Positions 1 to 64,000 of a stretch of DNA of 64,000 nt are shown here, piece by piece. This DNA is from an uncultured Roseovarius sp. (GTDB lineage: Bacteria; Pseudomonadota; Alphaproteobacteria; Rhodobacterales; Rhodobacteraceae). The DNA lies in assembly GCA_947499555.1 (NCBI GenBank), contig CANMOU010000001.1, positions 1,178,001-1,242,000 on the forward strand. Reading direction: 5' to 3'. How positions within the stretch are numbered: the first letter of the stretch is position 1; each line of letters starts with the position of its first letter. The notes beneath the pieces are model-generated. The model had not been told where the DNA came from. It ran no database searches and worked only from the letters and a program-made list of their open reading frames with translations. The position numbers and the translations under genes were made by a program.

Positions 1-2
1 CT

Positions 3-833
3 GACACAACTGTTTGCATGGCGCGGCAGACCGGCAATGGCGCGACTGCACCCTTCGCCCCTGCCCCGATTGAGGAAGTCACCGCGAAAATCCGCGAGGC
101 CAAGCCCGACGCCGTCTTTGCACCGCATGTCGAGACCTCCGCGGGCATCATCCTTCCTGATGACTACATAACCGAACTGGCGCGCGCCGCGCATGAGGTT
201 GGGGCGCTGATGATCCTTGACTGCATCGCGTCTGGCTGTGCCTGGGTCGATATGAAGGCAACCGGCGTCGATGTTCTGATCTCGGCTCCGCAAAAGGGCT
301 GGTCCGCGTCTCCATCGGCAGGTCTTGTGATGATGTCGGACCGCGCTTTGGAGCGGCTGGAAAACACCAGTTCCAACAGCTTTGCGATCGATCTGAAGAA
401 ATGGCATTCCATCATGGCTGCCTATGAAGGTGGCGGACATGCCTATCACGCCACGATGCCGACCGATGCCCTGCGCGGGTTTCGCGATACGATGCTGGAG
501 ACCCGCGAATTCGGTTTCGAGAAGCTGCGTCAGGCGCAATGGGCCTTGGGCGACGGCGTACGCGCGATGCTGGCGGAGAAAGGCGTCGTCTCGGTCGCCG
601 CAGAGGGGTTCGGCGCGCCGGGCGTCGTGGTGAGCTACACCGATGATCCCGATATCCAGAATGGCAAGAAGTTTGCCGCCGAAGGCATGCAGATCGCCGC
701 CGGCGTGCCCTTGCAATGCAATGAACCCGAAGGGTTCAGAACCTTCCGGCTCGGGCTATTTGGACTGGACAAGCTCTATGACGTGGATGCCGCCAAAGCG
801 CGCTTGCAGGATGTTATAAGCAAGGTCTTGTGA
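3..833 (+). CDS. Class V aminotransferase, 5'-truncated by window edge
   Basis: C-terminal part (about 277 residues) of a fold-type I PLP aminotransferase of the class V group (serine/alanine-glyoxylate aminotransferase relatives). The frame is open to the left edge, so the true start lies outside the window; the ATG at 18 is probably internal. The PLP lysine is visible in SAPQKGWSASPSAG, the usual Schiff-base segment, and the DCIASG segment upstream corresponds to the cofactor-binding aspartate region. The C-terminal GLFGLDKL is typical of the small domain. The amino donor cannot be told from sequence. It runs convergently with the UbiH-type gene. Confidence 0.8.
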   Translation, partial: DTTVCMARQTGNGATAPFAPAPIEEVTAKIREAKPDAVFAPHVETSAGIILPDDYITELARAAHEVGALMILDCIASGCAWVDMKATGVDVLISAPQKGWSASPSAGLVMMSDRALERLENTSSNSFAIDLKKWHSIMAAYEGGGHAYHATMPTDALRGFRDTMLETREFGFEKLRQAQWALGDGVRAMLAEKGVVSVAAEGFGAPGVVVSYTDDPDIQNGKKFAAEGMQIAAGVPLQCNEPEGFRTFRLGLFGLDKLYDVDAAKARLQDVISKVL

Positions 834-887
834 GGCTGGTTTCGAGTGTTTCAAAATATATTAAAATGAAATGGTTAAGAGGTTTCC

Positions 888-2087
888 TTAACGCATTCCA
901 AGCCCCATTTGCATCAATGTCTTGCGCACAGGCGTCATGGAATAGAGCGCTTTCAAACCAGCCGCGCGCGCATCCCTCAGAACCGGTGTCTCAACCATAG
1001 AGGCCCGGTTCAGCACATCGATGCCCTTGACCCGCGCGCTGATCTCAAAATGACGCTTCCTGTGATATGCGTCGAGCATCGTCGCGTCCCCGAGCCCCTC
1101 GGGCCTAGCCCGCGCCAGATCGCGCAGTGCCTGTATATCGCCAAGGCTCATGTTCAGACCTTGTGCGCCGATTGGAGGGACGACATGCGCCGCCTCGGCC
1201 ACAAGCGCAAGCCGCTGGCCGTACATGCGATCCGCCAACTGGCTGATGATGGGCCAGACCGTGCGGCGGGATGCCAGTTTGAGAGGGCCAAACAGATGGC
1301 AAGACCGCGTGCTCATCTCCGCCTCAAACTCTGCCACGTCCAGCGCCGCCAGTCTTTTGACCTCGGCTGAATGTTCCATCCAGACAATAGCCGAAGACGG
1401 CCGCCCTTCGTGATCAGGCAATGGCACAAGCGTAAACGGCCCGCCCGTGCGGTGGATTTCGGTCGAGACATTGTCATGCGGTATGGCGTGCGTGACCGCG
1501 AAAGCCAGTGCTTTTTGTCCATATCGCGTGGTGCGCACATCAATGCCCGCCGCTTGCCGCATTGGCGAATTGCGCCCGTCGGCAGCAATCACCAGCCGGC
1601 ACCGCTTCCGCGCGCCATTCGAAAGCGTGACGCGGGCCTCGCCCTCGCGGGTAAAGAGCGAGGTCGCGGCGGTACCGGGCAGGAAGCTCACGTTCTTGAG
1701 CGTCTCGAGATGCGCAACCATTTCTCGGCGTAAGAGCCAATTTGGCAGGTTCCATCCAAAGGGTTTGTCGGAGATATCTGACGCGTTGAAATCCTTGACG
1801 ATGCGTGGTTCGGGCTCTGCCCCACCGGCATCGACAATACGCATAACTTGCAGCGGAGCCGCATGTTCATCAAATCGCACCCAAAGCCCGGCATCCGCCA
1901 GCAGCGCCTGCGCGGGCTGTAAAATCGCCGTTGTGCGAAGGTCTGCGCCCTCTGCATCGCGCTCGGTGACGGGAGATGCCGGATCGACGCAGATCACAGA
2001 GAACCCCGCATGGCCCAGCACAGCCGCAGCCGATAATCCGGCAACACCGCCGCCCGCCACCAGAATATCGCAGTCAAATTGGCTCAT
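888..2087 (-). CDS. UbiH/UbiF-type FAD monooxygenase
   Basis: A 399-residue flavoprotein hydroxylase of the UbiH/UbiF/VisC family, which hydroxylates the ubiquinone precursor ring. The N-terminal dinucleotide motif GGGVAG is at residues 12-17, the DG motif (AADGRNS) is in mid-protein, and the FAD ribityl segment AEAAHVVPPIGAQGLN is in the C-terminal third, with Glu where many homologues have Asp. I chose the ATG at 2087, preceded by GGGAGAG, over an in-frame ATG at 2108. Length is normal for the family. Which ring position it acts on is not decided by sequence. Confidence 0.82.
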   Translation of the reverse strand: MSQFDCDILVAGGGVAGLSAAAVLGHAGFSVICVDPASPVTERDAEGADLRTTAILQPAQALLADAGLWVRFDEHAAPLQVMRIVDAGGAEPEPRIVKDFNASDISDKPFGWNLPNWLLRREMVAHLETLKNVSFLPGTAATSLFTREGEARVTLSNGARKRCRLVIAADGRNSPMRQAAGIDVRTTRYGQKALAFAVTHAIPHDNVSTEIHRTGGPFTLVPLPDHEGRPSSAIVWMEHSAEVKRLAALDVAEFEAEMSTRSCHLFGPLKLASRRTVWPIISQLADRMYGQRLALVAEAAHVVPPIGAQGLNMSLGDIQALRDLARARPEGLGDATMLDAYHRKRHFEISARVKGIDVLNRASMVETPVLRDARAAGLKALYSMTPVRKTLMQMGLGMR

Positions 2088-2145
2088 CTTGGCTCTCCCT
2101 GGGCGCAAGCTAGTGCGATTTGGACGCCAAGGCCAATGCGACTTG

Positions 2146-2361
2146 TCATCCCCAGGCGATATAGATCAGCGCCGTGAACATCACCGGCACCATGGCCACG
2201 GCAGGAATATAAAGCCCGGGCCATCCCCAGATGACCACAGCCGTGGCCCATGCGGCCACGAGAATCGCTACCGTCAGAATCACGATCGCCACTTCGGTGG
2301 CTTCGCTCCGCTCCGGGCGGGTTGGCGTTTGGCTTGGCTGTAAGGTGTCTGTCGCAGTCAT
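2146..2361 (-). CDS. Small two-helix membrane protein
   Basis: A 71-residue protein with about 25 polar N-terminal residues and then two hydrophobic stretches (about residues 24-46 and 50-70) that look like transmembrane helices. It lies upstream of the UbiH-type gene on the same strand, 58 bp away, so the two may be co-transcribed. I do not recognise a family. An alternative overlapping frame on the same strand lacks membrane character and was not chosen. Confidence 0.6.
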   Translation of the reverse strand: MTATDTLQPSQTPTRPERSEATEVAIVILTVAILVAAWATAVVIWGWPGLYIPAVAMVPVMFTALIYIAWG

Positions 2362-2448
2362 GTCTCTCTCCTGTCGCGCGCATTATCAAGAAAATTATGG
2401 CTGCATTTTCAGGACAAAAGGCGCATTTCGCCGCAGCGCGGCAAGCTG

Positions 2449-3093
2449 TCACAGAAGGCGCGCGAGAAAGCCGGAAAGATCATCGGTATGGTGATGCACG
2501 TGATCCAAGTCCTGCCGCTCGGGCGCGACATGAACCGTGCGCACCCCCATCGCATGCGGCTCTGCCAGATTGCGTGCCTCATCCTCGAACATCGCGGCCC
2601 GCGTCGGCTCTAGCCCATCTTGGGCAAAGACCATGTCGAACGCCTTGCGCTCGGGCTTGGGGTGAAAGCCTGCGTGTTCAACGCCATAGATCGCGTCAAA
2701 AAGCCCGGAAAGACCGCGCGCTTCGGTCACCCGCGCGGCATATGGCGCACTGCCGTTGGTGTAGACGATCTTGCGCCCCGGCAGGGCCCTGATGCGACTG
2801 GCCAGTGCCGGGTCGGGCTCTAGCGCATCAAAACAAATGTCGTGCACGTCGTTCAGATAAGGCATGGGATCAAGATCATGCTCGCGCATGAGGCCGGCCA
2901 ATGTCGTGCCGTGCTGATGCCAGTACGTGTCGCGCAGCCGGTCCGCCTCCGCTTCTTCCACGTCCAGTGCTGTCATGACATATCGCGTCATCCGCACCTC
3001 AATCTGGTCAAAAAGGCGCACCGAAGGCGGGTAGAGCGTGTTGTCGAGGTCGAAAACCCATGTGTCGACATGCGCAAAACTGGACTTTGGCAT
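2449..3093 (-). CDS. HAD-family pyrimidine 5'-nucleotidase
   Basis: A 214-residue HAD hydrolase. Motif I is FDLDNTLYP (residues 15-23) with the nucleophilic aspartate, motif II is YTNGS, and motif III/IV is the KPERKAF lysine followed by MFEDEARNL. The DNTLYP form is typical of pyrimidine 5'-nucleotidases of the SDT1/YjjG type that dephosphorylate UMP/CMP-like substrates, so the call rests on the motif pattern. It is transcribed away from the GntR gene and towards the small membrane protein. The substrate is inferred, not shown. Confidence 0.78.
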   Translation of the reverse strand: MPKSSFAHVDTWVFDLDNTLYPPSVRLFDQIEVRMTRYVMTALDVEEAEADRLRDTYWHQHGTTLAGLMREHDLDPMPYLNDVHDICFDALEPDPALASRIRALPGRKIVYTNGSAPYAARVTEARGLSGLFDAIYGVEHAGFHPKPERKAFDMVFAQDGLEPTRAAMFEDEARNLAEPHAMGVRTVHVAPERQDLDHVHHHTDDLSGFLARLL

Positions 3094-3233
3094 ATGGTTT
3101 CGCCCCTTGACCGGGCCGCCGCCCGGTTATCCCTCTTGGCCTCAAATCATCTGCGTGACGTCTCTGGGCTTGAATAACCTTTGCAGCCACGGATAGTCTC
3201 GCACATCGGACATATCTAACGACAGAGAGCGCA

Positions 3234-3884
3234 ATGACCATAGCTCAGCCGCAAAAAGACGCCTACACCCTCGTTCTGGAGGCAATCGACACCGGCGTTT
3301 TCAAGCCGGGTGACCGTCTGGTCGAAAGTGACCTGGCCGAGCGATTTAATGTATCCCGCACGCCCATTCGCGAAGCGCTTCAACGACTTGAGACACAATC
3401 GCTGCTGACGCGTGACGGGCGCAGTCTGATCGTGTCCTCGCTTGATCATAACCAATTGGCCGAGCTTTACGTGGTGCGCGCCGAGCTTGAAGGGCTGGCG
3501 GCTAATCTTGCTGCGCGCCATGCCACGCCGGAAGAAGTCCGCGTGTTGCGCGATATGGTGACAGATGATCGCAGGCTGGTGGAGGACCCAAATGCGATGG
3601 CCCGCGCCAATCGCCGCTTTCACAAGCAGATCCACCTTGCGTCGCACAACCGCTTTCTGGTGCAGCAGCTTGATCTTGTTCACCGTTCCATGGCGCTGAT
3701 GGCAACCACCTCTCTGGCGGCTGTGGGCCGACCCGAAGACGCGCTGACCGAACATGATGCGATTGTCACTGCGATTGAAAATGGCGATGGTTCGGCCGCA
3801 GGTGAAGCGCTGCGCGCGCATATCTCCAAAGCGTTCGTCACCCGGCTGAAGCTGGATTCAGGCGAGATCGAGAGCTTCGCCTGA
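3234..3884 (+). CDS. GntR-family regulator, FCD subfamily
   Basis: A 216-residue transcription factor. The N-terminal winged helix-turn-helix includes DLAERFNVSRTPIREALQRL (about residues 37-56), the classic GntR recognition helix. The C-terminal all-helical FCD domain contains EHDAIVTAIENGD, which carries one of the usual metal/ligand-binding histidines. FCD regulators usually sense organic acids and repress nearby catabolic genes, but none is obvious next to it. Its last 27 bp overlap the 3' end of the convergent glycosyltransferase gene. Confidence 0.85.
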   Translation: MTIAQPQKDAYTLVLEAIDTGVFKPGDRLVESDLAERFNVSRTPIREALQRLETQSLLTRDGRSLIVSSLDHNQLAELYVVRAELEGLAANLAARHATPEEVRVLRDMVTDDRRLVEDPNAMARANRRFHKQIHLASHNRFLVQQLDLVHRSMALMATTSLAAVGRPEDALTEHDAIVTAIENGDGSAAGEALRAHISKAFVTRLKLDSGEIESFA

Positions 3885-5813
3885 GGCTTTCTTTTGCGGC
3901 GGCGGCACGTGCTTGAGGGACAGGCCATGCTGTGTCTTGTCCCAAAAGAAGGGTTTCAGAACAAGCTCGTAAAGAGCCTTGTAGGCGGCAATAGCCCCAA
4001 GCGGCCAGTAAAGGTGCAAGGTCGGCACCCATAGCACCAGATGCCGGTGTTTTGGCTTTGAAACCGCGGCAAGACCAATCCCGATATTGATCGCTTCGAT
4101 GCAAAGAAACAGGACACCGACGGTCATAAGCGTGCTGCGCGCCACAAACGCATCAAGCGGATGCGGCAGCCCCAGAAGCACAAGCCAGAAAGACCACAGA
4201 AACGGCGCTAGAACCGGTTGCGACAATGCCGTGATGAAATGCGCCTGAAAGCCCCAGAACTTGCGTGCGCCCAGTTGCCTGTAAAGTAGAACAGGTCTGC
4301 GCATATGAACCAGATAGGTGGTCATATAGCCCTTGAGCCAACGCGAGCGCTGTTTGACCCAGGCCCAGGCCCGGCAATTGGCTTCTTCTTCGGTCACCGT
4401 GACAAGCATCTCTGTGCGGTAGCCATGGCGCGCCAGACGGAAGCCCAGATCAGCATCCTCGGTCACGTTATGGGCATCCCAGCCGCCAAGTTCTTCCAGC
4501 ACCTCGCGCTTGAAGTAAAGCGTTGTCCCACCCAGCGGAATTGCCAGCCCAAGTCGGGCAAACCCCGGCAAGATCATGCGGAACCAGGCGGCGTATTCTA
4601 TCGTAAAACACCGCGCCAGCCAGTTCTGACGCGGATTGTAGTAATCAAGAATACCCTGAAGACAGACAACATCGCGCGGCGCCGCATCAAATCGACGGAT
4701 GATGCGCGAAATCTGATCTGGGTCCGGAGCATCCTCGGCATCGAGAACACCAATGATCTCTCCGTTGCAGAAATCAAGCGCGTAGTTCATCGCCCTTGGC
4801 TTGGTGCGCGGGCGGCCATCCGGCACCACCACAACCTTGATCCAGGGCGGCAGGTCGATCTGCGCCAAGGTGCGGCTGGTCATTTCGTCTTCTTCCTCAA
4901 GAACAAGCACCACCTCGAGGCACGCCTTGGGATATGTAAGCTGTTCAAGTCGGGCGATCAGGGCATGGGCCACCTCAGTTTCGCGAAAAAGCGGCACGAT
5001 AACAGACACTTTTGGCAACTTCTTGATCTTGTGCAGAAGGGTCATCTTTTTTTGCCTGAGCGGTGAGATCGCCCGCGCGGAAAAGGCCATGGACTTGAAG
5101 ATTGCCGATACAATCAGTGTCAGGGCGGCAAGACCGGACAGCGCAGCGAAAACCTCTTGCGGGTAAATCAGGGCCAGGCCAATAAACCCGCCGAGCAGGG
5201 CTGCGCCAACCACAAGCCGCCGGCCGCGCGTGTTGACCCATGTTCGGCAACTTTCAATCGATGGTGTGCGCGCTGCCGCCGCCTGTGTGAGCGCCACACG
5301 CCGCAACCCGGCGACACGTTGCTTGATCGCGTCCCGGCTGGCCAAAAGGATGCGTGCCTTATGCAGGGAAAGCGGCAAATGCGGGCGGGCCGCGGCAATA
5401 TCGGTCGGGTCGGCACAAATGAGCGCCACCTCGTCATCCAGATCACGAACCGGGAGAATTGCGTGTTTCAGCAGGACCTGCGCGGGCGCACTAACAGGTA
5501 TGGGGCGCATATCAGCCAGCTCGGCGCGGCTCACGGCCCGCGTCTCAAGCCGCTGTGCGCGAAGCTCAACCAGATCCCAATCGCTCACAAGCCCTTCGGC
5601 CAAAAGCACATCTTCCAGCGCGGCCCGGCTTGTCGCCTGCTGCGTCTTGGCCTGCGCAAGTTCTTCAAGGCTAAGAAGCTTCTCGCGCACCAGCAGCTCT
5701 TCCAGAGGGACACCGTCCGCTGCGTCATGACGTTCTGGTGCCTCAGACACGCGCGGTTTGGTCAATGCCATTGGTTCATCCCCTGCCGAAACCTTTCCGG
5801 GGAAGGTCGTCAA
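3858..5813 (-). CDS. MshEN-like domain fused to membrane glycosyltransferase 2
   Basis: A 651-residue inner-membrane glycosyltransferase. Residues about 36-150 resemble the N-terminal domain of type II secretion ATPases (GSPII_E_N/MshEN: LLVREKLLSLEELAQA then LAEGLVSD). Two transmembrane helices follow (about 195-245), then a GT2 catalytic domain with VLDAEDAPD, TEDADLGFRL and the processive-synthase motif QRSRWLKGY, then C-terminal membrane helices. This layout fits a polysaccharide synthase. MshEN domains can bind cyclic di-GMP, but whether this diverged one does is unknown. The polymer is not identifiable. Confidence 0.82.
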   Translation of the reverse strand: MTTFPGKVSAGDEPMALTKPRVSEAPERHDAADGVPLEELLVREKLLSLEELAQAKTQQATSRAALEDVLLAEGLVSDWDLVELRAQRLETRAVSRAELADMRPIPVSAPAQVLLKHAILPVRDLDDEVALICADPTDIAAARPHLPLSLHKARILLASRDAIKQRVAGLRRVALTQAAAARTPSIESCRTWVNTRGRRLVVGAALLGGFIGLALIYPQEVFAALSGLAALTLIVSAIFKSMAFSARAISPLRQKKMTLLHKIKKLPKVSVIVPLFRETEVAHALIARLEQLTYPKACLEVVLVLEEEDEMTSRTLAQIDLPPWIKVVVVPDGRPRTKPRAMNYALDFCNGEIIGVLDAEDAPDPDQISRIIRRFDAAPRDVVCLQGILDYYNPRQNWLARCFTIEYAAWFRMILPGFARLGLAIPLGGTTLYFKREVLEELGGWDAHNVTEDADLGFRLARHGYRTEMLVTVTEEEANCRAWAWVKQRSRWLKGYMTTYLVHMRRPVLLYRQLGARKFWGFQAHFITALSQPVLAPFLWSFWLVLLGLPHPLDAFVARSTLMTVGVLFLCIEAINIGIGLAAVSKPKHRHLVLWVPTLHLYWPLGAIAAYKALYELVLKPFFWDKTQHGLSLKHVPPPQKKASGEALDLA

Positions 5814-5866
5814 ACAAGGTTAAGATGGCGTAAAGAATTGATTAACCGCTGTTGGGCGGGGCGGAT

Positions 5867-7015
5867 TTAGCCTGCCATAGACGCCGCGAAGCGCTCAAAA
5901 AGGTAAAAACTGTCCTGCGGTCCGGGGCTGGCTTCGGGGTGATGCTGGACCGAAAAGACAGGGCGATCCTTCATCCGAATACCGCAGTTCGAGCCGTCAA
6001 AAAGCGACACATGGGTTTCTTCCACACCCTTGGGAAGCGTTTCGACATCAACGGCAAAGCCATGATTCATAGAGGTAATTTCAACTTTGCCAGTTTCGAT
6101 TTCTTTCACCGGATGGTTGGCCCCATGATGACCATGGTTCATCTTGATCGTCTTGCCGCCAAGCGCGAGCGCCAGCATCTGATGCCCAAGGCAAATCCCG
6201 AAAATCGGCAAATCCTTTTCCAGAACTCCCCGGATCATCGGCACGGCGTATGCCCCGGTCGCCGCCGGATCGCCCGGGCCATTTGACAGGAAAACGCCGT
6301 CCGGTTTGTGGCTGAGCACATCCTCGGCAGTTGCGCTGGCCGGCAACACCGTCACTTCGCAGCCCGCTGAGGCCAGACAGCGCAGGATATTGCGCTTTGC
6401 CCCGTAATCGATAGCAACCACCTTGTGTTTGGCCTCTTTCTGACGTGTGTATCCCTCGGGCCAGGCCCAGCGCATTTCGTCCCAGCGATAGGATTGCGCA
6501 CAGGTCACGGTCTTGGCCAGGTCCATCCCCTCCAGCCCGGCAAAAGCCTGAGCCTTCTTCACCAAACCCGCCGGATCAAACTTGCCGTCCGGGTCATGGG
6601 CCAGCGCTACATGCGGCGCGCCCTGCTGACGAATGGCTCGGGTCAGGCGGCGCGTGTCGATGCCACCAATGGCCACCCGTCCCCGCCGCGCCAGCCAATC
6701 GCCCAATCGCTCGGTTGCACGCCAGTTCGACGGCTCGGTCGGGTCCCATTTCACGACCATGCCTTCGGCCACCGGATCGGCGGTCTCGTCATCTTCGGGG
6801 TTCACGCCGACATTGCCGATATGCGGGAAGGTGAAGGTGACGATCTGCCCGGCATAGCTGGGATCCGTCATGATCTCCTGATAGCCGGTCATGGCGGTGT
6901 TGAAGCAAAGCTCAGCCGACACTTCCTTTGCCGCTCCGAACCCTTTTCCGTAAAACAGTGAACCATCGGCAAGAGCGAGGCATGCAGTCGGGCGGGCGTC
7001 AGCGGCTGAGGCCAT
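5867..7015 (-). CDS. carA: Carbamoyl-phosphate synthase small subunit
   Basis: A 382-residue glutaminase subunit that supplies ammonia to CarB for carbamoyl phosphate (arginine and pyrimidine synthesis). The N-terminal CPSase small-chain domain includes FNTAMTGYQEIMTDPSYAGQ, and the C-terminal class I amidotransferase has the nucleophile in FGICLGHQML and the catalytic His in VQHHPEASPGP. Length is standard. carB is not in this window. The 210-bp region to the divergent GatB/YqeY gene should contain both promoters. Confidence 0.96.
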   Translation of the reverse strand: MASAADARPTACLALADGSLFYGKGFGAAKEVSAELCFNTAMTGYQEIMTDPSYAGQIVTFTFPHIGNVGVNPEDDETADPVAEGMVVKWDPTEPSNWRATERLGDWLARRGRVAIGGIDTRRLTRAIRQQGAPHVALAHDPDGKFDPAGLVKKAQAFAGLEGMDLAKTVTCAQSYRWDEMRWAWPEGYTRQKEAKHKVVAIDYGAKRNILRCLASAGCEVTVLPASATAEDVLSHKPDGVFLSNGPGDPAATGAYAVPMIRGVLEKDLPIFGICLGHQMLALALGGKTIKMNHGHHGANHPVKEIETGKVEITSMNHGFAVDVETLPKGVEETHVSLFDGSNCGIRMKDRPVFSVQHHPEASPGPQDSFYLFERFAASMAG

Positions 7016-7225
7016 GGACAGAATCTCCAGATGCGCAAATTGACGCGAACCTAAGGACCGAGGCCAAAGGGGTCAAGAGCCCTTCGCCCCCCAAGAAACG
7101 TTACGTTAACCGCAGGGGACAGCCCAATAAAACAAGGGATATTCGTCCATCACCGCCCTGTTGCGTCGCGAGGCCGTTTCCGGTAGGTCTTGGGTCTTGT
7201 GAAACGGCACGGAGAGAGCCAGACC

Positions 7226-7699
7226 ATGGGATTGCGGATACGCGTGAGCGATGCGCTCAAGCAAGCCATGAAAGACAAGGACACGTCACGCCTTGGGACA
7301 TTGCGGCTGATCAATGCCGCAATCAAGGATCAGGACATTGCCCAGCGCGGCAGTGATGCCGAAACCGAGACCGGTGTGGGTGACCCGGAAATCCTTGCGA
7401 TATTGGGGAAAATGACCAAGCAACGCATGGAAAGCGCACGCGCCTATGAAGAAGGCGGGCGGCTTGACCTGGCCGAAGCGGAACGCGCCGAAATCGGTGT
7501 GATCGAAGAGTTCCTTCCGCGCCAGCTTGATGACGGCGAGGTGAGCAAGGCGATCGAAGCCGCCATCGACGCCACCGGCGCCAACTCGATCCGCGACATG
7601 GGCAAGGTCATGGGCCACCTGAAAGACCAGTATACCGGCCAGATGGATTTCGGCGCAGTGGGCCCAAAGGTGAAGGACAAGCTCTGCGCGGGGGCGTGA
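7226..7699 (+). CDS. GatB/YqeY-domain protein
   Basis: A 157-residue all-helical YqeY-like protein, related to the C-terminal tRNA-binding domain of GatB. Recognisable segments are GTLRLINAAIKD near the N-terminus, YEEGGRLDLAEAERAEI in the middle and DMGKVMGHLK near the C-terminus. I chose the ATG at 7226 because it is preceded by GGAGAG at about 8 nt; an in-frame ATG at 7190 adds 12 residues of poor quality. Its cellular role is not established. It is divergent from carA. Confidence 0.88.
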   Translation: MGLRIRVSDALKQAMKDKDTSRLGTLRLINAAIKDQDIAQRGSDAETETGVGDPEILAILGKMTKQRMESARAYEEGGRLDLAEAERAEIGVIEEFLPRQLDDGEVSKAIEAAIDATGANSIRDMGKVMGHLKDQYTGQMDFGAVGPKVKDKLCAGA

Positions 7700-7731
7700 G
7701 GCGAGAGTGCAGAAATCTGCTTACGCATTCC

Positions 7732-8610
7732 CTAAAGCTTGATATCGGCGATCAATCCAAAGTGGTCTGAACCCAAAAGCGGTCTGGTCTGCAGTTTGCC
7801 ACCGCCCGGCGCAAGTACCATATCGATGGGCAGAGGTATGTTGCGAAGAAAGAGCGTTTGCTGCATAGGGCCTGTGACCTGTGTTCCCGTCGCCGCAGCC
7901 ACGTCTCTAACCCGTTTTGACCAAGGCACGCTGTTGAAATCCCCGCCGACGACGACAGGGCCGTCCAGTTTAGACAAAACATCGAGACCCGCAATCTCAT
8001 TGTCCCGGCTGTCATAGGGCCATGGCCAGGGCAGATGGAGCGAACCAAACCAAATCCTCTCCGCGCCATGCCGTATCGGCACCGCAAGTACCGCGCGTTT
8101 CGTCGAGCATAATGGGGTGCCGTCGATAGGGTGCTGCGAGGCCAATGCGACCCCGCTCCAACTCGAAAAACGGCATAGCGATTGATAGGGGAAACGCTCA
8201 GCCAGAAGATCAAGAACGAACTTATTTTGATCGGATACCTCCTGCAACATCACGATAGATGCGCCGGATGCCTCAATATCCGCGACAATTGACGGGATAG
8301 TTGTGTTCGCGAACCAGAGGTTCTTGGAGTAAACGCGGAGATCCCCCTCGCCACTCTGCGGTAGCAAGTAGATTCCACAGGACCCAACACCGACCAAGCC
8401 GATCACCAAGAGGCCAAATCTTACGGCCCGTGCGCGAAAGACAAGAACCCCAAGAAGGCAAATCAGCGCCAGCAAAGGTCGCCCGATTGAGAGCGAATCC
8501 GCAGCATGGTGAAGACCACCCATGAAGCCGCCCACGACGCCGATGGCCGCCAACGCCACCAGCCCAAAAACGCTTCGCCGCATCAGCTTCAGCACCCTCG
8601 CCCGCCCCAA
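7732..8610 (-). CDS. Membrane-anchored endonuclease/exonuclease/phosphatase protein
   Basis: A 292-residue protein with three hydrophobic N-terminal helices (about residues 13-31, 41-58 and 64-83) and a C-terminal EEP-fold domain. Metal and catalytic residues are visible in MLQEVSD (Glu), FGSLHLPWPWP (His), VVGGDFNSVPWS (Asp/Asn) and LGSDHFGLIADI (Asp-His). Family members cleave phosphodiesters in nucleic acids, lipids or inositol phosphates. The membrane anchor suggests an envelope-facing role, and the substrate is unknown. It converges with the GatB/YqeY gene. Confidence 0.75.
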   Translation of the reverse strand: MGRARVLKLMRRSVFGLVALAAIGVVGGFMGGLHHAADSLSIGRPLLALICLLGVLVFRARAVRFGLLVIGLVGVGSCGIYLLPQSGEGDLRVYSKNLWFANTTIPSIVADIEASGASIVMLQEVSDQNKFVLDLLAERFPYQSLCRFSSWSGVALASQHPIDGTPLCSTKRAVLAVPIRHGAERIWFGSLHLPWPWPYDSRDNEIAGLDVLSKLDGPVVVGGDFNSVPWSKRVRDVAAATGTQVTGPMQQTLFLRNIPLPIDMVLAPGGGKLQTRPLLGSDHFGLIADIKL

Positions 8611-8749
8611 GTCGTTTCAGTGGGCAACACTAATTCTGTTTGAGTCATCGCCTGCCGTTCCCCGTTTCCACGGAACGTATCTATTGACCTGATTTGCAGT
8701 TTTCTCTGATCTGGCGCGCAATTTGTGACGACTGCAGAGCCGAGCGCCC

Positions 8750-9265
8750 CTACCCCATCACCGGGTCCGGCTGACCCATCCGCCTGAGCACTTCGGCAAT
8801 CTCGCCGTAAAGCGCCTTGCGTTCATCCTCAGAGAGAAACGCCCCGATCTCTACCTCGCGGCCTTTGCCCTTGAGCGTCACGTAATGCGGCACCGGCCCA
8901 CCCGTGGGGTGCATATGCACCTTGGTCCAGTAACTCTGGCTTTCCCATTCCTGCGCCGGTCCGCGCGCATTGGTGCGCCGCAAATGCACGTCCTGAGGCC
9001 CGATGGTCAGCTCTTCGCCCATCGCGCCGTCCCGATAGGACCGCATGAGCGCATACCACACCCCCCAGACTGCAAGCACCAGAAACGGCAACAGCCCCCA
9101 GAGCGTAGCTGTGCCCAAAAGCGGGAAAAGCGGCATGGTGAACATCGCGCAGGTGATCAGGATGAAGACGGCAAAGCCCCAGCGCGGCAACGACCGGTGC
9201 GGCCAAAGGCGCAGACGCTCCACCGCGCCATTTGCAGTCTCAGATGAGGTCCATTGATATGGCAT
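8750..9265 (-). CDS. DUF2244-type membrane protein
   Basis: A 171-residue protein with two close membrane helices (about residues 28-68, PRWGFAVFIL onward) and a C-terminal soluble part with EELTIGPQDVHLRR and the EWESQSYW and FLSEDERKAL segments. This matches the DUF2244 group found in many alphaproteobacteria. No biochemical function is known. It is followed on the same strand by the EEP gene and preceded by the secreted unknown protein. Confidence 0.78.
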   Translation of the reverse strand: MPYQWTSSETANGAVERLRLWPHRSLPRWGFAVFILITCAMFTMPLFPLLGTATLWGLLPFLVLAVWGVWYALMRSYRDGAMGEELTIGPQDVHLRRTNARGPAQEWESQSYWTKVHMHPTGGPVPHYVTLKGKGREVEIGAFLSEDERKALYGEIAEVLRRMGQPDPVMG

Positions 9266-9317
9266 AGGCGAAGTTTAACGCGACGATCCAAAAGGAAAAG
9301 CGCGACAATTGGCGCAT

Positions 9318-9875
9318 TTACTCAAAAGCTTTGCGATAGAAGGCCAAACTCGCGTCCAGGCTTGCCGCCATGTCGTCCACCGCACCCAAGAGCTGTGACA
9401 CATCTTCGTCCGGGCCAATGTAAAACCAGTCAATGGTAAACCGCAGTGTTTCCCCAAGCTGCACATCCTCGCCCACCATCGGCGGTAAGGCCATGGCGCG
9501 CAATTGCATGTTGTCCCCTGACCACGAAAGGTCCCGCACCCACCAAGCCAGGAATTCAACGGCCTTCACGCCGCTCTCATCTGGCGCGATGGAAAACCCG
9601 ATGCTGATGAGCAACTCATCTTGCAGCGCGCCATTGGACCGGCGCAAAGCCGCAATCGGAAGGTCGGCATAGTCACCAGGCAAGGACAGGTCGGAAACAG
9701 CGATTTCCGGCAAATACTGCCTGCCGATGCCAACGGTGTTCACACCCGGCACCGCCAACACGGCTTGCTTTAGGCGTGCGACCTCTTCCGGCAGGTCTTG
9801 TGCCGTTGCCGTGGTGCCAAACCCAAGTGTGAAAATCACCGCTACAAACATGGATGTTGTGAGTGATTTCAACAT
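9318..9875 (-). CDS. Secreted protein of unknown function
   Basis: A 185-residue protein with a clear Sec signal peptide (positively charged MLKS, hydrophobic core, predicted cleavage after ATAQ at about residue 26). The mature part has GVNTVGIGRQYLPEIAV and a Trp-rich FLAWWVRDLSW segment. I recognise no family. It is likely periplasmic. It is downstream of dtd on the same strand with a 36-bp gap, and its own AAGGAGG-type ribosome site is visible just before the ATG. Confidence 0.6.
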   Translation of the reverse strand: MLKSLTTSMFVAVIFTLGFGTTATAQDLPEEVARLKQAVLAVPGVNTVGIGRQYLPEIAVSDLSLPGDYADLPIAALRRSNGALQDELLISIGFSIAPDESGVKAVEFLAWWVRDLSWSGDNMQLRAMALPPMVGEDVQLGETLRFTIDWFYIGPDEDVSQLLGAVDDMAASLDASLAFYRKAFE

Positions 9876-9911
9876 TTTATGCGCCTCCTTACCACTGGGT
9901 AAAACCTATAC

Positions 9912-10349
9912 TCAAACCTCAACCCAGATCGTGACCGGCCCGTCATTCACGAGGCGCACCTGCATGTCCGCACCAAATTCGCCCGTTTCAACCGGCACGC
10001 CACCCTCAGACAAAGCCTCTGCAAATAGTTCATACAGCCTGCGCCCCTCTTCCGGCGCGGCAGCTTGCGAAAATCCGGGCCGCGTGCCTCGGCTTGTGTC
10101 TGCCGCCAGCGTAAACTGGCTGACCACGAGTGCCCTCCCGCCCACATCACGCACCGAGAGGTTCATCTTGCCAGCCTCGTCCCGAAAAATCCGCAGCTTT
10201 GCGATCTTGGCAGCCAGCGCCCACGCCTGGCCCTCGGTGTCGCCCTGCATGGCGCAGACCAGCACAAGAAGCCCAGGACCGGTTTGTCCGACAATCTTGC
10301 CGGCCACTGAGACAGAGGCCTCGCTTACCCTTTGGATCAAAGCCCGCAT
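9912..10349 (-). CDS. dtd: D-aminoacyl-tRNA deacylase
   Basis: A 145-residue enzyme that hydrolyses D-amino acids mischarged on tRNA (D-Tyr-tRNA and others). The N-terminus [15 protein letters not shown], the central [10 protein letters not shown] and the C-terminal [10 protein letters not shown] with the cross-subunit Gly-Pro motif are all diagnostic of DTD. The length is complete. It lies 41 bp downstream of the pseudouridine synthase gene on the same strand. Confidence 0.95.
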
Positions 10350-10390
10350 ACCGCCTCGGCTGCTTCTTTCTTGTTAAAAATACCCAAATC

Positions 10391-11182
10391 TCACCGTCTG
10401 CGGCGCTGCACCTTACGGGGCTTTGGTGCGCCGGCTTTGGGCGCACCGGTGTCTGCCAACCCCAGCTGATCGCGCAAGACACGCGGCCTTATCTCCAACA
10501 CCTCACCGGGCTTGAGCTGTCCGAGCTGAAACGGCCCGTAAGACACGCGGATAAGCCGGTTCACCTGCAGGCCAACGGCCTCCATCGCGCGCCTGATCTC
10601 TCGGTTCTTGCCCTCTCGGATGGCCACGGTGACCCAGGCATTCGCGCCCTGCTGGCGATCGAGCGTCACCTGCATGGGCTGGAACCGCTCGCCGTCAAGC
10701 GCCAGCCCCTCGCGCAGCGGCTTAAACGTGTCATCACCGGGCCGGCCCTTGAGGCGCACACGGTACTTGCGCACCCAGCCGGTCGCGGGAAGTTCCAGCT
10801 TGCGCTTGATCGCGCCATCATTGGTCAAAAGCAGCAGGCCTTCCGAGTTCAGATCAAGCCGCCCGACACTCATGACGCGCGGCAAATCTTCGGGCAGCGC
10901 GTCAAAAATGGTCTCGCGGCCCTGTTCATCTCTGGTGGTTGTCACCAACCCGGATGGCTTGTGGTAAAGCCAGAGCCGCGGCGGCTCGGGCGCGCCCAAA
11001 ACCTGGCCATCCACCTCGATCCTGTCCTTGTCGGTGACATTAAGCGCGGCGCGGTCGATGGCCTTGCCGTTGACCTTCACGCGACCGGCTTCAATCAGCC
11101 GCTCCGCCTCTCGGCGACTGGCCAGGCCCGCACGGGCAATGACTTTGGCGATCCGGTCGCCGGGTGGGGGTTTGACACTCAT
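10391..11182 (-). CDS. rRNA large-subunit pseudouridine synthase, RluB-like
   Basis: A 263-residue RsuA/RluB-family pseudouridine synthase. It starts with an S4 RNA-binding domain (RIAKVIARAGLASRREAERL, about residues 10-29). The catalytic aspartate is in VGRLDLNSEGLLLL, and the family motif GKNREIRRAMEAVG follows later. The basic tail (PKPRKVQRRRR) probably adds rRNA affinity. The exact target uridine cannot be read from sequence. It is divergent from tadA with about 60 bp between. Confidence 0.88.
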   Translation of the reverse strand: MSVKPPPGDRIAKVIARAGLASRREAERLIEAGRVKVNGKAIDRAALNVTDKDRIEVDGQVLGAPEPPRLWLYHKPSGLVTTTRDEQGRETIFDALPEDLPRVMSVGRLDLNSEGLLLLTNDGAIKRKLELPATGWVRKYRVRLKGRPGDDTFKPLREGLALDGERFQPMQVTLDRQQGANAWVTVAIREGKNREIRRAMEAVGLQVNRLIRVSYGPFQLGQLKPGEVLEIRPRVLRDQLGLADTGAPKAGAPKPRKVQRRRR

Positions 11183-11245
11183 CCTCTGCCCTTAGCTGAT
11201 CCGCGCCTCTTGCGAAAGCACCCTAAGACGGGGCAAGTAACCCCC

Positions 11246-11695
11246 ATGACTTTCAAAAGCCATATGGACATCGCCCTGCAAGAGGCCGAGGCCGCGGCGG
11301 CGCGGGGCGAGGTGCCGGTGGGTGCGGTTGTGGCCGACCCCAAAGGCCGGATCGTCGCGCGTGCGGGCAACCGGACACGCGAGCTAAGCGACCCGACAGC
11401 GCATGCGGAAATCCTTGCCCTGCGCGCGGCCTGTGCAATCGCCAAATCCGAACGCCTGCCGGGCTATACGCTCACCGTCACGCTGGAGCCTTGCGCGATG
11501 TGCGCCACAGCCATTGCCAATGCCCGGATTGCGCGGCTGTGCTATGGTGCCTCGGACCCCAAATCAGGGGGCGTTGCACATGGGGCGCGCATTTTCACCC
11601 ATCCGCAAACCCATCATAATCCTGAAATCATTGACGGTATTGCGTCCGACGCGGCAGAAACCCTGCTCAAGACCTTCTTTGCCGCGCACCGCTGA
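11246..11695 (+). CDS. tadA: tRNA adenosine(34) deaminase-like nucleoside deaminase
   Basis: A 149-residue zinc deaminase that probably converts A34 to inosine in tRNA-Arg(ACG). The zinc ligands and proton-shuttling Glu are in DPTAHAEILAL and TLEPCAMC (residues about 49-60 and 79-86). The C-terminal HNPEIIDGI region matches TadA rather than cytosine deaminases. I start at ATG 11246; a second ATG at 11264 is possible. A much longer open frame upstream is antisense to two real genes and was ignored. Twin hairpins follow the stop. Confidence 0.88.
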   Translation: MTFKSHMDIALQEAEAAAARGEVPVGAVVADPKGRIVARAGNRTRELSDPTAHAEILALRAACAIAKSERLPGYTLTVTLEPCAMCATAIANARIARLCYGASDPKSGGVAHGARIFTHPQTHHNPEIIDGIASDAAETLLKTFFAAHR

Positions 11696-11698
11696 GGC

Positions 11699-11745
11699 CA
11701 AAAGCTTTCCGAAAGCTTTTGCCAAGTCTTTTCAAAAAGACTTGG
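11699..11745. terminator. Twin hairpins between convergent genes
   Basis: Two perfect adjacent stem-loops: CAAAAGCTTT / AAAGCTTTTG with a 3-nt loop (11699-11721) and CCAAGTCTTT / AAAGACTTGG with a 4-nt loop (11722-11745). They sit between the ends of tadA and the UPF0173 gene and have A/T-rich arms on both sides, so they could terminate both transcripts. Confidence 0.65.
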
Positions 11746-11792
11746 ACCCGTTCAAATTTCCCCGGTCAGATCTCGCCGGTCAAACTTCCCGG

Positions 11793-12485
11793 TCAAATCT
11801 CAATTGCCTGCATCACTTTCGGCTCGATCACATCCACGCCCGGCAGAGCCTGTTTGAGCACATCCGCCGATTGCTCGAGAATCGGGAATGTCTTGTAGTG
11901 ACAGGGGATCACGGTCTTGAATTTGAAGAACGTCTTGGCTGCATAACCGGCCCGGCGCATATCCATGGTGAAATGTCCGCCCGCGCAAAGAATGCCGATA
12001 TCGGGTGTATGCAGGTCATGCCAGATGCCCATGTCCGCGGTGACATCCGTGTCTCCCGAAAGGTAAATCACGTGCCCTTCGCCGGCGATCATGTAGCCGC
12101 ATTCCGTGCCCGGCACATGCGGGCCATCCGGTCCGCCAAAGCTGGATGAATGCACCGCGTTGACCATCGTAACCGCCACATCGCCCAATTGCACCGTACC
12201 GCCCTTGTTGAAGCCCACCGTGGCAATCCCCTGGCTTTCCTCCCACCAGGACATCAGATCATATTGGCCCACAACCGGGATATCGAGCGTCTTGGCCAGA
12301 TCTGGAAGATCGGCGGCATGATCGAAATGCGCATGGGTGAGAAGGATATGCGTGGCATCTCGGGTGGCCTCCGCATGGCTGTCTTCCGGCAAAACCGGGT
12401 TTCCGGTCAGCCACGGATCAATAAGCAGAACCTGATCCGCAATCTCGATCCGAAAGGACCCATGGCCTAGCCAGATTATTTTCAT
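11793..12485 (-). CDS. UPF0173-type metal-dependent hydrolase
   Basis: A 230-residue metallo-beta-lactamase-fold protein of the UPF0173 group. Metal ligands are visible in LLTHAHFDHAADL (HxHxDH), in the MVNAVHSSSFG histidine, in YLSGDTD and in the IPCHYKTFPI histidine near the C-terminus. Proteins of this group have no agreed substrate. Imperfect tandem copies of a short CCCGGTCA unit lie just beyond its stop codon, at about 11759-11800. Confidence 0.87.
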   Translation of the reverse strand: MKIIWLGHGSFRIEIADQVLLIDPWLTGNPVLPEDSHAEATRDATHILLTHAHFDHAADLPDLAKTLDIPVVGQYDLMSWWEESQGIATVGFNKGGTVQLGDVAVTMVNAVHSSSFGGPDGPHVPGTECGYMIAGEGHVIYLSGDTDVTADMGIWHDLHTPDIGILCAGGHFTMDMRRAGYAAKTFFKFKTVIPCHYKTFPILEQSADVLKQALPGVDVIEPKVMQAIEI

Positions 12486-12542
12486 GGTGCATCTCCCCTA
12501 AGTTTGCTTCACCCTAGCAGACCCTTCACGTAAGAAAACCAC

Positions 12543-13202
12543 ATGGATTGGACACGGCATGTGGATGGCTATTGCGAACGGTTAGAGCCCGGTTTCTGGG
12601 CCGAGCCAGTGAATGCGCTGACCAACGCGGCGTTTTTGATTGCCGCTGTCGTCATGGCGGCCCGGCTGCGCGGGCAGGATGCGCCGCTGGCCTGGGCACT
12701 TGTGGGTATCCTTGCCCTTATCGGCATCGGCAGTTTTCTCTTTCATACTTTCGCGCAGCCCTGGGCGGGTGCCGCGGATGTGATCCCCATTCTGGCTTTC
12801 ATTCTGGTCTATATCTTCGCCGCCAGCCGGGATTTTCTTGGGCTTGGATGGCTGCCGTCATTGCTTATCGTGTTGGCCTTCCTACCTGTCTCGGCGCTTC
12901 TCATGCCGGTCTTTCGCGCGGTGCCGGTTTACGGCGTCTCGGCGGGCTATCTGTCAGTGCCCCTCCTCATCGCGTTTTACGCCTGGCTCACGCGCCCGCG
13001 CCCTGCCCTGTCTCGGGGTCTGGCCACCGGGGCCGGGCTCTTGATGGTGTCTCTCACCTTTCGCAGCCTCGATATGCCGGCCTGTGACGCGCTGCCTCTG
13101 GGCACCCATTTCCTATGGCATATTCTCAATGCAATCATGCTCGGCTGGATGATCGAACTCTATCAGCGTCACAGGCTTGCACCGCCACCCACGCAAGGCT
13201 AA
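12543..13202 (+). CDS. Ceramidase-like integral membrane hydrolase
   Basis: A 219-residue protein with about seven membrane helices. The start MDWTRHVDGYCER..FWAEPVNALTN and the conserved GIGSFLFHTFA (Ser and His), ADVIPI (Asp) and GTHFLWHILNA (paired His) match the alkaline ceramidase/CREST zinc-hydrolase superfamily. Known members cleave amide bonds in sphingolipids. In this organism the substrate could be another amide-linked membrane lipid, which is inference. It is followed by gatC 30 bp downstream. Confidence 0.8.
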   Translation: MDWTRHVDGYCERLEPGFWAEPVNALTNAAFLIAAVVMAARLRGQDAPLAWALVGILALIGIGSFLFHTFAQPWAGAADVIPILAFILVYIFAASRDFLGLGWLPSLLIVLAFLPVSALLMPVFRAVPVYGVSAGYLSVPLLIAFYAWLTRPRPALSRGLATGAGLLMVSLTFRSLDMPACDALPLGTHFLWHILNAIMLGWMIELYQRHRLAPPPTQG

Positions 13203-13232
13203 ACGCAGTTTCAAACCGAAACGGAGATCCGC

Positions 13233-13520
13233 ATGTCCATCGACACCGCGACCGCCGCCAAAGTGGCCAAACTTGCCCGCATCCGGGTAGAAGAAGATGA
13301 ATTGCCCGCGCTGGCGCAGGAATTCAACACCATCCTGGGCTTCATTGAGCAACTCAACGAGGTGGATGTTGAGGGCATTGAGCCGATGGTGTCTGTCACG
13401 CCCATGCGTCTCAAGCGCCGGGATGACGTGGTCACCGATGGCAATCAGCAGGACAAGGTCCTGGCCAACGCGCCTGACGCGCGGGAAGGGTTTTTTGCAG
13501 TGCCGAAGGTGGTGGAGTGA
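13233..13520 (+). CDS. gatC: Glutamyl-tRNA(Gln) amidotransferase subunit C
   Basis: A 95-residue subunit that stabilises GatA in the GatCAB complex, which converts Glu-tRNA(Gln) and/or Asp-tRNA(Asn) to the amidated forms. The pattern [14 protein letters not shown], then [19 protein letters not shown] and the C-terminal [12 protein letters not shown] are typical. Its stop codon overlaps the gatA start (TGATG), so the two are translationally coupled. Confidence 0.96.
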
Positions 13521-15004
13521 TGTCTGATCTCAACACGTTCACGATTGCTGAGGCCCGCGACAAGCTGCGCGCCAAAGAGGTCACTTCGCTGGAACTCACT
13601 GAGGCCTGCCTCAACGCCATTGAAGGCGCGGACGCCTTGGGTGCATTCGTGCATCACACCCCTGACCTTGCACGGGATCAGGCCAAGGCCGCCGATGCGC
13701 GACTGTTGGAAGGCGACGCTCCAAATATGTGCGGTATCCCGTTGGGGATAAAAGATTTGTTCTGCACCAAGGGCGTGCCCTCGCAGGCGGCATCGGGTAT
13801 CCTCAACGGGTTCAAGCCAGAGTATGAATCCACCGTGTCCCAGAACCTCTTTGACGCCGGCGCAGTGATGCTGGGCAAGCTCAATATGGATGAATTTGCC
13901 ATGGGCTCGTCGAACGAGACCTCCGTTTATGGCAATGCGGTGAACCCATGGCGACGCGGCAATGAGGACACGGCGCTGACACCCGGGGGCTCGTCAGGTG
14001 GCTCAGCCAGTGCTGTGGCCGCTGACCTGTGCCTTGGCGCAACTGGCACCGACACAGGCGGCTCGATCCGCCAACCGGCGGCGTTTGTCGGCATCACCGG
14101 CATCAAACCTACCTATGGGCGCTGCTCACGCTGGGGCATCGTGGCCTTTGCCTCATCGCTTGATCAGGCCGGACCGATGACCAAAACGGTACGAGACGCG
14201 GCGATCATGCTGGAAACCATGTGCAGCCATGATCCCAAGGACAGCACCTCGACGGACCTGCCGGTGCCTGATTTTGAGTCAATGCTGACCGGCGATATCA
14301 GAGGAAAAACCATTGGTATTCCCAAAGAATATCGCATGGATGGCATGCCGGATGAGATCGAGGCGCTTTGGGCAGAGGGCAAAGAGATGCTGGCGGATGC
14401 AGGTGCGAAGATCGCCGATATCTCGCTGCCGCACACCAAATACGCCCTGCCCGCTTATTACGTGATCGCTCCGGCGGAGGCGTCATCCAACCTTGCGCGC
14501 TATGACGGTGTGCGTTACGGGCACCGGGCAAAAATCGCGCAAGGCGATGGTATCACCGAGATGTATGAAAAAACCCGCGCCGAGGGGTTCGGGGCCGAGG
14601 TGAAACGCCGCGTGATGATTGGCACCTATGTGCTCTCTGCCGGGTTCTACGATGCCTATTACAACCGCGCCCGCAAGGTGCGCGCGCTGATCAAAAAGGA
14701 CTTTGAGGATGTTTTTGCGCAAGGTGTCGATGCCATCCTGACGCCGGCCACGCCATCGGCGGCGTTTGAGCTGGGGCGCGAAACATCCGATCCGGTTGAG
14801 ATGTATCTCAATGACGTCTTCACCGTGACAGTGAACCTTGCAGGCCTGCCCGGCATCGCGGTTCCGACCGGCCTTGACAAGCAAGGTCTGCCGCTTGGGC
14901 TGCAATTGATTGGCCGTCCTTGGGAAGAGGGCGATTTGCTCAACACCGCCTATGCGCTGGAGCAGGCCGCCGGGTTTGTAGCCAAACCGGGAAAATGGTG
15001 GTAA
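13520..15004 (+). CDS. gatA: Glutamyl-tRNA(Gln) amidotransferase subunit A
   Basis: A 494-residue amidase that generates ammonia from glutamine for tRNA-dependent amidation. The Ser-cisSer-Lys triad is visible as IPLGIKDLF (Lys), [14 protein letters not shown] and [13 protein letters not shown] (amidase signature, about residues 150-185). The start is ATG 13520 overlapping the gatC stop; a GTG one codon earlier is also possible. gatB is not in this window, which is common in this group. Confidence 0.97.
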
Positions 15005-15032
15005 ATTCAGCCAAAACATAACGGCAGGACCG

Positions 15033-15800
15033 ATGCAGATGCGATTTTCTCTAAGCGTAACCGCGCTTGCGGCCTTGGCCGCATGCTCCGCCCCTGTACC
15101 CAATAGCGGCGTTCCCAACACCGGTCAGGGCGTGGGATTTGGCAATTACGAACAATATCTTGAGCAACAGCGCGCGCGCGACGCGGCGCTGGCTGGAAAT
15201 GCCGTGCCCCAGGCCGGTGCAATCTCGGACGAAACGCCAGGATCTGGCACGGCGTACGCGGCGGGCAGCCAGCCCTCAACGGCCAGTACCGGTGCAGAAC
15301 TGGCGGCTGAGACGCGTGCGCGATTGGCTGAAACAGCCACCAATTCCGGCGAAGGTATCGTGCATGCCAGCCCATCCAACCCGCCTCCGCAAACCGTGGC
15401 GGGCAATGGCGGGATTTCAGCAGAGAACGATTTCAACGCCGTGGGAAATGTCCGCTCAATCAATGACGATGCAGAGCTGATTGCGCAGAACCGGGCGCAG
15501 TACCGCGTGGTGCAGCCCACCGCCTTGCCGCAACGGTCCGGCAGCACAGGTCCCAATATTGTGGACTACGCGCTTTCAACCAAACATCCGGTGGGCACAC
15601 AGATTCACACGCGTGTGGGCATCAACAAGGCCTCTCGCTTTGAGCGCAACTGCGCCAAATACGCCTCTCCTGATCAGGCGCAGAGCGAATTTCTGGCCAA
15701 GGGCGGCCCGTCACGGGACCGGCTGGGGCTTGATCCGGATGGCGATGGCTACGCCTGCTCGTGGGATCCGCGCCCCTTCCGTACGGCTGTGGGTGGCTGA
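15033..15800 (+). CDS. Lipoprotein with excalibur-like C-terminus
   Basis: A 255-residue predicted lipoprotein. The signal peptide ends in a lipobox, ALAALAAC, with Cys at residue 18. A long low-complexity middle rich in Ala, Gly, Thr and Pro leads to a short folded C-terminus with NCAKYASPDQAQSEFLAKGG and DPDGDGYACSWDPRPFR. The latter resembles the excalibur calcium-binding motif (DxDxDGxxC). The role is unknown. It lies directly upstream of the amidase gene, which points to a cell-envelope setting. Confidence 0.72.
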   Translation: MQMRFSLSVTALAALAACSAPVPNSGVPNTGQGVGFGNYEQYLEQQRARDAALAGNAVPQAGAISDETPGSGTAYAAGSQPSTASTGAELAAETRARLAETATNSGEGIVHASPSNPPPQTVAGNGGISAENDFNAVGNVRSINDDAELIAQNRAQYRVVQPTALPQRSGSTGPNIVDYALSTKHPVGTQIHTRVGINKASRFERNCAKYASPDQAQSEFLAKGGPSRDRLGLDPDGDGYACSWDPRPFRTAVGG

Positions 15801-15805
15801 TACCG

Positions 15806-16507
15806 GTGGACGTCTCACTGGTCTGGCACCCCTCTCCGAATTTTGGTCGGCGTCGTGACGGCGCCACGCCCGATCTGGTGGTCTTGCATTATACCGGCAT
15901 GGAAACATGCAAGGCCGCGCGGGACCGGCTGTGTGATCCCCAGTCAGAGGTTTCGGCGCATTATCTAATTTCAGAGACAGGGACGTGTTGGTATCTGGTC
16001 GAGGAAGACATGCGCGCCTGGCATGCCGGTGCGGGCCAATGGGGGGATGTGACCGACGTCAATTCCCGCTCCATCGGGATCGAGCTGGCCAATACCGGCA
16101 GCCATCCGTTTCCCGAGCCGCAGATGTGCGCCCTCGAAGACCTGCTCGCAGATCTATTGCAGCGCCGGGCCATCCGCCCCGAGCGGGTGATTGCGCATTC
16201 CGATATGGCACCAGGGCGCAAGCAAGACCCCGGCCCGCGATTTGACTGGCGTAGGCTGGCGCGACAGGGCCTGAGCATCTGGCCAAGCGAGCCTGGAGCA
16301 AAGGACTGTCCGGGAAAGAGTGAAAGTTTTGATGGGCTGTCCCGGCGATTTGGCTATGGCACTGATCAGGAGCCCGAAGCCCGGCTTGCCGCCTTTCGCG
16401 CCCGCTTCCGGCCCTGGGCCAGCGGCCCACTTGATCAAGGTGATCTGGCCCGCATCGCCGACCTCGCCCACCGCTTTCCATTTGACGCAAGCCGCTCCAG
16501 CACCTAA
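15806..16507 (+). CDS. N-acetylmuramoyl-L-alanine amidase, AmpD/AmiD-like
   Basis: A 233-residue zinc amidase (Amidase_2 fold) that cleaves between MurNAc and L-Ala in peptidoglycan fragments. Zinc ligands fit VVLHYTGM, WHAGAG and VIAHSDMAPGRKQDPG (His and the catalytic Asp/Lys region). I choose the GTG at 15806, six bases after the lipoprotein stop; a longer in-frame ATG start at 15761 would overlap the upstream gene. No signal peptide is seen, suggesting cytoplasmic muropeptide recycling. The stop is about 8 bp from the RNase P RNA. Confidence 0.82.
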   Translation: MDVSLVWHPSPNFGRRRDGATPDLVVLHYTGMETCKAARDRLCDPQSEVSAHYLISETGTCWYLVEEDMRAWHAGAGQWGDVTDVNSRSIGIELANTGSHPFPEPQMCALEDLLADLLQRRAIRPERVIAHSDMAPGRKQDPGPRFDWRRLARQGLSIWPSEPGAKDCPGKSESFDGLSRRFGYGTDQEPEARLAAFRARFRPWASGPLDQGDLARIADLAHRFPFDASRSST

Positions 16508-16514
16508 AGCTCTG

Positions 16515-16885
16515 TGCCGCGCGGAGGGTCGGACGGCTGCGTAAGGGCAACCTTGCGAGGAAAGTCCGGACTCCACAAGGCAACGGTGCCGGGTAACACC
16601 CGGCCGGGGCAACCCGAGGGAAAGCGCCACAGAGAACAGACCGCCCCGGCTTGCCCGGGGTCAGGGTGAAACGGTGGGGTAAGAGCCCACCGCGGGACGG
16701 GCAACCGGACCGGCACGGCAAGCCCCACCGGGAGCAATGCCAAATAGGGACCGCATTTGGGCTGCCTTGGCCCCGTGGTCCGGGTTGGCAGCTAGAGCCT
16801 GCGGGCAATCGCAGGCGCAGATGAATGGCCGTCTCGCCCCATATGGGGTCAGACAGAATCCGGCTTACAGGCCTTCCGCGCGTTT
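16515..16885 (+). ncRNA. rnpB: RNase P RNA, bacterial class A
   Basis: The catalytic RNA that trims tRNA 5' ends. The conserved core strands are present: GAGGAAAGTCCGGACTCCAC near the 5' end (CR I) and AGACAGAATCCGGCTTACAG near the 3' end (CR V), which pair to form P4. The ends pair as P1 (CGCGCGGAGG at 16518 with CCTTCCGCGCG ending at 16882). The CGGCACGGCAAGCCCCACCG-like middle fits the P8-P10 region. A T-run follows P1 and may be the terminator. Ends are approximate to a few bases. Confidence 0.95.
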
Positions 16886-16938
16886 TTCCGTCAGTAAATT
16901 TTCTTGACCCGTTCGGGCTTGGCCAACACAGTCGTGCC

Positions 16939-18108
16939 ATGACCAGGCTTGAAAGCACCATTGCAACACTGGGTGAGCTGATCGCCTTTCCAACAGTGTC
17001 CTCAGACAGCAATCTCGACATGATCGCCTATTGTGCGGAACGGCTCGAGAACGTGGGCGCAAACGTGTCTGTTTTCAGCGATCAGACCGGAAAGAAAGCC
17101 AATCTTTTTGCGACGTTAGGTCCCGAAACTGAAGGGGGCGTCGTGCTCTCGGGCCATACGGACGTTGTGCCGGTGGCCGATCAGGTCTGGACCAGCGATC
17201 CGTTTGCCATGGACACACGCGACGACAAGCTTTTCGGGCGCGGCAGCTGCGACATGAAAGGGTTTATCGCCGCCACTCTGGCCATGGCCCCCGTGTTCGC
17301 CGAGCGCGTGGGATCGCGTCCGATCCATTTTGCGTTTACCCATGACGAAGAGACCGGCTGTTTTGGTGCGCAGGCCTTGGTTGAGCAGCTCAAAGAATTG
17401 GGCGTGCGCCCCTCTGTGGCGCTCATCGGCGAGCCGACGTCAATGCGGGTGATCGAGGGGCACAAGGGGTGTTACGAATACTCCACCCATTTCACAGGGC
17501 TGGCCGGCCATGGCTCTGCCCCTGATCACGGCGTGAACGCGGTGGAATATGCCGCGCTCTATGTAGCGCGGCTTTTGCATCTGAAAGAGGCCCTGCGCGC
17601 CCGTGCCCCAGAAGGCAGCCGGTTTGAGCCACCGTGGACCACGATAAGCGTCGGTGCCCTGCATGGCGGGGTGGCGCATAACGTGATTCCCTCACGCGCA
17701 TCGGTGGATTGGGATATGCGCCCGGTGCAGACAAGCGACGCGGATTTCGTGAAATCCGATTTGGCGCAGTATTGCGAAGAAGTACTTCTGCCCACCATGC
17801 GCGCCGTTTCAGATGAAGCGGGTATTTTCACCGAAGTGATCGCCGAAGTGGAGGGGCTGGAACCCGCGACCGAGAACGAGGCGCGCGATATTTTCATGGA
17901 GCTGACCGGATCGAATGGTGCGGACCTTGTGGCCTTTGGCACCGAGGCCGGCTTGTTTCAGAGCCTTGGTCTTTCGGCGGTCGTCTGCGGACCGGGATCA
18001 ATAGAACAAGCCCATAAGGCGGATGAATTCGTGGCCATAGACCAGCTGTCGCAATGCGTTGAGATGCTCGACCGGCTGAGCCAGCGGATGGGCAAAACGA
18101 CGTCTTGA
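16939..18108 (+). CDS. argE: Acetylornithine deacetylase
   Basis: A 389-residue M20-family zinc hydrolase that makes ornithine from N-acetylornithine. The metal and catalytic motifs are SGHTDVVPVADQ, GRGSCDMKGFIA (bridging Asp) and HDEETGCFGA (catalytic Glu pair). The dimerisation-domain His is in GLAGHGSAPDHGVNA. The frame is open back into rnpB, but the first sensible start is ATG 16939, after the RNA. ArgE versus another M20 deacylase is decided by overall similarity only. Confidence 0.87.
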   Translation: MTRLESTIATLGELIAFPTVSSDSNLDMIAYCAERLENVGANVSVFSDQTGKKANLFATLGPETEGGVVLSGHTDVVPVADQVWTSDPFAMDTRDDKLFGRGSCDMKGFIAATLAMAPVFAERVGSRPIHFAFTHDEETGCFGAQALVEQLKELGVRPSVALIGEPTSMRVIEGHKGCYEYSTHFTGLAGHGSAPDHGVNAVEYAALYVARLLHLKEALRARAPEGSRFEPPWTTISVGALHGGVAHNVIPSRASVDWDMRPVQTSDADFVKSDLAQYCEEVLLPTMRAVSDEAGIFTEVIAEVEGLEPATENEARDIFMELTGSNGADLVAFGTEAGLFQSLGLSAVVCGPGSIEQAHKADEFVAIDQLSQCVEMLDRLSQRMGKTTS

Positions 18109-18152
18109 AAAGACATCGGCACGGAATCTTTTGAAGTTTCCGGTTCCGCCGA

Positions 18153-18881
18153 TCACATCCGTCGAAATGTCAGGTAATGCGGCACGCGGCCCTCGCGCAG
18201 CGCCTTTTTCTCATAGCGTGTCGATATCCAGTCATCCCAGGGTTTCCGCCAATCCTCCGCACATTCACAAAGCCACTCAAACCCATGTTTTGGCACCATT
18301 TCCAGCGTTTGGCGTACGTAGTCGGGAATGTCCGTCGCAACACGCAAAATCGCGCCTTGCTGCATCACGCGCGCCAACGGCCCAAGATGATCAGGCGTTA
18401 CAAAACGGCGCCGGTGATGGCGCTTTTTCGGCCATGGATCGGGATACAGCAAAAACGCGCAGGCGACACTGGCATCCGGCAACACGTCAAACAGGTCGCG
18501 CGCATCGCCGGGGTGAATGCGAATATTCCCGTGCCCTTCCTTGCGGATTTTGCCCAAGAGCATGGCCACACCGTTGATGTATGGCTCGCACCCGATAAAG
18601 CCGACTTCGGGGTGCTGCGCGGCCTGATGCACCATATGTTCTCCGCCACCGAACCCGATTTCAAGCCAGAGCGGCTTGTCTCCGAACACCGCATTCAGAT
18701 CAAGCGGCGTGCGGTCTGGATTGATCTCCCAATCCACAGGGCCCGGCGACAAGGCTGCCAGATCCTCATCCAGATAAGCCTTTTGGCTGTCCCGAAGGTG
18801 TTTACCCTTGAAGCGCCCATAGAAATTGCGCCAGGGCGCACCCGACGGATGTTTCTGGAGCGATTTGTCTTTGTCGGACAT
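18153..18881 (-). CDS. trmB: tRNA (guanine-N7-)-methyltransferase
   Basis: A 242-residue SAM-dependent enzyme that makes m7G46 in tRNA. The SAM site is LEIGFGGGEH, followed by GCEPYINGVA and GDARDLFDVLPD. The family signature YPDPWPKKRHHRRR (about residues 145-160) is intact, and the C-terminus WISTRYEKKALREGR is typical. I start at MSDKDKS (18881) rather than 14 codons upstream. It is the last gene of the leftward run after metK, which makes its cofactor. Confidence 0.94.
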   Translation of the reverse strand: MSDKDKSLQKHPSGAPWRNFYGRFKGKHLRDSQKAYLDEDLAALSPGPVDWEINPDRTPLDLNAVFGDKPLWLEIGFGGGEHMVHQAAQHPEVGFIGCEPYINGVAMLLGKIRKEGHGNIRIHPGDARDLFDVLPDASVACAFLLYPDPWPKKRHHRRRFVTPDHLGPLARVMQQGAILRVATDIPDYVRQTLEMVPKHGFEWLCECAEDWRKPWDDWISTRYEKKALREGRVPHYLTFRRM

Positions 18882-18954
18882 ATCAAAAGAACCAGCTTGG
18901 AAACAGCAAAGGTCGCGTCCCATTTGATCGCGACCTTTCTTTTGAATCAGTGAC

Positions 18955-20121
18955 CTATACTGCCTTCTTCAGGCTTTCAACCAGATCTGTCTTCTCCCAG
19001 CTGAAGCCGCCATCGGCCTCAGGTTCCCGGCCAAAATGCCCGTAAGCTGCGGTGCGCTGATAAATTGGGCGATTGAGTCCTAGATGTTCGCGAATGCCAC
19101 GCGGGGTCAAATCCATGACCCGGCCAACTGCCTTTTCAATCTCATCGGGTGAGACTTCGCCCGTTCCATGGGTTTCTGCATAGATCGACAACGGCTTGGC
19201 CACGCCAATCGCATAGGACAACTGAATCGTGCATTTCTCGGCCATGCCAGCGGCCACCACGTTCTTGGCAAGATAGCGCGCCGCATACGCCGCTGATCGA
19301 TCTACCTTGGTGGGGTCCTTGCCCGAAAACGCACCGCCGCCATGCGGCGCAGCACCACCATAGGTGTCCACGATGATCTTGCGCCCGGTAAGGCCCGCAT
19401 CCCCATCCGGGCCGCCAATGACAAACGTGCCGGTGGGGTTCACCCACCATTCGGTTTTGTCGCTGATCCACTCAGCGGGCAGCACTTCCCGAATATAGGG
19501 TTCAACAATCGCGCGAATATCGTCGCTCTTCTGATCTTCGCTTTCATGCTGTGTCGACAGCACAATGGAAGTCACTTCGACTGGTTTGCCGTCTTCGTAG
19601 CGCAAGGAAATCTGGCTTTTGGCATCCGGACGCAGGGTCGGTTCCGCCCCGGATTTGCGCGCCTCTGCCAGACGGCGCAGAATGGCATGGCTGTACTGAA
19701 TGGGCGCAGGCATAAGCGCCTCGGTCTCGGTCGTGGCATACCCGAACATGATGCCTTGATCGCCCGCCCCGTCCTTGTCGACGCCTTGGGCGATATGGGC
19801 CGATTGTTCATGCAGGAAATTCAGCACATGGCAGGTGTTCCAGTGGAACTGCTCCTGCTCATACCCGATATCCTTGATGCAATCCCGGGCGATCTGCCCG
19901 ATATTTCCCATAAAGCTCTTGAGGCGTTCCTGGTCGGATAGGCCAACCTCGCCACCGACCACGACCATGCCACTGGTGGCAAAGGTCTCGCAGGCGACGC
20001 GAGCCGTGCTTTCTTCGGCCAAAAACGCATCCAGTACCGCGTCGGAAATCCGGTCGCAAACTTTATCAGGATGTCCCTCTGAAACAGACTCAGAGGTGAA
20101 CACAAAATTCTTTCTAGACAT
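18955..20121 (-). CDS. metK: S-adenosylmethionine synthetase
   Basis: A 388-residue enzyme making SAM from methionine and ATP. Signatures are [29 protein letters not shown] and [22 protein letters not shown] (phosphate loop). The start is ATG 20121; an upstream in-frame ATG would lie inside the riboswitch. The ribosome-binding GGAG is 9 nt before the start and forms part of the SAM/SAH riboswitch, so translation should fall when SAM is abundant. Confidence 0.97.
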
Positions 20122-20128
20122 ATGATGG

Positions 20129-20177
20129 TGCTCCATTACCACTAAATGCCGTCACGCCAGGAAGCCGTTGTGACGAT
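20129..20177 (-). promoter_or_regulatory. SAM/SAH riboswitch controlling metK
   Basis: Read on the minus strand, the leader has the stem GTCAC / GTGAC enclosing AACGGCTTCCTGGC (20151-20174), then a linker, then TGGAGCA (20129-20135) immediately before the metK start. This matches, as I remember it, the Rhodobacterales SAM/SAH consensus (CACAACGGCTTCCTGRCGTG ... TGGAGCA). The GGAG is the metK ribosome site, so ligand-driven pseudoknot formation would hide it. The adjoining 40 bases upstream look unstructured. Confidence 0.92.
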
Positions 20178-20217
20178 GTTTTGCCTGCATATGCAGCGCC
20201 GAGAAGGAGGTCAACGC

Positions 20218-21747
20218 CTAACTGCGACGAGGCGCATCGCGCGCGCGACGGACGGCGGTTGCGCAGAAGAGCAGGCTGAGCACCAACCAAGGCGTATCAC
20301 CCGTCTTCGAATAGAAGGTTGGTGCCATCTTTGGCGGCAGTGGCGCGTCGATCCAGCCGGCCTCGCCCAGCGCGATTTCCGCCACGACATGCCCCGCCCC
20401 GTCGATGACGGCCGACACACCGGTATTGGCCGCGCGAACCATCGGCAGGCCGGTCTCGACACTGCGCAGGCGCGCCTTGGCGAGATGTTGATAGGGGCCC
20501 GAAACCTCGCCGAACCATGCATCATTGGTGATCATCAGAATAACGTCAGGCCGCTCTGGCGCGCCCAGCACATTTCGCGCAAAGACGCCCTCATAGCAGA
20601 TGAGCGGCAGCGCACGTCCGATGGCTGCCGTCTTGATCACTTGCGGCCCGGGCCCCGAGGAAAACCCCGAGCCCGTTTCCGCTGCGAGGCCCTTGATCCC
20701 AAACCGGGCCAGAAAATCGCCCAGCGGCATGAACTCTCCAAACGGCACAAGATGGTGCTTGTCATAAAGCCCGGCGATGCCCCCCGCGCCATCAAGATAG
20801 ACCAGCGAGTTGAAAATTCGTTCCCCGTCAAGCCGGCGCAGACCCAGGACAACTTCACTGCCTTGCGCGGCGTTCGAAATCGCCGCCAGCGTCTCATCCG
20901 CGTGGTTCAAAAGCACCGGGATCGCCGTTTCAGGCCAAATGACCATATCGGGCCGCCCGCCCTGCCCGGGTTCAGCCGTGAACGCGATCTGCCTGTCATA
21001 GAAGGTCTGAACCTTGTCAGGGTCCCATTTTTCATGCTGCGGCGCGTTTGGCTGAACCAGCCTGACGACCGGCGCATCGGGCAGTTGCGCGGCCTCGAGC
21101 GGTGCTGGCGTCAGCGATTGCCCGGCAAAGTAAAGCAGCAGAAGCGCCAGCAGACCGCTGGTCCCGATAAGCCTGTGCTTTGCTATCGCATTCCACAGGG
21201 CAACGGCACCGCCTAGGACCAGAAGGATCAGGCCAAGCGCCCCGCCCCAGGACGCCCAGTAAAGCCAGGGCGTTGAAATAAGGACATGACCCACCTGGGC
21301 CCAGGGGAACCCTGTCATCAGCCAGCCGCGTAGTGCTTCGAACGCCGTGAAAGCGCCAATCCAGGCAAGGGCACCGCCCCCGAGCGCCCTTGCGACACCA
21401 AATGAGGCCGCCCAAAAGAGCGCAAACCCGACGCTCACCCCCAGAATGGCAAAGGGCGCGAGCCAACCATGGCGCACCGGGTCGACCAGAAAAGGTTCGA
21501 TGATCCAACTCAGAGAAAGGGCGAAATATCCCATACCAGCGAAAAAGCCGGTTTTCGCAGCCACACGCCAATCAGCGGCATCCGCGTAAAGCGCATAGAG
21601 CAGTGCCAGAGACAGAAGCGTTGCCGGCCAAAAACCCCAGGGCGCGTGGCCCAGTGCCGCAAAGGCACCTACGACAAACAAGATGACAAACCGGACCAGC
21701 CAACGTGCCTCTGCAAATTGCTGAACCCGCGCGGCGAGCACTGTCAT
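20218..21747 (-). CDS. lnt: Apolipoprotein N-acyltransferase
   Basis: A 509-residue inner-membrane enzyme that adds the third acyl chain to lipoproteins. About seven N-terminal membrane helices are followed by a periplasmic nitrilase-like domain. The catalytic residues fit MVIWPETAIPVL (Glu), YDKHHLVPFGEFMP (Lys) and LPLICYEGVF (Cys), and RAANTGVSAVID is the family C-terminal motif. It starts three bases after the CBS-protein stop, so they are co-transcribed. Several lipoproteins in this window would be its substrates. Confidence 0.95.
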   Translation of the reverse strand: MTVLAARVQQFAEARWLVRFVILFVVGAFAALGHAPWGFWPATLLSLALLYALYADAADWRVAAKTGFFAGMGYFALSLSWIIEPFLVDPVRHGWLAPFAILGVSVGFALFWAASFGVARALGGGALAWIGAFTAFEALRGWLMTGFPWAQVGHVLISTPWLYWASWGGALGLILLVLGGAVALWNAIAKHRLIGTSGLLALLLLYFAGQSLTPAPLEAAQLPDAPVVRLVQPNAPQHEKWDPDKVQTFYDRQIAFTAEPGQGGRPDMVIWPETAIPVLLNHADETLAAISNAAQGSEVVLGLRRLDGERIFNSLVYLDGAGGIAGLYDKHHLVPFGEFMPLGDFLARFGIKGLAAETGSGFSSGPGPQVIKTAAIGRALPLICYEGVFARNVLGAPERPDVILMITNDAWFGEVSGPYQHLAKARLRSVETGLPMVRAANTGVSAVIDGAGHVVAEIALGEAGWIDAPLPPKMAPTFYSKTGDTPWLVLSLLFCATAVRRARDAPRRS

Positions 21748-21750
21748 GCC

Positions 21751-22638
21751 TTAGGCCTCTGCCGCTTCCGGCAGACGCACCCGCAGACGTTTGATCCGAC
21801 GTGGATCCGCTTCGGTGACCTGAATCTCAACGCCGCTGGGGTGTTCAACCAACTCCCCGCGCACAGGAACACGGCCCAAAAGCATAAAGACCAGCCCGCC
21901 AAGCGTGTCGATCTCTTCTTCGTCAATCTCATCCGATTCGGTCAGCGAAAACCCGATCTCGGCTTCGAATTCATCCAAGGGCGTTTTGGCAAGGGCCATG
22001 TAGCAGCCGGGTTTCTCCTCGGTCCAGAACTGCCCCTCGATCACGTCATGTTCGTCGGCAATCTCACCCACGACCTGTTCAATCAGGTCCTCGATGGTCA
22101 CCAACCCATCAACCCCGCCATACTCGTCGATCACCAAGGCCATATGCCGCCTTTCAGCTTGCATTTTCTGCAAAAGCACCCCGATTGACATGGAGGGCGG
22201 CACAAAAACGAGTGGGCGCAACATTTTCTTCAGCGAAAACCGCCCGCCCCCGTTGAAGCCATGCTTGAGTGCAAAGTCTTTCAGATGCACAAAGCCGATG
22301 GGGGTATCCAATGTTCCTTCATAGACCGGCAGGCGGGTCAGCCCACTGTCCCGGAACGTCTGGACAAGCTCGTCCTTGTTGCTCGTTGCCGGCACGGACA
22401 CGATTTCGGCCTTGGGGATAGCCACGTCTTCGACCGATAGTTTTCGCAGGTTTCCAAGGCCCAGGCCGGTGATCGGCATTGCCTGGTCAGCCTGCGCCGT
22501 GTCAGCTTCTGTTTCATCGTTTGATGACAGCGCTCCAAAAAGTTTGCGGAAAAAGCCGCCCTGCTGATCTTCGCTGTCCTGATCTATCGATTGCGCGCCC
22601 TGCGCTGCGATAGAGGATCCGTCGTTGCTGTCGCCCAT
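21751..22638 (-). CDS. CBS-domain protein, CorC/TlyC (hemolysin C) family
   Basis: A 295-residue cytoplasmic protein. The first 75 residues are a low-complexity acidic segment, then two CBS domains (about 85-205, including SRLPVYEGTLDTPIGFVHLK-like sequence and MALVIDEYGGVDGLVTIEDL) and a C-terminal CorC_HlyC domain. Relatives are linked to magnesium/cobalt efflux or to apolipoprotein acylation, and the pairing with lnt and ybeY is conserved widely. I start at ATG 22638, which follows GAGAAAG. Confidence 0.88.
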   Translation of the reverse strand: MGDSNDGSSIAAQGAQSIDQDSEDQQGGFFRKLFGALSSNDETEADTAQADQAMPITGLGLGNLRKLSVEDVAIPKAEIVSVPATSNKDELVQTFRDSGLTRLPVYEGTLDTPIGFVHLKDFALKHGFNGGGRFSLKKMLRPLVFVPPSMSIGVLLQKMQAERRHMALVIDEYGGVDGLVTIEDLIEQVVGEIADEHDVIEGQFWTEEKPGCYMALAKTPLDEFEAEIGFSLTESDEIDEEEIDTLGGLVFMLLGRVPVRGELVEHPSGVEIQVTEADPRRIKRLRVRLPEAAEA

Positions 22639-22675
22639 TGTCACTTTCTCAAAAAAGGGTTGGCCCCTCAAACCA

Positions 22676-23167
22676 TCAATATGGGTCAGGAAGACCCAAT
22701 TTGCCAAGTATTTCGACCTCTAACCGTTCCATCAGGGTGGCATCTAGGTCACGCACATGATCGTAGCCAAGCAAATGCAAAATTCCGTGAACAAGAAGAT
22801 GGGTCACGTGATCAGCCATCGGCTTGCCCGCTTCTGTCGCTTCTCGCAAACAGGTGTCATAGGCAATGGCGATGTCGCCCAACTCTGCCGCTTGCGCAGA
22901 ATCCGGCGCATCTGGTGGCGCACCGGCTGTCTCGGGGCTGCGGTCAACACTGGGCCAGCTCAGCACATTTGTGGGCTGGGGTTTGTCCCGAAAATCAGTG
23001 TTCAGCACCGCAATACGTGCGTCATCGCAGGCCAGAATTGCCATTTCAAAATAGTCCCCATCAAGGCCCAGGACCTCAAAAGTCGCAGCGGCGGCTCGAT
23101 CAGCCAACCCGGTTAGGTCCTGTGCTCTCCAACGATCATCCTCGATCAGGACATCCAACACGGTCAT
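22676..23167 (-). CDS. ybeY: Endoribonuclease YbeY (rRNA maturation)
   Basis: A 163-residue metal-dependent RNase involved in 16S rRNA 3'-end processing and ribosome quality control. The zinc-binding signature HLLVHGILHLLGYDH (three His) is intact near the C-terminus, and NVLSWPSVD matches the usual NVLSFP segment. Its start codon overlaps the stop of the unknown gene upstream by 4 bp, showing tight coupling in the phoH-to-lnt operon. Confidence 0.94.
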   Translation of the reverse strand: MTVLDVLIEDDRWRAQDLTGLADRAAAATFEVLGLDGDYFEMAILACDDARIAVLNTDFRDKPQPTNVLSWPSVDRSPETAGAPPDAPDSAQAAELGDIAIAYDTCLREATEAGKPMADHVTHLLVHGILHLLGYDHVRDLDATLMERLEVEILGKLGLPDPY

Positions 23168-23721
23168 GCCGGCTCACCCTGCAGCCAAATGGCAGGCGGG
23201 TTGCCCCAATCGTCTTCGCAAAAAGCAAGAACCTCAAGGCTAGGGTAGCCACGGCCTACAAGCCCCCAGAGCCGGGTGACCCACTCCATCGTCGTATCGG
23301 CAATCACATCGTTTACTTCGAAATCAACGTCATCGGAGTAGAAAAACGGCACAGCAACATTAAGTCCACCTGGTACACGCTTGACAGTAAAAAGATATCT
23401 GTAGTCAGAAACTGCTTTGTTGATCACGTAGCTGTCCGGCCCCTGAACATCGATAAGCACGGAAAATCCGCCTTCGCCGCCCTGCTCGGGATGAATGCCA
23501 AAATGCAGGCCCGTCGCCATTTCAGGCAAATGGCTCAGCACACCGGCAATTTGGCTGCGGGAAAACCCGTCATACGACGCAAGTATCTCGGTCAGGCAAT
23601 CTGCATAGCTTTGCGGGCTGTCTGACGGCGGCAGGCTCTTAAACCCTTGCGGATCCTGCGCTGCCTTGGCAGCGGATGATGGCCGATTTCCCCCAAAAAG
23701 GGATTTTAGAATTCTCAGCAT
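23164..23721 (-). CDS. Unknown protein inside the phoH-ybeY operon
   Basis: A 185-residue soluble protein that I do not recognise. The N-terminus MLRILKSLFGGNRPSSA is basic and flexible. The rest has predicted alpha/beta content with CLTEILASYDGFSRSQIAGV and a Trp-rich C-terminal part (TMEWVTRLWGLVGRG, CEDDWGNPPAIWLQG). It is certainly expressed as part of the operon: it starts 4 bp after phoH and its stop overlaps the ybeY start. In most bacteria phoH and ybeY are adjacent, so this is an insertion into a conserved pair. Confidence 0.75.
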   Translation of the reverse strand: MLRILKSLFGGNRPSSAAKAAQDPQGFKSLPPSDSPQSYADCLTEILASYDGFSRSQIAGVLSHLPEMATGLHFGIHPEQGGEGGFSVLIDVQGPDSYVINKAVSDYRYLFTVKRVPGGLNVAVPFFYSDDVDFEVNDVIADTTMEWVTRLWGLVGRGYPSLEVLAFCEDDWGNPPAIWLQGEPA

Positions 23722-23724
23722 TCC

Positions 23725-24735
23725 CTAGACGGCTGGGTTGTCGGCATCATAGGCTTCGATAATTTTGGCAACAAGCGGATGGCGTACCACATCCTTGGCG
23801 GTGAAGTAGTTGAAGGCAATGTTGGGGATTTCCTTCAACAGCCGCTCGGCATCATGCAACCCGCTGGTCACACCGCGCGGCAGGTCCACCTGAGACCGAT
23901 CCCCGGTGATGACCATGCGGCTGCCCTCGCCCAGACGCGTGAGAAACATTTTCATCTGCATCGAGGTGGCGTTCTGCGCCTCGTCCAGCACCACAAAGGC
24001 GTTAGACAGCGTCCTGCCACGCATGAAGGCCAGTGGCGCAATCTCGATACGCTTTTCCTCAATCAGCTTGGCGACCTGCTTGCCGGGCAGAAAATCGTTC
24101 AGCGCGTCATAAAGCGGCTGCATATAGGGGTCGACCTTGTCCTTCATATCTCCGGGAAGATAGCCCAGCTTCTCGCCCGCCTCGACCGCCGGGCGGCTGA
24201 GGATGATCCGGTCGACATGGCCTTCGATGAACATCGACACGCCCACCGCAACCGCTAAATAGGTCTTGCCCGTGCCCGCCGGACCAATGCCAAAGGCCAG
24301 CTCATTGTTGAAAAGGGCGCTGACATAGGCCTTTTGCGCATCTGTACGAGGCTCAACTGGTTTTTTACGTGTCTTGATCTCGACCCGGCCACCTTTGAAC
24401 ATTTCAAGCTGGTCGCCCTTGTCCGGCGCCGCATCGGACGTTCCCATGCGCAATTCGCGATCCACATCGCCGGGCTCAACACTGCGCCCCTCCTCCAGCC
24501 GCTGATAGAGAGAGGTCAGAACATCGCGCGCGCCCTCGGCGCTCTCGGCGTCCCCGATAATCGCCAGTTGATTGCCCCGGCGCAGAATCTGGACCCCCAT
24601 CGATTTCTCGATATCGGCCAGATTGCGGTCATATTCACCGCATAGATCAATCAGCAGGAAATTATCGGGAAACTCGACGACGGTTTCATGTATGGCGTTT
24701 GGGTCAGTGGACGGCATCAGCACATGTGTGGTCAA
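23725..24735 (-). CDS. phoH: PhoH-family ATPase/RNA-associated protein
   Basis: A 336-residue protein of the PhoH/YbeZ type. An N-terminal KH-like region (about residues 20-95) precedes the P-loop ATPase domain with GPAGTGKTYLAVA (Walker A) and VVLDEAQNAT (Walker B), plus ITGDRSQVDLPRG. YbeZ works with YbeY in rRNA processing. It heads the run phoH-unknown-ybeY-CBS-lnt. A 125-bp gap separates it from the lipoprotein gene upstream. Confidence 0.93.
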   Translation of the reverse strand: MTTHVLMPSTDPNAIHETVVEFPDNFLLIDLCGEYDRNLADIEKSMGVQILRRGNQLAIIGDAESAEGARDVLTSLYQRLEEGRSVEPGDVDRELRMGTSDAAPDKGDQLEMFKGGRVEIKTRKKPVEPRTDAQKAYVSALFNNELAFGIGPAGTGKTYLAVAVGVSMFIEGHVDRIILSRPAVEAGEKLGYLPGDMKDKVDPYMQPLYDALNDFLPGKQVAKLIEEKRIEIAPLAFMRGRTLSNAFVVLDEAQNATSMQMKMFLTRLGEGSRMVITGDRSQVDLPRGVTSGLHDAERLLKEIPNIAFNYFTAKDVVRHPLVAKIIEAYDADNPAV

Positions 24736-24860
24736 TCAAGGCTCCCTTATGAGCGGATTCGGTTTGATGGTGCCAAGTTGCGCCCCAAGACGCAAGGCAA
24801 CTTGGCTGACATGCGTTGAATTTTGCGCGCCAGACAGGCGATGCGGTTGTTTTTCAACCG

Positions 24861-25166
24861 TCAAATCCTGTCACTGAATTCCGACCCGTCTTTGAAGGGC
24901 CCCACCGCCGTGTTGGGTGGCGCGACACCGGAACAGACCGGCTTGCCATTCCGATCAAGGCGTTGCGACAGATATCCTTCAACGCCATCATCGATGATCC
25001 AGTGATCGCATCCGTTTGGGTCCACCCAGATGCCTGCCTTCAACTGACTGAGATGTTTGGAATCACGGCCGCCATCCACGGTCTTGTCGGCCTTGGTGCC
25101 CAGTTCGCTACAAGCCCCCAACAGGCCGATCAGCGGCAGGGCGATGGTTAGTTTTGCAATCTTCAT
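24861..25166 (-). CDS. Small lipoprotein with WVDPxGCxHW domain
   Basis: A 101-residue predicted lipoprotein. The lipobox LLGAC places the acylated Cys at residue 19. Residues 46-78 (from IWVDPNGCDHWIIDDGVEG to NGKPVC) are homologous to residues 39-71 of the OmpA-family protein encoded just upstream, with 20 of 33 positions identical and two cysteines that could pair. The function is unknown. It is 9 bp downstream of that gene, so it is probably co-transcribed. Confidence 0.75.
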   Translation of the reverse strand: MKIAKLTIALPLIGLLGACSELGTKADKTVDGGRDSKHLSQLKAGIWVDPNGCDHWIIDDGVEGYLSQRLDRNGKPVCSGVAPPNTAVGPFKDGSEFSDRI

Positions 25167-25175
25167 TCGAACCCC

Positions 25176-25727
25176 TTACCGCACACAGGTTATTTCAACA
25201 CGGCGGTTCTTGGCCTGTCCTGCCGCCGTGGCATTTGTGGCGACCGGATTGCGTTCGCCATAGCCGCGAACCTCGGTGAGTTTTGCGCCGACACTTGAAG
25301 CCACCCGCGCCACGGCATTGGCACGGCGCAGCGACAGGTCCAGATTATGTTGGTCCGAGGCCCGGCTGTCGGTATGACCCGTGATGATGAAGGACTTGGC
25401 ATCTGCGGTGCGGAAGAACTTGGCAAGGCGAATCTGACCAGCGTTGCTGATCCGGGCACTGTTGGTGGCAAACATCTGATCCGTGCTCACCACGCCGCAG
25501 ACAATCCCACGGCGGCATACCGGCTTGCCATCCCGTGTGACATGCGGGGTCATGAATCCCTCGGTCCCGTCATCCATGACCCAATGTTCGCAGCCATCGG
25601 GGTCAACCCAGATTGTGGGCACATAACGCTCGCCCTGTTGGGCCATTGCCGGGCTGGCCAGGACCGCAACGCCAAGCGCCGCACCTGCAACCCCGGTGGA
25701 CAGCGCTTTAAGAACACGCTTCATCAC
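25176..25727 (-). CDS. OmpA-family protein with N-terminal WVDPxGCxHW domain
   Basis: A 183-residue exported protein with a Sec signal peptide ending in SPAMAQ (about residue 30). Residues 39-71 are a small two-cysteine domain shared with the neighbouring lipoprotein. Residues about 85-183 are an OmpA C-terminal domain with IITGHTDSRASDQHNLDLSL and RRANAVARV, which binds peptidoglycan. Two more cysteines (CGVV and the penultimate CVR) may form a disulphide. It lacks a beta-barrel, so it is a periplasmic wall-binding protein. Confidence 0.87.
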   Translation of the reverse strand: MMKRVLKALSTGVAGAALGVAVLASPAMAQQGERYVPTIWVDPDGCEHWVMDDGTEGFMTPHVTRDGKPVCRRGIVCGVVSTDQMFATNSARISNAGQIRLAKFFRTADAKSFIITGHTDSRASDQHNLDLSLRRANAVARVASSVGAKLTEVRGYGERNPVATNATAAGQAKNRRVEITCVR

Positions 25728-25907
25728 TTGATATCTTCCCCATTGTCCCCAGAAGGCCGGTTCTTTTCATTGCGCCGACCAGCAAACTTTGCGCGAGCTT
25801 AGCAAAATCTGTTCACAAAGGAAGAAAAAACAAACCACATGTTGTGGTTACATGTCATCATAACGCTGTATGGGGTCGAATACGCGGCATCAGGGGCCTT
25901 GCATCCT

Positions 25908-27236
25908 CTATTTGTCGAGAAGACGCCCCGCCAGAGAATTGGCTCCACTTTCAATGATTTCCACCTGTGCCAAGGTGCCTACCTCGACAGGTGCATCGGC
26001 CACATGGACCGCGTGCAGATAGTCGGACTTGCCCACCATCTGGCCCGGCAAACGCCCTTCTTTCTCAAAGAGAACACCAACCTTGCGCCCGACCATTGCG
26101 TCTTGCGTCGCCCGCTGGTGATGGGTGATACGGGCCTGCAGGCGCTGCAGACGCTCGGATTTCACATCCTCAGGCAGCTGATCACGCTCTGCCGCAGGAG
26201 TGCCCGGACGCGTGGAATATTTGAAGGAATAGGCATAACCGTATCTGACCTCTTCAATCAGGTCGAGCGTATCCTGAAAGTCCCGATCGGTCTCTTCGGG
26301 GAAACCCACGATGAAGTCACCTGACAAGACTATATCGGGCCGCGCTGCGCGAATGCGCTCGATAAGGCGCAGATAGCTTTCGGCGGTATGGCTGCGGTTC
26401 ATCCGCTTCAAAATCCGGTCACTGCCCGACTGCACCGGCAAGTGCAGATACGGCATAAGCTTGGCGCAGGTCCCATGCGCCTCGATCAGATCATCGCTCA
26501 TGTCATTGGGGTGGCTCGTCGTGAAGCGAATGCGCTCCAACCCGTCGATCTTATCCAACTCCCAGATGAGCCTGGCCAAAGACCAGTCCGCCCCACCGGG
26601 GCCTGCCCCGTGATAGGCATTTACGTTTTGACCCAGAAGAGTGATTTCCCGCACGCCGCGTTCAACCAGATCGCGCGCCTCTTCCACGATGCGCCCGACC
26701 GGGCGACTGACCTCGGATCCTCGCGTATAAGGCACAACGCAGAAAGCGCAGAATTTGTCGCAACCTTCCTGCACGGTCAGAAACGCCGTCGGCCCGCGCT
26801 TGGCTTTGGGGCGATGGCGCAGCGTGTCGAACTTGTCATCAACCGGAAAGTCGGTGTCGAGCGCCTTGGCACCTTCTCGGGCCTTGGCCTCAAGCTCTGG
26901 CAGGCGGTGATAACTTTGTGGTCCCACCACCAGATCGACCATCGGCTGACGGCGCATGATCTCTTCGCCCTCAGCCTGCGCCACGCATCCCGCAACGCCG
27001 ATCTTCAGGTCAGGTTTTGCGTCTTTCAATCCCTTGAAGCGGCCAAGTTCGGAATAGACCTTTTCCGCCGCTTTTTCACGGATATGACAGGTATTGAGCA
27101 GGATCATATCCGCATCATCCGGCGTGTCGGTTTCGACATATCCGGCCCCGCCCATGGCTTCGGCCATGCGCTCGCTGTCATAGACATTCATCTGACAGCC
27201 ATAGGTCTTGATATAAAGCCGTTTGGCCTTCGACAT
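25908..27236 (-). CDS. miaB: tRNA-2-methylthio-N6-isopentenyladenosine synthase
   Basis: A 442-residue radical-SAM methylthiotransferase that makes ms2i6A37 in tRNA. The N-terminal UPF0004 domain has the three Cys of the auxiliary cluster ([32 protein letters not shown]). The radical-SAM triad is [15 protein letters not shown] (about residues 159-173), and a C-terminal TRAM domain follows. Full length. It is the upstream end of the leftward block and faces the 27347 gene divergently. Confidence 0.96.
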
Positions 27237-27346
27237 GTCGCACCCGTTTCAGTCGCGGTTTCAGAGCGCCTGCCTACATCAAGTCACCCATGTCTTGCAA
27301 TGCGGTCCGTTTTGTTCGACTTTGCGAAAAAAGAGCAGACCCGACG

Positions 27347-28216
27347 ATGCAGCACCGTGATCTGACCGCATTCCTGAAAGCAGCGCCCGAAACCCTGGCG
27401 AAAGGCCCGGTTGCGCTTGTCTTCATGGAAGACGAAATCGAGGTCGACAGCACGTTGCGCCATCACCTGGATTGCGGCTTTGGAAGCGTCGTGAGTTTCA
27501 TGCCAGAGACGTTTGCATTGGCCGCCGACGTGCAGCCGAAAGTGCATCGTGTCACGCATGATCTAACCCGCGATGCGTCCTATATCGACGTCGTCAACAA
27601 GGTGATCGAGGCGCTCCCGGGACCGTGGCTCTATTTCTGCTTTAATGCCGAATACCTCTTCTACCCGTTTTGCGAAACGCGGACGGTGGGTGAAATGCTG
27701 AGTTTTCATCACGAGGAACGGCGCGACGCGATGCTGTCCTACGTGATCGATGTCTACGCCGGAGACCTGCATGCGAACCCCCACGCCGTATCGCTAGAAG
27801 ACGCGCATCTGGACAAATCAGGCTACTATGCGCTGGCCCGCAATGATCCGGACAACCACAACCACCCCAAGGAGCGGCAACTGAACTTCTTTGGAGGTCT
27901 GCGCTGGCGCTATGAGGAACACATCCCCGAAGACCGTCGCAAGATCGACCGCATATCGATCTTTCGGGCAAAGCCGGGTCTGGTCATGCGCGATGACCAC
28001 ACGTTCAACGACGAGGAATACAACACCTATGCCTGCCCATGGCATCACAACATCACCGCTTCGGTGATTTCCTTCCGGGCGGCCAAGGCGCTGAAAAGAA
28101 ACCCGGGGTCAACTTTCGATATCGAAAGCTTCAAATGGCACAACTCCACACCGTTTGAATGGCATTCGCGGCAGCTTCTGGATTTGGGATTGATGGAACC
28201 CGGCCAGTGGTTCTAG
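27347..28216 (+). CDS. Unknown protein, weakly glycosyltransferase-like
   Basis: A 289-residue soluble protein. Its layout (alternating strands and helices; a central PWLYFCFNAEYLFYPFCETR followed by RRDAMLSYVIDVYAGDL) recalls glycosyltransferase family 2 proteins of the type found in capsule clusters, but the acidic DxD-type motif is replaced by FNAEY. It may be an inactive or diverged member. I start at ATG 27347; the frame extends upstream to 27290. The stop TAG is shared with the convergent gene through a CTAG palindrome. Confidence 0.6.
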   Translation: MQHRDLTAFLKAAPETLAKGPVALVFMEDEIEVDSTLRHHLDCGFGSVVSFMPETFALAADVQPKVHRVTHDLTRDASYIDVVNKVIEALPGPWLYFCFNAEYLFYPFCETRTVGEMLSFHHEERRDAMLSYVIDVYAGDLHANPHAVSLEDAHLDKSGYYALARNDPDNHNHPKERQLNFFGGLRWRYEEHIPEDRRKIDRISIFRAKPGLVMRDDHTFNDEEYNTYACPWHHNITASVISFRAAKALKRNPGSTFDIESFKWHNSTPFEWHSRQLLDLGLMEPGQWF

Positions 28217-28824
28217 CGCCGCCGCGCCCAGATGCGCAGGCCAACCACGGCTTTCACGAACGCCCCGACGACCAACACACAAAGCGCAGTTTTGCTGATG
28301 GTTTCCATGGCACCCTCGATGAGAAGCGCATGAACGACCGTGCCGATGATCATGATGGCGACAAGGGCGGTGTGCCCTCTGCGCCAGATCTTTGGGCCTA
28401 GGCGCAACCGTTTTCTGAAAAGGGCGATAAGAGCGGCGACAAAGGTCGCCCACATCGCCGCGACACCCCAGACCGCAAACGGCGTCGGGGACCGGAATAA
28501 AAGAACATCCACCACATCCGGCGGGCTGGTGATCCAGAGCCCACCGACATGAACTACGACGGCCAGAACAAGCCCTGCGCCGATCCAGCGATGTACGCGA
28601 CGCCCCACCATAGCAGGCAGGCCGGGCAAAGCGCCCAGGACCAACAGGGGCTGCACCAGCATGAGCGCAAGTCCGATGATCCCGGCAAACCCAGCAATAA
28701 TGTAGACCGGTTGCCGCCATCCCAGATAAGGGCTGAACGCCGCAGCGATAACCGGCAAACCCAGCGCCAGCGCCAAAGCCAACCAGATCAGAAAATCACG
28801 CCGAGTGATGGCTGACTGCAGCAA
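28213..28824 (-). CDS. Ferric-reductase-like transmembrane haem protein
   Basis: A 203-residue inner-membrane protein with six hydrophobic helices. Conserved histidines on helices (GRRVHRWIGAGL, VVVHVGGLW, RRGHTALVAI and GTVVHALLIEG) are placed as in ferric-reductase-like/MsrQ-type cytochrome b domains that bind two haems. No flavin domain is attached. The gene lies 9 bp after the Tat-exported dioxygenase-like gene on the same strand, so the two may form a membrane-plus-periplasm redox pair, which is inference. Confidence 0.72.
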   Translation of the reverse strand: MLQSAITRRDFLIWLALALALGLPVIAAAFSPYLGWRQPVYIIAGFAGIIGLALMLVQPLLVLGALPGLPAMVGRRVHRWIGAGLVLAVVVHVGGLWITSPPDVVDVLLFRSPTPFAVWGVAAMWATFVAALIALFRKRLRLGPKIWRRGHTALVAIMIIGTVVHALLIEGAMETISKTALCVLVVGAFVKAVVGLRIWARRR

Positions 28825-28833
28825 CTGTCGTTC

Positions 28834-29334
28834 TCAAACTGGCTTCAGGACAAACTCGACATGCAGTGTCTTGTCGCGCGCACTCGCCATGATCGGGCGC
28901 AGAAACACGCTTTCGAACTCCGCGCTGTCAAACTCGGCATCATAGGCAAGATGTCCGTGCGGTTGGCCAAATGCGGGAACGATCTGCGGCATGTCCATGC
29001 GAAACTCACCATTGGCATTGGTGAGCGTGGCACCATGGCTTTCAGGTTCACGCTCATGGCCCTCGGTGGTGTGCGCCCACATCTGGATACGCCGCCCCGG
29101 AAGGGGCGCGCCGTCACCGGCGCGGCGCACCGATCCGGTCATCAGAAACCCGCCTCCACCAATCCGCTCTACAATGGGTGCACCGGGATAATAGTTGTTG
29201 GCACCGCCCGGCATTGTCGGGGTCGGCGCAAGCCCCTGCGCCCGCGCAGGCGCGGTCAGCCCCGTGACACTGGTTGCCAATGCCGCACCACTTGTGGCGA
29301 GCAGACTACGACGTGTGAGAAGCGATTTGATCAT
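28834..29334 (-). CDS. Tat-exported intradiol-dioxygenase-like protein
   Basis: A 166-residue protein with a twin-arginine signal (LLTRRSLLATSGAALA) and predicted cleavage after ARA. The mature part resembles the compact beta-sandwich of intradiol ring-cleavage dioxygenases: GGGFLMTGSVRRAGDGAPLPGRRIQMWAHTTEG is cut into two conserved strands, and FGQPHGHLAY supplies two histidines. It is shorter than true catechol dioxygenases and the iron-binding tyrosines are uncertain. The start is ATG 29334; the upstream extension is not protein-like. Confidence 0.7.
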   Translation of the reverse strand: MIKSLLTRRSLLATSGAALATSVTGLTAPARAQGLAPTPTMPGGANNYYPGAPIVERIGGGGFLMTGSVRRAGDGAPLPGRRIQMWAHTTEGHEREPESHGATLTNANGEFRMDMPQIVPAFGQPHGHLAYDAEFDSAEFESVFLRPIMASARDKTLHVEFVLKPV

Positions 29335-29570
29335 TTGGCGTCTCCCAAGGCTAGAGCGAGGTGGCACCGGGTGATCTGCAGAGTCCGGCTTGCATCTGCA
29401 ACGTAGTGCCAAATCCATAACTGCCGACGTATGAGACCACGTCGCCGTGAACAGCAAAGATCACAGATTCGTGATTGAACCGGCAAGGATCAGCCAGGTC
29501 GAGGGATAGCTGCAACCTACAACTACCCGGTGCTCGGCTCAAAAAACAGTCGTGAGAAGGAAAGTTTGGC

Positions 29571-29903
29571 TTATTGCCGTAGCTTCAGCAGCGTATCGAC
29601 AACAGCCGTGTTTTCACCAGATCCTTGAGAATCGAACCCGGTCAGGGCTGCAATCTGGCCACGCGCTTCTGCAGAATTGTCATAGAGATTGATGCCAAAA
29701 TCATAGGCAATCTGCATCCGGTCATGCAGGAAAGGCCAGAACGCACGCTCCTGCCATGCCGCCGCCATGACCGCAATGATCAGGCCAGCGCGCACATAAC
29801 CTGCGGCGCGTTTGGCCCGTTTGGACCGTGCCCTGTTGGTCTCGGCACGTAGATCACTATGTCTTGCGGCAGCTTCCATGCGGCAACCGTGGCAATGTTT
29901 CAT
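29571..29903 (-). CDS. Small membrane-anchored unknown protein
   Basis: A 110-residue protein. It has a basic N-terminal third (MKHCHGCRMEAAARHSDLRA, then RARSKRAKRAAG), a single hydrophobic segment (about residues 36-51), and a C-terminal part with DRMQIAYDFGINLYDNSAEA. No family is recognised. Between it and the Tat protein gene lie about 236 bp in which I see no convincing gene. Confidence 0.5.
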   Translation of the reverse strand: MKHCHGCRMEAAARHSDLRAETNRARSKRAKRAAGYVRAGLIIAVMAAAWQERAFWPFLHDRMQIAYDFGINLYDNSAEARGQIAALTGFDSQGSGENTAVVDTLLKLRQ

Positions 29904-29984
29904 GGCAAGAATACGGCATCAGACAGGCCAATTCAGGACGCAACGCCACGAGCGCGGGGCCGGATGAGAGGCAATCGCTGCGGA

Positions 29985-30776
29985 TCAGAGGTTTTCCGGC
30001 TGCGGCATGCCCAGGACATGATACCCGCCATCGACACGAATAACCTCTCCTGTGGTGCAGACACCCGCCTCGGACGCCAGATAGACCGCTGTGCCGCCGA
30101 TTGCCTCCAGGGTGGCATTGGCCCGCATCGGTGCGTTCTCCTCGGTGTGACGGAAGGTCTTGCGCGCCCCGCCGATGGCCGCTCCTGCAAGGGTTTTCAT
30201 CGGACCCGGCGAAATGGCATTGACCCGGATTTTGTCTGGCCCGAGATCATTGGCAAGATACCGCGTCGTCGCCTCTAGCGCGGCTTTGGCCACACCCATC
30301 ACGTTGTAATTTGGCACGACCCGGTTTGATCCCTGATAGGTGAGCGTGAGCATTGTGCCCCCGTGCTCTTTCATCAACGGATAGGCCCGGCGCGCAACTT
30401 CGATGAAGGAATAAACCGAGATGTCCATCGAATGCTTGAAATTGGGGCGTGTCGTATTGAGAAACCGTCCTGAAAGCTCTGTCTTATCGGAAAAGGCAAT
30501 GGCGTGGACCACAAAATCAATCGTCGGCCAGCGCTTGCTCAGCCGATCAAAAGCCGCCTCGATCGAGGCGTCATCGGTCACATCCACATCCATCAGGATG
30601 TCTGATCCCAGCGAGGCGGCCAGTGGCTCGACCCGCTTGGCAAACGCATCACCCTGGTAGGAAAACGCCAGCTCCGCGCCGGCCTCATGCATGGCCTTGG
30701 CAATCCCCCAGGCAATAGAGCGGTCGTTGGCGACGCCCATGATCAGGCCGCGTTTGCCTTTCATTGAGTGCATCAT
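29985..30776 (-). CDS. fabI: Enoyl-ACP reductase (NADH)
   Basis: A 263-residue short-chain reductase that completes each elongation cycle in type II fatty acid synthesis. The N-terminus GKRGLIMGVANDRSIAWGIA is the FabI cofactor fingerprint. The catalytic region NRVVPNYNVMGVAKAALEA supplies the Tyr and Lys of the FabI (YxxxMxxxK) arrangement. The start is ATG 30776 with AGGA 7 nt before it; a second ATG follows immediately. It is the third gene of fabA-fabB-fabI, 7 bp after the fabB stop. Confidence 0.95.
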   Translation of the reverse strand: MMHSMKGKRGLIMGVANDRSIAWGIAKAMHEAGAELAFSYQGDAFAKRVEPLAASLGSDILMDVDVTDDASIEAAFDRLSKRWPTIDFVVHAIAFSDKTELSGRFLNTTRPNFKHSMDISVYSFIEVARRAYPLMKEHGGTMLTLTYQGSNRVVPNYNVMGVAKAALEATTRYLANDLGPDKIRVNAISPGPMKTLAGAAIGGARKTFRHTEENAPMRANATLEAIGGTAVYLASEAGVCTTGEVIRVDGGYHVLGMPQPENL

Positions 30777-30783
30777 GGGTGTC

Positions 30784-32013
30784 CTATCCGTCAAACTTGC
30801 TGAGCAGCATCGAGCCATTCGTGCCGCCAAAACCAAAAGAGTTGGTCATCACCGTATCAAGCCCCGCCGCATCCACGCGGGATGTGGCGATTTCCGCCGG
30901 GTTGATGCCGGGATCAAGGTTTTCCACGTTGATCGACGGGATGATGAAATCATTGTGCAGCGCCAGCAGGCAATAGATCGCCTCTTGCGCACCGGTGGCC
31001 CCCTGACTGTGACCGGTCATGGATTTGGTCGAGCTGATGGGCGGCACATGGCCTTCGCCAAAGATGCGGCGCACGGCCTCAACCTCACCCACATCGCCGA
31101 CGGGAGTGGAGGTACCGTGGGCGTTGATGTAACCCACCTTGCGTTCATTGCCGAGCTGTTCCAGTGCCAGCCGCATGGCGCGTTCGCCGCCTTCGCCCGA
31201 GGGCGCCACCATGTCATGCCCATCGGAAGTCGCCGCATATCCGGTGACCTCGGCATAAATCTTGGCCCCGCGTGCCTTGGCATGCTCCAGCTCTTCCAGA
31301 ACCACGATGCCGCCACCGCCCGAGATGACAAACCCGTCGCGGTCCACATCAAAGGCGCGGCTCGCGCGGTCGGGCGTGTCATTATACTTGGAACTCATCG
31401 CGCCCATGGCGTCAAAGAGGCATGAAAGCGTCCAGTCAAGTTCTTCGCCGCCGCCGGCAAACATCACATCCTGCTTGCCCATCATGATCTGCTCGGCCGC
31501 ATTGCCAATACAATGCAGCGATGTCGAACAGGCCGAGGTGATGGAATAGTTGATGCCCTTGATCTTGAACGCAGTGCTAAGGTTGGCCGACACTGTCGAG
31601 CACATGGTTTTCGGCACGGCAAAGGGGCCAACCCGCTTGGTTGCACCGGAACTCAAAACCGCCTGATGCGCCGCCAGCATGGCCGAGGTGGACGGCCCGC
31701 CAGAGCCCGCCACAAGCCCGGTTTTGGGATTGGAAATCTCGCTGTCTTCCAGACCGGCATCAGCAATCGCCTGGCTCATGGCAATGTAGGCATAGGCCGC
31801 CCCCGGCCCCATGAACCGCAGCGTCCGCTTGTCGATATGATCTGCGACGTCAAGATCGATCGCCCCCGCCACCTGACTGCGAAAGCCATGCTCGGCCATT
31901 TGTTCGTTGGCGGTGATGCCGGATTTGCCCTCTTTCAAAGAGGTCAGCACGTCCTGAGCGTTGTTGCCAATGCTGGAGACGATCCCCAAGCCTGTAACGA
32001 CGACACGGCGCAT
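30784..32013 (-). CDS. fabB: 3-oxoacyl-ACP synthase I
   Basis: A 409-residue condensing enzyme required for unsaturated fatty acid elongation. It starts with MRRVVVTGLGIVSSIG. The active-site Cys is in YSITSACSTSLHCIG, and the catalytic histidines are in NAHGTSTPVGD and KSMTGHSQGATG. The FabB rather than FabF assignment follows from its place with fabA and fabI. A 409-bp gap containing two repeat elements separates it from fabA. Confidence 0.95.
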   Translation of the reverse strand: MRRVVVTGLGIVSSIGNNAQDVLTSLKEGKSGITANEQMAEHGFRSQVAGAIDLDVADHIDKRTLRFMGPGAAYAYIAMSQAIADAGLEDSEISNPKTGLVAGSGGPSTSAMLAAHQAVLSSGATKRVGPFAVPKTMCSTVSANLSTAFKIKGINYSITSACSTSLHCIGNAAEQIMMGKQDVMFAGGGEELDWTLSCLFDAMGAMSSKYNDTPDRASRAFDVDRDGFVISGGGGIVVLEELEHAKARGAKIYAEVTGYAATSDGHDMVAPSGEGGERAMRLALEQLGNERKVGYINAHGTSTPVGDVGEVEAVRRIFGEGHVPPISSTKSMTGHSQGATGAQEAIYCLLALHNDFIIPSINVENLDPGINPAEIATSRVDAAGLDTVMTNSFGFGGTNGSMLLSKFDG

Positions 32014-32130
32014 TGCGCTCTCCCATTTGGTTGGTCACGCCATGTGTAGGACAGCCGGTCAGAGGGGGCAAGCCGTTAGGCGGGGATGGGTGCAACGTAC
32101 AGCGCCACGCGCGCGCTTTTCTTTTGCGCC

Positions 32131-32160
32131 TGTCATCCTCGGGCTTGACCTGAGGGCATC
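32131..32160. repeat. Short palindromic repeat, common alphaproteobacterial type
   Basis: TGTCATCCTCGGGCTTGACC followed by TGAGGGCATC forms a hairpin (CCTCGGG / CCTGAGG, read with the CTTGA loop region). Sequences of this form (GTCATCCTCGGGCTTGACCC plus GAGGATC) are scattered between genes in many alphaproteobacterial genomes, as I recall. It lies between fabA and fabB, upstream of the larger element. Confidence 0.6.
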
Positions 32161-32197
32161 CTTGCCAGAACTCGCCGATCAGGCCGGATAGATCTTT

Positions 32198-32365
32198 AGC
32201 CGCGCGATGGCCAGACCGCGGGATGACGACCTGTCGGAAGTTCAGAGCGCTTTATTTCAGCCAGGCCTGCAAGCGACCTGATCAATGCGCTCATGTCAAT
32301 AAAACGCCAGCCCGGGGGGCGGTCTGGCGATCGCGCGGCAGGCCTGCGGCCCTTGATTCCGCGCG
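32198..32365. repeat. Dispersed palindromic element, copy A (about 168 bp)
   Basis: Intergenic element with inverted arms CGCGATGGCCAGACCGC (32203-32219) and GCGGTCTGGCGATCGCG (32319-32335), a central region of about 100 bp and a shared 3' tail ending in ATTCCGCGCG. The same layout and length is found at 44624-44792. It interrupts the fabA-fabB spacing. There is no open reading frame or transposase. It could be a MITE-like or BIME-like element, or a transcribed hairpin. Confidence 0.75.
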
Positions 32366-32422
32366 AGGGGCGTTGCCCTCGGCTGGAAGCAGTGCTGACG
32401 CCCTGCCTAAAACCCCACCCAC

Positions 32423-32932
32423 TCAACTCTCGCTCAGCGCCACCTTCATATCCTTGACCTGATAGATCACTTCGCCATCGGCCTCGACCCGGCCATCGGC
32501 CACGCCCATGGTAAGCCGCCGCGTCTGCACCGCCTTGGTGAAATCCACGTAATAGGTCAGCATTTTCCGATCCGGCCGCACCATGCCGGTGAGCTTCACC
32601 TCGCCCACGCCCAGCGCATAGCCCCGCCCCTGCCAGCCGCGCCAGCCGAGGTTAAAGCCGGTGAGCTGCCACAGCCCATCAAGCCCCAGGCAGCCCGGCA
32701 TGATCGGATTGCCGGGGAAGTGGCAATCAAAAAACCAAAGATCGGGCTTGATATCGAACTCGGCCACAACGTGCCCCTTGCCATTGGCCCCGCCATCGCC
32801 GCTGATATCGGTGATCCTATCCATCATCAGCATCGGCGGCTCGGGCAATTGCGCATTGCCAGGGCCAAAAAGCTCGCCCCGCGCGCATTTCAGCAGGTCG
32901 TCTTTGTCGAAATGGCTTGGGTATTTGGCCAT
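32423..32932 (-). CDS. fabA: 3-hydroxydecanoyl-ACP dehydratase/isomerase
   Basis: A 169-residue hot-dog-fold enzyme that introduces the cis double bond in unsaturated fatty acids. The active-site His is in [20 protein letters not shown] together with the catalytic Asp of the neighbouring helix (LGLDGLWQ). The start is ATG 32932 ([14 protein letters not shown]); a longer frame begins 17 codons upstream. It heads the fabA-fabB-fabI set and is divergent from irr, the usual roseobacter arrangement. Confidence 0.96.
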
Positions 32933-33090
32933 GGATAAGGCCCTTTCTGGGTCGTGGTCTGCACTTTGGTGTTCCTCTAGCATCGGGGAAAACCCTCACG
33001 CAAGCCCGACGACCGTACGTTGCACCGTTGAAAGTGTTTGAAATTGTACCGCCACAGACCCTATATTGTGCGGTGTAAAAGGAAAGTGAC

Positions 33091-33516
33091 ATGTCGATTA
33101 CAAAGGCAGAAGAACGCGGATCAGACTGGCTCTCGGGTGCCGGCTTGCGCCCGACGCGACAGCGTGTGGCTCTGGCGGCCTTGCTTGTGGGCGATGGTCA
33201 ACACCGTCATGTCACAGCCGAAAGCCTGTTTTCCGCCGTGCAGAATACCGGCGCGCGGGTATCGCTGGCCACAGTCTACAACACGCTGCGTGCCTTTTGC
33301 GACGTGGGCCTCTTGCAAGAGGTGATGGTCGACGGCTCCAAGAGCTATTTTGACACCAACACCCATGATCACCCGCATTTCTTCTGGGAAGGCGAAGAAC
33401 GCCTGACCGATGCGCCCGCCGACCAGTTGCAGATTTCCCGCCTGCCTGACGCACCGGATGGGGCCGAAATTGCCAGCGTTGACGTGGTGATCCGCCTGCG
33501 CCGCAAGCCCAGCTGA
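33091..33516 (+). CDS. irr: Iron response regulator Irr (Fur family)
   Basis: A 141-residue Fur-superfamily repressor that, in rhizobia and roseobacters, responds to haem status. The winged helix contains LRPTRQRVALAALL and VSLATVYNTLRAFCDVGLLQE (spread over residues 20-75). The metal/haem-binding HDHPHFFWEGEE segment follows, and the C-terminus lacks the CxxC motifs of classical Fur. It is divergent from fabA with a 158-bp spacer. I see no clear iron control element palindrome there. Confidence 0.9.
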   Translation: MSITKAEERGSDWLSGAGLRPTRQRVALAALLVGDGQHRHVTAESLFSAVQNTGARVSLATVYNTLRAFCDVGLLQEVMVDGSKSYFDTNTHDHPHFFWEGEERLTDAPADQLQISRLPDAPDGAEIASVDVVIRLRRKPS

Positions 33517-33528
33517 CCCAACCAAGCG

Positions 33529-34512
33529 ATGCGCGCCGCAAGCTACACCTCCTTCGGTGCATCCCATGATGTTCTGGAACTCTCCGATCAGCCCACACCC
33601 GCCCCCGGGGCCGGTGAGGTTGTCGTCAAGCTTTTGTGGTCCGGTGTAAACCCATCCGACGCCAAGGCGCGTGCAGGCGCGCGCCCCGGCGTGACCAAAC
33701 CCGCTTTTGACCGCATCATCCCGCATTCGGACGGATCGGGGTTGATTGCCGCAGTCGGGGACGGGGTGTCTGCAGGCCGTGTTGGACAGCGCGTGTGGGT
33801 GTTCAACGCACAATGGCAGCGCGCCTTTGGCACAGCAGCAGAGTTTGTGTCCTTGCCCGCCAGCCAGGCCATCCCCCTGCCCGATGATATTTCGTTTGAA
33901 ACAGCCGCTACCTTGGGCATTCCGGGCCTAACGGCCTGTCACACCGTGTTTGGCGGCGGCGATATTGCCGGTCAGGTGCTGCTCATCTCGGGCGGCGCGG
34001 GGGCTGTGGGCCACAACGCGGTGCAACTGGCCAAATGGAGCGGTGCAAAAGTGATCGCGACAGCCTCTGCCGGGGCCGAGGATTATGTGAGGGCCGCTGG
34101 GGCGGATCTGGTACTGGATTACAACGACCCGGATCTTGCGGCGAAGATTCTGGGGGCCTCTGGCGGCGGGATCGACCGCGCTGTCGAGGTGGAGTTTGGC
34201 CAAAACGCGCCTCTTCTGGCGGACGTCATGAAACCACTGGGCACGGTTGCCGCCTATGGCTCCGGCAAGGCGATGGCACCGGAACTGCCTTTTGGACCTT
34301 ACCTGTTCAAGGCGCTCAAGATTGACATCACGCTAATTTACATCCTGCCCGATGCTCAGCGCGCCAAAGCCATCACGCTTTTGCACAACGCCTTGCTGGA
34401 AGGGGCCCTGACGCCCGCCATAGCCCATCGACTGCCGTTAGAGGACTGCGCTCGCGCCCATGATCTGGTGATGCAGCCCGGACGGCGCGGTGCTGTTCTT
34501 TTGGATATCTGA
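33529..34512 (+). CDS. NADPH:quinone reductase-like MDR oxidoreductase
   Basis: A 327-residue medium-chain dehydrogenase/reductase of the zinc-free quinone oxidoreductase group. The N-terminal GroES-like fold contains LWSGVNPSDAKARAG. The Rossmann motif GGAGAVGHNAVQLAK is at about residue 151, and zinc-binding cysteines are missing. It probably reduces quinones or enones with NADPH. It begins 13 bp after irr and may share its transcript. A weak hairpin (CGGACA / TGTCCG) follows at 34515-34534. Confidence 0.85.
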   Translation: MRAASYTSFGASHDVLELSDQPTPAPGAGEVVVKLLWSGVNPSDAKARAGARPGVTKPAFDRIIPHSDGSGLIAAVGDGVSAGRVGQRVWVFNAQWQRAFGTAAEFVSLPASQAIPLPDDISFETAATLGIPGLTACHTVFGGGDIAGQVLLISGGAGAVGHNAVQLAKWSGAKVIATASAGAEDYVRAAGADLVLDYNDPDLAAKILGASGGGIDRAVEVEFGQNAPLLADVMKPLGTVAAYGSGKAMAPELPFGPYLFKALKIDITLIYILPDAQRAKAITLLHNALLEGALTPAIAHRLPLEDCARAHDLVMQPGRRGAVLLDI

Positions 34513-34636
34513 GCCGGACAACCAAAGCTGTCCGAACGAACGATCCTTTACATGCCGAACCCGCTTGCAAAACGGCCTTTCCCCTCTTTCCCAGACGTGC
34601 CACTCTGCGCCCAGCACACCGACCTGCGGAGGGCCC

Positions 34637-35320
34637 ATGCCGATCACCACCTGCATCTTCGATGCCTACGGCACGCTTTTTGATGTTGCCGCGGCTGCCC
34701 GTAATGTGGCGGCGGAACCCGGGCGGGAGAGCTTTGCCGAACATTGGCCGGCCATCGCCACGCATTGGCGCCTGAAGCAACTTCAATACACCTGGCTGCG
34801 CGCGGTGATCGGGGCGCACAAGGATTTCTGGGACGTGACGCAAGACGGGCTCGACTGGGCGCTGGAAGCCGAAGGACTGGAGGATGATCCAACGCTGCGC
34901 GAACGCCTTTTGCAGCTTTACTGGGAACTGGAAGCCTACCCGGAAGTGCCCGCCATGCTGCATGCGCTGAAGGCCAAGGGTATGAACACCGCGATCCTCT
35001 CCAACGGCTCGCCTGACATGCTGAATGGTGCCGTTCAATCGGCGGGCATCGGCGATGTGCTCGATGACGTCCTGTCTGTCGAAAGCGTGGGCATCTTCAA
35101 ACCCGCCGATGTGGTTTATGACCTCGTTGGGCAAAGATTTGGCTGCGCCAAGGAAGAGGTGCTTTTTGTGTCCTCCAACGGCTGGGATGCAGGCGCGGCA
35201 GCGGGGTATGGATTTACCACCGTCTGGGTCAACCGCGCGGGCGAACCGGTAGACCGGCTGCCAGCGACGCCAAACACCATCCTGTCTGACCTGACCACCA
35301 TCCCGGACCTGGCTGTCTGA
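34637..35320 (+). CDS. Haloacid dehalogenase, type II
   Basis: A 227-residue HAD enzyme of the L-2-haloacid dehalogenase group, which swaps halide for hydroxyl on 2-haloalkanoates. The nucleophile is in IFDAYGTLFDV (Asp 9), followed by LSNGSPDML, VGIFKPADVVYD (Lys) and VSSNGWDAGAAAGYGF, where the SSNGWDA sequence is typical of type II dehalogenases. The start is ATG 34637 with GGAGG just before it. Its stop overlaps the hydrolase start (TGATG). Its natural substrate here is not known. Confidence 0.85.
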   Translation: MPITTCIFDAYGTLFDVAAAARNVAAEPGRESFAEHWPAIATHWRLKQLQYTWLRAVIGAHKDFWDVTQDGLDWALEAEGLEDDPTLRERLLQLYWELEAYPEVPAMLHALKAKGMNTAILSNGSPDMLNGAVQSAGIGDVLDDVLSVESVGIFKPADVVYDLVGQRFGCAKEEVLFVSSNGWDAGAAAGYGFTTVWVNRAGEPVDRLPATPNTILSDLTTIPDLAV

Positions 35321-36153
35321 TGCCGCGTTTCATCACATCTGACGGGCTGTCGCTTTACTACGAGGACGAGGGCACGGGCGCGCCGATCCTGTGCCTTGCA
35401 GGGCTCACGCGCAACGTCACCGATTTCACCTATCTGATGCCGCATCTCGCGGAATACCGCGTCATCCGCATGGATTATCGCGGGCGTGGCAAATCGGATT
35501 ATGCAGAAGACTTCATGAGCTATTCCATCCTGCGAGAAGGTCAGGATGCGATTGAGCTTCTTGATCACCTTGGGCTGGATCAGGTCACGCTGATGGGCAC
35601 CTCGCGTGGCGGGCTGATTGCCATGGCGCTGTCTGTCACGCATCCGGGTCGCCTGAATGGCGCAATCCTCAACGATATCGGCCCCGAGGTGGCCGCCATC
35701 GGGATTGAGCGGATCATGGATTACGTGGGCAAAACGCCCCCTTTCGCCAATCTGGATGCCGCCGCCGAGGCACTGCATGCGGGCCATGCAGAAGGGTTTC
35801 CCGATGTGCCGTTGAGCCGCTGGCGTGAACAGGCGGAATACATGTGGGCGGATGCGCCGGGGGGCGGCGTGGCATTGCGCTATGATCCGAAACTGCGCGA
35901 TGCCATGATCGGTCAGGCCGGTGCCGGAGAGGCCCCCGACCTCTGGCTGCTCTTTGATGGGTTAAAAGACCTGCCCGTCGCGGCCATTCGCGGGGCAAAC
36001 TCCGATCTTCTCTCCGGGGAAACCTTCGAGAAAATGCAGGCGCGCCATCCCGGATTGATCGCCGTCACCGTGCCCAACCGGGGCCATGTGCCGTTTCTGG
36101 ACGAACCAGAGGCCGTGGCCGCCATTCACCGATTGCTGGAGCAGGTCACATGA
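35320..36153 (+). CDS. Alpha/beta hydrolase
   Basis: A 277-residue alpha/beta hydrolase. The nucleophile elbow is GTSRGGLIAMAL (Ser about residue 94), with the oxyanion GLTRN segment at the N-terminus, an acid in the RGANSDLLS region and the catalytic His in NRGHVPFLDEP. It is translationally coupled to the dehalogenase before it and to the dehydratase after it (4-bp ATGA overlap), so the three act in one operon. The substrate is unknown. Confidence 0.87.
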   Translation: MPRFITSDGLSLYYEDEGTGAPILCLAGLTRNVTDFTYLMPHLAEYRVIRMDYRGRGKSDYAEDFMSYSILREGQDAIELLDHLGLDQVTLMGTSRGGLIAMALSVTHPGRLNGAILNDIGPEVAAIGIERIMDYVGKTPPFANLDAAAEALHAGHAEGFPDVPLSRWREQAEYMWADAPGGGVALRYDPKLRDAMIGQAGAGEAPDLWLLFDGLKDLPVAAIRGANSDLLSGETFEKMQARHPGLIAVTVPNRGHVPFLDEPEAVAAIHRLLEQVT

Positions 36154-37127
36154 GCGACATCACCATGATCCGCGCCGCCGCGAAACGTCTCAAGGGCTAT
36201 GCGCGGCGCACGCCGCTTCTGTCCTCGCCTTTTCTGGATGAGATCGCGGGGCGGCGGATCTTTGTGAAGCCTGAATGCCTGCAGCACACCGGCAGTTTCA
36301 AGTATCGCGGCGGGCGCTCTGCGGTGTCGGCATTGGACGACGAGACACGTTCCAAAGGCGTACTGGCCTTTTCGTCCGGAAACCACGCGCAAGGCGTGGC
36401 ACTTGCTGCGCAGCAATTCGGCGTGCCTGCAGTCATCATCATGCCCAAAGATGCGCCCGCCATCAAAATCGACAACACCCGCGCGTTTGGCGCCGAAGTG
36501 GTGCTTTATGACCGTGCCGAGGGTGAAAGCCGTGAGGCATTGGGAGATGCCTTACAGTCCGAGCGCGGCCTCACGCTTATCCGGCCTTATGACGAACCGC
36601 AGGTCATCGCAGGACAAGGCACCTGCGGGCTGGAGATTGCCGAACAGGCCGCCGAGCTTGGCATCGAGGAGGCCGAAGTTCTCGTCTGCTGTGGTGGTGG
36701 AGGCTTCACCTCTGGCATCGCACTGGCCTGCGAGGCCGATGCGCCGGGCTTCAAGGTCCGTCCGGTGGAACCGGAAGGGTTCGACGACGTGAAACGCTCG
36801 CTACTTTCAGGCCATATCGAGACCAACAACCAGATGGCGGGTAATATCTGTGACGCCATCCTGACCCCTGCCCCCGGCCAGATCACATTCCCGATCCTCA
36901 AACGCCTCGCGGGCCCCGGCATCGCGGTGAGCGAAGAGGAATGCCTGCTGACCATGGCGCATGCGTTCGAGCGACTGAAACTCGTGGCCGAACCCGGCGG
37001 CGCCGCCGCGCTCGCCGCAGCGCTTTTTCACAAGTGTGAGATCGACGCCGAAACAGTGATCTGCACCATCTCGGGGGGAAATGTGGACGCGGCGATGTTT
37101 CAAAGGGCATTGGAGAAATTGGAGTAA
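36150..37127 (+). CDS. Threonine/serine dehydratase-like PLP enzyme
   Basis: A 325-residue fold-type II PLP enzyme. The PLP lysine is in TGSFKYRGGRSAV (about residue 52). SSGNHAQGVALAAQ binds substrate, CCGGGGFTSGIAL is the phosphate-binding glycine loop, and CTISGGNVD is at the C-terminus. It has no ACT domain, so it is a catabolic-type threonine dehydratase or a serine racemase/3-hydroxyaspartate dehydratase relative. It is the third gene of the hydrolase operon. Confidence 0.85.
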   Translation: MSDITMIRAAAKRLKGYARRTPLLSSPFLDEIAGRRIFVKPECLQHTGSFKYRGGRSAVSALDDETRSKGVLAFSSGNHAQGVALAAQQFGVPAVIIMPKDAPAIKIDNTRAFGAEVVLYDRAEGESREALGDALQSERGLTLIRPYDEPQVIAGQGTCGLEIAEQAAELGIEEAEVLVCCGGGGFTSGIALACEADAPGFKVRPVEPEGFDDVKRSLLSGHIETNNQMAGNICDAILTPAPGQITFPILKRLAGPGIAVSEEECLLTMAHAFERLKLVAEPGGAAALAAALFHKCEIDAETVICTISGGNVDAAMFQRALEKLE

Positions 37128-37132
37128 CGAGT

Positions 37133-38353
37133 ATGACCGAATTCACAATCGCCAGCTTCAACGTCAAAAACCTCATAGGTGCGGAACAGGAATATTACGA
37201 GTTTCAGACCTACTCGCCCGAGGAATATGCCTGGAAGAAAGACTGGCTTGCAGATCAGCTTCTGACACTCGACGCCGATATCGTCGGGTTTCAGGAGATT
37301 TTCGAAGAAGAGCCCTTGCAGGAGGTCATCGACGAAACCTCCCGCCGGGCGCATGCGCTTAACGACGCCAGCATCCCGGACAAATCCAAGCGCTATCACC
37401 GCAAGGCGATCTTTCGCAAACTGGCGGTGACGCCTTATGACGGCGCCGCCCTTGCCTTTGCGCCGAATGCAGCCGACGCTGGCGAGCCGGGACGGCGGCG
37501 ACCGGGCGTGGCGATCCTGTCGCGGCTTGGCTTTGACGGCCGGCCCGAGGTTTTACAGGACCTGGATACGCCTCTGCATATCCCTTTTGGCGCATTGCGC
37601 GGGATCAAGGGCGAACAAGATGCCGGGCACTACACGCTGCGCCGTCTGTCGCGCCCGATCCTCAAGGCGCGGATACCGGTGGGCGGCACCTCGGTTACGG
37701 TCTTTAATTGCCACCTCAAATCGAAGCTGGGTGAATTCCTGAGGCCCGACGGGGCCGAATTTGCCCCCGAAGAAGACCTGACGAACTATGATCCCGTCGG
37801 TCGTGCGCTGGGGTCGTTGCGCTCCGCGCTGCGGCGCATGGCCGAAGCCTGGGTCCTGCGCCGCGAGATCGTGGCCGAACTTAATGCAGGTCAGCCCGTC
37901 ATGGTGCTGGGCGATTTCAACGATGGCGAACATGCCGTTTCGACCGAAATCATCACCGGCGAGGCGCCTTTCAAGAACTACACATGGATGCTGCGCCACG
38001 ACGCAAAAGAGTATTCCGATCGCTATTCTGAAGAAGAAAGCGCGCAAATCACCGAAGACATAGAAGCCGTGCGCCTGCATTCGGCGGAAAAGCTGTTCGT
38101 GCGAAAATCGCTGCGAGACATGGTCTACACCTCGGCTTTCGGCGGGGTCTACGAGAGCATCGACCAGATCTTCATGTCCCGCCATTTCCACCCCGACAAC
38201 CCCGACCGCGTCGGCGAGATGGGATATTTCAGCGTCTTTAACGACCATCTCACAGACGGCTCGCACCCCGAAGCGCCTTACAACAAACTCGCCTCCGACC
38301 ACGGGCAGATCATGGCCCATCTGCGCATGCGCGGCGGAACGCGCAAAACCTGA
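37133..38353 (+). CDS. Endonuclease/exonuclease/phosphatase family protein
   Basis: A 406-residue EEP-fold protein without signal peptide. The conserved residues are FNVKNLIG (Asn), GFQEIFEEEP (catalytic Glu), FNCHLKSK (His), VLGDFNDGEHA (Asp-Asn) and ASDHGQIMAH (Asp-His). It is longer than typical members because of an insert around residues 210-300. It begins 6 bp after the dehydratase. The 123 bp that follow contain no gene I can see. Confidence 0.83.
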   Translation: MTEFTIASFNVKNLIGAEQEYYEFQTYSPEEYAWKKDWLADQLLTLDADIVGFQEIFEEEPLQEVIDETSRRAHALNDASIPDKSKRYHRKAIFRKLAVTPYDGAALAFAPNAADAGEPGRRRPGVAILSRLGFDGRPEVLQDLDTPLHIPFGALRGIKGEQDAGHYTLRRLSRPILKARIPVGGTSVTVFNCHLKSKLGEFLRPDGAEFAPEEDLTNYDPVGRALGSLRSALRRMAEAWVLRREIVAELNAGQPVMVLGDFNDGEHAVSTEIITGEAPFKNYTWMLRHDAKEYSDRYSEEESAQITEDIEAVRLHSAEKLFVRKSLRDMVYTSAFGGVYESIDQIFMSRHFHPDNPDRVGEMGYFSVFNDHLTDGSHPEAPYNKLASDHGQIMAHLRMRGGTRKT

Positions 38354-38476
38354 CTTTGGCATGCGCCTTTCTTGTGGTAGACTGCCCATACTTTTTTGAA
38401 GCTATTTAACTTAAGGGGCGGCGGCCCCGTTTGATGACGTGTTGATTTAAACGGTTCTCGGGCTGTCGGTTTTAAA

Positions 38477-38800
38477 ATGGAAGTTATTGAAACAAGACTG
38501 CTGGGTCTGGCAGTCGTCGCCGCAATTGGATACGCGGTGGCCACGATTGGCATGAAAATGGCATCCGGGCACTGGACGCTGGCGGCGCTGGCGCTCATTG
38601 TTTTAGGCTTTGTCGCCGCAACTCAGGTCGAGATTATCCTGATGCGGCATGTGTCGCTTGGCGCGCTTTATCTTATCATCATCGGTATCGAAACACTTGT
38701 CGTGCTGAGCTACGCTTTTGCAATTGGCGAAGGCCTGTCCGGTCGTGACGCGATGGGGGGTGCTTTTGTCCTTGCCGGGCTCGTGATGATTTCGCACTAG
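38477..38800 (+). CDS. SMR-like four-helix membrane protein
   Basis: A 107-residue protein with four hydrophobic helices that resembles the small multidrug resistance/EamA-half type of transporter (GYAVATIGMKMASG, then LGALYLIIIGIETLVVLSYAF and a final GAFVLAGLVMISH, in pieces). Like SMR proteins it would work as a dimer. The glutamate near residue 69 is in a helix, but not in the EmrE position. It is just upstream of pobA; a link is unproven. Confidence 0.6.
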   Translation: MEVIETRLLGLAVVAAIGYAVATIGMKMASGHWTLAALALIVLGFVAATQVEIILMRHVSLGALYLIIIGIETLVVLSYAFAIGEGLSGRDAMGGAFVLAGLVMISH

Positions 38801-38816
38801 CGACGCGGATTGCTAA

Positions 38817-40055
<1,239 letters not shown>

Positions 40056-40076
40056 CTTGTCCAAACGAGTCTCGAT

Positions 40077-40865
40077 ATGCCCTTTACCAAGGTCAATGAC
40101 ATCACCCTGCATTATCGCGAAGATGGGCCAGCCGATGGCCCGGCGCTCGTATTTTCCAATTCGCTTGGCACCGATCTGCGGCTTTGGGATCCTATCCTGC
40201 CGCATCTGCCCGAAGGCCTGCGCATTATACGCTATGACAAGCGCGGGCACGGCCGGTCCGACGCACCCCCGGCACCCTATTCCATGGGCGCGCTGGTGCA
40301 TGATGTCGAGACGCTTCTGGATCACCTTGCTATCCGCGACTGCGCCTTTGTGGGGCTTTCCATCGGTGGCATGATTGCGCAAGGTCTCGCGGTTAAGCGA
40401 CCTGATCTGATCCGCGCACTGGTCCTGTCCAACACCGCCGCCAAGATCGGCACGAAAGAGCTTTGGCAGACGCGCATGGATGCGGTGCGGGCGGGAGGCA
40501 TTTCCGCTATCGCCGATGCGGTGATGGAGCGCTGGTTTTCACGCGATTTTCTGAACAGCCCCGAACTCAACACGTGGCGCGGAATGCTGGAAAGCCAGTC
40601 TGACGAAGGGTATATCGGCTGCTGCGCGGCCATCGCTGGCACCGATTTCTACACCTCCACCAGCGGCTTGCGACGTCCTGTGCTGGGCATTGCCGGGTCC
40701 GAGGACGGCGCCACGCCCCCCGATCTGGTGCGAGAAACAATTGATCTGGTTCCCGGGGCCGAGTTTCAGCTCATGCGCCGCACCGGTCACTTGCCTTGCG
40801 TCGAACAGCCCGAAGCCTATGCCGCCCATCTGACCGATTTTCTGCAACGGCTGAAACATATCTGA
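40077..40865 (+). CDS. pcaD: 3-oxoadipate enol-lactonase
   Basis: A 262-residue alpha/beta hydrolase opening 3-oxoadipate enol-lactone in the protocatechuate branch of the beta-ketoadipate pathway. The nucleophile elbow is VGLSIGGMIAQGLA (Ser about residue 99), the oxyanion region is FSNSLGTDLRLWD, and the catalytic His is in RRTGHLPCVEQP. The placement 21 bp after pobA supports PcaD over a generic hydrolase. Other pca genes are not in this window. Confidence 0.88.
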   Translation: MPFTKVNDITLHYREDGPADGPALVFSNSLGTDLRLWDPILPHLPEGLRIIRYDKRGHGRSDAPPAPYSMGALVHDVETLLDHLAIRDCAFVGLSIGGMIAQGLAVKRPDLIRALVLSNTAAKIGTKELWQTRMDAVRAGGISAIADAVMERWFSRDFLNSPELNTWRGMLESQSDEGYIGCCAAIAGTDFYTSTSGLRRPVLGIAGSEDGATPPDLVRETIDLVPGAEFQLMRRTGHLPCVEQPEAYAAHLTDFLQRLKHI

Positions 40866-40938
40866 GGCCTTTGAGGACTTTACCGTTGGTTTCCTTCGGC
40901 TAAAGTCGCGAGGCGGCACCCCGCCCAGAAGAGCCAAC

Positions 40939-42159
40939 ATGCCCTCACGCCTGCCCGTTCTGTTTATCCTTATGACCGTCATGATCGATGCGATGGGCAT
41001 TGGCATCATCATTCCGGTCATGCCCGCGCTTATCATCGATATCGAGGGCGGAACCCTGGCCAATGCGGCAATCTGGGGTGGCATCCTGTCCTCCAGCTTC
41101 GCGGTGATGCAGTTCCTCTTTGGTCCTTTGGTTGGCAACCTGTCTGACCGGTACGGACGACGGCCCATACTTCTTGTGTCGCTCTTTGTGATGGCCGTGG
41201 ACTATGTCGTCATGGCCGTGACGCATAGTATCTGGGTCCTGCTGCTCGCCCGCGTCATTGGGGGTATCGCGGGGGCCACACAATCCACTGCCGCCGCCTT
41301 CATGGCCGACACCAACCCGCCGGACAAACGCGGTGCCGGGTTTGGCATGGTCAGCGCGGCTTTTGGATTGGGTTTCGTGCTTGGCCCTCTGATCGGTGGT
41401 CTTTTGGGTGATCTGGGCCCACGCGCGCCGTTCTACGCGGCGGCCTTCCTTGCCTTTGCCAACTTTCTCTTTGGTCTGATGATCCTGCCCGAGACAGTGA
41501 CAGACAAAACCCGGCGCGCCTTTGCGCTTGCCCGGGCCAATCCCTTTGGAGCCTTGAAACACGTCCGGACCCTGCCCGGACTGGGCCGTCTGCTCACGGT
41601 GCTTTTGCTCTATCAACTGGCCTTCAACGCCTATCCCGCGATCTGGGCTTATTTTACGCAAGCCCGGTTTGACTGGGACACCCGCATGATCGGCATATCC
41701 CTTGCCGTCTTCGGCATCTCAATGGCGCTTGTGCAGGGTGGGCTCATTCGCGTGGCGATCAAGCGATTGGGCGAAGTGGGCACCGTGATGGCAGGCTTTG
41801 GTTTTGCGATCATTTCCTTTGCCATTCTTGCCTTTCTGACCAACGGCTGGGCGGCACTTGCACTGACCCCCGTTTCGGCCATGGCCGCCATGTCGGTTCC
41901 GGCATTGCAAGCCATCCTTTCCCGCCAGACACCGGAAGATGCCCAGGGCGAGCTGCAGGGTATTTTCACCTCGGTGGGCGCGTTGGCCATGATTCTTTCG
42001 CCCCTTCTGATGACATGGGTCTTCGCCGCCTTCACGGCACCCAACGCGCCGGTCTTTCTGCCCGGCGCGCCCTTCTTGGCCTCCTTACTTCTCGCGCTCG
42101 CCGGTCTTCTGCTTTTCGTGTCGCACCGCGCCAGACAACAAGACGATTGCGTCACCTAA
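40939..42159 (+). CDS. MFS transporter, TetA-like drug efflux type
   Basis: A 406-residue major facilitator with 12 hydrophobic helices. The N-half has the MFS motif A form GNLSDRYGRRPILLVSL between helices 2 and 3 and the antiporter motif C-like GFVLGPLIGGLLGDLG in helix 5, both typical of TetA-type proton antiporters. There is no TetR-type regulator beside it, so its substrate need not be tetracycline; export of an aromatic compound is possible given the pob/pca neighbours. Confidence 0.87.
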   Translation: MPSRLPVLFILMTVMIDAMGIGIIIPVMPALIIDIEGGTLANAAIWGGILSSSFAVMQFLFGPLVGNLSDRYGRRPILLVSLFVMAVDYVVMAVTHSIWVLLLARVIGGIAGATQSTAAAFMADTNPPDKRGAGFGMVSAAFGLGFVLGPLIGGLLGDLGPRAPFYAAAFLAFANFLFGLMILPETVTDKTRRAFALARANPFGALKHVRTLPGLGRLLTVLLLYQLAFNAYPAIWAYFTQARFDWDTRMIGISLAVFGISMALVQGGLIRVAIKRLGEVGTVMAGFGFAIISFAILAFLTNGWAALALTPVSAMAAMSVPALQAILSRQTPEDAQGELQGIFTSVGALAMILSPLLMTWVFAAFTAPNAPVFLPGAPFLASLLLALAGLLLFVSHRARQQDDCVT

Positions 42160-42228
42160 GGTCGGTTTCAGCCTTGAAACCACGCATAAATCCCGCGCAG
42201 GGTAACGAAAACACGATCGAGAGGTATC

Positions 42229-43314
42229 ATGACCACCATCAAAGCTGCCGTGTGCCATGAATTCGGCAAACCCCTGATTGTCGAGGATGTCGCGCTGCGA
42301 GGGCCGGAAGCTGGCGAGATCGAAGTGAGGCTGGATGCCGTCGCCATCTGCCATTCGGACATCTCTTATGCTGAAGGCGCGTGGGGCGGTTCGTTGCCTG
42401 CGGTCTATGGCCATGAGGCCGCCGGGCGGATCACCGCTTTGGGTCAGGGGATCACCGGCCTGGTCATAGGCGATCCGGTGGTCGTGACACTCATCCGTGC
42501 CTGTGGACAATGCCCAAGCTGCGGCGCTGGCAAGCCGACGATTTGCGAGACACCCTATGATGGCGATCATGGTCCGTTGAAGACAAAGGACGGCGGCAAG
42601 CTGCATCAGGCGATGGCCTGTGGCGCTTTTGCTGAACGCGTCGTCGTGCATCACAGCCAGGTTGTGAAACTTCCTGAAGGCATTGCGATGGACGCGGCCA
42701 GCCTGCTGGCCTGTGGCGTTGTCACCGGTGTGGGTGCGGTGGTGAACGCCGCCAGTTTGCGCGCGGGACAGGACGTAGTTGTGATCGGCGCAGGCGGCGT
42801 GGGCCTAAACGCCATTCAGGGCGCGCGGATCGCAGGCGCCAGGCGCATCGTGGCCGTCGACATGTCCGAGGACAAGCTGAACGACGCCCGCGCCTTTGGT
42901 GCCACCGATGGCGTTCTGGCAACCGCAGAAAACCCCTGGCGCGAAGCAAAGAAACGGATGGGCCGGGGCGCCGATGCGGTGCTTGTCACGGTGGGCGTTC
43001 CCCGCGCCTATGACGAGGCACCTCGCTACCTCGCCTACGGCGGCAAAGTTCTGATGGTCGGCATGCCCGCCACCGGGGCCACCTCGACTTATGAGCCCGC
43101 CAATTTCGCCGCTGTGGGCCAGTCTCTTGTCGGCACCAAAATGGGCGATGTGGTGATCAAGCGCGATATCCCGTGGATGGTCGACATGTACCAACAGGGC
43201 CGGTTGCAGCTTGATGAGCTGATCTCGAACCGCTGGTCATTGGACCAGATCAACGACGCAATTGCAGACACCAAATCCGGCAACGCCCGGCGCAACGTGA
43301 TCATGCTGCGCTGA
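42229..43314 (+). CDS. Zinc-dependent alcohol dehydrogenase
   Basis: A 361-residue class III-like alcohol dehydrogenase. Catalytic zinc ligands are ICHSDISY (Cys, His region) and YGHEAAGRI, and a structural-zinc lobe is partly present (ACGQCPSCGAGKPTICE). The Rossmann motif GAGGVGLNAIQGARIAGA follows. It belongs with glutathione-independent or S-(hydroxymethyl) type dehydrogenases. A GAGAGG ribosome site precedes ATG 42229. It lies upstream of the enolase-superfamily gene and may act in the same route. Confidence 0.87.
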   Translation: MTTIKAAVCHEFGKPLIVEDVALRGPEAGEIEVRLDAVAICHSDISYAEGAWGGSLPAVYGHEAAGRITALGQGITGLVIGDPVVVTLIRACGQCPSCGAGKPTICETPYDGDHGPLKTKDGGKLHQAMACGAFAERVVVHHSQVVKLPEGIAMDAASLLACGVVTGVGAVVNAASLRAGQDVVVIGAGGVGLNAIQGARIAGARRIVAVDMSEDKLNDARAFGATDGVLATAENPWREAKKRMGRGADAVLVTVGVPRAYDEAPRYLAYGGKVLMVGMPATGATSTYEPANFAAVGQSLVGTKMGDVVIKRDIPWMVDMYQQGRLQLDELISNRWSLDQINDAIADTKSGNARRNVIMLR

Positions 43315-43329
43315 GCCGTCGCTGGGGTC

Positions 43330-43372
43330 CGTTTTCTGGCAAGAAAACGCCCCGGAAAACTGGAATTTTCCG
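43330..43372 (+). promoter_or_regulatory. Tandem hairpins in the enolase-superfamily gene leader
   Basis: Two adjacent perfect stem-loops, CGTTTTCT / AGAAAACG (43330-43349) and CGGAAAA / TTTTCCG (43353-43372), lie between the alcohol dehydrogenase stop and the next start. The ribosome site AAGGAG follows at about 43380. They may terminate the upstream transcript or attenuate the downstream one. No known riboswitch is recognised. Confidence 0.45.
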
Positions 43373-43392
43373 CTCGCTTCAAGGAGCAGAGT

Positions 43393-44625
43393 ATGAAGCT
43401 CAAGGACCTCGACATCATCGTCACCGCACCGCCACCCCCGGGCTGGGGAGGGCGGTATTGGATTCTGGTGAAGCTCACGACGGACAATGGCATCACCGGA
43501 TGGGGCGAGTGCTATGCAAGCTCCGTTGGCCCAGAGGCCATGCGCGGGGTGATCGAGGATGTCTTCGAGCGCCACATGGCCGGGGAAAGCCCCGAGAACA
43601 TCGAACTCCTGTTCCGCCGCGTCTATTCTTCGGGTTTCACGCAGCGGCCCGACCTGACCGTGATGGGAGCCTTCTCTGGCCTTGAAATCGCCTGCTGGGA
43701 TATTCTTGGCAAAGCGCGAGAGCGGCCTGTCTGGGCGCTTTTGGGTGGGCGCATGAACGACCGCCTGCGCGCCTATACCTACCTCTACCCCCTGCCCGAT
43801 CACGATGCAGGCGCCTTCTGGACGTCACCCGAGATGGCCGCAGAGGCCGCGCTGGATTGCGTGGCACGCGGCTACACGGCGGTCAAGTTCGACCCTGCAG
43901 GCCCCTACACGATGCGGGGCGGACATATGCCGGCCATGTCCGACATTTCCAAGTCCGCTGCCTTCTGCAGAGCGATCCGCGAGGCGGTTGGTGACAAGGC
44001 TGACCTGCTCTTTGGCACCCATGGTCAGTTCACCACCGGTGGGGCTATCCGGCTGGCCAAAGCGCTGGAACCCTACAGCCCCTTGTGGTTCGAAGAACCC
44101 ATCCCGCCCGACAACGTGGGCGAAATGGCCAAGGTGGCGCGCGCCACGTCCATTCCGGTGGCCACCGGTGAGCGGCTGACCACCAAGGCCGAGTTCGCCC
44201 CTGTCTTGCGACAAGGCGCGGCGACAATCCTGCAACCGGCTTTAGGCCGTGCTGGCGGCATCTGGGAGATGAAGAAGGTGGCCGCCATGGCCGAGGTCTA
44301 CAACGCGCAGATGGCCCCGCATCTTTATGCCGGGTCGGTTGAATGGGCGGCCAATGTGCATCTTGCGACGTCCATTCCAAATCTGCTGATGTGCGAAACC
44401 ATTGAGACACCGTTCCACGACGCGCTGATCAAAGGCGGCATCAAGGTTGAGGACGGGTTCATCATTCCGCCTGAAACACCGGGACTTGGCATTGAAGTGG
44501 ATGAGGCGCTGGCCCGAGCCAATCCATTTGATGGCCTTGGCCTGCATCTGGAAATGCAGGACGCGCCCTGTGACTATGTGGACGGCAACAGTTTTGCAGG
44601 CGGCGCGCCGGTGAAGGAGGGGTAG
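43393..44625 (+). CDS. Enolase-superfamily sugar-acid dehydratase-like protein
   Basis: A 410-residue mandelate racemase/muconate lactonizing enzyme relative closest in layout to galactonate-type dehydratases. The capping domain is N-terminal. The barrel has YTAVKFDPAGP, FGTHGQFTTG, WFEEPIPPDN (Glu), ATGERLTTKAEF (Glu) and the acid/base His in MAPHLYAGS. The position of the first metal aspartate (as in DFHGR of galactonate dehydratase) appears to be Gly here. It may dehydrate a sugar acid; the ligand change makes this uncertain. Confidence 0.78.
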   Translation: MKLKDLDIIVTAPPPPGWGGRYWILVKLTTDNGITGWGECYASSVGPEAMRGVIEDVFERHMAGESPENIELLFRRVYSSGFTQRPDLTVMGAFSGLEIACWDILGKARERPVWALLGGRMNDRLRAYTYLYPLPDHDAGAFWTSPEMAAEAALDCVARGYTAVKFDPAGPYTMRGGHMPAMSDISKSAAFCRAIREAVGDKADLLFGTHGQFTTGGAIRLAKALEPYSPLWFEEPIPPDNVGEMAKVARATSIPVATGERLTTKAEFAPVLRQGAATILQPALGRAGGIWEMKKVAAMAEVYNAQMAPHLYAGSVEWAANVHLATSIPNLLMCETIETPFHDALIKGGIKVEDGFIIPPETPGLGIEVDEALARANPFDGLGLHLEMQDAPCDYVDGNSFAGGAPVKEG

Positions 44626-44792
44626 CCGCACGATCGCCAGACCGCGGGATGGCGATCTGTCACTTGTTCTGCGCACTTTATGCGCGCCAAGTCTGCAAAT
44701 CCGTTGATGGGCACACTTACGTCAACAGATCGTCAGCCCGCTGGGGCGGACTGGCGATCGCGCGGCGGCGCTTCGCGCCTCTATTCCGCGCG
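44624..44792. repeat. Dispersed palindromic element, copy B (about 169 bp)
   Basis: Matches copy A at 32198-32365 in length, order and key blocks: AGCCGCACGATCGCCAGACC at the left, GACTGGCGATCGCGCGG at the right and the tail ATTCCGCGCG. The middle is more diverged (for example GGATG-CGA-CTGTC and CAGCCCG shared). It begins in the stop codon of the enolase-superfamily gene and ends just before the AEC gene stop. No coding potential is supported. Confidence 0.75.
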
Positions 44793-44802
44793 GTCATACA
44801 CC

Positions 44803-45732
44803 CTACGGCAACACCCCCAGCCACACCCAGGCCGTCAAAATGGTCAGCGCAGTGCCCACCAGCACAGCGGTTGCCGCCACGCGCATGGTCCGGCCGTACA
44901 TGCTGGCAAAGATGTAGGCGTTCACACCCGGCGCCATGGCCGCCGTCAAAACGGCAGAGCGCGTTGCCTCCACAGGCAGCGACACGGCCAGCCCAAGCCC
45001 TCTTGTGATCAGCGGGTGGATGATAAGCGAGACCAGGCATATATAGATCACCAGCCGCATGTCGCCCTCGGGCCGGTAGCTCGCCAGCACACCGCCCAAG
45101 CCAAAGAGCGCTGCTGGCAAGGCGGCGCCTGACATCAGATCAAGCCCGTCCTTCATCACCTGCGGCAAGGCAATGCCGCTCAGATTGACCAAAAGCCCCA
45201 GAACGATCCCAACAATCAACGCATTGGAAAACATCGCCTTCAGCACCCGACCCAAGAGCGCCGGACCCGCCTGCCCCTTGGCGCGCACCACTTCCATCAC
45301 GGTAATGCCCACACCGTAGCAAAACGGCGAATGCAGCGCGATGATGGCAAAGTTGGCCTCTAACGCATCCGGCCCATAGGCCCGCTCTGTCAATGGCAAC
45401 CCAAGCAGAACCGAATTGGAGAACAAACAGCAAAAGCCAATGACAACAGCGTCTTCCAAGGGTCTCTTAAAAACAATCAACGCACCCAGCAGGCCAAGAA
45501 CAAACCCGCTCAGGGCTCCTGCGTAGAAGCTGAACATCAGCCGCCAATCAAAGCTGGCACTCAGATCAAGGCCGGCAATGGCCGAAAAAAGCAGACAGGG
45601 AATGGCGAAATTCTGGGTGAATTTCATCAACCCATTGACGCCAGCATCGGAGAACCAGTTGCGCCAGACCGCGACATATCCAAAGCCGATCACCAGAAAG
45701 ACCGGCAGGATCACGTCCAATAGCGCCTGCAT
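44803..45732 (-). CDS. AEC-family transporter
   Basis: A 309-residue membrane protein with about ten helices, in the auxin efflux carrier/MdcF family of secondary transporters for small organic anions. The N-terminus LLDVILPVFLVIGFGYVAV and the conserved NFAIPCLLFSAIA and MAPGVNAYIFASMYG segments support the family. It is the last gene of the leftward block starting at the SPOR protein and begins 6 bp after the PhnP-like gene. Substrate unknown. Confidence 0.86.
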   Translation of the reverse strand: MQALLDVILPVFLVIGFGYVAVWRNWFSDAGVNGLMKFTQNFAIPCLLFSAIAGLDLSASFDWRLMFSFYAGALSGFVLGLLGALIVFKRPLEDAVVIGFCCLFSNSVLLGLPLTERAYGPDALEANFAIIALHSPFCYGVGITVMEVVRAKGQAGPALLGRVLKAMFSNALIVGIVLGLLVNLSGIALPQVMKDGLDLMSGAALPAALFGLGGVLASYRPEGDMRLVIYICLVSLIIHPLITRGLGLAVSLPVEATRSAVLTAAMAPGVNAYIFASMYGRTMRVAATAVLVGTALTILTAWVWLGVLP

Positions 45733-45738
45733 CTACGG

Positions 45739-46536
45739 CTAGTCCTTGTACGTGATCACCATGCCGTCAAAGGCCGGGGTGATATGGTCGGGGGTCTCGT
45801 CCACAAGGGTCTGATAATCCATGTCGATATGCATATTTGTCAGGATTGCCCGACGCGGTGCGGCTTTCTCGATCCAGGCCAGCGAGTTTTCCAGATGAGA
45901 ATGCGTTGGATGCGGTGTGCGGCGCAGCGCGTCAAGAATCCAGCAATCGAGGTTTTCCAGCATGGGCCAAACTGCTTCGGGAATGTCCGCCACATCCGGC
46001 AGGTAAACCAGATCGCCAATGCGAAAACCAAGAGCGTCCATGGATCCGTGGTTGACCTCAAACGGCCTGAGCGTGATTGCCCCGCCCGCGCCGTCAATCA
46101 CCACGTCGCCATCAATCGTGTGCATGTTCAGGATCGGCGGATAAGGAGAGCCCTCGGGCTGAACAAACGCGTAACCAAAGCGGGACAAAAGCGCGTTCTG
46201 GGTGTCGCCATCGGCCCAGACCGGCAAGCGCTGGCGCATGTTGAACACGATCATCCGCAGATCATCAAGCCCATGCACATGATCGGCGTGGCTATGGGTA
46301 TAGACAACCGCATCCAGCGCCCCAACGCCCGCATCCAGAAGCTGCGCGCGCAAATCAGGTGACGTGTCAATCAGAACCCGCGTCGTGCCCTCTTCACCTT
46401 CGCGTTCGATCAGCAACGAACACCGCTTGCGGTGATTGCGCGGGTTCTGCGGGTCGCAATCGCCCCAGTTGCCGCCCAGCCGGGGCACCCCTCCGGAAGA
46501 GCCGCAGCCCAGAATGGTAAATCGTGTCTCTCCCAT
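45739..46536 (-). CDS. MBL-fold hydrolase, PhnP-like
   Basis: A 265-residue metallo-beta-lactamase fold protein of the PhnP/YtvA-like phosphodiesterase group. Metal motifs are YTHSHADHVHGLDDL (HxHxDH), EVNHG and YLPDVADIP, plus THSHLEN and a final NMHIDMD. The N-terminal GCGSSGGVPRLGGNWG is characteristic. PhnP cleaves cyclic ribose phosphates, but no phn genes are near. ATG 46536 overlaps the tatD stop, so the two are coupled. Confidence 0.86.
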   Translation of the reverse strand: MGETRFTILGCGSSGGVPRLGGNWGDCDPQNPRNHRKRCSLLIEREGEEGTTRVLIDTSPDLRAQLLDAGVGALDAVVYTHSHADHVHGLDDLRMIVFNMRQRLPVWADGDTQNALLSRFGYAFVQPEGSPYPPILNMHTIDGDVVIDGAGGAITLRPFEVNHGSMDALGFRIGDLVYLPDVADIPEAVWPMLENLDCWILDALRRTPHPTHSHLENSLAWIEKAAPRRAILTNMHIDMDYQTLVDETPDHITPAFDGMVITYKD

Positions 46537-47342
46537 CAGGCAGCCGCCTTGTATTGCGCAACTTTCCAGAAAAGCCGGTCGAAATTGGTTTGGGTTTGCG
46601 CGGCGAAATCGGGCCAATCCATGCCGAACAGCTCAGCCCCTACTTGTGCTGTATGCACCACATAGGAGGGCTCATTGCGCTTGCCCCGATAAGGCGGCGG
46701 CGCAAGGTAAGGCGCATCGGTTTCGACCAGAATACGGTCCACCGGGGCCATGGCAAAGATATCGCGCAAGTCCTGGCTTTTGGGAAAAGCCGCAATGCCC
46801 GACATCGACAGGTAGAAGCCGAGATCAATCGCAGCTCTGGCCAGCTCTGCCCCCGATGAAAAGCAATGCATCACACAGGTGTAGCTGCCCTTGCGATACT
46901 CTTCGCTCAGGATACGCGCCATATCATCATCCGCATCACGTGCATGGATAATAAGCGGCAGGCCGGTTTGCCGCGATGCCTCGATATGGATGCGCAGGCT
47001 TTCCTGCTGCGCTTCAGCGCTTTCAGACGTGTAGTGATAGTCAAGCCCGGTCTCGCCAATACCCACCATCTTCGGGTGCTGCGCCAGCGCGACAAGCGCA
47101 TCGACCGTCGCCATTGGCTCATCGGCGACGCTCATCGGGTGGGTGCCGGCGGCGTAAAAGACCGGGGCGTATTGCTCTGCCAAAGAGCGCACCTTCGGTT
47201 CCAGCCGCAGCTTTGTGCAGATGGTCACCATCCGTGTCACACCGGCCTCAACGGCGCGCACGACAACCTCGTCACGCACGGTATCGAAGCTGTCAAAATC
47301 CAAATGGCAATGACTGTCTGTGATTTGGGGCGCGTTGCTCAT
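46536..47342 (-). CDS. TatD-family hydrolase (DNase-like)
   Basis: A 268-residue TIM-barrel metallo-hydrolase of the TatD/YcfH group. Ligands are ITDSHCHLDF, GETGLDYHY (Glu), IIHARDAD (His), MHCFSSGA (His) and ETDAPYLAPPPYRG (Asp). Family members act as 3'-5' DNases or D-aminoacyl hydrolases. It follows holB by 18 bp, the same neighbourhood as ycfH near holB in enterobacteria. Confidence 0.9.
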   Translation of the reverse strand: MSNAPQITDSHCHLDFDSFDTVRDEVVVRAVEAGVTRMVTICTKLRLEPKVRSLAEQYAPVFYAAGTHPMSVADEPMATVDALVALAQHPKMVGIGETGLDYHYTSESAEAQQESLRIHIEASRQTGLPLIIHARDADDDMARILSEEYRKGSYTCVMHCFSSGAELARAAIDLGFYLSMSGIAAFPKSQDLRDIFAMAPVDRILVETDAPYLAPPPYRGKRNEPSYVVHTAQVGAELFGMDWPDFAAQTQTNFDRLFWKVAQYKAAA

Positions 47343-47360
47343 CAGGCTCTTTCCGCCGGA

Positions 47361-48485
47361 TCAGAAAGATGCGGCCGTTTTCTGTAACTTGAACACCGTA
47401 TCCAGCACCAGCGCCGCAGGGTCAAGATTGACCGCTTGGCCATGTTGCACACGCGCGCTAATCTCCTGTGCGCAATCAGCCCAGGCCCGGGCCTGATAGG
47501 GCGTCGCAGAGAGACGACCAAGCACTTCGGGCTCTGCCGAAAGAACGGGCTGGGGTGCTTGTGCCAAGACCCCTGTGCGAGCCAAACGCATCAGGAAAAG
47601 ATCAAGCAAAAAGAAGAGCATATCACGCTTTTCTTCAGCGCCTCGTGCGGCGGAGATTTCAGAAAGCTTCACGGCGCGCGACCGATCAAGGCGGGGCAGC
47701 GAGGCGAAGATATCAAGAAGTTCAGCGTACGTCTTCAACCCTTCAAGAGTGTGAAGTCGCACGGCCTCTCCAGCGGAGCCGCCGGACAATTCCGCAAGCG
47801 CGGCGGCCTCTTCTCCTGCGTCAATTCCGGCTTGCGCAAGGGCGGCCTGCATGTCCTGCGGCGATAACGGCATCAGACGCAGATCGCGACAGCGCGAGCG
47901 GATCGTGGGCAAAAGGCGATCAGGCTGATGGCTGACAAGCAGGAATGTCGTGCGCGCAGGCGGCTCTTCGAGCATTTTCAGCAGCGCGTTGGCGGCTTGA
48001 ACATTCATCTCGTCAGCCACGTCAATCAACACGACACGGCGGCCACCATCGGCGGCACTCAAACCGAGAAATCTGTTCAATTCCCGCACGTTATCAGCCA
48101 CTATTTGATCGCGCAGTCGACCGGTTTTCTCGTTAACAGCACGGCGGATATGAAAAAGGCCCGGATCCGACCCCGCAAGCACTCGCCGAGCAACCGGGTG
48201 ATCGGACGGCACATCAAGCGTTTCTGGCGCGGGCAGTGCATCCCCGAAAAGCCCGCCATCCTCTGCCTCGGGCGTGGCGAGCAGAAACCGTGCAATGCGC
48301 CAGGCCAGTGTCGCCTTGCCGATACCCCTTGGTCCGGAAATCAGCCAGGCGTGGTGCAATCGCCCTGCGTTGAATGCCTCAAGGAAGGTCGCTTCAGCCG
48401 CGTCATGACCAAAAAGTCGCTGCGTCTCGCGCGGATGCGGCGCGCCTTCAATGCGGTCTGGCTCTGGCGGGGTATCGTCGCTCAT
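47361..48485 (-). CDS. holB: DNA polymerase III subunit delta'
   Basis: A 374-residue clamp-loader subunit. The P-loop is GPRGIGKATLAWRIA (about residues 50-64), the SRC motif is IRSRCRDLRL, and DVADEMNVQAANALLKMLEEPP is the Walker B/sensor region. No zinc-binding cysteine cluster is seen, unlike the E. coli protein. The start overlaps the tmk stop by 4 bp, the common tmk-holB coupling. Confidence 0.93.
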   Translation of the reverse strand: MSDDTPPEPDRIEGAPHPRETQRLFGHDAAEATFLEAFNAGRLHHAWLISGPRGIGKATLAWRIARFLLATPEAEDGGLFGDALPAPETLDVPSDHPVARRVLAGSDPGLFHIRRAVNEKTGRLRDQIVADNVRELNRFLGLSAADGGRRVVLIDVADEMNVQAANALLKMLEEPPARTTFLLVSHQPDRLLPTIRSRCRDLRLMPLSPQDMQAALAQAGIDAGEEAAALAELSGGSAGEAVRLHTLEGLKTYAELLDIFASLPRLDRSRAVKLSEISAARGAEEKRDMLFFLLDLFLMRLARTGVLAQAPQPVLSAEPEVLGRLSATPYQARAWADCAQEISARVQHGQAVNLDPAALVLDTVFKLQKTAASF

Positions 48486-49120
48486 GCAAGAGCTTGTGTC
48501 ACAAGCGATTGAATGTCGCCAGCAATATCCTCAATCGCCCGATTGCCCTCAATGACGACGAACCTGTCGGCAAATTCATTCGCCAGATCCAAAAAACCCC
48601 GCCGGATACGCGCCTGCATCTCTGTGCCGAAGGATTCAAACCGCTCTTCATCGCCGCCTCTGGCCAGGGCTCGGTCAAGACCGCGCGCCGGGTCCATATC
48701 AATCAAGATCGTCAGATCAGGGTCACGTTTGATCATGAGCGCATGCAAGGCATCGACCTGCGCGCGCAGGTCGCCCCGGGCAATCCCCTGATACATCCGC
48801 GTGCTGTCGACATAGCGGTCACAGATCACAATCGCGCCGCGCGACAATGCAGGCTCAATAACGCGCTCCAGATGATCGCGCCTTGCGGCAGTGAAAAGCA
48901 AAAGCTCAGTCTCGGGCGTCCAACGATCCTGCGCGCCTTCCAACACCAGTTTGCGGATATCTTCGGCCCCTGGACTGCCGCCGGGCTCGCGGGTCAGAAC
49001 AACCTCATGCCCCGCGGCGCGCAAATGTTCGGCCAGAAGCCGTGCCTGGGTCGACTTTCCCGACCCATCAATGCCCTCAAATGTGATAAAGCGGCCCGCT
49101 GCCTGCCCTGTCGTGCTCAA
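48482..49120 (-). CDS. tmk: Thymidylate kinase
   Basis: A 212-residue kinase phosphorylating dTMP. The P-loop is FEGIDGSGKSTQARLLAEHL, the DRYVDSTRMYQG segment binds substrate, and the LID arginines lie near ARGGDEERFE. Start and stop both overlap neighbouring genes by 4 bp (dacC upstream and holB downstream), placing DNA precursor synthesis in a cell-wall/replication operon. Confidence 0.95.
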   Translation of the reverse strand: MSTTGQAAGRFITFEGIDGSGKSTQARLLAEHLRAAGHEVVLTREPGGSPGAEDIRKLVLEGAQDRWTPETELLLFTAARRDHLERVIEPALSRGAIVICDRYVDSTRMYQGIARGDLRAQVDALHALMIKRDPDLTILIDMDPARGLDRALARGGDEERFESFGTEMQARIRRGFLDLANEFADRFVVIEGNRAIEDIAGDIQSLVTQALA

Positions 49121-50283
49121 AGCGCGCCCTCGGGCCCCTGTTGCAGCCGTGCCAGCAAAAGCTGCGCCACGGTCTTCAGCCGAACGGTAAAGCCACCGCG
49201 AGCCACATCATCTGTGGCCACCAAAGGCACCCGCATCTCTGGTAGGCCTTCTGGCGCAAAGATCAGCTCGGCCACCTGATCGCCTTTGGCAATCGGCGCA
49301 CGGACCGGGCCGGTATACACCACCTCGCCGTTGATCTCATTGCCGCCGAGCACGGGAACAAGGGTTCGAACGTCTTCTGCTGTGGTCAGCCCGACGGTGC
49401 TTTGCATCCCCATCCAGACCTCCGCCCGCGCAATTTCCGTGCCTGCCGACACCACATCGGCTTCGGAAAACTGCCGGAAAGACCAGTTCACAAGGTTCGC
49501 CGCTTCTTCCGCGCGCTTGCCAGCAGTATCGATCCCCGAAACCACAAAGATAACCCGGCGGTCGCCCTGTTTGGCCGACCCCACCAGACCGTAGCCTGCG
49601 GCCTGGGTGTGGCCGGTTTTCAACCCATCTGCCCCGATCCCCAGCTTGAGCAGCGGGTTGCGGTTCTGCGTGTTCTGCGGTGCGCGGCCGTCAAAGGCGA
49701 ATTCGGTTTCGGCAAACATCGGGTAATATTCGGGAAAATCCTCGATGATCCGCCGTGCCAGAAGTGCCAGATCACGCATGCTCATCTTGTGATCCGCATC
49801 CGGCCAGCCGTTGGAATTGGTAAAGGTGGAGTTGGTCATCCCCATCTTCTGTCCGCGCTGTGTCATGAAGCGGGCAAACCCGGCCTCGGTACCATCCGGA
49901 CTTAGTGCCTCGGCGATCACCACGCATGCATCGTTGCCCGACAGCACGATGATTCCGCGCAGCAGATCTTCGACCGTCACCTTGTCGGTGGTGTCGAGAA
50001 ACATGGTTGAGCCGCCATAGCTCATCGCGTGTTGCGACACCGGCAGCGTCTCGGATAAGGACAGCCGACCTTCGCGCAAAGCTTCAAAAGCCACATAAAG
50101 CGTCATAAGCTTGGACATCGAGGCTGGCGGCAAAGGCTCATCGGCGTTTTTGGCCAAAAGAACCGTGCCCGTGCCGACATCCACGACGAAAGCAGATTTC
50201 GCGCTTGTATCAAAAGCCTGCCCCGGCAAAGCCAGGGCAGAAGTGAAAATCAGGACTGAGATCAGCCGAATAAGACCGCGCAT
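49117..50283 (-). CDS. D-alanyl-D-alanine carboxypeptidase (class C PBP5-like)
   Basis: A 388-residue S11-family DD-carboxypeptidase. It has a signal peptide ending near ALPGQAFD, the SxxK motif PASMSKLMTLY (active Ser about residue 56), SGN in VLSGNDACVV and KTG in LKTGHTQAAGYG. The C-terminal PBP5-type domain and a possible amphipathic end (AQLLLARLQQGPEGAL) suggest membrane attachment. It trims pentapeptides in the periplasm. Confidence 0.94.
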   Translation of the reverse strand: MRGLIRLISVLIFTSALALPGQAFDTSAKSAFVVDVGTGTVLLAKNADEPLPPASMSKLMTLYVAFEALREGRLSLSETLPVSQHAMSYGGSTMFLDTTDKVTVEDLLRGIIVLSGNDACVVIAEALSPDGTEAGFARFMTQRGQKMGMTNSTFTNSNGWPDADHKMSMRDLALLARRIIEDFPEYYPMFAETEFAFDGRAPQNTQNRNPLLKLGIGADGLKTGHTQAAGYGLVGSAKQGDRRVIFVVSGIDTAGKRAEEAANLVNWSFRQFSEADVVSAGTEIARAEVWMGMQSTVGLTTAEDVRTLVPVLGGNEINGEVVYTGPVRAPIAKGDQVAELIFAPEGLPEMRVPLVATDDVARGGFTVRLKTVAQLLLARLQQGPEGAL

Positions 50284-50295
50284 GATTTCCCTGTG

Positions 50296-51234
50296 TTAGT
50301 TGGTCACCGGATAAGCATCATCAAAGCCCACTCCCTTGATCTTGTTCAAGAGGGTCGTGCGTTCATCATTGCTCTGCGCAGGTCCGACAATGACCCGCCA
50401 AAAGGGTTTGCCTTGCGAATTCTGTGCCAGCACAGTGGGCACCATGCCTGCCTGACGCATCGCGACAGCAGTGTTTTTCGCATTTTGCTCAACACTGAAA
50501 ATACCGATTTGAATGAATGGCTTATCAAGTGAACTTGATGCAGGTTTCGGGGTCGCCACGGCCGCGGGCGTCACCGCCGCATTCGTGGGTTCAATATCCG
50601 CCACTTGCGGTGTCGCGGCCGCCGTCTGCGTTGCGCTGGTTTCCGCCGCTTCTATGGCGGCTGCGGCCCCTGCCAAAGGCTCAAGCGACGTAGTCTCGAC
50701 TGCATCAGGCGCACTCAGCCCCTCGGTGCCCGGCTCAAGTGCTGCAGCTTCGGCCGCCGCTGCAGGGTCAGGTGCTTCTTCGCGGCGCAATGCCGTCACG
50801 CTCAGGTTCACCGGCGCGCCAGCCAGCATTCCCAAGGCCGCCGCCGCATCGGAAGAGACCTGCAAAATGGGGCCTGGATTGTCGCGTTCACGGCGGAACA
50901 GCGCTCCGATCACGAATTTCGAATTGTTCTCATTGCGGATGATCACACGCTCGGGTTCTTTCACATCCGGGTGCGCAACCCAAACACCGCCAAGCGATGG
51001 GCGCCCGTCCCAAAGCCCATCATCGCTAACCTGGAAAACGTCTGGCGCTTCCACGTCCCGCTCAACCAGCTTGATGGAGTTATCCGCCGCCGTGACCGTA
51101 TCAGGATTTGTCGATTGCGGCTTGAAAAGATTGAGCTGCCCATCTTCCGAACAGCCTGCCAGAAGCATCAACACCGCGCCAGAAGCTGCAACCGAACGCC
51201 AGCGCGCGGATTTGCCCGTGGGAGAAAATTTCAT
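50296..51234 (-). CDS. SPOR-domain lipoprotein
   Basis: A 312-residue protein with a lipobox, LMLLAGCSEDG (Cys about residue 27). The central part is long and Ala-rich, and a C-terminal SPOR domain (about residues 235-312, SLDKPFIQIGIFSVEQNA and FWRVIVGPAQSNDER) binds peptidoglycan lacking stem peptides at division sites. Its place at the head of the dacC-tmk-holB operon is typical for the group and links it to septal wall metabolism. The start is ATG 51234. Confidence 0.86.
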   Translation of the reverse strand: MKFSPTGKSARWRSVAASGAVLMLLAGCSEDGQLNLFKPQSTNPDTVTAADNSIKLVERDVEAPDVFQVSDDGLWDGRPSLGGVWVAHPDVKEPERVIIRNENNSKFVIGALFRRERDNPGPILQVSSDAAAALGMLAGAPVNLSVTALRREEAPDPAAAAEAAALEPGTEGLSAPDAVETTSLEPLAGAAAAIEAAETSATQTAAATPQVADIEPTNAAVTPAAVATPKPASSSLDKPFIQIGIFSVEQNAKNTAVAMRQAGMVPTVLAQNSQGKPFWRVIVGPAQSNDERTTLLNKIKGVGFDDAYPVTN

Positions 51235-51439
51235 GACCAGTCCCTTGCCTGTTTTGCGGCACATTTTTTGGTGCCAGTGCCAGCTTTGCCAGCGTTTTGC
51301 TCTATGTGCATCTATCACCGCACGCCCTTAGGATAACCGCAACAAGGCTTTATGAAAAGTCCACAAAAGAAATTTGGCGGAAATCCCCAAAAGAGACGGC
51401 TTTCAGAATCAGAAAAGTCACAGTAACAGATGAATTCCC

Positions 51440-51529
51440 GGAGGTTTGGCAGAGTGGTCGAATGCACTGGTCTTGAAAACCAGCGGGCGTGAAAGCGTCC
51501 CCAGGGTTCGAATCCCTGAGCCTCCGCCA
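51440..51529 (+). tRNA. tRNA-Ser (anticodon UGA)
   Basis: A 90-nt class II tRNA. The acceptor stem is GGAGGTT / AGCCTCC and the anticodon arm is CTGGT-CTTGAAA-ACCAG, so the anticodon is TGA. A long variable arm (GCGGGCGTGAAAGCGTC region) and T-arm GGGTTCGAATCCC follow, and the 3' CCA is encoded. It is flanked by the SPOR gene upstream and the accessory protease/haloperoxidase genes downstream. Confidence 0.96.
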
Positions 51530-51636
51530 CATTTCTTTGTTAGCTGCAATTGCGTCACCAGAAGCGACGCTTGTGGATCAGGCACCCGTCCTTCAAAGAG
51601 GAAGGGCAGCGCTTGGGTATACACTGCCCCCCTGAC

Positions 51637-51664
51637 CGCTCAAACCTGACATGGGTTTTGAGCG
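51637..51664. terminator. Possible terminator hairpin after the protease gene
   Basis: CGCTCAAACC and GGTTTTGAGCG pair around a short loop, 16 bp beyond the stop of the leftward fusion gene. It lacks a strong T-run on the minus strand, so it may only be a stabilising hairpin. The rest of the 150 bp between it and tRNA-Ser shows no gene. Confidence 0.4.
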
Positions 51665-51679
51665 ATATCGCTTGTTGGC

Positions 51680-53788
51680 TTATGACGCGGCTTCCACCAG
51701 CTGCGAGACCAACGCTTTCATTGTCAGGATACCGTATCCATGGGTGGTGGAATAATCTGCCCCCAGCCCTTCGACAATGGCGGTACGAATGGCCGGGCCA
51801 TCAACCGGAAGATGGTTCTTGTTGCGGGCCTCGATCATGCGCGCGACAAGGCCAATGGCCTGCGCGGTCGCGGCTGAGGTGCCACCAAATCCGAAATTTG
51901 CCCCCTGATGTGACGCCAGGCTTGCCGGATTTTCGGCATAGCCCCCCTGCCCCAGAATATCGGGCGCCGGAACATAGTTGAATTTCTTCCCGGCATCCGG
52001 ATCGGGCTTGGCCGCCGGATTCTCATCACGGTCACTGGGGCAAAGCGCACAAAGTCCCGGCCCCGACTGGCTGTATCTGGCCGGAACAAGTTCGGATCCC
52101 TTATCCTCTGGCGAGGACAGTTTGGCGGACCCTACAACGATGATGCCTGTGCCCAGAAATGGATCCTCGGCGTTCATCGACAATGAATCCATCGCCCGCT
52201 CCAGATCTTCCGTTGCACCGGGCGCACCCAGTTCCACAAGCATCTCCGCAACCCAAGCGCGGCCCTGCGCATCCCTCAACGTCGCCGCAACAGCGGCAAA
52301 ATCTTCCGGTGCGCCGGGATAGGAAATCTTGCTGCTGCCATCGTTGCCCGACGGGATCAGTACCGGCACTTTCAGCCCGGCGACAAGAATGGCCAAGGCC
52401 AAAGGATCACAGGGCTTTTTCGCAAAACCCGCGTTGTCAATGTTTTTCCCCCAGTCTTGGGGATAAGATTTGGCATCAGGGCGCACAAAGGGCGGGCCGA
52501 ACAGAATCGCATTCACGTTGGCCTGCCCGTAGGCCATCTTCAGGATTGCTTGACCAACCATCATCCGGTTTTCGTGCGTGTCAGAGACTAGGTTTGTCAC
52601 CCGGGCTGGCAAAAGCTTTGCCTCTGGCGCGGTGCCCCAGATTTCACAAAGCCCCTTCTTATGCGTACCGGCAATCAGTCCACCCATTGCGGTGCCATGC
52701 CCGCCCCCTTTTGAGGCAAACGCCATCCGCCCATCATGATACTCCGCATAATCCGCGTTAATGACAGAATTGGACGCTTTCCAGATCGCCGGATCGGTTG
52801 TCTGGGCCAGTTCCGCGTCGATGGCATGATCCTTGTCGCGCGAAAAAGTTGGATGCGTGACATCGACCGGCCCATCGACCAGCCCAACAATCACGCCAGC
52901 GCCGCCCTTGTCGACGGGCATATCGCCTGACCCGATTCCCATCAGCGGCAAGGTCCACTGATCAATCGCCGTTGGTTCTTTCGGCTTCGGAATGCGCTCT
53001 TCGGTCGGATTGTAGCCAAGATAGGGAGACGGACCAGGGTCATAGCTCTGCACATCGGCAATGGCTTCGACAAAAAGCTCGTCCAGGATGTCGCGCAACT
53101 GCGTAAAGGCCGCCTGTGCGATATCCGCCCCTGCCGCCCCGTCCGAGGCATAGTGAACCCCGGCCCACTCACGGTTCTCGCGGATGCGGTAGGCCACGTC
53201 GAACGCTTCGGCCACGATACCCGGATCATATGCAAAGATTTCGGCGATGCCATGTGCCAGCAACGCCGACTGCGTGGCGTGACCGCTTGGATACGCGGCG
53301 TGATGCGGCACGGTGATGGTCGGGTCGATCCCGTGATCCACAACATGCGGCCGCGGACGATTGAATTTTTCCTTGTAACGCGAGGCCAGCGCAAGACCGG
53401 CATTCTGAAGCTGCGTCAAAAGCCGCACAACACTTCCCGGCACACCTGCCGCATCATCAAATATCGACAGGAAAGGAGAGATGATATCGTCAATCTCGTC
53501 AAGAATTTCCTGCTGGCGTTCCGCGCGTTCCGGGTCGGCCTGTTTGGCCAGAAGATCATCAAGCTCGCGCCGTTCGGTTTCATCGTTGAAAGCCGGGGCA
53601 CCGGGGACATCATTTGCGTCCAGAAGCGCCACGATCTCGTCAAAACGGGCATAAATCCTGCGCCGGTACTTTTCGTCCCGCACACCCCAGGCGCCCGACA
53701 AAATTACAGAGGACTTTGTTTTTGTCTTCGTCTTCGTTTTTGTCTTGGTTTTGGTCTTGGTTTTTGTCTTGGTTTTTGTCTTGGTCAT
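51680..53788 (-). CDS. PAP2/haloperoxidase-like domain fused to S8 subtilisin protease
   Basis: A 702-residue two-domain protein. Residues 2-25 are twelve Thr-Lys repeats. Residues about 60-245 form a PAP2/vanadium-haloperoxidase fold with a full motif set: K139..RPRP (Lys, x6, Arg-Pro), YPSGHA (167-170) and R206..H212..D216 (REWAGVHYASD). Residues about 295-700 are a subtilisin domain with Asp305 (GLVDGPVDVTHP), His364 (GGGHGTAMGG), Asn482 (PSGNDG) and Ser638 (GGTSAATAQA). No signal peptide. The start is ATG 53788, with AAGGA 7 nt upstream. Third gene after the unknown protein and the SARP-like regulator. The substrate of either domain is unknown. Confidence 0.87.
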   Translation of the reverse strand: MTKTKTKTKTKTKTKTKTKTKTKTKSSVILSGAWGVRDEKYRRRIYARFDEIVALLDANDVPGAPAFNDETERRELDDLLAKQADPERAERQQEILDEIDDIISPFLSIFDDAAGVPGSVVRLLTQLQNAGLALASRYKEKFNRPRPHVVDHGIDPTITVPHHAAYPSGHATQSALLAHGIAEIFAYDPGIVAEAFDVAYRIRENREWAGVHYASDGAAGADIAQAAFTQLRDILDELFVEAIADVQSYDPGPSPYLGYNPTEERIPKPKEPTAIDQWTLPLMGIGSGDMPVDKGGAGVIVGLVDGPVDVTHPTFSRDKDHAIDAELAQTTDPAIWKASNSVINADYAEYHDGRMAFASKGGGHGTAMGGLIAGTHKKGLCEIWGTAPEAKLLPARVTNLVSDTHENRMMVGQAILKMAYGQANVNAILFGPPFVRPDAKSYPQDWGKNIDNAGFAKKPCDPLALAILVAGLKVPVLIPSGNDGSSKISYPGAPEDFAAVAATLRDAQGRAWVAEMLVELGAPGATEDLERAMDSLSMNAEDPFLGTGIIVVGSAKLSSPEDKGSELVPARYSQSGPGLCALCPSDRDENPAAKPDPDAGKKFNYVPAPDILGQGGYAENPASLASHQGANFGFGGTSAATAQAIGLVARMIEARNKNHLPVDGPAIRTAIVEGLGADYSTTHGYGILTMKALVSQLVEAAS
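53714..53785 (-). repeat. Hexamer tract encoding (Thr-Lys)12
   Basis: Twelve imperfect copies of ACNAAR, on the minus strand, encode the alternating Thr-Lys tail of the fusion protein. Codons vary (ACC, ACA, ACG; AAG, AAA), so the repeat is held at the protein level. A change of whole units keeps the frame and would alter the tail length only. Confidence 0.9.
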
Positions 53789-53860
53789 TTCAAAGTCCTT
53801 CCACGTCCCGCGCGCACCCTGCGCAATCACCCACTCACAAAACTCTCAAATCTCCGGCGC

Positions 53861-55672
53861 TCAGGCCGGTTTGCAATCCAATAACTCAAGTTTCCGCAAC
53901 CCGTCGGTAATCACACTCACACTCAAGGCCGACGGCAGCACATAGGCTGGTGACAGCATCTCGTCGGTGCCATAGGCCGGGTCAAGCGCGCGCAGGCGAC
54001 TATACATGCCCAGCGCTTTTTCATTCTGACCCTTATGCGAATAGCTGGCCACAAGATGGCGCATCACAGGCAGGAAATCCGGTCGTTTGGCCAGAACTTG
54101 TTCGCCGATCAAGATGGCATCTTCATGACGCCCCTCCAGCGTTGAAACAATTGCCGCAGACGCATCGTAATAGAACCGGTAGGGGCTATACCGACCCAGG
54201 CGTCGGGCGATGTTTGCCGCTTCGCGGGCCGTTCCGAGATCGCCGGAGTAAATCGCGTTCATGGCCGTCGCATCCCACCCGAAGGCAAGGTTAGGCAGCG
54301 ACCTCCGGCTTTCGGCCAGCAGGCGGCGGCCTTCCCCCAATTCACGGCGCACGAACCCTGCCACATGCCCGGCAATCGCCAGAACGACGGCGTTCGACGG
54401 CTCCGCTTCCAGCGCGCGGGTCAAATGCACCATGGAGTCTTTCACCGCATCCTCGCAGGGATCGTGTCGCTCACCCAAAAGAAGCGTATTCGCAAAGGCG
54501 CGCCAGGCCTGGGCATTGGCAGAAAAGACTTCGCCTTCAAACTGGCTGAGCATATCGCGAGAATCGACGATCCCGTCGCGGGACAAGGCAAACAGCTGAT
54601 GCACAGCGGCATAAAGCGTGGGCCGTGACGCCCGCCCCGCCTGCCGCATCACAACAGCTTCAATGGAATCGGCGGCACCGGCCACGAATTCGTCGAGGGT
54701 CTGGGACGAGATCGAAATGGCCGTTTCCCAATCCGTTCCGATGGAAGAGGTCCAGACAACCTTGCCCGTCGCAGGCACACGCGCCAGAATCGTGATCTGC
54801 AGCTCTCGCGCAATCAGCGACAACCGTGTTTCCACCAGAACCGGCGGACATAGAACGCTTTCCGTTTCGCGCCCGGCAAGCTGATTGCTCTCCATGTCGC
54901 GCAAATCGTAGGTCTCAAGATAGCCATTATGCCGGAACGTCGTGGCAATCGCGTTTGTGATACGCTCGGCCACGACCTCGGCGAGATTGTCATCCGCGAT
55001 CACCACCGGGTTGCCGATCAAGACACAAGGGCGCGTCTCGAACGTGACCGGCGCGACGGGGCGCGCGACAGCGCCTGTATCCACCATCGCACCCCGATCA
55101 TCCTCGATACGGGCGTCAAAGGCTTGCCGCTCTTCACGCAGCCAGTCTTCGCCCCCTTCGTCAAGGCGCGGCGCGTCTTCGAAAAAGACCGCGCGATTGT
55201 CGCAACCGGGATCAAGCTGAACGTCCAGCCCCGAAAGCCAGACATGCTCGTAATCGGCCTGAACCGTATCGCTCCACGGCCCAAGCAGCTTGCGCAGTGC
55301 GTGCAATGACTGTCGCAGTGAATTGCTCGCCTGATCTTCGAAGGACCGGCCCCAAAGTCGTGCTTTCAACCATTCGCGTGACCGCCGGCGATCTCGCGCC
55401 GTTGCCAGCATGGCCAGAAGCACCCGGCCCTTCTTCTCTGAAATCCGAATTTCGCGCCCGTCGGGATCACACAGCTGAAAGTTCCCGACAAGCGACAAGG
55501 TCAGCCGGTCTTGCTCTTTCGCTTTGAAGCTCCCCATGGGCGCATCCCCACCAAATCCGTCGCTTCCGTCAACCCCGACAAGGGTTTCCGCTTCGAGACT
55601 ACGCACAGCGGCTTGCCTATGGCAACCGCTATCCCAGCTTTGCGGCTGTCTCGTTTGCTGCAGGATTGTCAT
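53861..55672 (-). CDS. SARP-like transcriptional activator with TPR-like repeats
   Basis: A 603-residue regulator. After a 55-residue N-terminal stretch comes an OmpR-type winged helix (about 58-135: LSLVGNFQLCDPDGREIRIS, LKARLWGRSFEDQASNSLRQ and LHALRKLLG), as in SARP/BTAD activators. A middle domain (about 215-360) resembles the TolB-like module of adenylate-cyclase-type regulators. The C-terminal part (about 375-595) is helical and TPR-like. The ATG at 55672 has GGAGG 8 nt upstream and overlaps the stop of the 177-residue gene. It probably activates this operon and/or the haloperoxidase gene. Confidence 0.78.
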   Translation of the reverse strand: MTILQQTRQPQSWDSGCHRQAAVRSLEAETLVGVDGSDGFGGDAPMGSFKAKEQDRLTLSLVGNFQLCDPDGREIRISEKKGRVLLAMLATARDRRRSREWLKARLWGRSFEDQASNSLRQSLHALRKLLGPWSDTVQADYEHVWLSGLDVQLDPGCDNRAVFFEDAPRLDEGGEDWLREERQAFDARIEDDRGAMVDTGAVARPVAPVTFETRPCVLIGNPVVIADDNLAEVVAERITNAIATTFRHNGYLETYDLRDMESNQLAGRETESVLCPPVLVETRLSLIARELQITILARVPATGKVVWTSSIGTDWETAISISSQTLDEFVAGAADSIEAVVMRQAGRASRPTLYAAVHQLFALSRDGIVDSRDMLSQFEGEVFSANAQAWRAFANTLLLGERHDPCEDAVKDSMVHLTRALEAEPSNAVVLAIAGHVAGFVRRELGEGRRLLAESRRSLPNLAFGWDATAMNAIYSGDLGTAREAANIARRLGRYSPYRFYYDASAAIVSTLEGRHEDAILIGEQVLAKRPDFLPVMRHLVASYSHKGQNEKALGMYSRLRALDPAYGTDEMLSPAYVLPSALSVSVITDGLRKLELLDCKPA

Positions 55673-56202
55673 GAAACATGACCTCCGAATTGATCAGGCG
55701 ATCGACGAAAATCATTGGGCAAAAGTTCATCTTTCCAAGGCAGGTAATCGGCCTTGAAATGGATTGTCGCCCCGGGTTCGTTTTCACCAAGTAAAAGACA
55801 TCGCGAAGCCGCCGCCTTGGTTCGGGGGCCAGGCTTAAACCGCGCGGCCCCCTTCAGACGCACACCCTCGTCTGAACTTTCCAAGGCGAAATACCCATCG
55901 CCACCAATAAACGTACCCTTTGGCTCGTATCCATCAGGAACCACCTGCTCCACGATGAAAATTTCCAGACCATCTGGTCCCTGCGAGATGAGCGTTGCGC
56001 ACATTTCAAGGTCGGGAGAAAGCCCTTGCGGAGCTTCACTCTCAAGCCCCGTGCACGCGCCGGCATTGGAGACGCTTAAAAATGTATTTTCCCCCCCAGA
56101 TCTTGATACAATCAGATACTCGCTACGCTCACTTATGATCGTTTGGGGATGCAAAAAGCTTGCCACGGCACGCCGGTTTTGCATGGCAATACAAAAAGTC
56201 AC
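55669..56202 (-). CDS. Unknown 177-residue protein, first gene of the protease operon
   Basis: Predicted start GTG 56202, 9 nt after GGAGGA; a longer frame without a ribosome site begins at 56274. No signal peptide and no recognised domain. It has a beta-rich look: FLHPQTIISERSEYLIVSRS, then EIFIVEQVVPDGYEPKG and GYFALESSDEGVRLKGAARF. The FIGGDGYFAL segment could be a small sandwich fold. Its stop overlaps the regulator start (ATGA), so it is coupled to it. Confidence 0.65.
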   Translation of the reverse strand: MTFCIAMQNRRAVASFLHPQTIISERSEYLIVSRSGGENTFLSVSNAGACTGLESEAPQGLSPDLEMCATLISQGPDGLEIFIVEQVVPDGYEPKGTFIGGDGYFALESSDEGVRLKGAARFKPGPRTKAAASRCLLLGENEPGATIHFKADYLPWKDELLPNDFRRSPDQFGGHVS

Positions 56203-56252
56203 TCTTAAAAATCCTCCTCTCTCACCTCGCAGGGTAGCTCCAGAATGCACCC

Positions 56253-56294
56253 AGTATGTAAGCGAGGCGTTCAAGGCCGCGTTAAAGAAGCGTT
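56253..56294 (-). promoter_or_regulatory. Candidate SARP operator and promoter of the protease operon
   Basis: On the minus strand, AACGC occurs three times (plus-strand GCGTT at 56290-56294, 56279-56283 and 56267-56271), spaced 11 and 12 bp. The last box ends 8 bp before CATACT (56253-56258), a -10-like hexamer about 50 bp upstream of the GTG start. SARP activators bind such direct repeats one helical turn apart, 8 bp from the -10. Assignment to the adjacent regulator is inference. Confidence 0.5.
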
Positions 56295-56301
56295 AAAAAA
56301 C

Positions 56302-56328
56302 AAAATAAAGTTAAATATTGTTTATTTT
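56302..56328. promoter_or_regulatory. AT-rich inverted repeat in divergent promoter region
   Basis: AAAATAAA and TTTATTTT are separated by 11 bp inside an A/T-rich stretch between the leftward operon and the haloperoxidase gene. It may be an operator or a melting site. The rest of the 308-bp region to ATG 56511 contains small hairpins (ACGCA / TGCGT near 56390) and the strong ribosome site GGAGG at 56498, but no gene. Confidence 0.35.
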
Positions 56329-56510
56329 CAAAACTTTACATCTCGTTGCGAGGATGATTCACCGAAAAACGCCTGAAATTTTTTACGCATTTTTGCGTGC
56401 TGTCCCCCGGTTTACCTAACGGCAGCCTGACGGGGCTCGCGCAGTCTGACGTCGTGGGTGGCTGAAACCACGCGTTCATACGCGTCATTTAAGAGGTGGA
56501 GGTATATTTT

Positions 56511-58589
56511 ATGAAGTTACCATTTTCAGAACCGTTTCTGGCTGGCTCGGGCCGCGCCCGTAAAGCCAAAGAGTTGCGTGATCTTGCAACCGAAGTCTCG
56601 CGTCTTGCGCCACAGGCGCTCACGCGGACAAATCAGGAAGAAGTTGATCACGCGCCGAAATACCCCGCGAATTTCACCAAGGGTCTGGCGCATGATGAAT
56701 ATGGCGTCCTTGACGAGCAGAATGACTATGCCTGTCTTGTGGAGGCAATCAACTCGCCCAATCCAGGCGATTTTGACAAACGTATCGTGCGCTTTTTCGA
56801 TGAGTTTGATTGCCAGCCTCTGGATCGCAACCACAAACCGCTAAAGGATAAACAGGGCAAGCCTGTCAAGACCGGATGGCGCGGGTGGGAAAGCCCAAGA
56901 GCCGGACATGTGTTCGAGCTTCAGGGCCCTGATGCCGGCGCCGTCGGCATGGCCCCTGCCCCTCGGGTGAGCACACACGAACTGGCGGCAGAAATGGCCG
57001 AGGTTTATGGCCTTGCGCTTTTGCGGGACGTGCCATTCACCGAGATCTGCGAGGGCAATGGCGACCGGCTGTGTGGTGATGATGCAAAACCGGCGAAGTT
57101 GAATGCCGATGAGGTTGCATCCCTGATCGCAGGCATGGAGTTCTTCTCGGCCTCCGACGACAGCATGGATCAGTTTTCGCGCAACCGGCGAGATGCCCGG
57201 CTCATTGGCGGGCCCATCACGGCGGAAACGGCCTTTCGCGGCTCAACAGTGGGCGCGATGGACGGGCCGTATATTTCGCAGTTCATGCTGATCGGATCGG
57301 ATTCCCGCGCAGGCGGCAATCCCGGCGCTGGCGTCTCGAATTTCCCCGACCTCAACGCAGGCTGGGATTTCCGCGACGGCTTCATTCAATATGGCACGCA
57401 AGCCATTGATCAAAGGGGGCAAACCGCCAAGCCCTGTCTGGATTACATGACAGACTGGCCGGCGTGGCGAGATGTCCAGAACGGCGCGAATTTCGGCGGG
57501 CTCGACGTCTATGAGCCTCAGCGCCGGTTCATAACCACGCCGCGGGATTTGGCCACTTATGTGCATTTCGATCAGCTCTATCAGGCCTATTTGAATGCGG
57601 CTTTGCTGTTGTTGTCGATGAATGCGCCGCGATCCAAGGGCTTTCCCGAGCCGTCGTTTTCGGGTCACCGCACAGATTTCGCAACTTTTGGCGGGCCACA
57701 CATCCTGTCCTTGGTTTGCGAGATCGCCACACGGTGCCTCAAGGCCGTCCGGCGGCAGAAGTTCAACTATCATCGCCGGGCACGTCCCGAGGCGATGGGC
57801 GGACGGCTTACGCTGGCTTGTGCGGATCACCTCGACAAGCTGGGTTGTGCAGGTCCGGGCTTCGCAGAGATGCTGGATCAAATTCCCGATGATCTTCTGC
57901 ATGCCGTGATCCATCACAACAAGGATCAAAACAGCACCGCGATGAAAAAGATGCGCCGCCTGGCCTGCAAGCACAAAGGGGCCGGCCTGCCCAAGGGGAT
58001 CGACGAGCATTGCAACCTGCTCTTGCCGATGGCCTTCCCTGAAGGCAGCCCCATGCACCCTGCCTATGGCGCAGGCCACGCAACGGTGGCTGGCGGGTGC
58101 GTGACCGTGCTCAAGGCCTTCTTCGAGATGTTTGAAGACTGTGACAGCAAGGTCGAGCGCAAGCTGACATTCTGTGACGACCACGGTCGGGAAAAGCCGA
58201 TCCGCTACGTGCCAAATGGCGACGGGTCATGCCTAATCCAGGACCCCAAGTCGCAGAATGCGCTGACAGTGCAAGGTGAGTTGGACAAGCTCGCCGCCAA
58301 TATCTCGATCGGGCGAAATATGGCCGGTGTGCATTACTACTCGGACTATTACGACAGTCTGCGCATGGGCGAACGGGTCGCTGTGGGTCTCTTGATGGAG
58401 CAGAGCCCAACATATGTCGAACCTGTCGATATGTCCTTCACCAGCTTCGATGGCGATCACATTCGGATTTCCGGCGCTGCCGGGTCCGCGCCATCCATTT
58501 CCATCCTCGACCAGTCTGGCAGTCCTGTACAGCTGGCTGACTGGTGCCTTCGCCATGTGAGTGGGGCGGAGGCCATGGAGGATCTGTAG
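56511..58589 (+). CDS. Vanadium-dependent haloperoxidase homologue
   Basis: A 692-residue protein of the algal/bacterial vanadium bromoperoxidase type, which oxidises halides with H2O2. Vanadate-binding residues align with the Corallina enzyme: Lys417 and Arg425 (KFNYHRRARPEAMGG), HPAYGAGHATVAGG with Gly522-His523, and Arg602/His608 (GRNMAGVHYYSDYYD). The serine normally before Gly-His is Ala521. No signal peptide is seen. The start is ATG 56511, 8 nt after GGAGG. It faces away from the SARP/protease operon and ends at a strong terminator. Confidence 0.87.
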   Translation: MKLPFSEPFLAGSGRARKAKELRDLATEVSRLAPQALTRTNQEEVDHAPKYPANFTKGLAHDEYGVLDEQNDYACLVEAINSPNPGDFDKRIVRFFDEFDCQPLDRNHKPLKDKQGKPVKTGWRGWESPRAGHVFELQGPDAGAVGMAPAPRVSTHELAAEMAEVYGLALLRDVPFTEICEGNGDRLCGDDAKPAKLNADEVASLIAGMEFFSASDDSMDQFSRNRRDARLIGGPITAETAFRGSTVGAMDGPYISQFMLIGSDSRAGGNPGAGVSNFPDLNAGWDFRDGFIQYGTQAIDQRGQTAKPCLDYMTDWPAWRDVQNGANFGGLDVYEPQRRFITTPRDLATYVHFDQLYQAYLNAALLLLSMNAPRSKGFPEPSFSGHRTDFATFGGPHILSLVCEIATRCLKAVRRQKFNYHRRARPEAMGGRLTLACADHLDKLGCAGPGFAEMLDQIPDDLLHAVIHHNKDQNSTAMKKMRRLACKHKGAGLPKGIDEHCNLLLPMAFPEGSPMHPAYGAGHATVAGGCVTVLKAFFEMFEDCDSKVERKLTFCDDHGREKPIRYVPNGDGSCLIQDPKSQNALTVQGELDKLAANISIGRNMAGVHYYSDYYDSLRMGERVAVGLLMEQSPTYVEPVDMSFTSFDGDHIRISGAAGSAPSISILDQSGSPVQLADWCLRHVSGAEAMEDL

Positions 58590-58614
58590 CAGCATAGTCC
58601 TTCGTTGCTACAGC

Positions 58615-58659
58615 GTAGCCCTGCCTCCTGTTCCCGTGAGGCGGGGCTACTTTCTTTCC
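58615..58659 (+). terminator. Terminator after the haloperoxidase gene
   Basis: A 13-bp stem, GTAGCCCTGCCTC / GAGGCGGGGCTAC with one G-T pair and a 10-nt loop, is followed by TTTCTTTCC, 26 bp beyond the stop. A smaller hairpin (GTAGCA / TGCTAC, 58586-58611) overlaps the stop codon itself. It lies between two convergent genes. Confidence 0.85.
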
Positions 58660-58688
58660 GGATCAGGGATGTGCAAGGCTCTCCCGCC

Positions 58689-60092
58689 CTACTCCGCCGC
58701 TTGCGCGTCTGCGCCCTCAGTCTTCGCCAAAGGCAGGTCAACGAAGAAGATCGTGCCTTCTCCCTTGACACTCTCATAGTAGAGGGCACCTTTGAAATGC
58801 TCGACCATTTCACGAGAGATGTTCATGCCAAGGCCCGTGCCGCCCACCTGGCGTCGGTCAGAGGAATCTAGCTGACTGAAACGGCCAAAAACCTTGTCTT
58901 CTGATCCTTCGGGGATACCAGCGCCGGTGTCGCGCACAAAGATCGACACCCGGTCTTCCATCTTCTTGCACCCGATCGCAACGCTGTCGCCCTTGTGTGA
59001 GAATTTCACAGCGTTCGAAATCACATTCGACAGCACCTGCATCAGACGCATTTCATCGGCTTCAACAAAGAGCCAGGGTTTCTCGTCCATTTCCGGCACA
59101 AGTGTCACCTCATGCCCATTTGCAAAACCAGTGTTTCCCTCAATCGCATCAAGAAGCAGGCCCTGCACATTCAGCATTTCCATCTGATAGCTCATTTCGC
59201 CTGCTTCAAGCTTCTGCAGGTCAAGAACATCATCAATCAGGCTGCGCAAGCGATCACTGTTTTTGCCCGCGGTCTCCAAGACCTGTTTCATGCTGTCTGG
59301 AATTGGGCCCAAAGCGCCTGTGTTCAACAAATCAAGTGAGACCTTGATTGACGTCAGCGGCGTGCGCAATTCGTGGCTTACGGTCGAGACAAATTGCGAT
59401 TTGACCTGGTAGGCCGCCTTGGTGCGTTCATGCTCCTTTCGAAGCGTTTCAAGATGCGCGAGGTTCTTCCGGTAAAGCTTCAGGAACACAACCGAGCAGT
59501 CGATCAGGAAGTACATCACGAAAATGACCGTGAAGAATTGCAGCCAAAGATCTGATGTCAGCGGCGGACGCTCAACCCAAAGGTCGCGCACCACGATGAT
59601 GACAAACGAGATCCCGTACAGGGCCAGGCGAATGGCCAGTGCCCAGACAAGTTGGTGGTTGTTCATTGCTGCAAAGAGAGCCGCAGCAAAGAGGAAGAAG
59701 AGCGGCGTAAAATGCCCGCCCGTTTCCTGACTGAATGCCACCGTTATGGCATAGATACAGATCGCCAGTGAACTCAGAACCGTGTTCACCAGAATCCAAA
59801 ACAGACTGAGATTAATGGCGCTGCGTTGGTGAACCTTCAGTTCGGCAACCTTGCGCGCAAGAACGATGTCCTGCACCTCGAAAAACAGGATGAGCACGTA
59901 AAATAGGAACGCGTTCATTGGATCGAAGTAGAACGCCGTCAAAAGCGTGGCTGATAAGAAAATTGCCTGCCTTTGCCAAATTAGCGCAAAGGCCATAGCC
60001 GTATAATCTTTCAGGTTCTGAAGAAGCTGATCCTGTGGATCAATTTCTTCCGGGCTTTCCGCCGTTGCCTGTTTGACTTCAAGGAGTGCCAT
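58689..60092 (-). CDS. Membrane sensor histidine kinase
   Basis: A 467-residue kinase. Six hydrophobic helices (about residues 35-205) form the sensor without a large periplasmic loop, followed by a coiled linker (LYRKNLAHLETLRKEHERTK). The HisKA phospho-acceptor is in STVSHELRTPLTSIKVSLDL (His about 241), and the HATPase_c domain has N, G1 and G2 boxes (SNVISNAVKFSHKG, RDTGAGIPEG, GGTGLGMNIS). The response regulator at 61838 is the likely partner, though a P450 gene lies between. Signal unknown. Confidence 0.92.
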   Translation of the reverse strand: MALLEVKQATAESPEEIDPQDQLLQNLKDYTAMAFALIWQRQAIFLSATLLTAFYFDPMNAFLFYVLILFFEVQDIVLARKVAELKVHQRSAINLSLFWILVNTVLSSLAICIYAITVAFSQETGGHFTPLFFLFAAALFAAMNNHQLVWALAIRLALYGISFVIIVVRDLWVERPPLTSDLWLQFFTVIFVMYFLIDCSVVFLKLYRKNLAHLETLRKEHERTKAAYQVKSQFVSTVSHELRTPLTSIKVSLDLLNTGALGPIPDSMKQVLETAGKNSDRLRSLIDDVLDLQKLEAGEMSYQMEMLNVQGLLLDAIEGNTGFANGHEVTLVPEMDEKPWLFVEADEMRLMQVLSNVISNAVKFSHKGDSVAIGCKKMEDRVSIFVRDTGAGIPEGSEDKVFGRFSQLDSSDRRQVGGTGLGMNISREMVEHFKGALYYESVKGEGTIFFVDLPLAKTEGADAQAAE

Positions 60093-60435
60093 GCCACCAC
60101 GCCTGATTGCTCTGTCTCACAGGCGTGTTTTCACAGATTTTGGCTAAGAATGGGTCCGTATTCCGGTGAGATTTGGGCAATCTTTTAATCAAACTTTACC
60201 GGATGAGCTTCACATGTGGTTCAGTAAATGGAAAAATAGATGAAGATTGGCCTTCAAGCCATTGTAAATTATACCCTTTATTCTTCAGAAATTTCGTTAA
60301 CAGGATGTCTTGCCAGAAACCCTTGATCTGATACGCTGCCCGATGGTGGGATGGTTCCCGCACGGATTTGTGCGGCCTAACGTGGTGTGGCAATGGTACA
60401 ATTCCAGCGCGCAATTTCAGCTCAAGACGCAACAG
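60093..60435. other. Intergenic region without visible gene
   Basis: 343 bp between the divergent histidine kinase and P450 genes. It is A/T-richer than its surroundings and contains an interrupted inverted repeat TCCGGT...ACCGGA (about 60161-60202) that could be part of a regulatory site. I see no convincing small gene, RNA or lux-box-like palindrome. Confidence 0.6.
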
Positions 60436-61806
60436 ATGACTGACATCGTGAAAACAGAACGCGCCCCAGGCACGGCGCAACCCGCTGTTTTGCCAATCAA
60501 GGCTCAACTTGCCGAGGCACCGGTTGGCCTGCTGAAATTCGCCAAACTGGCCGGGCGCAACATGCTTGAGGTCATCCCTATTGAGACGACCACTCAGACC
60601 TACCTCAAAGGCCCGCTGAACATTCATTACATCTGCGATCCCGAGATCATCACTGAGCTTCTCGTGGGCGAAGGGCGACGGTTCCCCAAGGCGCAGTTCA
60701 CAAAGGACATTCTCGGCTCGGCCGTTGGCAATTCCATGATGCTGTCGGAAGGCGAAAAATGGAAAGCGCAGCGTCGCCGATACTCGCCGCTTTTTGCCGC
60801 GCGCAACCTGCCCTTGCTGTCGCAGCACTTTGCCGAAACCGGCAAGGAAATTGCCGCCTCGCTCCGCGAGGGCTCGGGCCTTGTCGACGTGGCACAAATG
60901 GCGCCCGCCGCGACGCTTACCAATATCTCGCGGGTCATCTTTTCGGGCAATGAAGAGGTCAGCGCCGAACAGATCCGTGTCGGGCTGCGAAATTACTTCG
61001 AATATATTTCAGAGCTTTCGCTTTTTGACGTGATGGGCCTGCCTTCTTGGCTTCCGCGCAAGAAATGGTTCAAGAGCAAGGCCCCCGTGACCGATATGCG
61101 CGCACTTGCCCGTCAGGTCATCGAAAGCCGCCGCGCCGAGAGCCGTCCGATACCGCTGGATTTCCTTGACCTGATGATCGCAGCGCTCGAAGAGGATTTC
61201 GAGGATATCGAGACCACGGTCGACAACCTTCTGACTTTCGTTGTGGCCGGCCACGAGACATCGGCCAATGCTCTGGCATGGGGGGCGTATCTTCTGGCGC
61301 TGCATCCGGACGTCCAGAACGCCGTCCGTCAAGAGATTACCGATATCTCGCCGGATGAACCGATCACGTTTGACGATATCCAGAAGATGCCGCTTCTGCG
61401 CGCGCATACGAAAGAAACGCTTCGCCTGTATCCATCAGCCGCGTTTTTCGCCCGCGATGCCGGGGCGGATATCACCATCAAGGGCATCAAGTTTGCAAAG
61501 GGCGACGCGCTTTTCTACCCGGTCTATTCCTTGCACCGCAACGAGGTGCTCTGGGAGGATCCGGACGCCTACAAACCCGAACGTTTCATGGGGGCACCGC
61601 TGCCTCGGGGGCAATACATCCCCTTTGGCGACGGCCCACGCGTCTGTATCGGCGCACAATATGCCGAGGCGGAGATGATGGTGCTGATGGCATCGATTTT
61701 GCGCGGGGTGGCTTTTGATATTGGCGATGCGCCGATCCCACGCCCGGTTCTGACCTTCACGATGCGGGCTGGTGGGCCAATTATGCTTCGCACTCGTCCC
61801 GTCTGA
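60436..61806 (+). CDS. Cytochrome P450
   Basis: A 456-residue soluble P450 monooxygenase. The I-helix is VVAGHETSANALAW (acid-Thr pair replaced by Glu-Thr), the ExxR motif is KETLRLYPSA, PERF is present, and the haem-thiolate loop is FGDGPRVCIGAQYAEAEM with Cys in place. No fused reductase, so it needs separate ferredoxin partners. I start at ATG 60436; the frame is open upstream to 60310 but without a ribosome site. Substrate unknown. Confidence 0.93.
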   Translation: MTDIVKTERAPGTAQPAVLPIKAQLAEAPVGLLKFAKLAGRNMLEVIPIETTTQTYLKGPLNIHYICDPEIITELLVGEGRRFPKAQFTKDILGSAVGNSMMLSEGEKWKAQRRRYSPLFAARNLPLLSQHFAETGKEIAASLREGSGLVDVAQMAPAATLTNISRVIFSGNEEVSAEQIRVGLRNYFEYISELSLFDVMGLPSWLPRKKWFKSKAPVTDMRALARQVIESRRAESRPIPLDFLDLMIAALEEDFEDIETTVDNLLTFVVAGHETSANALAWGAYLLALHPDVQNAVRQEITDISPDEPITFDDIQKMPLLRAHTKETLRLYPSAAFFARDAGADITIKGIKFAKGDALFYPVYSLHRNEVLWEDPDAYKPERFMGAPLPRGQYIPFGDGPRVCIGAQYAEAEMMVLMASILRGVAFDIGDAPIPRPVLTFTMRAGGPIMLRTRPV

Positions 61807-61812
61807 AGAAAA

Positions 61813-61830
61813 CGGGCCCCGCAGGGCCCG
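61813..61830 (-). terminator. Terminator of the response regulator gene
   Basis: CGGGCCC / GGGCCCG with a 4-nt loop. On the minus strand the stem is followed by a T-rich GTTTTCTTC, consistent with Rho-independent termination of the leftward response regulator gene; it may also help end the P450 transcript. Confidence 0.75.
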
Positions 61831-61837
61831 ATATCTG

Positions 61838-62983
61838 TTACTTCATCGAGAGATAGCTCTCTTCGCCGAAGAGCTCCATAAGCACGCGTTCATACATGCG
61901 CTTGCGCGGTTCGGTGCTACCTGTCGCGGCGACCTGCGCCTCGGTCTCAACACCCGACAGAACAGAGTTCTTCTCGCGCAGTTTCTCTTCCCGCTCTTCA
62001 ACGCTCGTCACAGCTCGGGAAAGCGCCGTGCCCGCCCCTGAACGGGAAAGCGAGCGCATCGAGATCGGCTCACCGACCAGAACGTGCACCCATGCAGCCG
62101 CATGACGTTCGCGCAGCATCACGCTGACGTAGTTGTTGAGCTTCTCTTCTGTCGGGAATTGGGCCGATGGCATTTCTTCATGCACCACGACAACAAAAAC
62201 GCCTTCCCCACGGTAGGAGAAGATGCAGTCAATCTCGGATGTCGCACTTTGAATGCAATGGGCAGTATCGTGGACAACACGGCGGAAACAGCCACAGCTT
62301 GTGATGTCATACAGGATCGACGCATCCTGCAACTTGATGGCCACCGCGTAGGAGTTGAACAGGCGACCACGCGACAATTGCCCGACATAGTTGTCAAACT
62401 CGACATAGCGCAGGCACCGGTCCGCATCATCGACCGTCAGCGGGTCTTCAAAGTTGAACTGCTGATTGTTCTCAAGCTCCTGCTTGAGGATTTTAACAGA
62501 GCGCAGGCTCTTTTCAGTCTTCAGGCGCTCTTTGACCAGTCGGCGGGCCGAATTCATTCGCCCACGCAGGTCCAGAAGGTCAAACGGCTTGCACACATAG
62601 TCGGTCGCACCCGCCATGAAGGCATCATCGACATAGCTCCGCTCGCTCATCGCAGTGAGCATGATGATCGGGGTTTCCGAATAGTCCGGCAAAGCCCGGA
62701 TGCCGCGCAACAAGACGATACCGTCGGTATCGGGCATCTGGATATCAAGAAGCAGACAATCAAACGGCGTGGTCGCAGCCTCGAGCGCGTCAATCGCACT
62801 CTCTGCCGAGTTGGCAACCGTCACGTTGTAGTTGTCGATTGTCGTCAATGCAGTCTTCAGCAGTTCAAGAATGCTCGGGTCGTCATCCACAACCAGCACC
62901 TTGAGTTGAGGGGTCTTTTGCGCGCGGTGCTCCAGTTTTTCCTGAAAGCGATCAGCGCCATTCTTTTCGTTTTCCATCGCCAT
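61838..62983 (-). CDS. Response regulator with probable degenerate GGDEF domain
   Basis: A 381-residue protein. The receiver domain (about 27-150) has the acidic pair VVDDDPS, the phospho-Asp in LLLDIQMPDTDG, Thr in IMLTAMS and Lys in VCKPFD. A helical linker precedes a domain (about 195-310) whose order of strands and the FSYRGEGVFVVVVHEE segment recall a GGDEF domain with the signature lost (RGEGVF for GGDEF). The C-terminal part is coiled. No DNA-binding domain is visible. It may answer the nearby histidine kinase. Confidence 0.83.
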   Translation of the reverse strand: MAMENEKNGADRFQEKLEHRAQKTPQLKVLVVDDDPSILELLKTALTTIDNYNVTVANSAESAIDALEAATTPFDCLLLDIQMPDTDGIVLLRGIRALPDYSETPIIMLTAMSERSYVDDAFMAGATDYVCKPFDLLDLRGRMNSARRLVKERLKTEKSLRSVKILKQELENNQQFNFEDPLTVDDADRCLRYVEFDNYVGQLSRGRLFNSYAVAIKLQDASILYDITSCGCFRRVVHDTAHCIQSATSEIDCIFSYRGEGVFVVVVHEEMPSAQFPTEEKLNNYVSVMLRERHAAAWVHVLVGEPISMRSLSRSGAGTALSRAVTSVEEREEKLREKNSVLSGVETEAQVAATGSTEPRKRMYERVLMELFGEESYLSMK

Positions 62984-63281
62984 TAGCCATTCTTGAGAAG
63001 CCTGTGATGGTGAATTGTTAGTTAAAGACTGGGTTGAGAGTGAGGCGCAAGCGGGGTCTGTTTTCGACCAGAGCGCCTTAATTCCGCCCTGTTTCGTTTT
63101 TTTGTTTCCTCTGGGAAAACAATAGGATGTAAAATTTCAGATTGGCGTGAGAACGGCGGGTAATCCGTCACCATGTCGGCACAAAACACTCTTTTTACGT
63201 GCTTTCGCGAATCCAGCGGGTTTGTGAAATGACCTGGTCCACGGCTTCCCGGATGCCGGCACGAAAAAGTGGAAACCGATG

Positions 63282-63950
63282 CTAGTGTTCGAGGCTTTGC
63301 GTGTTGAAGAGCACCGCCTGACTTTTGGTGCCTTCGATATCGAACTTGGCCCCTATCGGAGTTGCCGAGACATCAAGCCGCCTTGCCCAACGCGCCCAGA
63401 TATAGGGCACGATACCCAGGATAAAGAGCGCGCCCTCACTCTTGGCCCCATCATTCATGGCCCGGAAGAGCATGTTCTGCACCTCCAGACGGCGTTTCGA
63501 TGGCACATCGTCACTGATAAAGAACCGCGAAGCTTCCCAGATGCCTGCCTCTATCGGAGCTTTGAAGAAAAGCACATCTGTCGGCAGGTCCTGAAGAATG
63601 CCGCGCTGCGCGTCATTCAACATATAGGTGTAGACACCGCAGTTCGACGTTGTTGGTAAAAGCCGTACGCCACCAATGATCTCACCGTATTCGTGAAGAA
63701 CAACCCACCGGCACATCGGCGTGTCGTATTGATCAAACTCCATCCCGTCGGCCTGCGGCACATGCCATTTGAGGCGGTCAATGAAAATCTTTTTGCGCGC
63801 CTGCATGTACCGCAAGAGCAGATCACCATGCATATGCATCGTCGAAAAAGACATCACCGAAGTGCGAATATTTCCCAGTCCGGCGTCGGTCGGCAATGCG
63901 GGTTTGGGGGATGCAGGCTCTGGTTTGCGCGCAACAGCCTGCTCCATCAT
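63282..63950 (-). CDS. Acyl-homoserine-lactone synthase (LuxI family), start uncertain
   Basis: An autoinducer synthase that joins SAM with an acyl-ACP. Conserved residues are RKKIFIDRLKW (Arg, Phe, Trp), DGMEFDQYD, GGVRLLPTT and GIWEASRFFIS (Glu, Ser, Arg), the invariant LuxI set. The frame is still open at the right window edge, so the start may lie beyond it; ATGs at 63950 and 63854 are candidates, the latter giving a normal LuxI N-terminus. With 63950 or earlier there is a 30-residue Pro/Ala-rich extension. No LuxR partner is in view. Confidence 0.87.
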   Translation of the reverse strand: MMEQAVARKPEPASPKPALPTDAGLGNIRTSVMSFSTMHMHGDLLLRYMQARKKIFIDRLKWHVPQADGMEFDQYDTPMCRWVVLHEYGEIIGGVRLLPTTSNCGVYTYMLNDAQRGILQDLPTDVLFFKAPIEAGIWEASRFFISDDVPSKRRLEVQNMLFRAMNDGAKSEGALFILGIVPYIWARWARRLDVSATPIGAKFDIEGTKSQAVLFNTQSLEH

Positions 63951-64000
63951 AGCAGTAGGCGAAACCGCCGGAGCAAGCTCAGGCAGGGCCTGGCGGCCAG

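Follow-up and report, generated by a model that had tools for sequence, protein, structure and literature searches.

Class A non-specific acid phosphatases (PDB 7f17, PhoN 2akc, E. blattae 1d2t) have a soluble PAP2 fold and its catalytic set, and the motifs of the PAP2 superfamily (PF01569), namely K-x6-RP, PSxH and R-x5-H-x3-D, are also found in vanadium-dependent haloperoxidases. The S8 fold, with its Asp/His/Asn/Ser set, occurs in intracellular subtilisins (PDB 7xr8, 2wv7) and in the cyanobactin proteases PatA/PagA. Short peptides and proteases are joined in two further kinds of system: RRNPP signalling involves a protease, a short peptide and a TPR receptor, and in kexin and cyanobactin processing repeat precursors are cut into multi-copy short peptides. 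Among the titles and abstract openings listed in full-text searches of an open-access library, none describes a pair of PAP2 enzyme and protease like that of the locus presented here.

A fused PAP2-S8 protein

The window, that is, the whole stretch of DNA analysed, comprises 64,000 nucleotides of a contig from an uncultured Roseovarius sp. The fused gene (51680..53788, minus strand) is a single unbroken frame that runs from an ATG at 53788 to a stop at 51680 and encodes 702 amino acids. The sequence AAGGA, ending 7 bases 5' of this ATG, is a plausible ribosome-binding site, and an in-frame GTG at 53830 is a possible alternative start. The protein begins with 12 perfect Thr-Lys units, (TK)12 (aa 2-25; 53714..53785, minus strand), which are encoded by mixed codons (ACC5, ACA5 and ACG2 for Thr; AAG7 and AAA5 for Lys). 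The repeat is followed by a PAP2 domain resembling class A acid phosphatases (aa 26-246; 53051..53713, minus strand) and by an S8 subtilisin domain (aa 296-673; 51770..52903, minus strand). The preliminary description had reported that a single chain holds enzymes of two unrelated families, each with a complete catalytic set, and both sets are present in the frame. The repeat had no place in that description and turned out to be the hallmark of the family.

The PAP2 motifs are KEKFNRPRP (aa 139-147), PSGH (aa 167-170) and REWAGVHYASD (aa 206-216), at positions 53141-53374. The Pfam PAP2 match of the protein (E=5e-6) reaches 26.7 bits against a cut-off of 27.2, and rises above the cut-off, to 29.4 bits, when scored on the genome. 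Among the 71 loci compared, the K, R, S and H residues are conserved in all 71, and R, H and D of the third motif in 68, the remaining three being gaps where the extracted sequence ended. The second motif is PSNH in 67 of these loci and PSGH in four.

The two halves were modelled separately because whole-length alignments of fused and split proteins looked wrong. Structure prediction had been put forward in the preliminary description as a check, and it yielded both a PAP2 and an S8 fold. The model of the PAP2 half (pLDDT 85.9) has the helical PAP2 fold, with TM(target) values of 0.69-0.75 to 7f17/7f18 chains. In sequence as well as in fold, class A acid phosphatases are its best match: it matches acid phosphatases at E=5.6e-22 and vanadium haloperoxidases, which share the superfamily motifs, weakly (E=3e-4). 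This half thus appears phosphatase-like, and the label of haloperoxidase that it had initially been given, with the close relationship that this implies, is not supported. Residues 1-30 of the model, which cover the repeat, are of low confidence (block means 63, 52 and 55) and have no secondary structure.

The S8 half carries the catalytic residues D305, H364, N482 and S638 (Pfam S8 match, E=5e-16). His, Asn and Ser are conserved in 71 of 71 loci compared and Asp in 68. Its model (mean pLDDT 78, pTM 0.88) has a subtilisin fold and matches subtilisins at E ~1e-10, PatA/PagA being among the fold matches, and intracellular subtilisins are the best match in profile searches. Inspection of the S8 half by eye did not reveal a kexin-like acidic S1 pocket. 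PADLOC gave a weak generic subtilase profile match alone, and membership in a defence system was rejected on this ground.

Full-length matches to the fused protein were found in three of 147 relative genomes, namely the source genome itself, G032 (76% identity) and G046 (62%), in each case with no stops; in all, 16 of the 147 matched the protein (search E to 1e-10). A scan of 84,980 species genomes added two more full-length fused genes, likewise free of stops, in L017 and L018 (65% and 59% identity in the alignment). The preliminary description had held that separate halves in close relatives would indicate an assembly join or a frameshift. The PAP2 and S8 genes do lie side by side as separate genes in most related loci, and this rule among relatives is what could speak for an artefact, but the full-length fused genes in five separate genomes, four of which are 59-76% identical to the window protein over the whole length, rule it out and leave that explanation with virtually no credit. 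The fusion is real. In a quick tree with many weak forks, the PAP2 domains of all five fusions group together in a single clade (SH-aLRT 99), and the protein is a fusion, of one origin, of two genes that are neighbours in relatives.

A conserved cassette with proteases of different families

Relatives of the fused gene belong to a conserved cassette consisting of a TPR regulator, a phosphatase-like PAP2 enzyme with a repeat, and a protease. In the window, the regulator gene (53861..55672, minus strand) encodes 603 amino acids with TPR and a weak winged-helix match (Trans_reg_C, below cut-off), and the same family is found upstream of the PAP2 gene in relatives. The head of the regulator varies, being of the winged-helix type in some loci and a class III cyclase in others, with the TPR region behind it.

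The species scan yielded 138 matching stretches, of which 115 were confirmed and 80 kept as named loci. In these 80, the PAP2 gene is present in all, the regulator in 78 and an S8 domain, adjoining or fused, in 77 (fused in two), counts that are conditional on likeness to a profile built from cassette members. Both loci without a regulator (L025 and L026) lie on contigs of about 4 kb. The order regulator, PAP2, S8 on one strand is found in 72 of the 80, and in 33 of the 74 split pairs measured (L024 being left out) an S8 start codon is placed no later than the first base after the PAP2 stop. Pairwise distances of the PAP2, S8 and regulator proteins closely agree (r 0.94, 0.90 and 0.96; 71 loci, leaving out L004, L009, L020, L021, L025, L037, L058, L071, L077 and L002-L016); therefore, the three travel together.

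Outside this set, 28 distant loci of Pseudomonadota with a repeat-bearing PAP2 protein were followed, as a first 20 (S8 in 18) and a further eight (S8 in three). Their protease is S8 in 21 and a Pfam Peptidase_A4 protein, which we take to be a glutamic peptidase, in five (L136, L143, L193, L194 and L195); in the other two, L197 and L198, the repeat is present and no protease was seen. The S8 assignment of L134, L138 and L148 comes from a family profile built in this work, Pfam giving no match. The first 20 were drawn from a set of matches of which L106 and L107, which belong to group 1, and the five weakest, L126-L130, were left aside; L126, L128 and L130 showed no repeat. Orientation varies among cassettes: L137, L138 and L155 have a convergent S8 gene, and in L149 this gene is found on the far side of the regulator. 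Six group-2 loci (L011-L016), which stand outside both the 80 and the 28, have the repeat in five cases; the surroundings of these five, L011 and L013-L016, were searched, and an S8 relative lies beside each.

In L020, the place of the protease is taken by a 797-aa protein (5589-7979, 15 bases 3' of the PAP2 gene) that gave no match in Pfam and no sequence match in the PDB. It contains HEISHLLGALH (HExxHxxGxxH), a metzincin-like zinc motif. Hence one role is filled by proteases of no fewer than two unrelated families and, to judge from this motif, perhaps of three.

The PAP2 part also matches 71 plasmid records, whereas a phage collection gave no match, and carriage by phages was discarded accordingly. 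In seven plasmid records the parts are annotated as a 'SARP family transcriptional regulator' or hypothetical protein, a PAP2-type phosphatase and an 'S8 family serine peptidase'. Since the parts are listed under these separate names only, the system is easy to overlook.

The tandem repeat

A perfect tandem repeat of units of 2-4 residues lies near the start of the PAP2 protein in 78 of the 80 named loci (at least 8 aa), in 69 of them with a length of at least 12 aa. The latter length is reached in all 28 distant loci, the shortest being that of L198 (12 aa). The units differ in charge and character and include KT, NR, NK, SR, SK, AK, GR, QA, AM, AH, NRD and GGGR as well as GGGH, GGGA, GGA, GGF, GSF, SGA, AGV, NAE, NAD, TGN, TQQ and others. 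On a tree of 112 rows, from which the repeat itself was excluded (as were L009, L012, L025 and L058, near-copies or with a gap), there are 29 unit types and at least 31 changes. Lineages keep their unit despite considerable divergence, as in 40 rows with NR and 24 with NK. All four genomes with two repeat-PAP2 loci have different units in the two: NAE and GGF in G240, GNQ and TAM in G479, TSN and NAD in G568, and GSF and EGGG in G828, where no protease was seen at the EGGG locus.

Such repeats are not a general property of PAP2 proteins or of the surrounding genes. Twenty-three Pfam PAP2 matches in 21 genomes included four with a repeat, all cassette members, and 16 others without; two gave no ORF, and in L169, a cassette gene, the repeat was not found, undetermined bases lying nearby on the contig. 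Among 431 neighbouring ORFs (cut-off 14 aa) and the 187 other window ORFs of at least 100 aa (cut-off 12 aa), not one had such a repeat, and chance was rejected as its source.

Repeat and protease occur together. All 78 repeat-bearing named loci have either S8 (77) or the protein with the metzincin motif (one). The two repeat-less homologues, L057 and L070 from Caulobacter, which form one clade, gave no S8 or A4 profile match even at E 10 in stretches of 10.5 and 6.4 kb, the latter ending about 840 bases behind the PAP2 gene; the TPR regulator remains in both.

The repeat is conserved as a peptide. In 71 of 85 loci, neighbouring units resemble each other less at the DNA level than expected from cassette codon usage (sign test 2e-10, which ignores kinship), and with one locus per unit this holds for 21 of 27 (p=0.006); repeats shorter than 16 aa, L025 and L058 were left out of this test. 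Adjacent identical units number 94, compared with 100.2 under within-repeat permutation and 138.1 from cassette codon usage, and codon order inside the repeats looks random. The codons being mixed, the array is not kept by DNA copying or slippage; the peptide is. Microsatellite slippage and phase variation were rejected for the same reason, and because the units are multiples of three bases. AGA and AGG make up 128 of 554 Arg codons in the repeats, compared with 11 of 71 in the 50 codons before and 9 of 160 in the 50 after. These rare codons are also commoner near gene starts (55 of 338 among the initial 60 codons of S8 and regulator ORFs, taken with their called starts), so that the excess is partly a gene-start effect. 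This effect and the near-permutation count of identical units weaken the case for active codon selection against DNA repetition, of which codon diversity is no proof.

Genes next to the cassette

Divergent from the window cassette lies a gene for a vanadium-dependent bromoperoxidase (56496..58589, plus strand; PDB 5lpc, E=3e-122), which neither Pfam nor NCBIfam named. Homologues adjoin cassettes in G032 (L102, as two ORFs), L029, L055 and L214 (24% identity), thus with four repeat types (KT, NR, AK and GNQ). By tblastn, two of the 80 named loci have one near the cassette, and most show none. The bromoperoxidase is present in eight of 145 relative genomes. A group-1 or fused cassette is found in five of these eight and in five of the 137 others (p=3e-5), and with all 16 cassette-like matches the figures are five of eight and 11 of 137 (p=4e-4); both tests ignore kinship and take the genome sets of 147 and 145 as one. 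The bromoperoxidase is possibly linked in function to the cassette.

Between the bromoperoxidase and the regulator lies a gene for a 177-aa protein of no known family (55669..56202, minus strand), whose stop overlaps the regulator start. Homologues lie close to the cassettes of L017, L018, L029, L055 and, as judged by eye, L103. In the window, L029 and L055 the protein occurs together with the bromoperoxidase, but in the stretch examined of L017 and L018 no bromoperoxidase was found. The corresponding stretch of L102 has stops in the frame translated.

Other genes accompany particular cassettes. On a Palleronia plasmid (L154:7434-10456), genes for an animal-type haem peroxidase and a C1 peptidase lie behind the cassette. 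In two loci from plasmid records (L153:8334-10720 and L159), an aKG-HExxH homologue lies near it. A second S8-like gene is found near the cassette in L033 (78-1751) and 11 more named loci, nine of these 12 also having a LuxR-type cluster gene.

What the repeat may do

The likeliest role of the repeat, which we put forward tentatively, is that of a handle giving the protease control over the PAP2 enzyme. The strongest clues to function are the unrelated proteases that accompany repeat-bearing PAP2 proteins and the repeat-less homologues without S8 or A4, and from them we infer that the protease may read the repeat. The cognate protease would recognise it and cut its PAP2 partner, and this proteolysis, cued through the TPR protein, would remove, release, activate or destroy the PAP2 enzyme. 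Each lineage would keep a private repeat 'code', insulating the pair from other proteases, and in the fused clade the pairing would have become intramolecular or would take place between copies of one chain.

In favour of a handle are the two unrelated protease families, with perhaps a third by motif, in the same role, and the fact that repeat and protease go together (28 and 26, respectively, of the 28 distant loci). The mixed codons of the repeats, the agreement of the pairwise distances, the single clade of the fusions, the differing units in genomes with two loci, the likeness of the S8 part to intracellular subtilisins and the close spacing of many split pairs also count in its favour. 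Several observations count against it. Units such as GGA, GGGA and QA have no obvious protease site, L197 and L198 have a repeat without a visible protease, the orientation of the S8 gene is not fixed, the two repeat-less homologues belong to one clade, with a short stretch behind the PAP2 gene in L070, and the S8 domain of the fused protein could act on other proteins. Nor is there a correlation between repeat and S8 charge within group 1 (Spearman 0.03, 77 loci), and therefore no sign of complementarity; an electrostatic match between repeat and protease was rejected, the negative correlation over all 94 loci being confounded by ancestry. It had been suggested at the outset that proteolysis acts on a product or partner of the other half of the protein; the exchange of protease families supports this suggestion, which we, too, only infer.

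Somewhat less probable is a generalisation, in which enzyme-protease modules of Pseudomonadota would use a perfect short repeat as a lineage-private code, or as a signal, for a protease that can be exchanged. In this class, selection would keep the peptide periodic though codons drift, whole codes would be replaced at once, and the fused protein of the Roseovarius clade would be its self-contained form.

Alternatively, the repeat could be a reservoir from which the protease chops identical short peptides that the TPR regulator senses, so that the unit would be the signal; this is unlikely, as is the corollary that a change of unit is a change of signal and that the system works like the RRNPP peptide receptors. 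The exact identity of the units at the peptide level fits such a reservoir, as do the TPR-type regulator in 78 of 80 named loci and the TPR matches in scanned regulators. A homologue of the aKG-HExxH peptide beta-hydroxylase (NCBIfam) also counts in its favour; it lies near 14 of the 80 cassettes, all of Rhizobium type, and near those of the two plasmid records, and a ThiF-type gene is found with it in 12 of the 80 and in both plasmid records. However, only one clade has the modification genes, TPR proteins of such build have many other roles, and no export signal was noticed by eye.

It is likewise rather improbable that the repeat is a disordered tether, surface-binding or self-associating, and that the protease is merely co-regulated and has unrelated substrates. 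Most group-1 units are basic (KT, NR, NK, SR, SK and GR), and the low model confidence and lack of secondary structure of the repeat region agree with a tether. However, neutral, aromatic and acidic units (QA, GGF, GGA, NAE, NAD and DGM) stand at homologous positions, a plain spacer needs no exact repetition, and the replacement of S8 by another family would be left unexplained.

More doubtful still is that the protease is the effector, kept in check by the PAP2-repeat protein as its pseudo-substrate inhibitor or sensor until a phosphate ester or an oxidant cues its release. No Pfam inhibitor or propeptide domain is reported for the scanned S8 proteins, and extra S8-like genes lie near 12 of the 80 cassettes (Pfam confirmed six of the six scanned), both of which would suit it. 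Yet the catalytic residues of PAP2 show the conservation of an enzyme, a single inhibitor is unlikely to fit unrelated protease folds, and the only PADLOC match was the weak one to subtilases.

If the pairing of repeat and protease works as a handle, it would represent a new regulatory or signalling principle, in which an interchangeable peptide code links proteases of unrelated chemistry to one enzyme. The roughly 29 natural units, nearly all with a neighbouring protease, offer a means to study the evolution of specificity and a source of orthogonal protease tools. The repeats also provide a clear example from nature in which the exact periodicity of a peptide is selected for independently of DNA repetition.

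Comparison with known systems

RRNPP signalling and kexin or cyanobactin processing share with the cassette a protease and short peptide units in multiple copies, and RRNPP systems also a TPR receptor. In contrast to them, the units here have only 2-4 residues and are joined to a conserved enzyme, and no export was seen. RRNPP signalling would call for a TPR receptor that has a DNA-binding head and lies next to the source of a peptide, and for a precursor that is secreted and taken up again; the regulators have TPR matches and a weak Trans_reg_C match, and no signal peptide was noticed by eye. With respect to RiPP pathways, defined by a short precursor and tailoring enzymes, aKG-HExxH and ThiF genes occur only in one Rhizobium-type clade, and it is within a conserved enzyme that the repeat is found.

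Unlike class A acid phosphatases, the PAP2 protein has no noticed secretion signal; it carries a repeat near its start and is either fused to a protease or grouped with one in a cassette, alongside a TPR regulator. Unlike intracellular subtilisins and PatA/PagA, the S8 protease described here either shares its chain with a repeat-bearing PAP2 protein or has one as its partner.

What the first reader, a model, noticed from the sequence alone, without database searches (positions are those of the whole stretch)
51680..53788. PAP2/haloperoxidase domain fused to a subtilisin protease
One protein carries two unrelated enzyme families, each with its complete catalytic motif set: Lys-x6-Arg-Pro, PSGH and Arg-x5-His-x3-Asp for the vanadate/phosphate-binding domain, and Asp/His/Asn/Ser for the subtilisin. 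I know of no described system that joins these. The presence of both sets suggests both halves are active, perhaps with proteolysis acting on a product or partner of the oxidative/phosphatase half.
Basis: partly seen in the sequence, partly recalled or inferred. Interest (0 to 1): 0.88.

Follow-up and report, generated by a model that had tools for sequence, protein, structure and literature searches.

The report
Repeat-tagged phosphatase fused to protease
One bacterial gene joins a phosphatase-like enzyme to a protein-cutting enzyme; it turns out to be the fused form of a widespread gene trio whose phosphatase carries an oddly perfect, ever-changing short peptide repeat.

The parts
51680..53788 (-). 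PAP2-subtilase fusion protein, 702 aa, ATG start
53714..53785 (-). N-terminal (Thr-Lys)x12 perfect peptide repeat with mixed codons; low confidence (disordered) in the model
53027..53677 (-). PAP2 domain (residues 38-254), class A acid phosphatase-like fold; K139, R146, H170, R206, H212
51683..52975 (-). Subtilase (S8) domain (residues 272-702); D305, H364, N482, S638
53861..55672 (-). wHTH (Trans_reg_C-like) + TPR regulator, 603 aa; homologues are annotated 'SARP family transcriptional regulator' in Rhizobium/Sinorhizobium records
55669..56274 (-). 201-aa unknown protein directly upstream of the regulator; homologues in L078, L011, L079 and (weak) L091
56496..58589 (+). Vanadium bromoperoxidase, divergent; linked to the module in several genomes

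Best explanation
Shown: the ORF is a genuine fused form of a widespread module made of a TPR-type regulator, a PAP2 enzyme with an N-terminal perfect peptide repeat, and a protease; the peptide repeat is kept by selection on the protein while its unit is free to change. Inferred: the PAP2 domain is a soluble phosphatase. Its disordered, exactly periodic tail acts as an assembly or docking element, through avidity or like-with-like association, that gathers or restrains the enzyme. The partner protease, fused here, cuts the tail, the linker or a repeat-bound inhibitor, so that the phosphatase is switched on or released when the regulator induces the operon under an oxidant or attack-type cue. 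The link with bromoperoxidase genes points to oxidative or antagonistic conditions.
For: Repeat in 123 of 138 loci, 48 units, 0 of 8 outgroup acid phosphatases; 0 of 2760 shuffled N-termini. Adjacent copies share the same codon in 0.330 of 2618 pairs, against 0.413 expected from codon usage and 0.389 (sd 0.007) in within-phase shuffles, none of 300 as low. Regulator match in 130 of 138. Protease partner in 128 of 138 after dropping the spurious L128, from S8, A4 and metzincin-like families: proteolysis as such is what is kept. No S8 row shows another residue at the catalytic columns. PAP2 motifs kept: Rx5Hx3D 138 and Kx6RP 135 of 138. Fusion needs one change on the tree. VBPO linkage: 15 of 17 VBPO genomes have the module, 6 of 17 within 4 kb.
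Against: No experiment or expression data. Cleavage of the PAP2 protein by its protease, and assembly through the repeat, are untested. Units range from basic (NR, TK) to neutral (GVT, GGF) to acidic (AEN), so no single chemical role fits all. Nine of 138 loci show no protease by these models (several on short flanks), L128 is a tenth, and eight show no regulator. In four loci (L039, L044, L052, L061) the S8 gene is on the opposite strand. The loci are best-scoring hits, found with a profile whose rows had repeats. The 4.5-kb window of the linkage test was chosen after seeing the distances.
Confidence: 0.35

Rival explanations
1. Peptide maturation: the repeat is a multi-copy precursor segment that the PatA-like subtilase (or the A4 / metzincin-like partner) cuts into short or cyclic peptides, with PAP2 as carrier or tailoring enzyme.
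For: Best Foldseek hits of the whole model are PatA, and PatG ranks third. The Rhizobium and Sinorhizobium loci read with long flanks continue with 'HEXXH motif-containing putative peptide modification protein' and ThiF adenylyltransferase. A LanC-like gene lies near the trio in L012.
Against: PAP2 active-site motifs are kept in nearly all rows. PatA identity is about 15% and the second aligner puts many other subtilases in a tie. Peptide-modification genes are not among the neighbour clusters seen in three or more of 91 loci.
Confidence: 0.12
2. One reading: vanadate-dependent oxidative enzyme coupled to a protease.
For: Shared vanadate/phosphate motifs; precomputed VCPO_2nd label in relatives; bromoperoxidase next door.
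Confidence: 0.1
3. Anti-phage or abortive-infection system: phosphatase effector freed by proteolysis, as with protease-activated gasdermins (recalled).
For: Patchy distribution (124 of 394 family genomes, nearly one per genus, at E below 1e-20; my count), occurrence on plasmids, protease swapping and a fast-changing element.
Against: PADLOC gives only a generic subtilase hit and two weak ones for 9 proteins; defence neighbours were not looked for; the phage collection has no match to the one PAP2 protein searched.
Confidence: 0.15
4. Nutrient scavenging: a phosphatase and a protease co-expressed to harvest phosphate and amino acids.
For: Both are hydrolases beside one regulator.
Against: No secretion signal is visible in the proteins read (by eye, no predictor run), and a perfect variable repeat is unexplained.
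Confidence: 0.1

Closest known systems
Class A non-specific acid phosphatases (Pseudomonas aeruginosa 7f17, PhoN)
   Same: fold and active-site motifs
   Different: the eight found here as outgroup are 247-337-aa open frames with no repeat and, within about 1.5 kb, no regulator or protease partner; this one is fused and repeat-tailed
Vanadium haloperoxidases (VCPO, algal/cyanobacterial VBPO)
   Same: same superfamily and motifs; a true VBPO lies next door
   Different: single short domain, lower structural match
Cyanobactin proteases PatA/PatG
   Same: best Foldseek matches of the subtilase half; repeat-bearing partner (PatE repeats recalled, from no call)
   Different: no precursor-like gene recognised beside it; fused to or paired with PAP2
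Protease-activated bacterial gasdermins (recalled, from no call)
   Same: effector paired with proteases of several families
   Different: the effector is an enzyme of PAP2 type; defence role untested
SARP/AfsR-type regulators
   Same: wHTH plus TPR/BTAD; homologues carry that name
   Different: weak Pfam scores; a class III cyclase-TPR protein takes the place in L123

Membership tests
Peptidase S8 (subtilase) | Asp/His/Ser triad plus oxyanion Asn in the subtilisin fold | tested here: met
PAP2 superfamily | Kx6RP, PSGH, Rx5Hx3D | tested here: met
   Pfam PAP2 E=5e-6 but just under its curated cut-off
Class A acid phosphatase | single-domain soluble PAP2 fold | tested here: met
Class A acid phosphatase | phosphomonoester hydrolysis | not testable with these tools
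   needs an assay
Vanadium haloperoxidase | larger VHPO architecture (410-640 residues in the solved chains listed) | tested here: not met
Vanadium haloperoxidase | halide oxidation with bound vanadate | not testable with these tools
   needs an assay
Cyanobactin protease PatA/PatG | PatE-type precursor substrate beside it | tested here: inconclusive
   none recognised among the window's ORFs read, no dedicated search; the repeat tail could be read as a substrate
SARP regulators | Trans_reg_C wHTH followed by BTAD/TPR | tested here: inconclusive
   Trans_reg_C 23.8 bits (cut-off 26.2), BTAD E=0.058, TPR_19 25.3 bits (cut-off 25)
Known anti-phage systems | match to PADLOC models beyond a generic protease | tested here: inconclusive
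   9 proteins scanned: 'subtilase' 1.5e-6 and 0.0034, Csm6 0.036, nothing else at 0.1; function untested

The most novel reading that the evidence does not exclude
The perfect, lineage-specific repeat is a self-recognition or condensation code: it must be exactly periodic but its letters are free to change, so each lineage assembles only its own phosphatase-protease complex. The module would be a new class of protease-controlled phosphatase system, used in oxidative or competitive settings.
Probability: 0.25. Interest if true: 0.92.

Novelty: categorically new. Interest (0 to 1): 0.78.

Why it matters
At least 124 of 394 sampled genomes of one family (my count), and rhizobia with well-studied strains, carry PAP2 genes of this kind; in the records read they are annotated separately as 'phosphatase PAP2 family protein', 'S8 family serine peptidase' and 'hypothetical' or 'SARP family'. 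The repeat is an unusual natural case in which exact periodicity is kept at protein level while the unit label changes at least 51 times on one tree, so what a low-complexity tail needs in order to work becomes directly testable by unit swaps. The change between unrelated protease families points to a regulated-proteolysis principle not tied to one enzyme.

Tried and rejected
DNA microsatellite / slippage origin of the repeats: rejected as the general rule by codon scrambling. Of 122 loci, 88 lie below the codon-usage expectation at lag 1; a few (L037, L030, L134, L031, L098) lie clearly above it and may be recent expansions.

A purely basic, polyanion-binding tail: rejected as a general rule; by unit, 77 of 123 repeats are net positive, 44 neutral, 2 negative.

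Assembly join or frameshift: rejected. The stop flagged in G032 lies upstream of the ATG; from the ATG the frame is open for 700 aa.

Phage origin: no match in the phage collection for the one PAP2 protein searched. The PHROG hit of the fusion is a generic protease.

The first genome-contig scan with the full fusion gave 7 pattern matches and no relative. The profile search A3, with repeats in its rows, gave 46 hits that I did not use further. PF22778 in the own genome: no match, and no control rang. PatA is not among the 50 rows listed by VIA-align. Papers: passages of PMC12419801, PMC8407465 and PMC11103875; in PMC6821194 a term search returned no occurrence; none of what I saw describes the module. 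The 10 searches cover open-licence PMC texts only. One script failed on a syntax error.

Full report

FUSION OR JOIN. The fusion recurs in G032 (76% identity, 700-aa frame), in P0001-P0003 (63-66%) and distantly in P0010-P0013 (28-31%), in L078, L079 and L080, and in L034 and L037. In the PAP2 tree the six non-redundant fused rows form one clade (support 100; one change). In eight other genomes of the same genus the PAP2 half is a separate gene, and in those checked the next gene is a subtilase.

THE MODULE. Following the PAP2 domain (profile A1) gave 142 of 394 genomes of the family (393 genera) at E<=1e-8; by my count of that list 18 of these have a best E above 1e-20, leaving 124. In the phylum sample it gave 90 of 398, many weak and with ordinary phosphatases among them. 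I analysed 30 loci, 28 further loci, the 80, and context and plasmid loci: best-scoring hits, with a profile whose rows had repeats. One search was given 159 loci; after merging identical cores and dropping those without a match below 1e-15, 138 module loci and 8 acid-phosphatase outgroup loci remain (the latter with about 1.5 kb of flank). The 138 still hold some close relatives, such as Rhizobium strains. Match to my regulator profile (wHTH-TPR; it also catches the class III cyclase-TPR proteins of some loci): 130 of 138, outgroup 0 of 8. Perfect N-terminal peptide tandem repeat (4 or more copies, 10 or more residues): 123 of 138, outgroup 0 of 8. Of the 15 without one, about ten show imperfect repeats by eye (for example LHKA/LHKS, GNSGNSGNA), L104 is cut by its contig end, and L083, L108, L148 and L153 show none. 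Protease: S8 fused 6; S8 adjacent 105, 100 of them on the same strand, one of the other five (L128) being an antisense artefact, so 104; A4/eqolisin 15; metzincin-like 3; none 9. Pfam confirmed A4 in the three tested (L117, L123, L135). The metzincin-like call rests on HExxHxxGxxH and a weak Reprolysin_5 hit in L084. In 110 S8 rows no other residue stands at the catalytic columns: subgroup a (77 rows) D 77, H 77, N 71, S 70; subgroup b (33 rows) D 28, H 29, N 32, S 11; the rest are gaps, mostly rows cut by the locus end or by my trimming. The trio also lies on rhizobial and Palleronia plasmids, for example pRL12 of R. johnstonii 3841.

THE REPEAT. There are 48 different units (rotations counted as one; near-alike units such as AGG and AGGG apart), among them NR 33, KN 14, KT 5, GR 5, AGG 5, GGGR 4, and singletons such as GVT, FGG, QQT, AEN. 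The unit label needs at least 51 changes on the PAP2 tree, protease class 2; it is a quick tree, with 48 of 143 inner branches well supported. As a control, of 732 other called genes in 91 loci the script reports 10 with such a repeat in the first 200 residues, and all ten are PAP2 genes of loci not kept in the table, so 0 of 722 (coordinates). Shuffled N-termini give 0 of 2760. At the DNA level the copies are not alike: neighbouring copies use the same codon in 0.330 of 2618 comparisons over 122 loci, against 0.413 expected from local codon usage and 0.389 (sd 0.007) when codons are shuffled within phase, none of 300 shuffles as low; at lags 3-7 the values (0.389-0.413) are near expectation. 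Expected values rest on my own simple gene caller. So the peptide repeat is kept by selection on the protein, and DNA repetition between neighbours seems to be avoided. Copy number still varies a little: (NK)7 against (NK)8 among Rhizobium/Neorhizobium strains.

THE NEIGHBOURHOOD. The window's divergent gene 56496-58589 is a bromoperoxidase close to that of Acaryochloris marina (5lpc, 2.9e-122). It occurs in 17 of 394 family genomes; 15 of these are among the 124 with the module (Fisher p=1.2e-6), and in 6 of 17 it lies 2.6-3.7 kb from the PAP2 gene (about 0.05 expected, arithmetic; window size chosen after the fact). Among the 91 clustered loci, bromoperoxidase occurs in 4, a heme peroxidase family in 3 and a KatG-like family in 3, of which L013 and L122 are the same place (KatG named by eye). 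A 201-aa protein is shared by the TK-type fusion loci L078, L011 and L079, and weakly by L091.

MECHANISM. Shown: architecture, intact motifs, partner conservation, protein-level maintenance of the repeat. Inferred: phosphatase activity, assembly through the repeat, activation or release by the protease. The change between protease families, and the fusion, argue that proteolysis next to the PAP2 enzyme is the constant need. The unit freedom with strict periodicity argues for avidity or like-with-like association rather than a fixed ligand. Rivals are listed with their tests.

LITERATURE. Ten full-text searches listed no paper that I could recognise as describing this fusion or trio; only open-licence texts were searched, so a description elsewhere is possible.

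Noticed in passing
L011:3924-6052 (-): The bromoperoxidase gene next to the fusion in G032 is split into two overlapping frames, so it looks broken there.
   Followed up: partly
L158:8547-10933 and L160:7541-10269: Rhizobium/Sinorhizobium trios are followed by a 'HEXXH motif-containing putative peptide modification protein' and a ThiF-type adenylyltransferase, a possible peptide-modification cluster.
   Followed up: no
L012:12351-14247: Near the trio of G016: a LanC-like gene and two small ORFs rich in GCT/Cys-Thr motifs, possibly lanthipeptide precursors.
   Followed up: no
L131:1119-2759 and 10 other loci: A further gene family of about 547 aa lies near the module in 11 of 91 loci; the member read (L131) shows subtilase motifs by eye.
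   Followed up: no
68 of 138 PAP2 rows: The PSGH motif reads PSNH in about half of the family, including NR- and NK-type rows; effect on the phosphate-binding loop unknown.
   Followed up: no
L104:1442-2008 and L105:3934-4470: In two Methylobacterium loci a cysteine-protease-like gene (C70/C39_2 by Pfam in L105) lies beside the PAP2 gene on the opposite strand; it could be a fourth protease type.
   Followed up: partly
window 58689-64000: Beyond the bromoperoxidase: a histidine kinase, a cytochrome P450-like gene, a response-regulator protein and a LuxI-like synthase (last three named from recall, no call).
   Followed up: no
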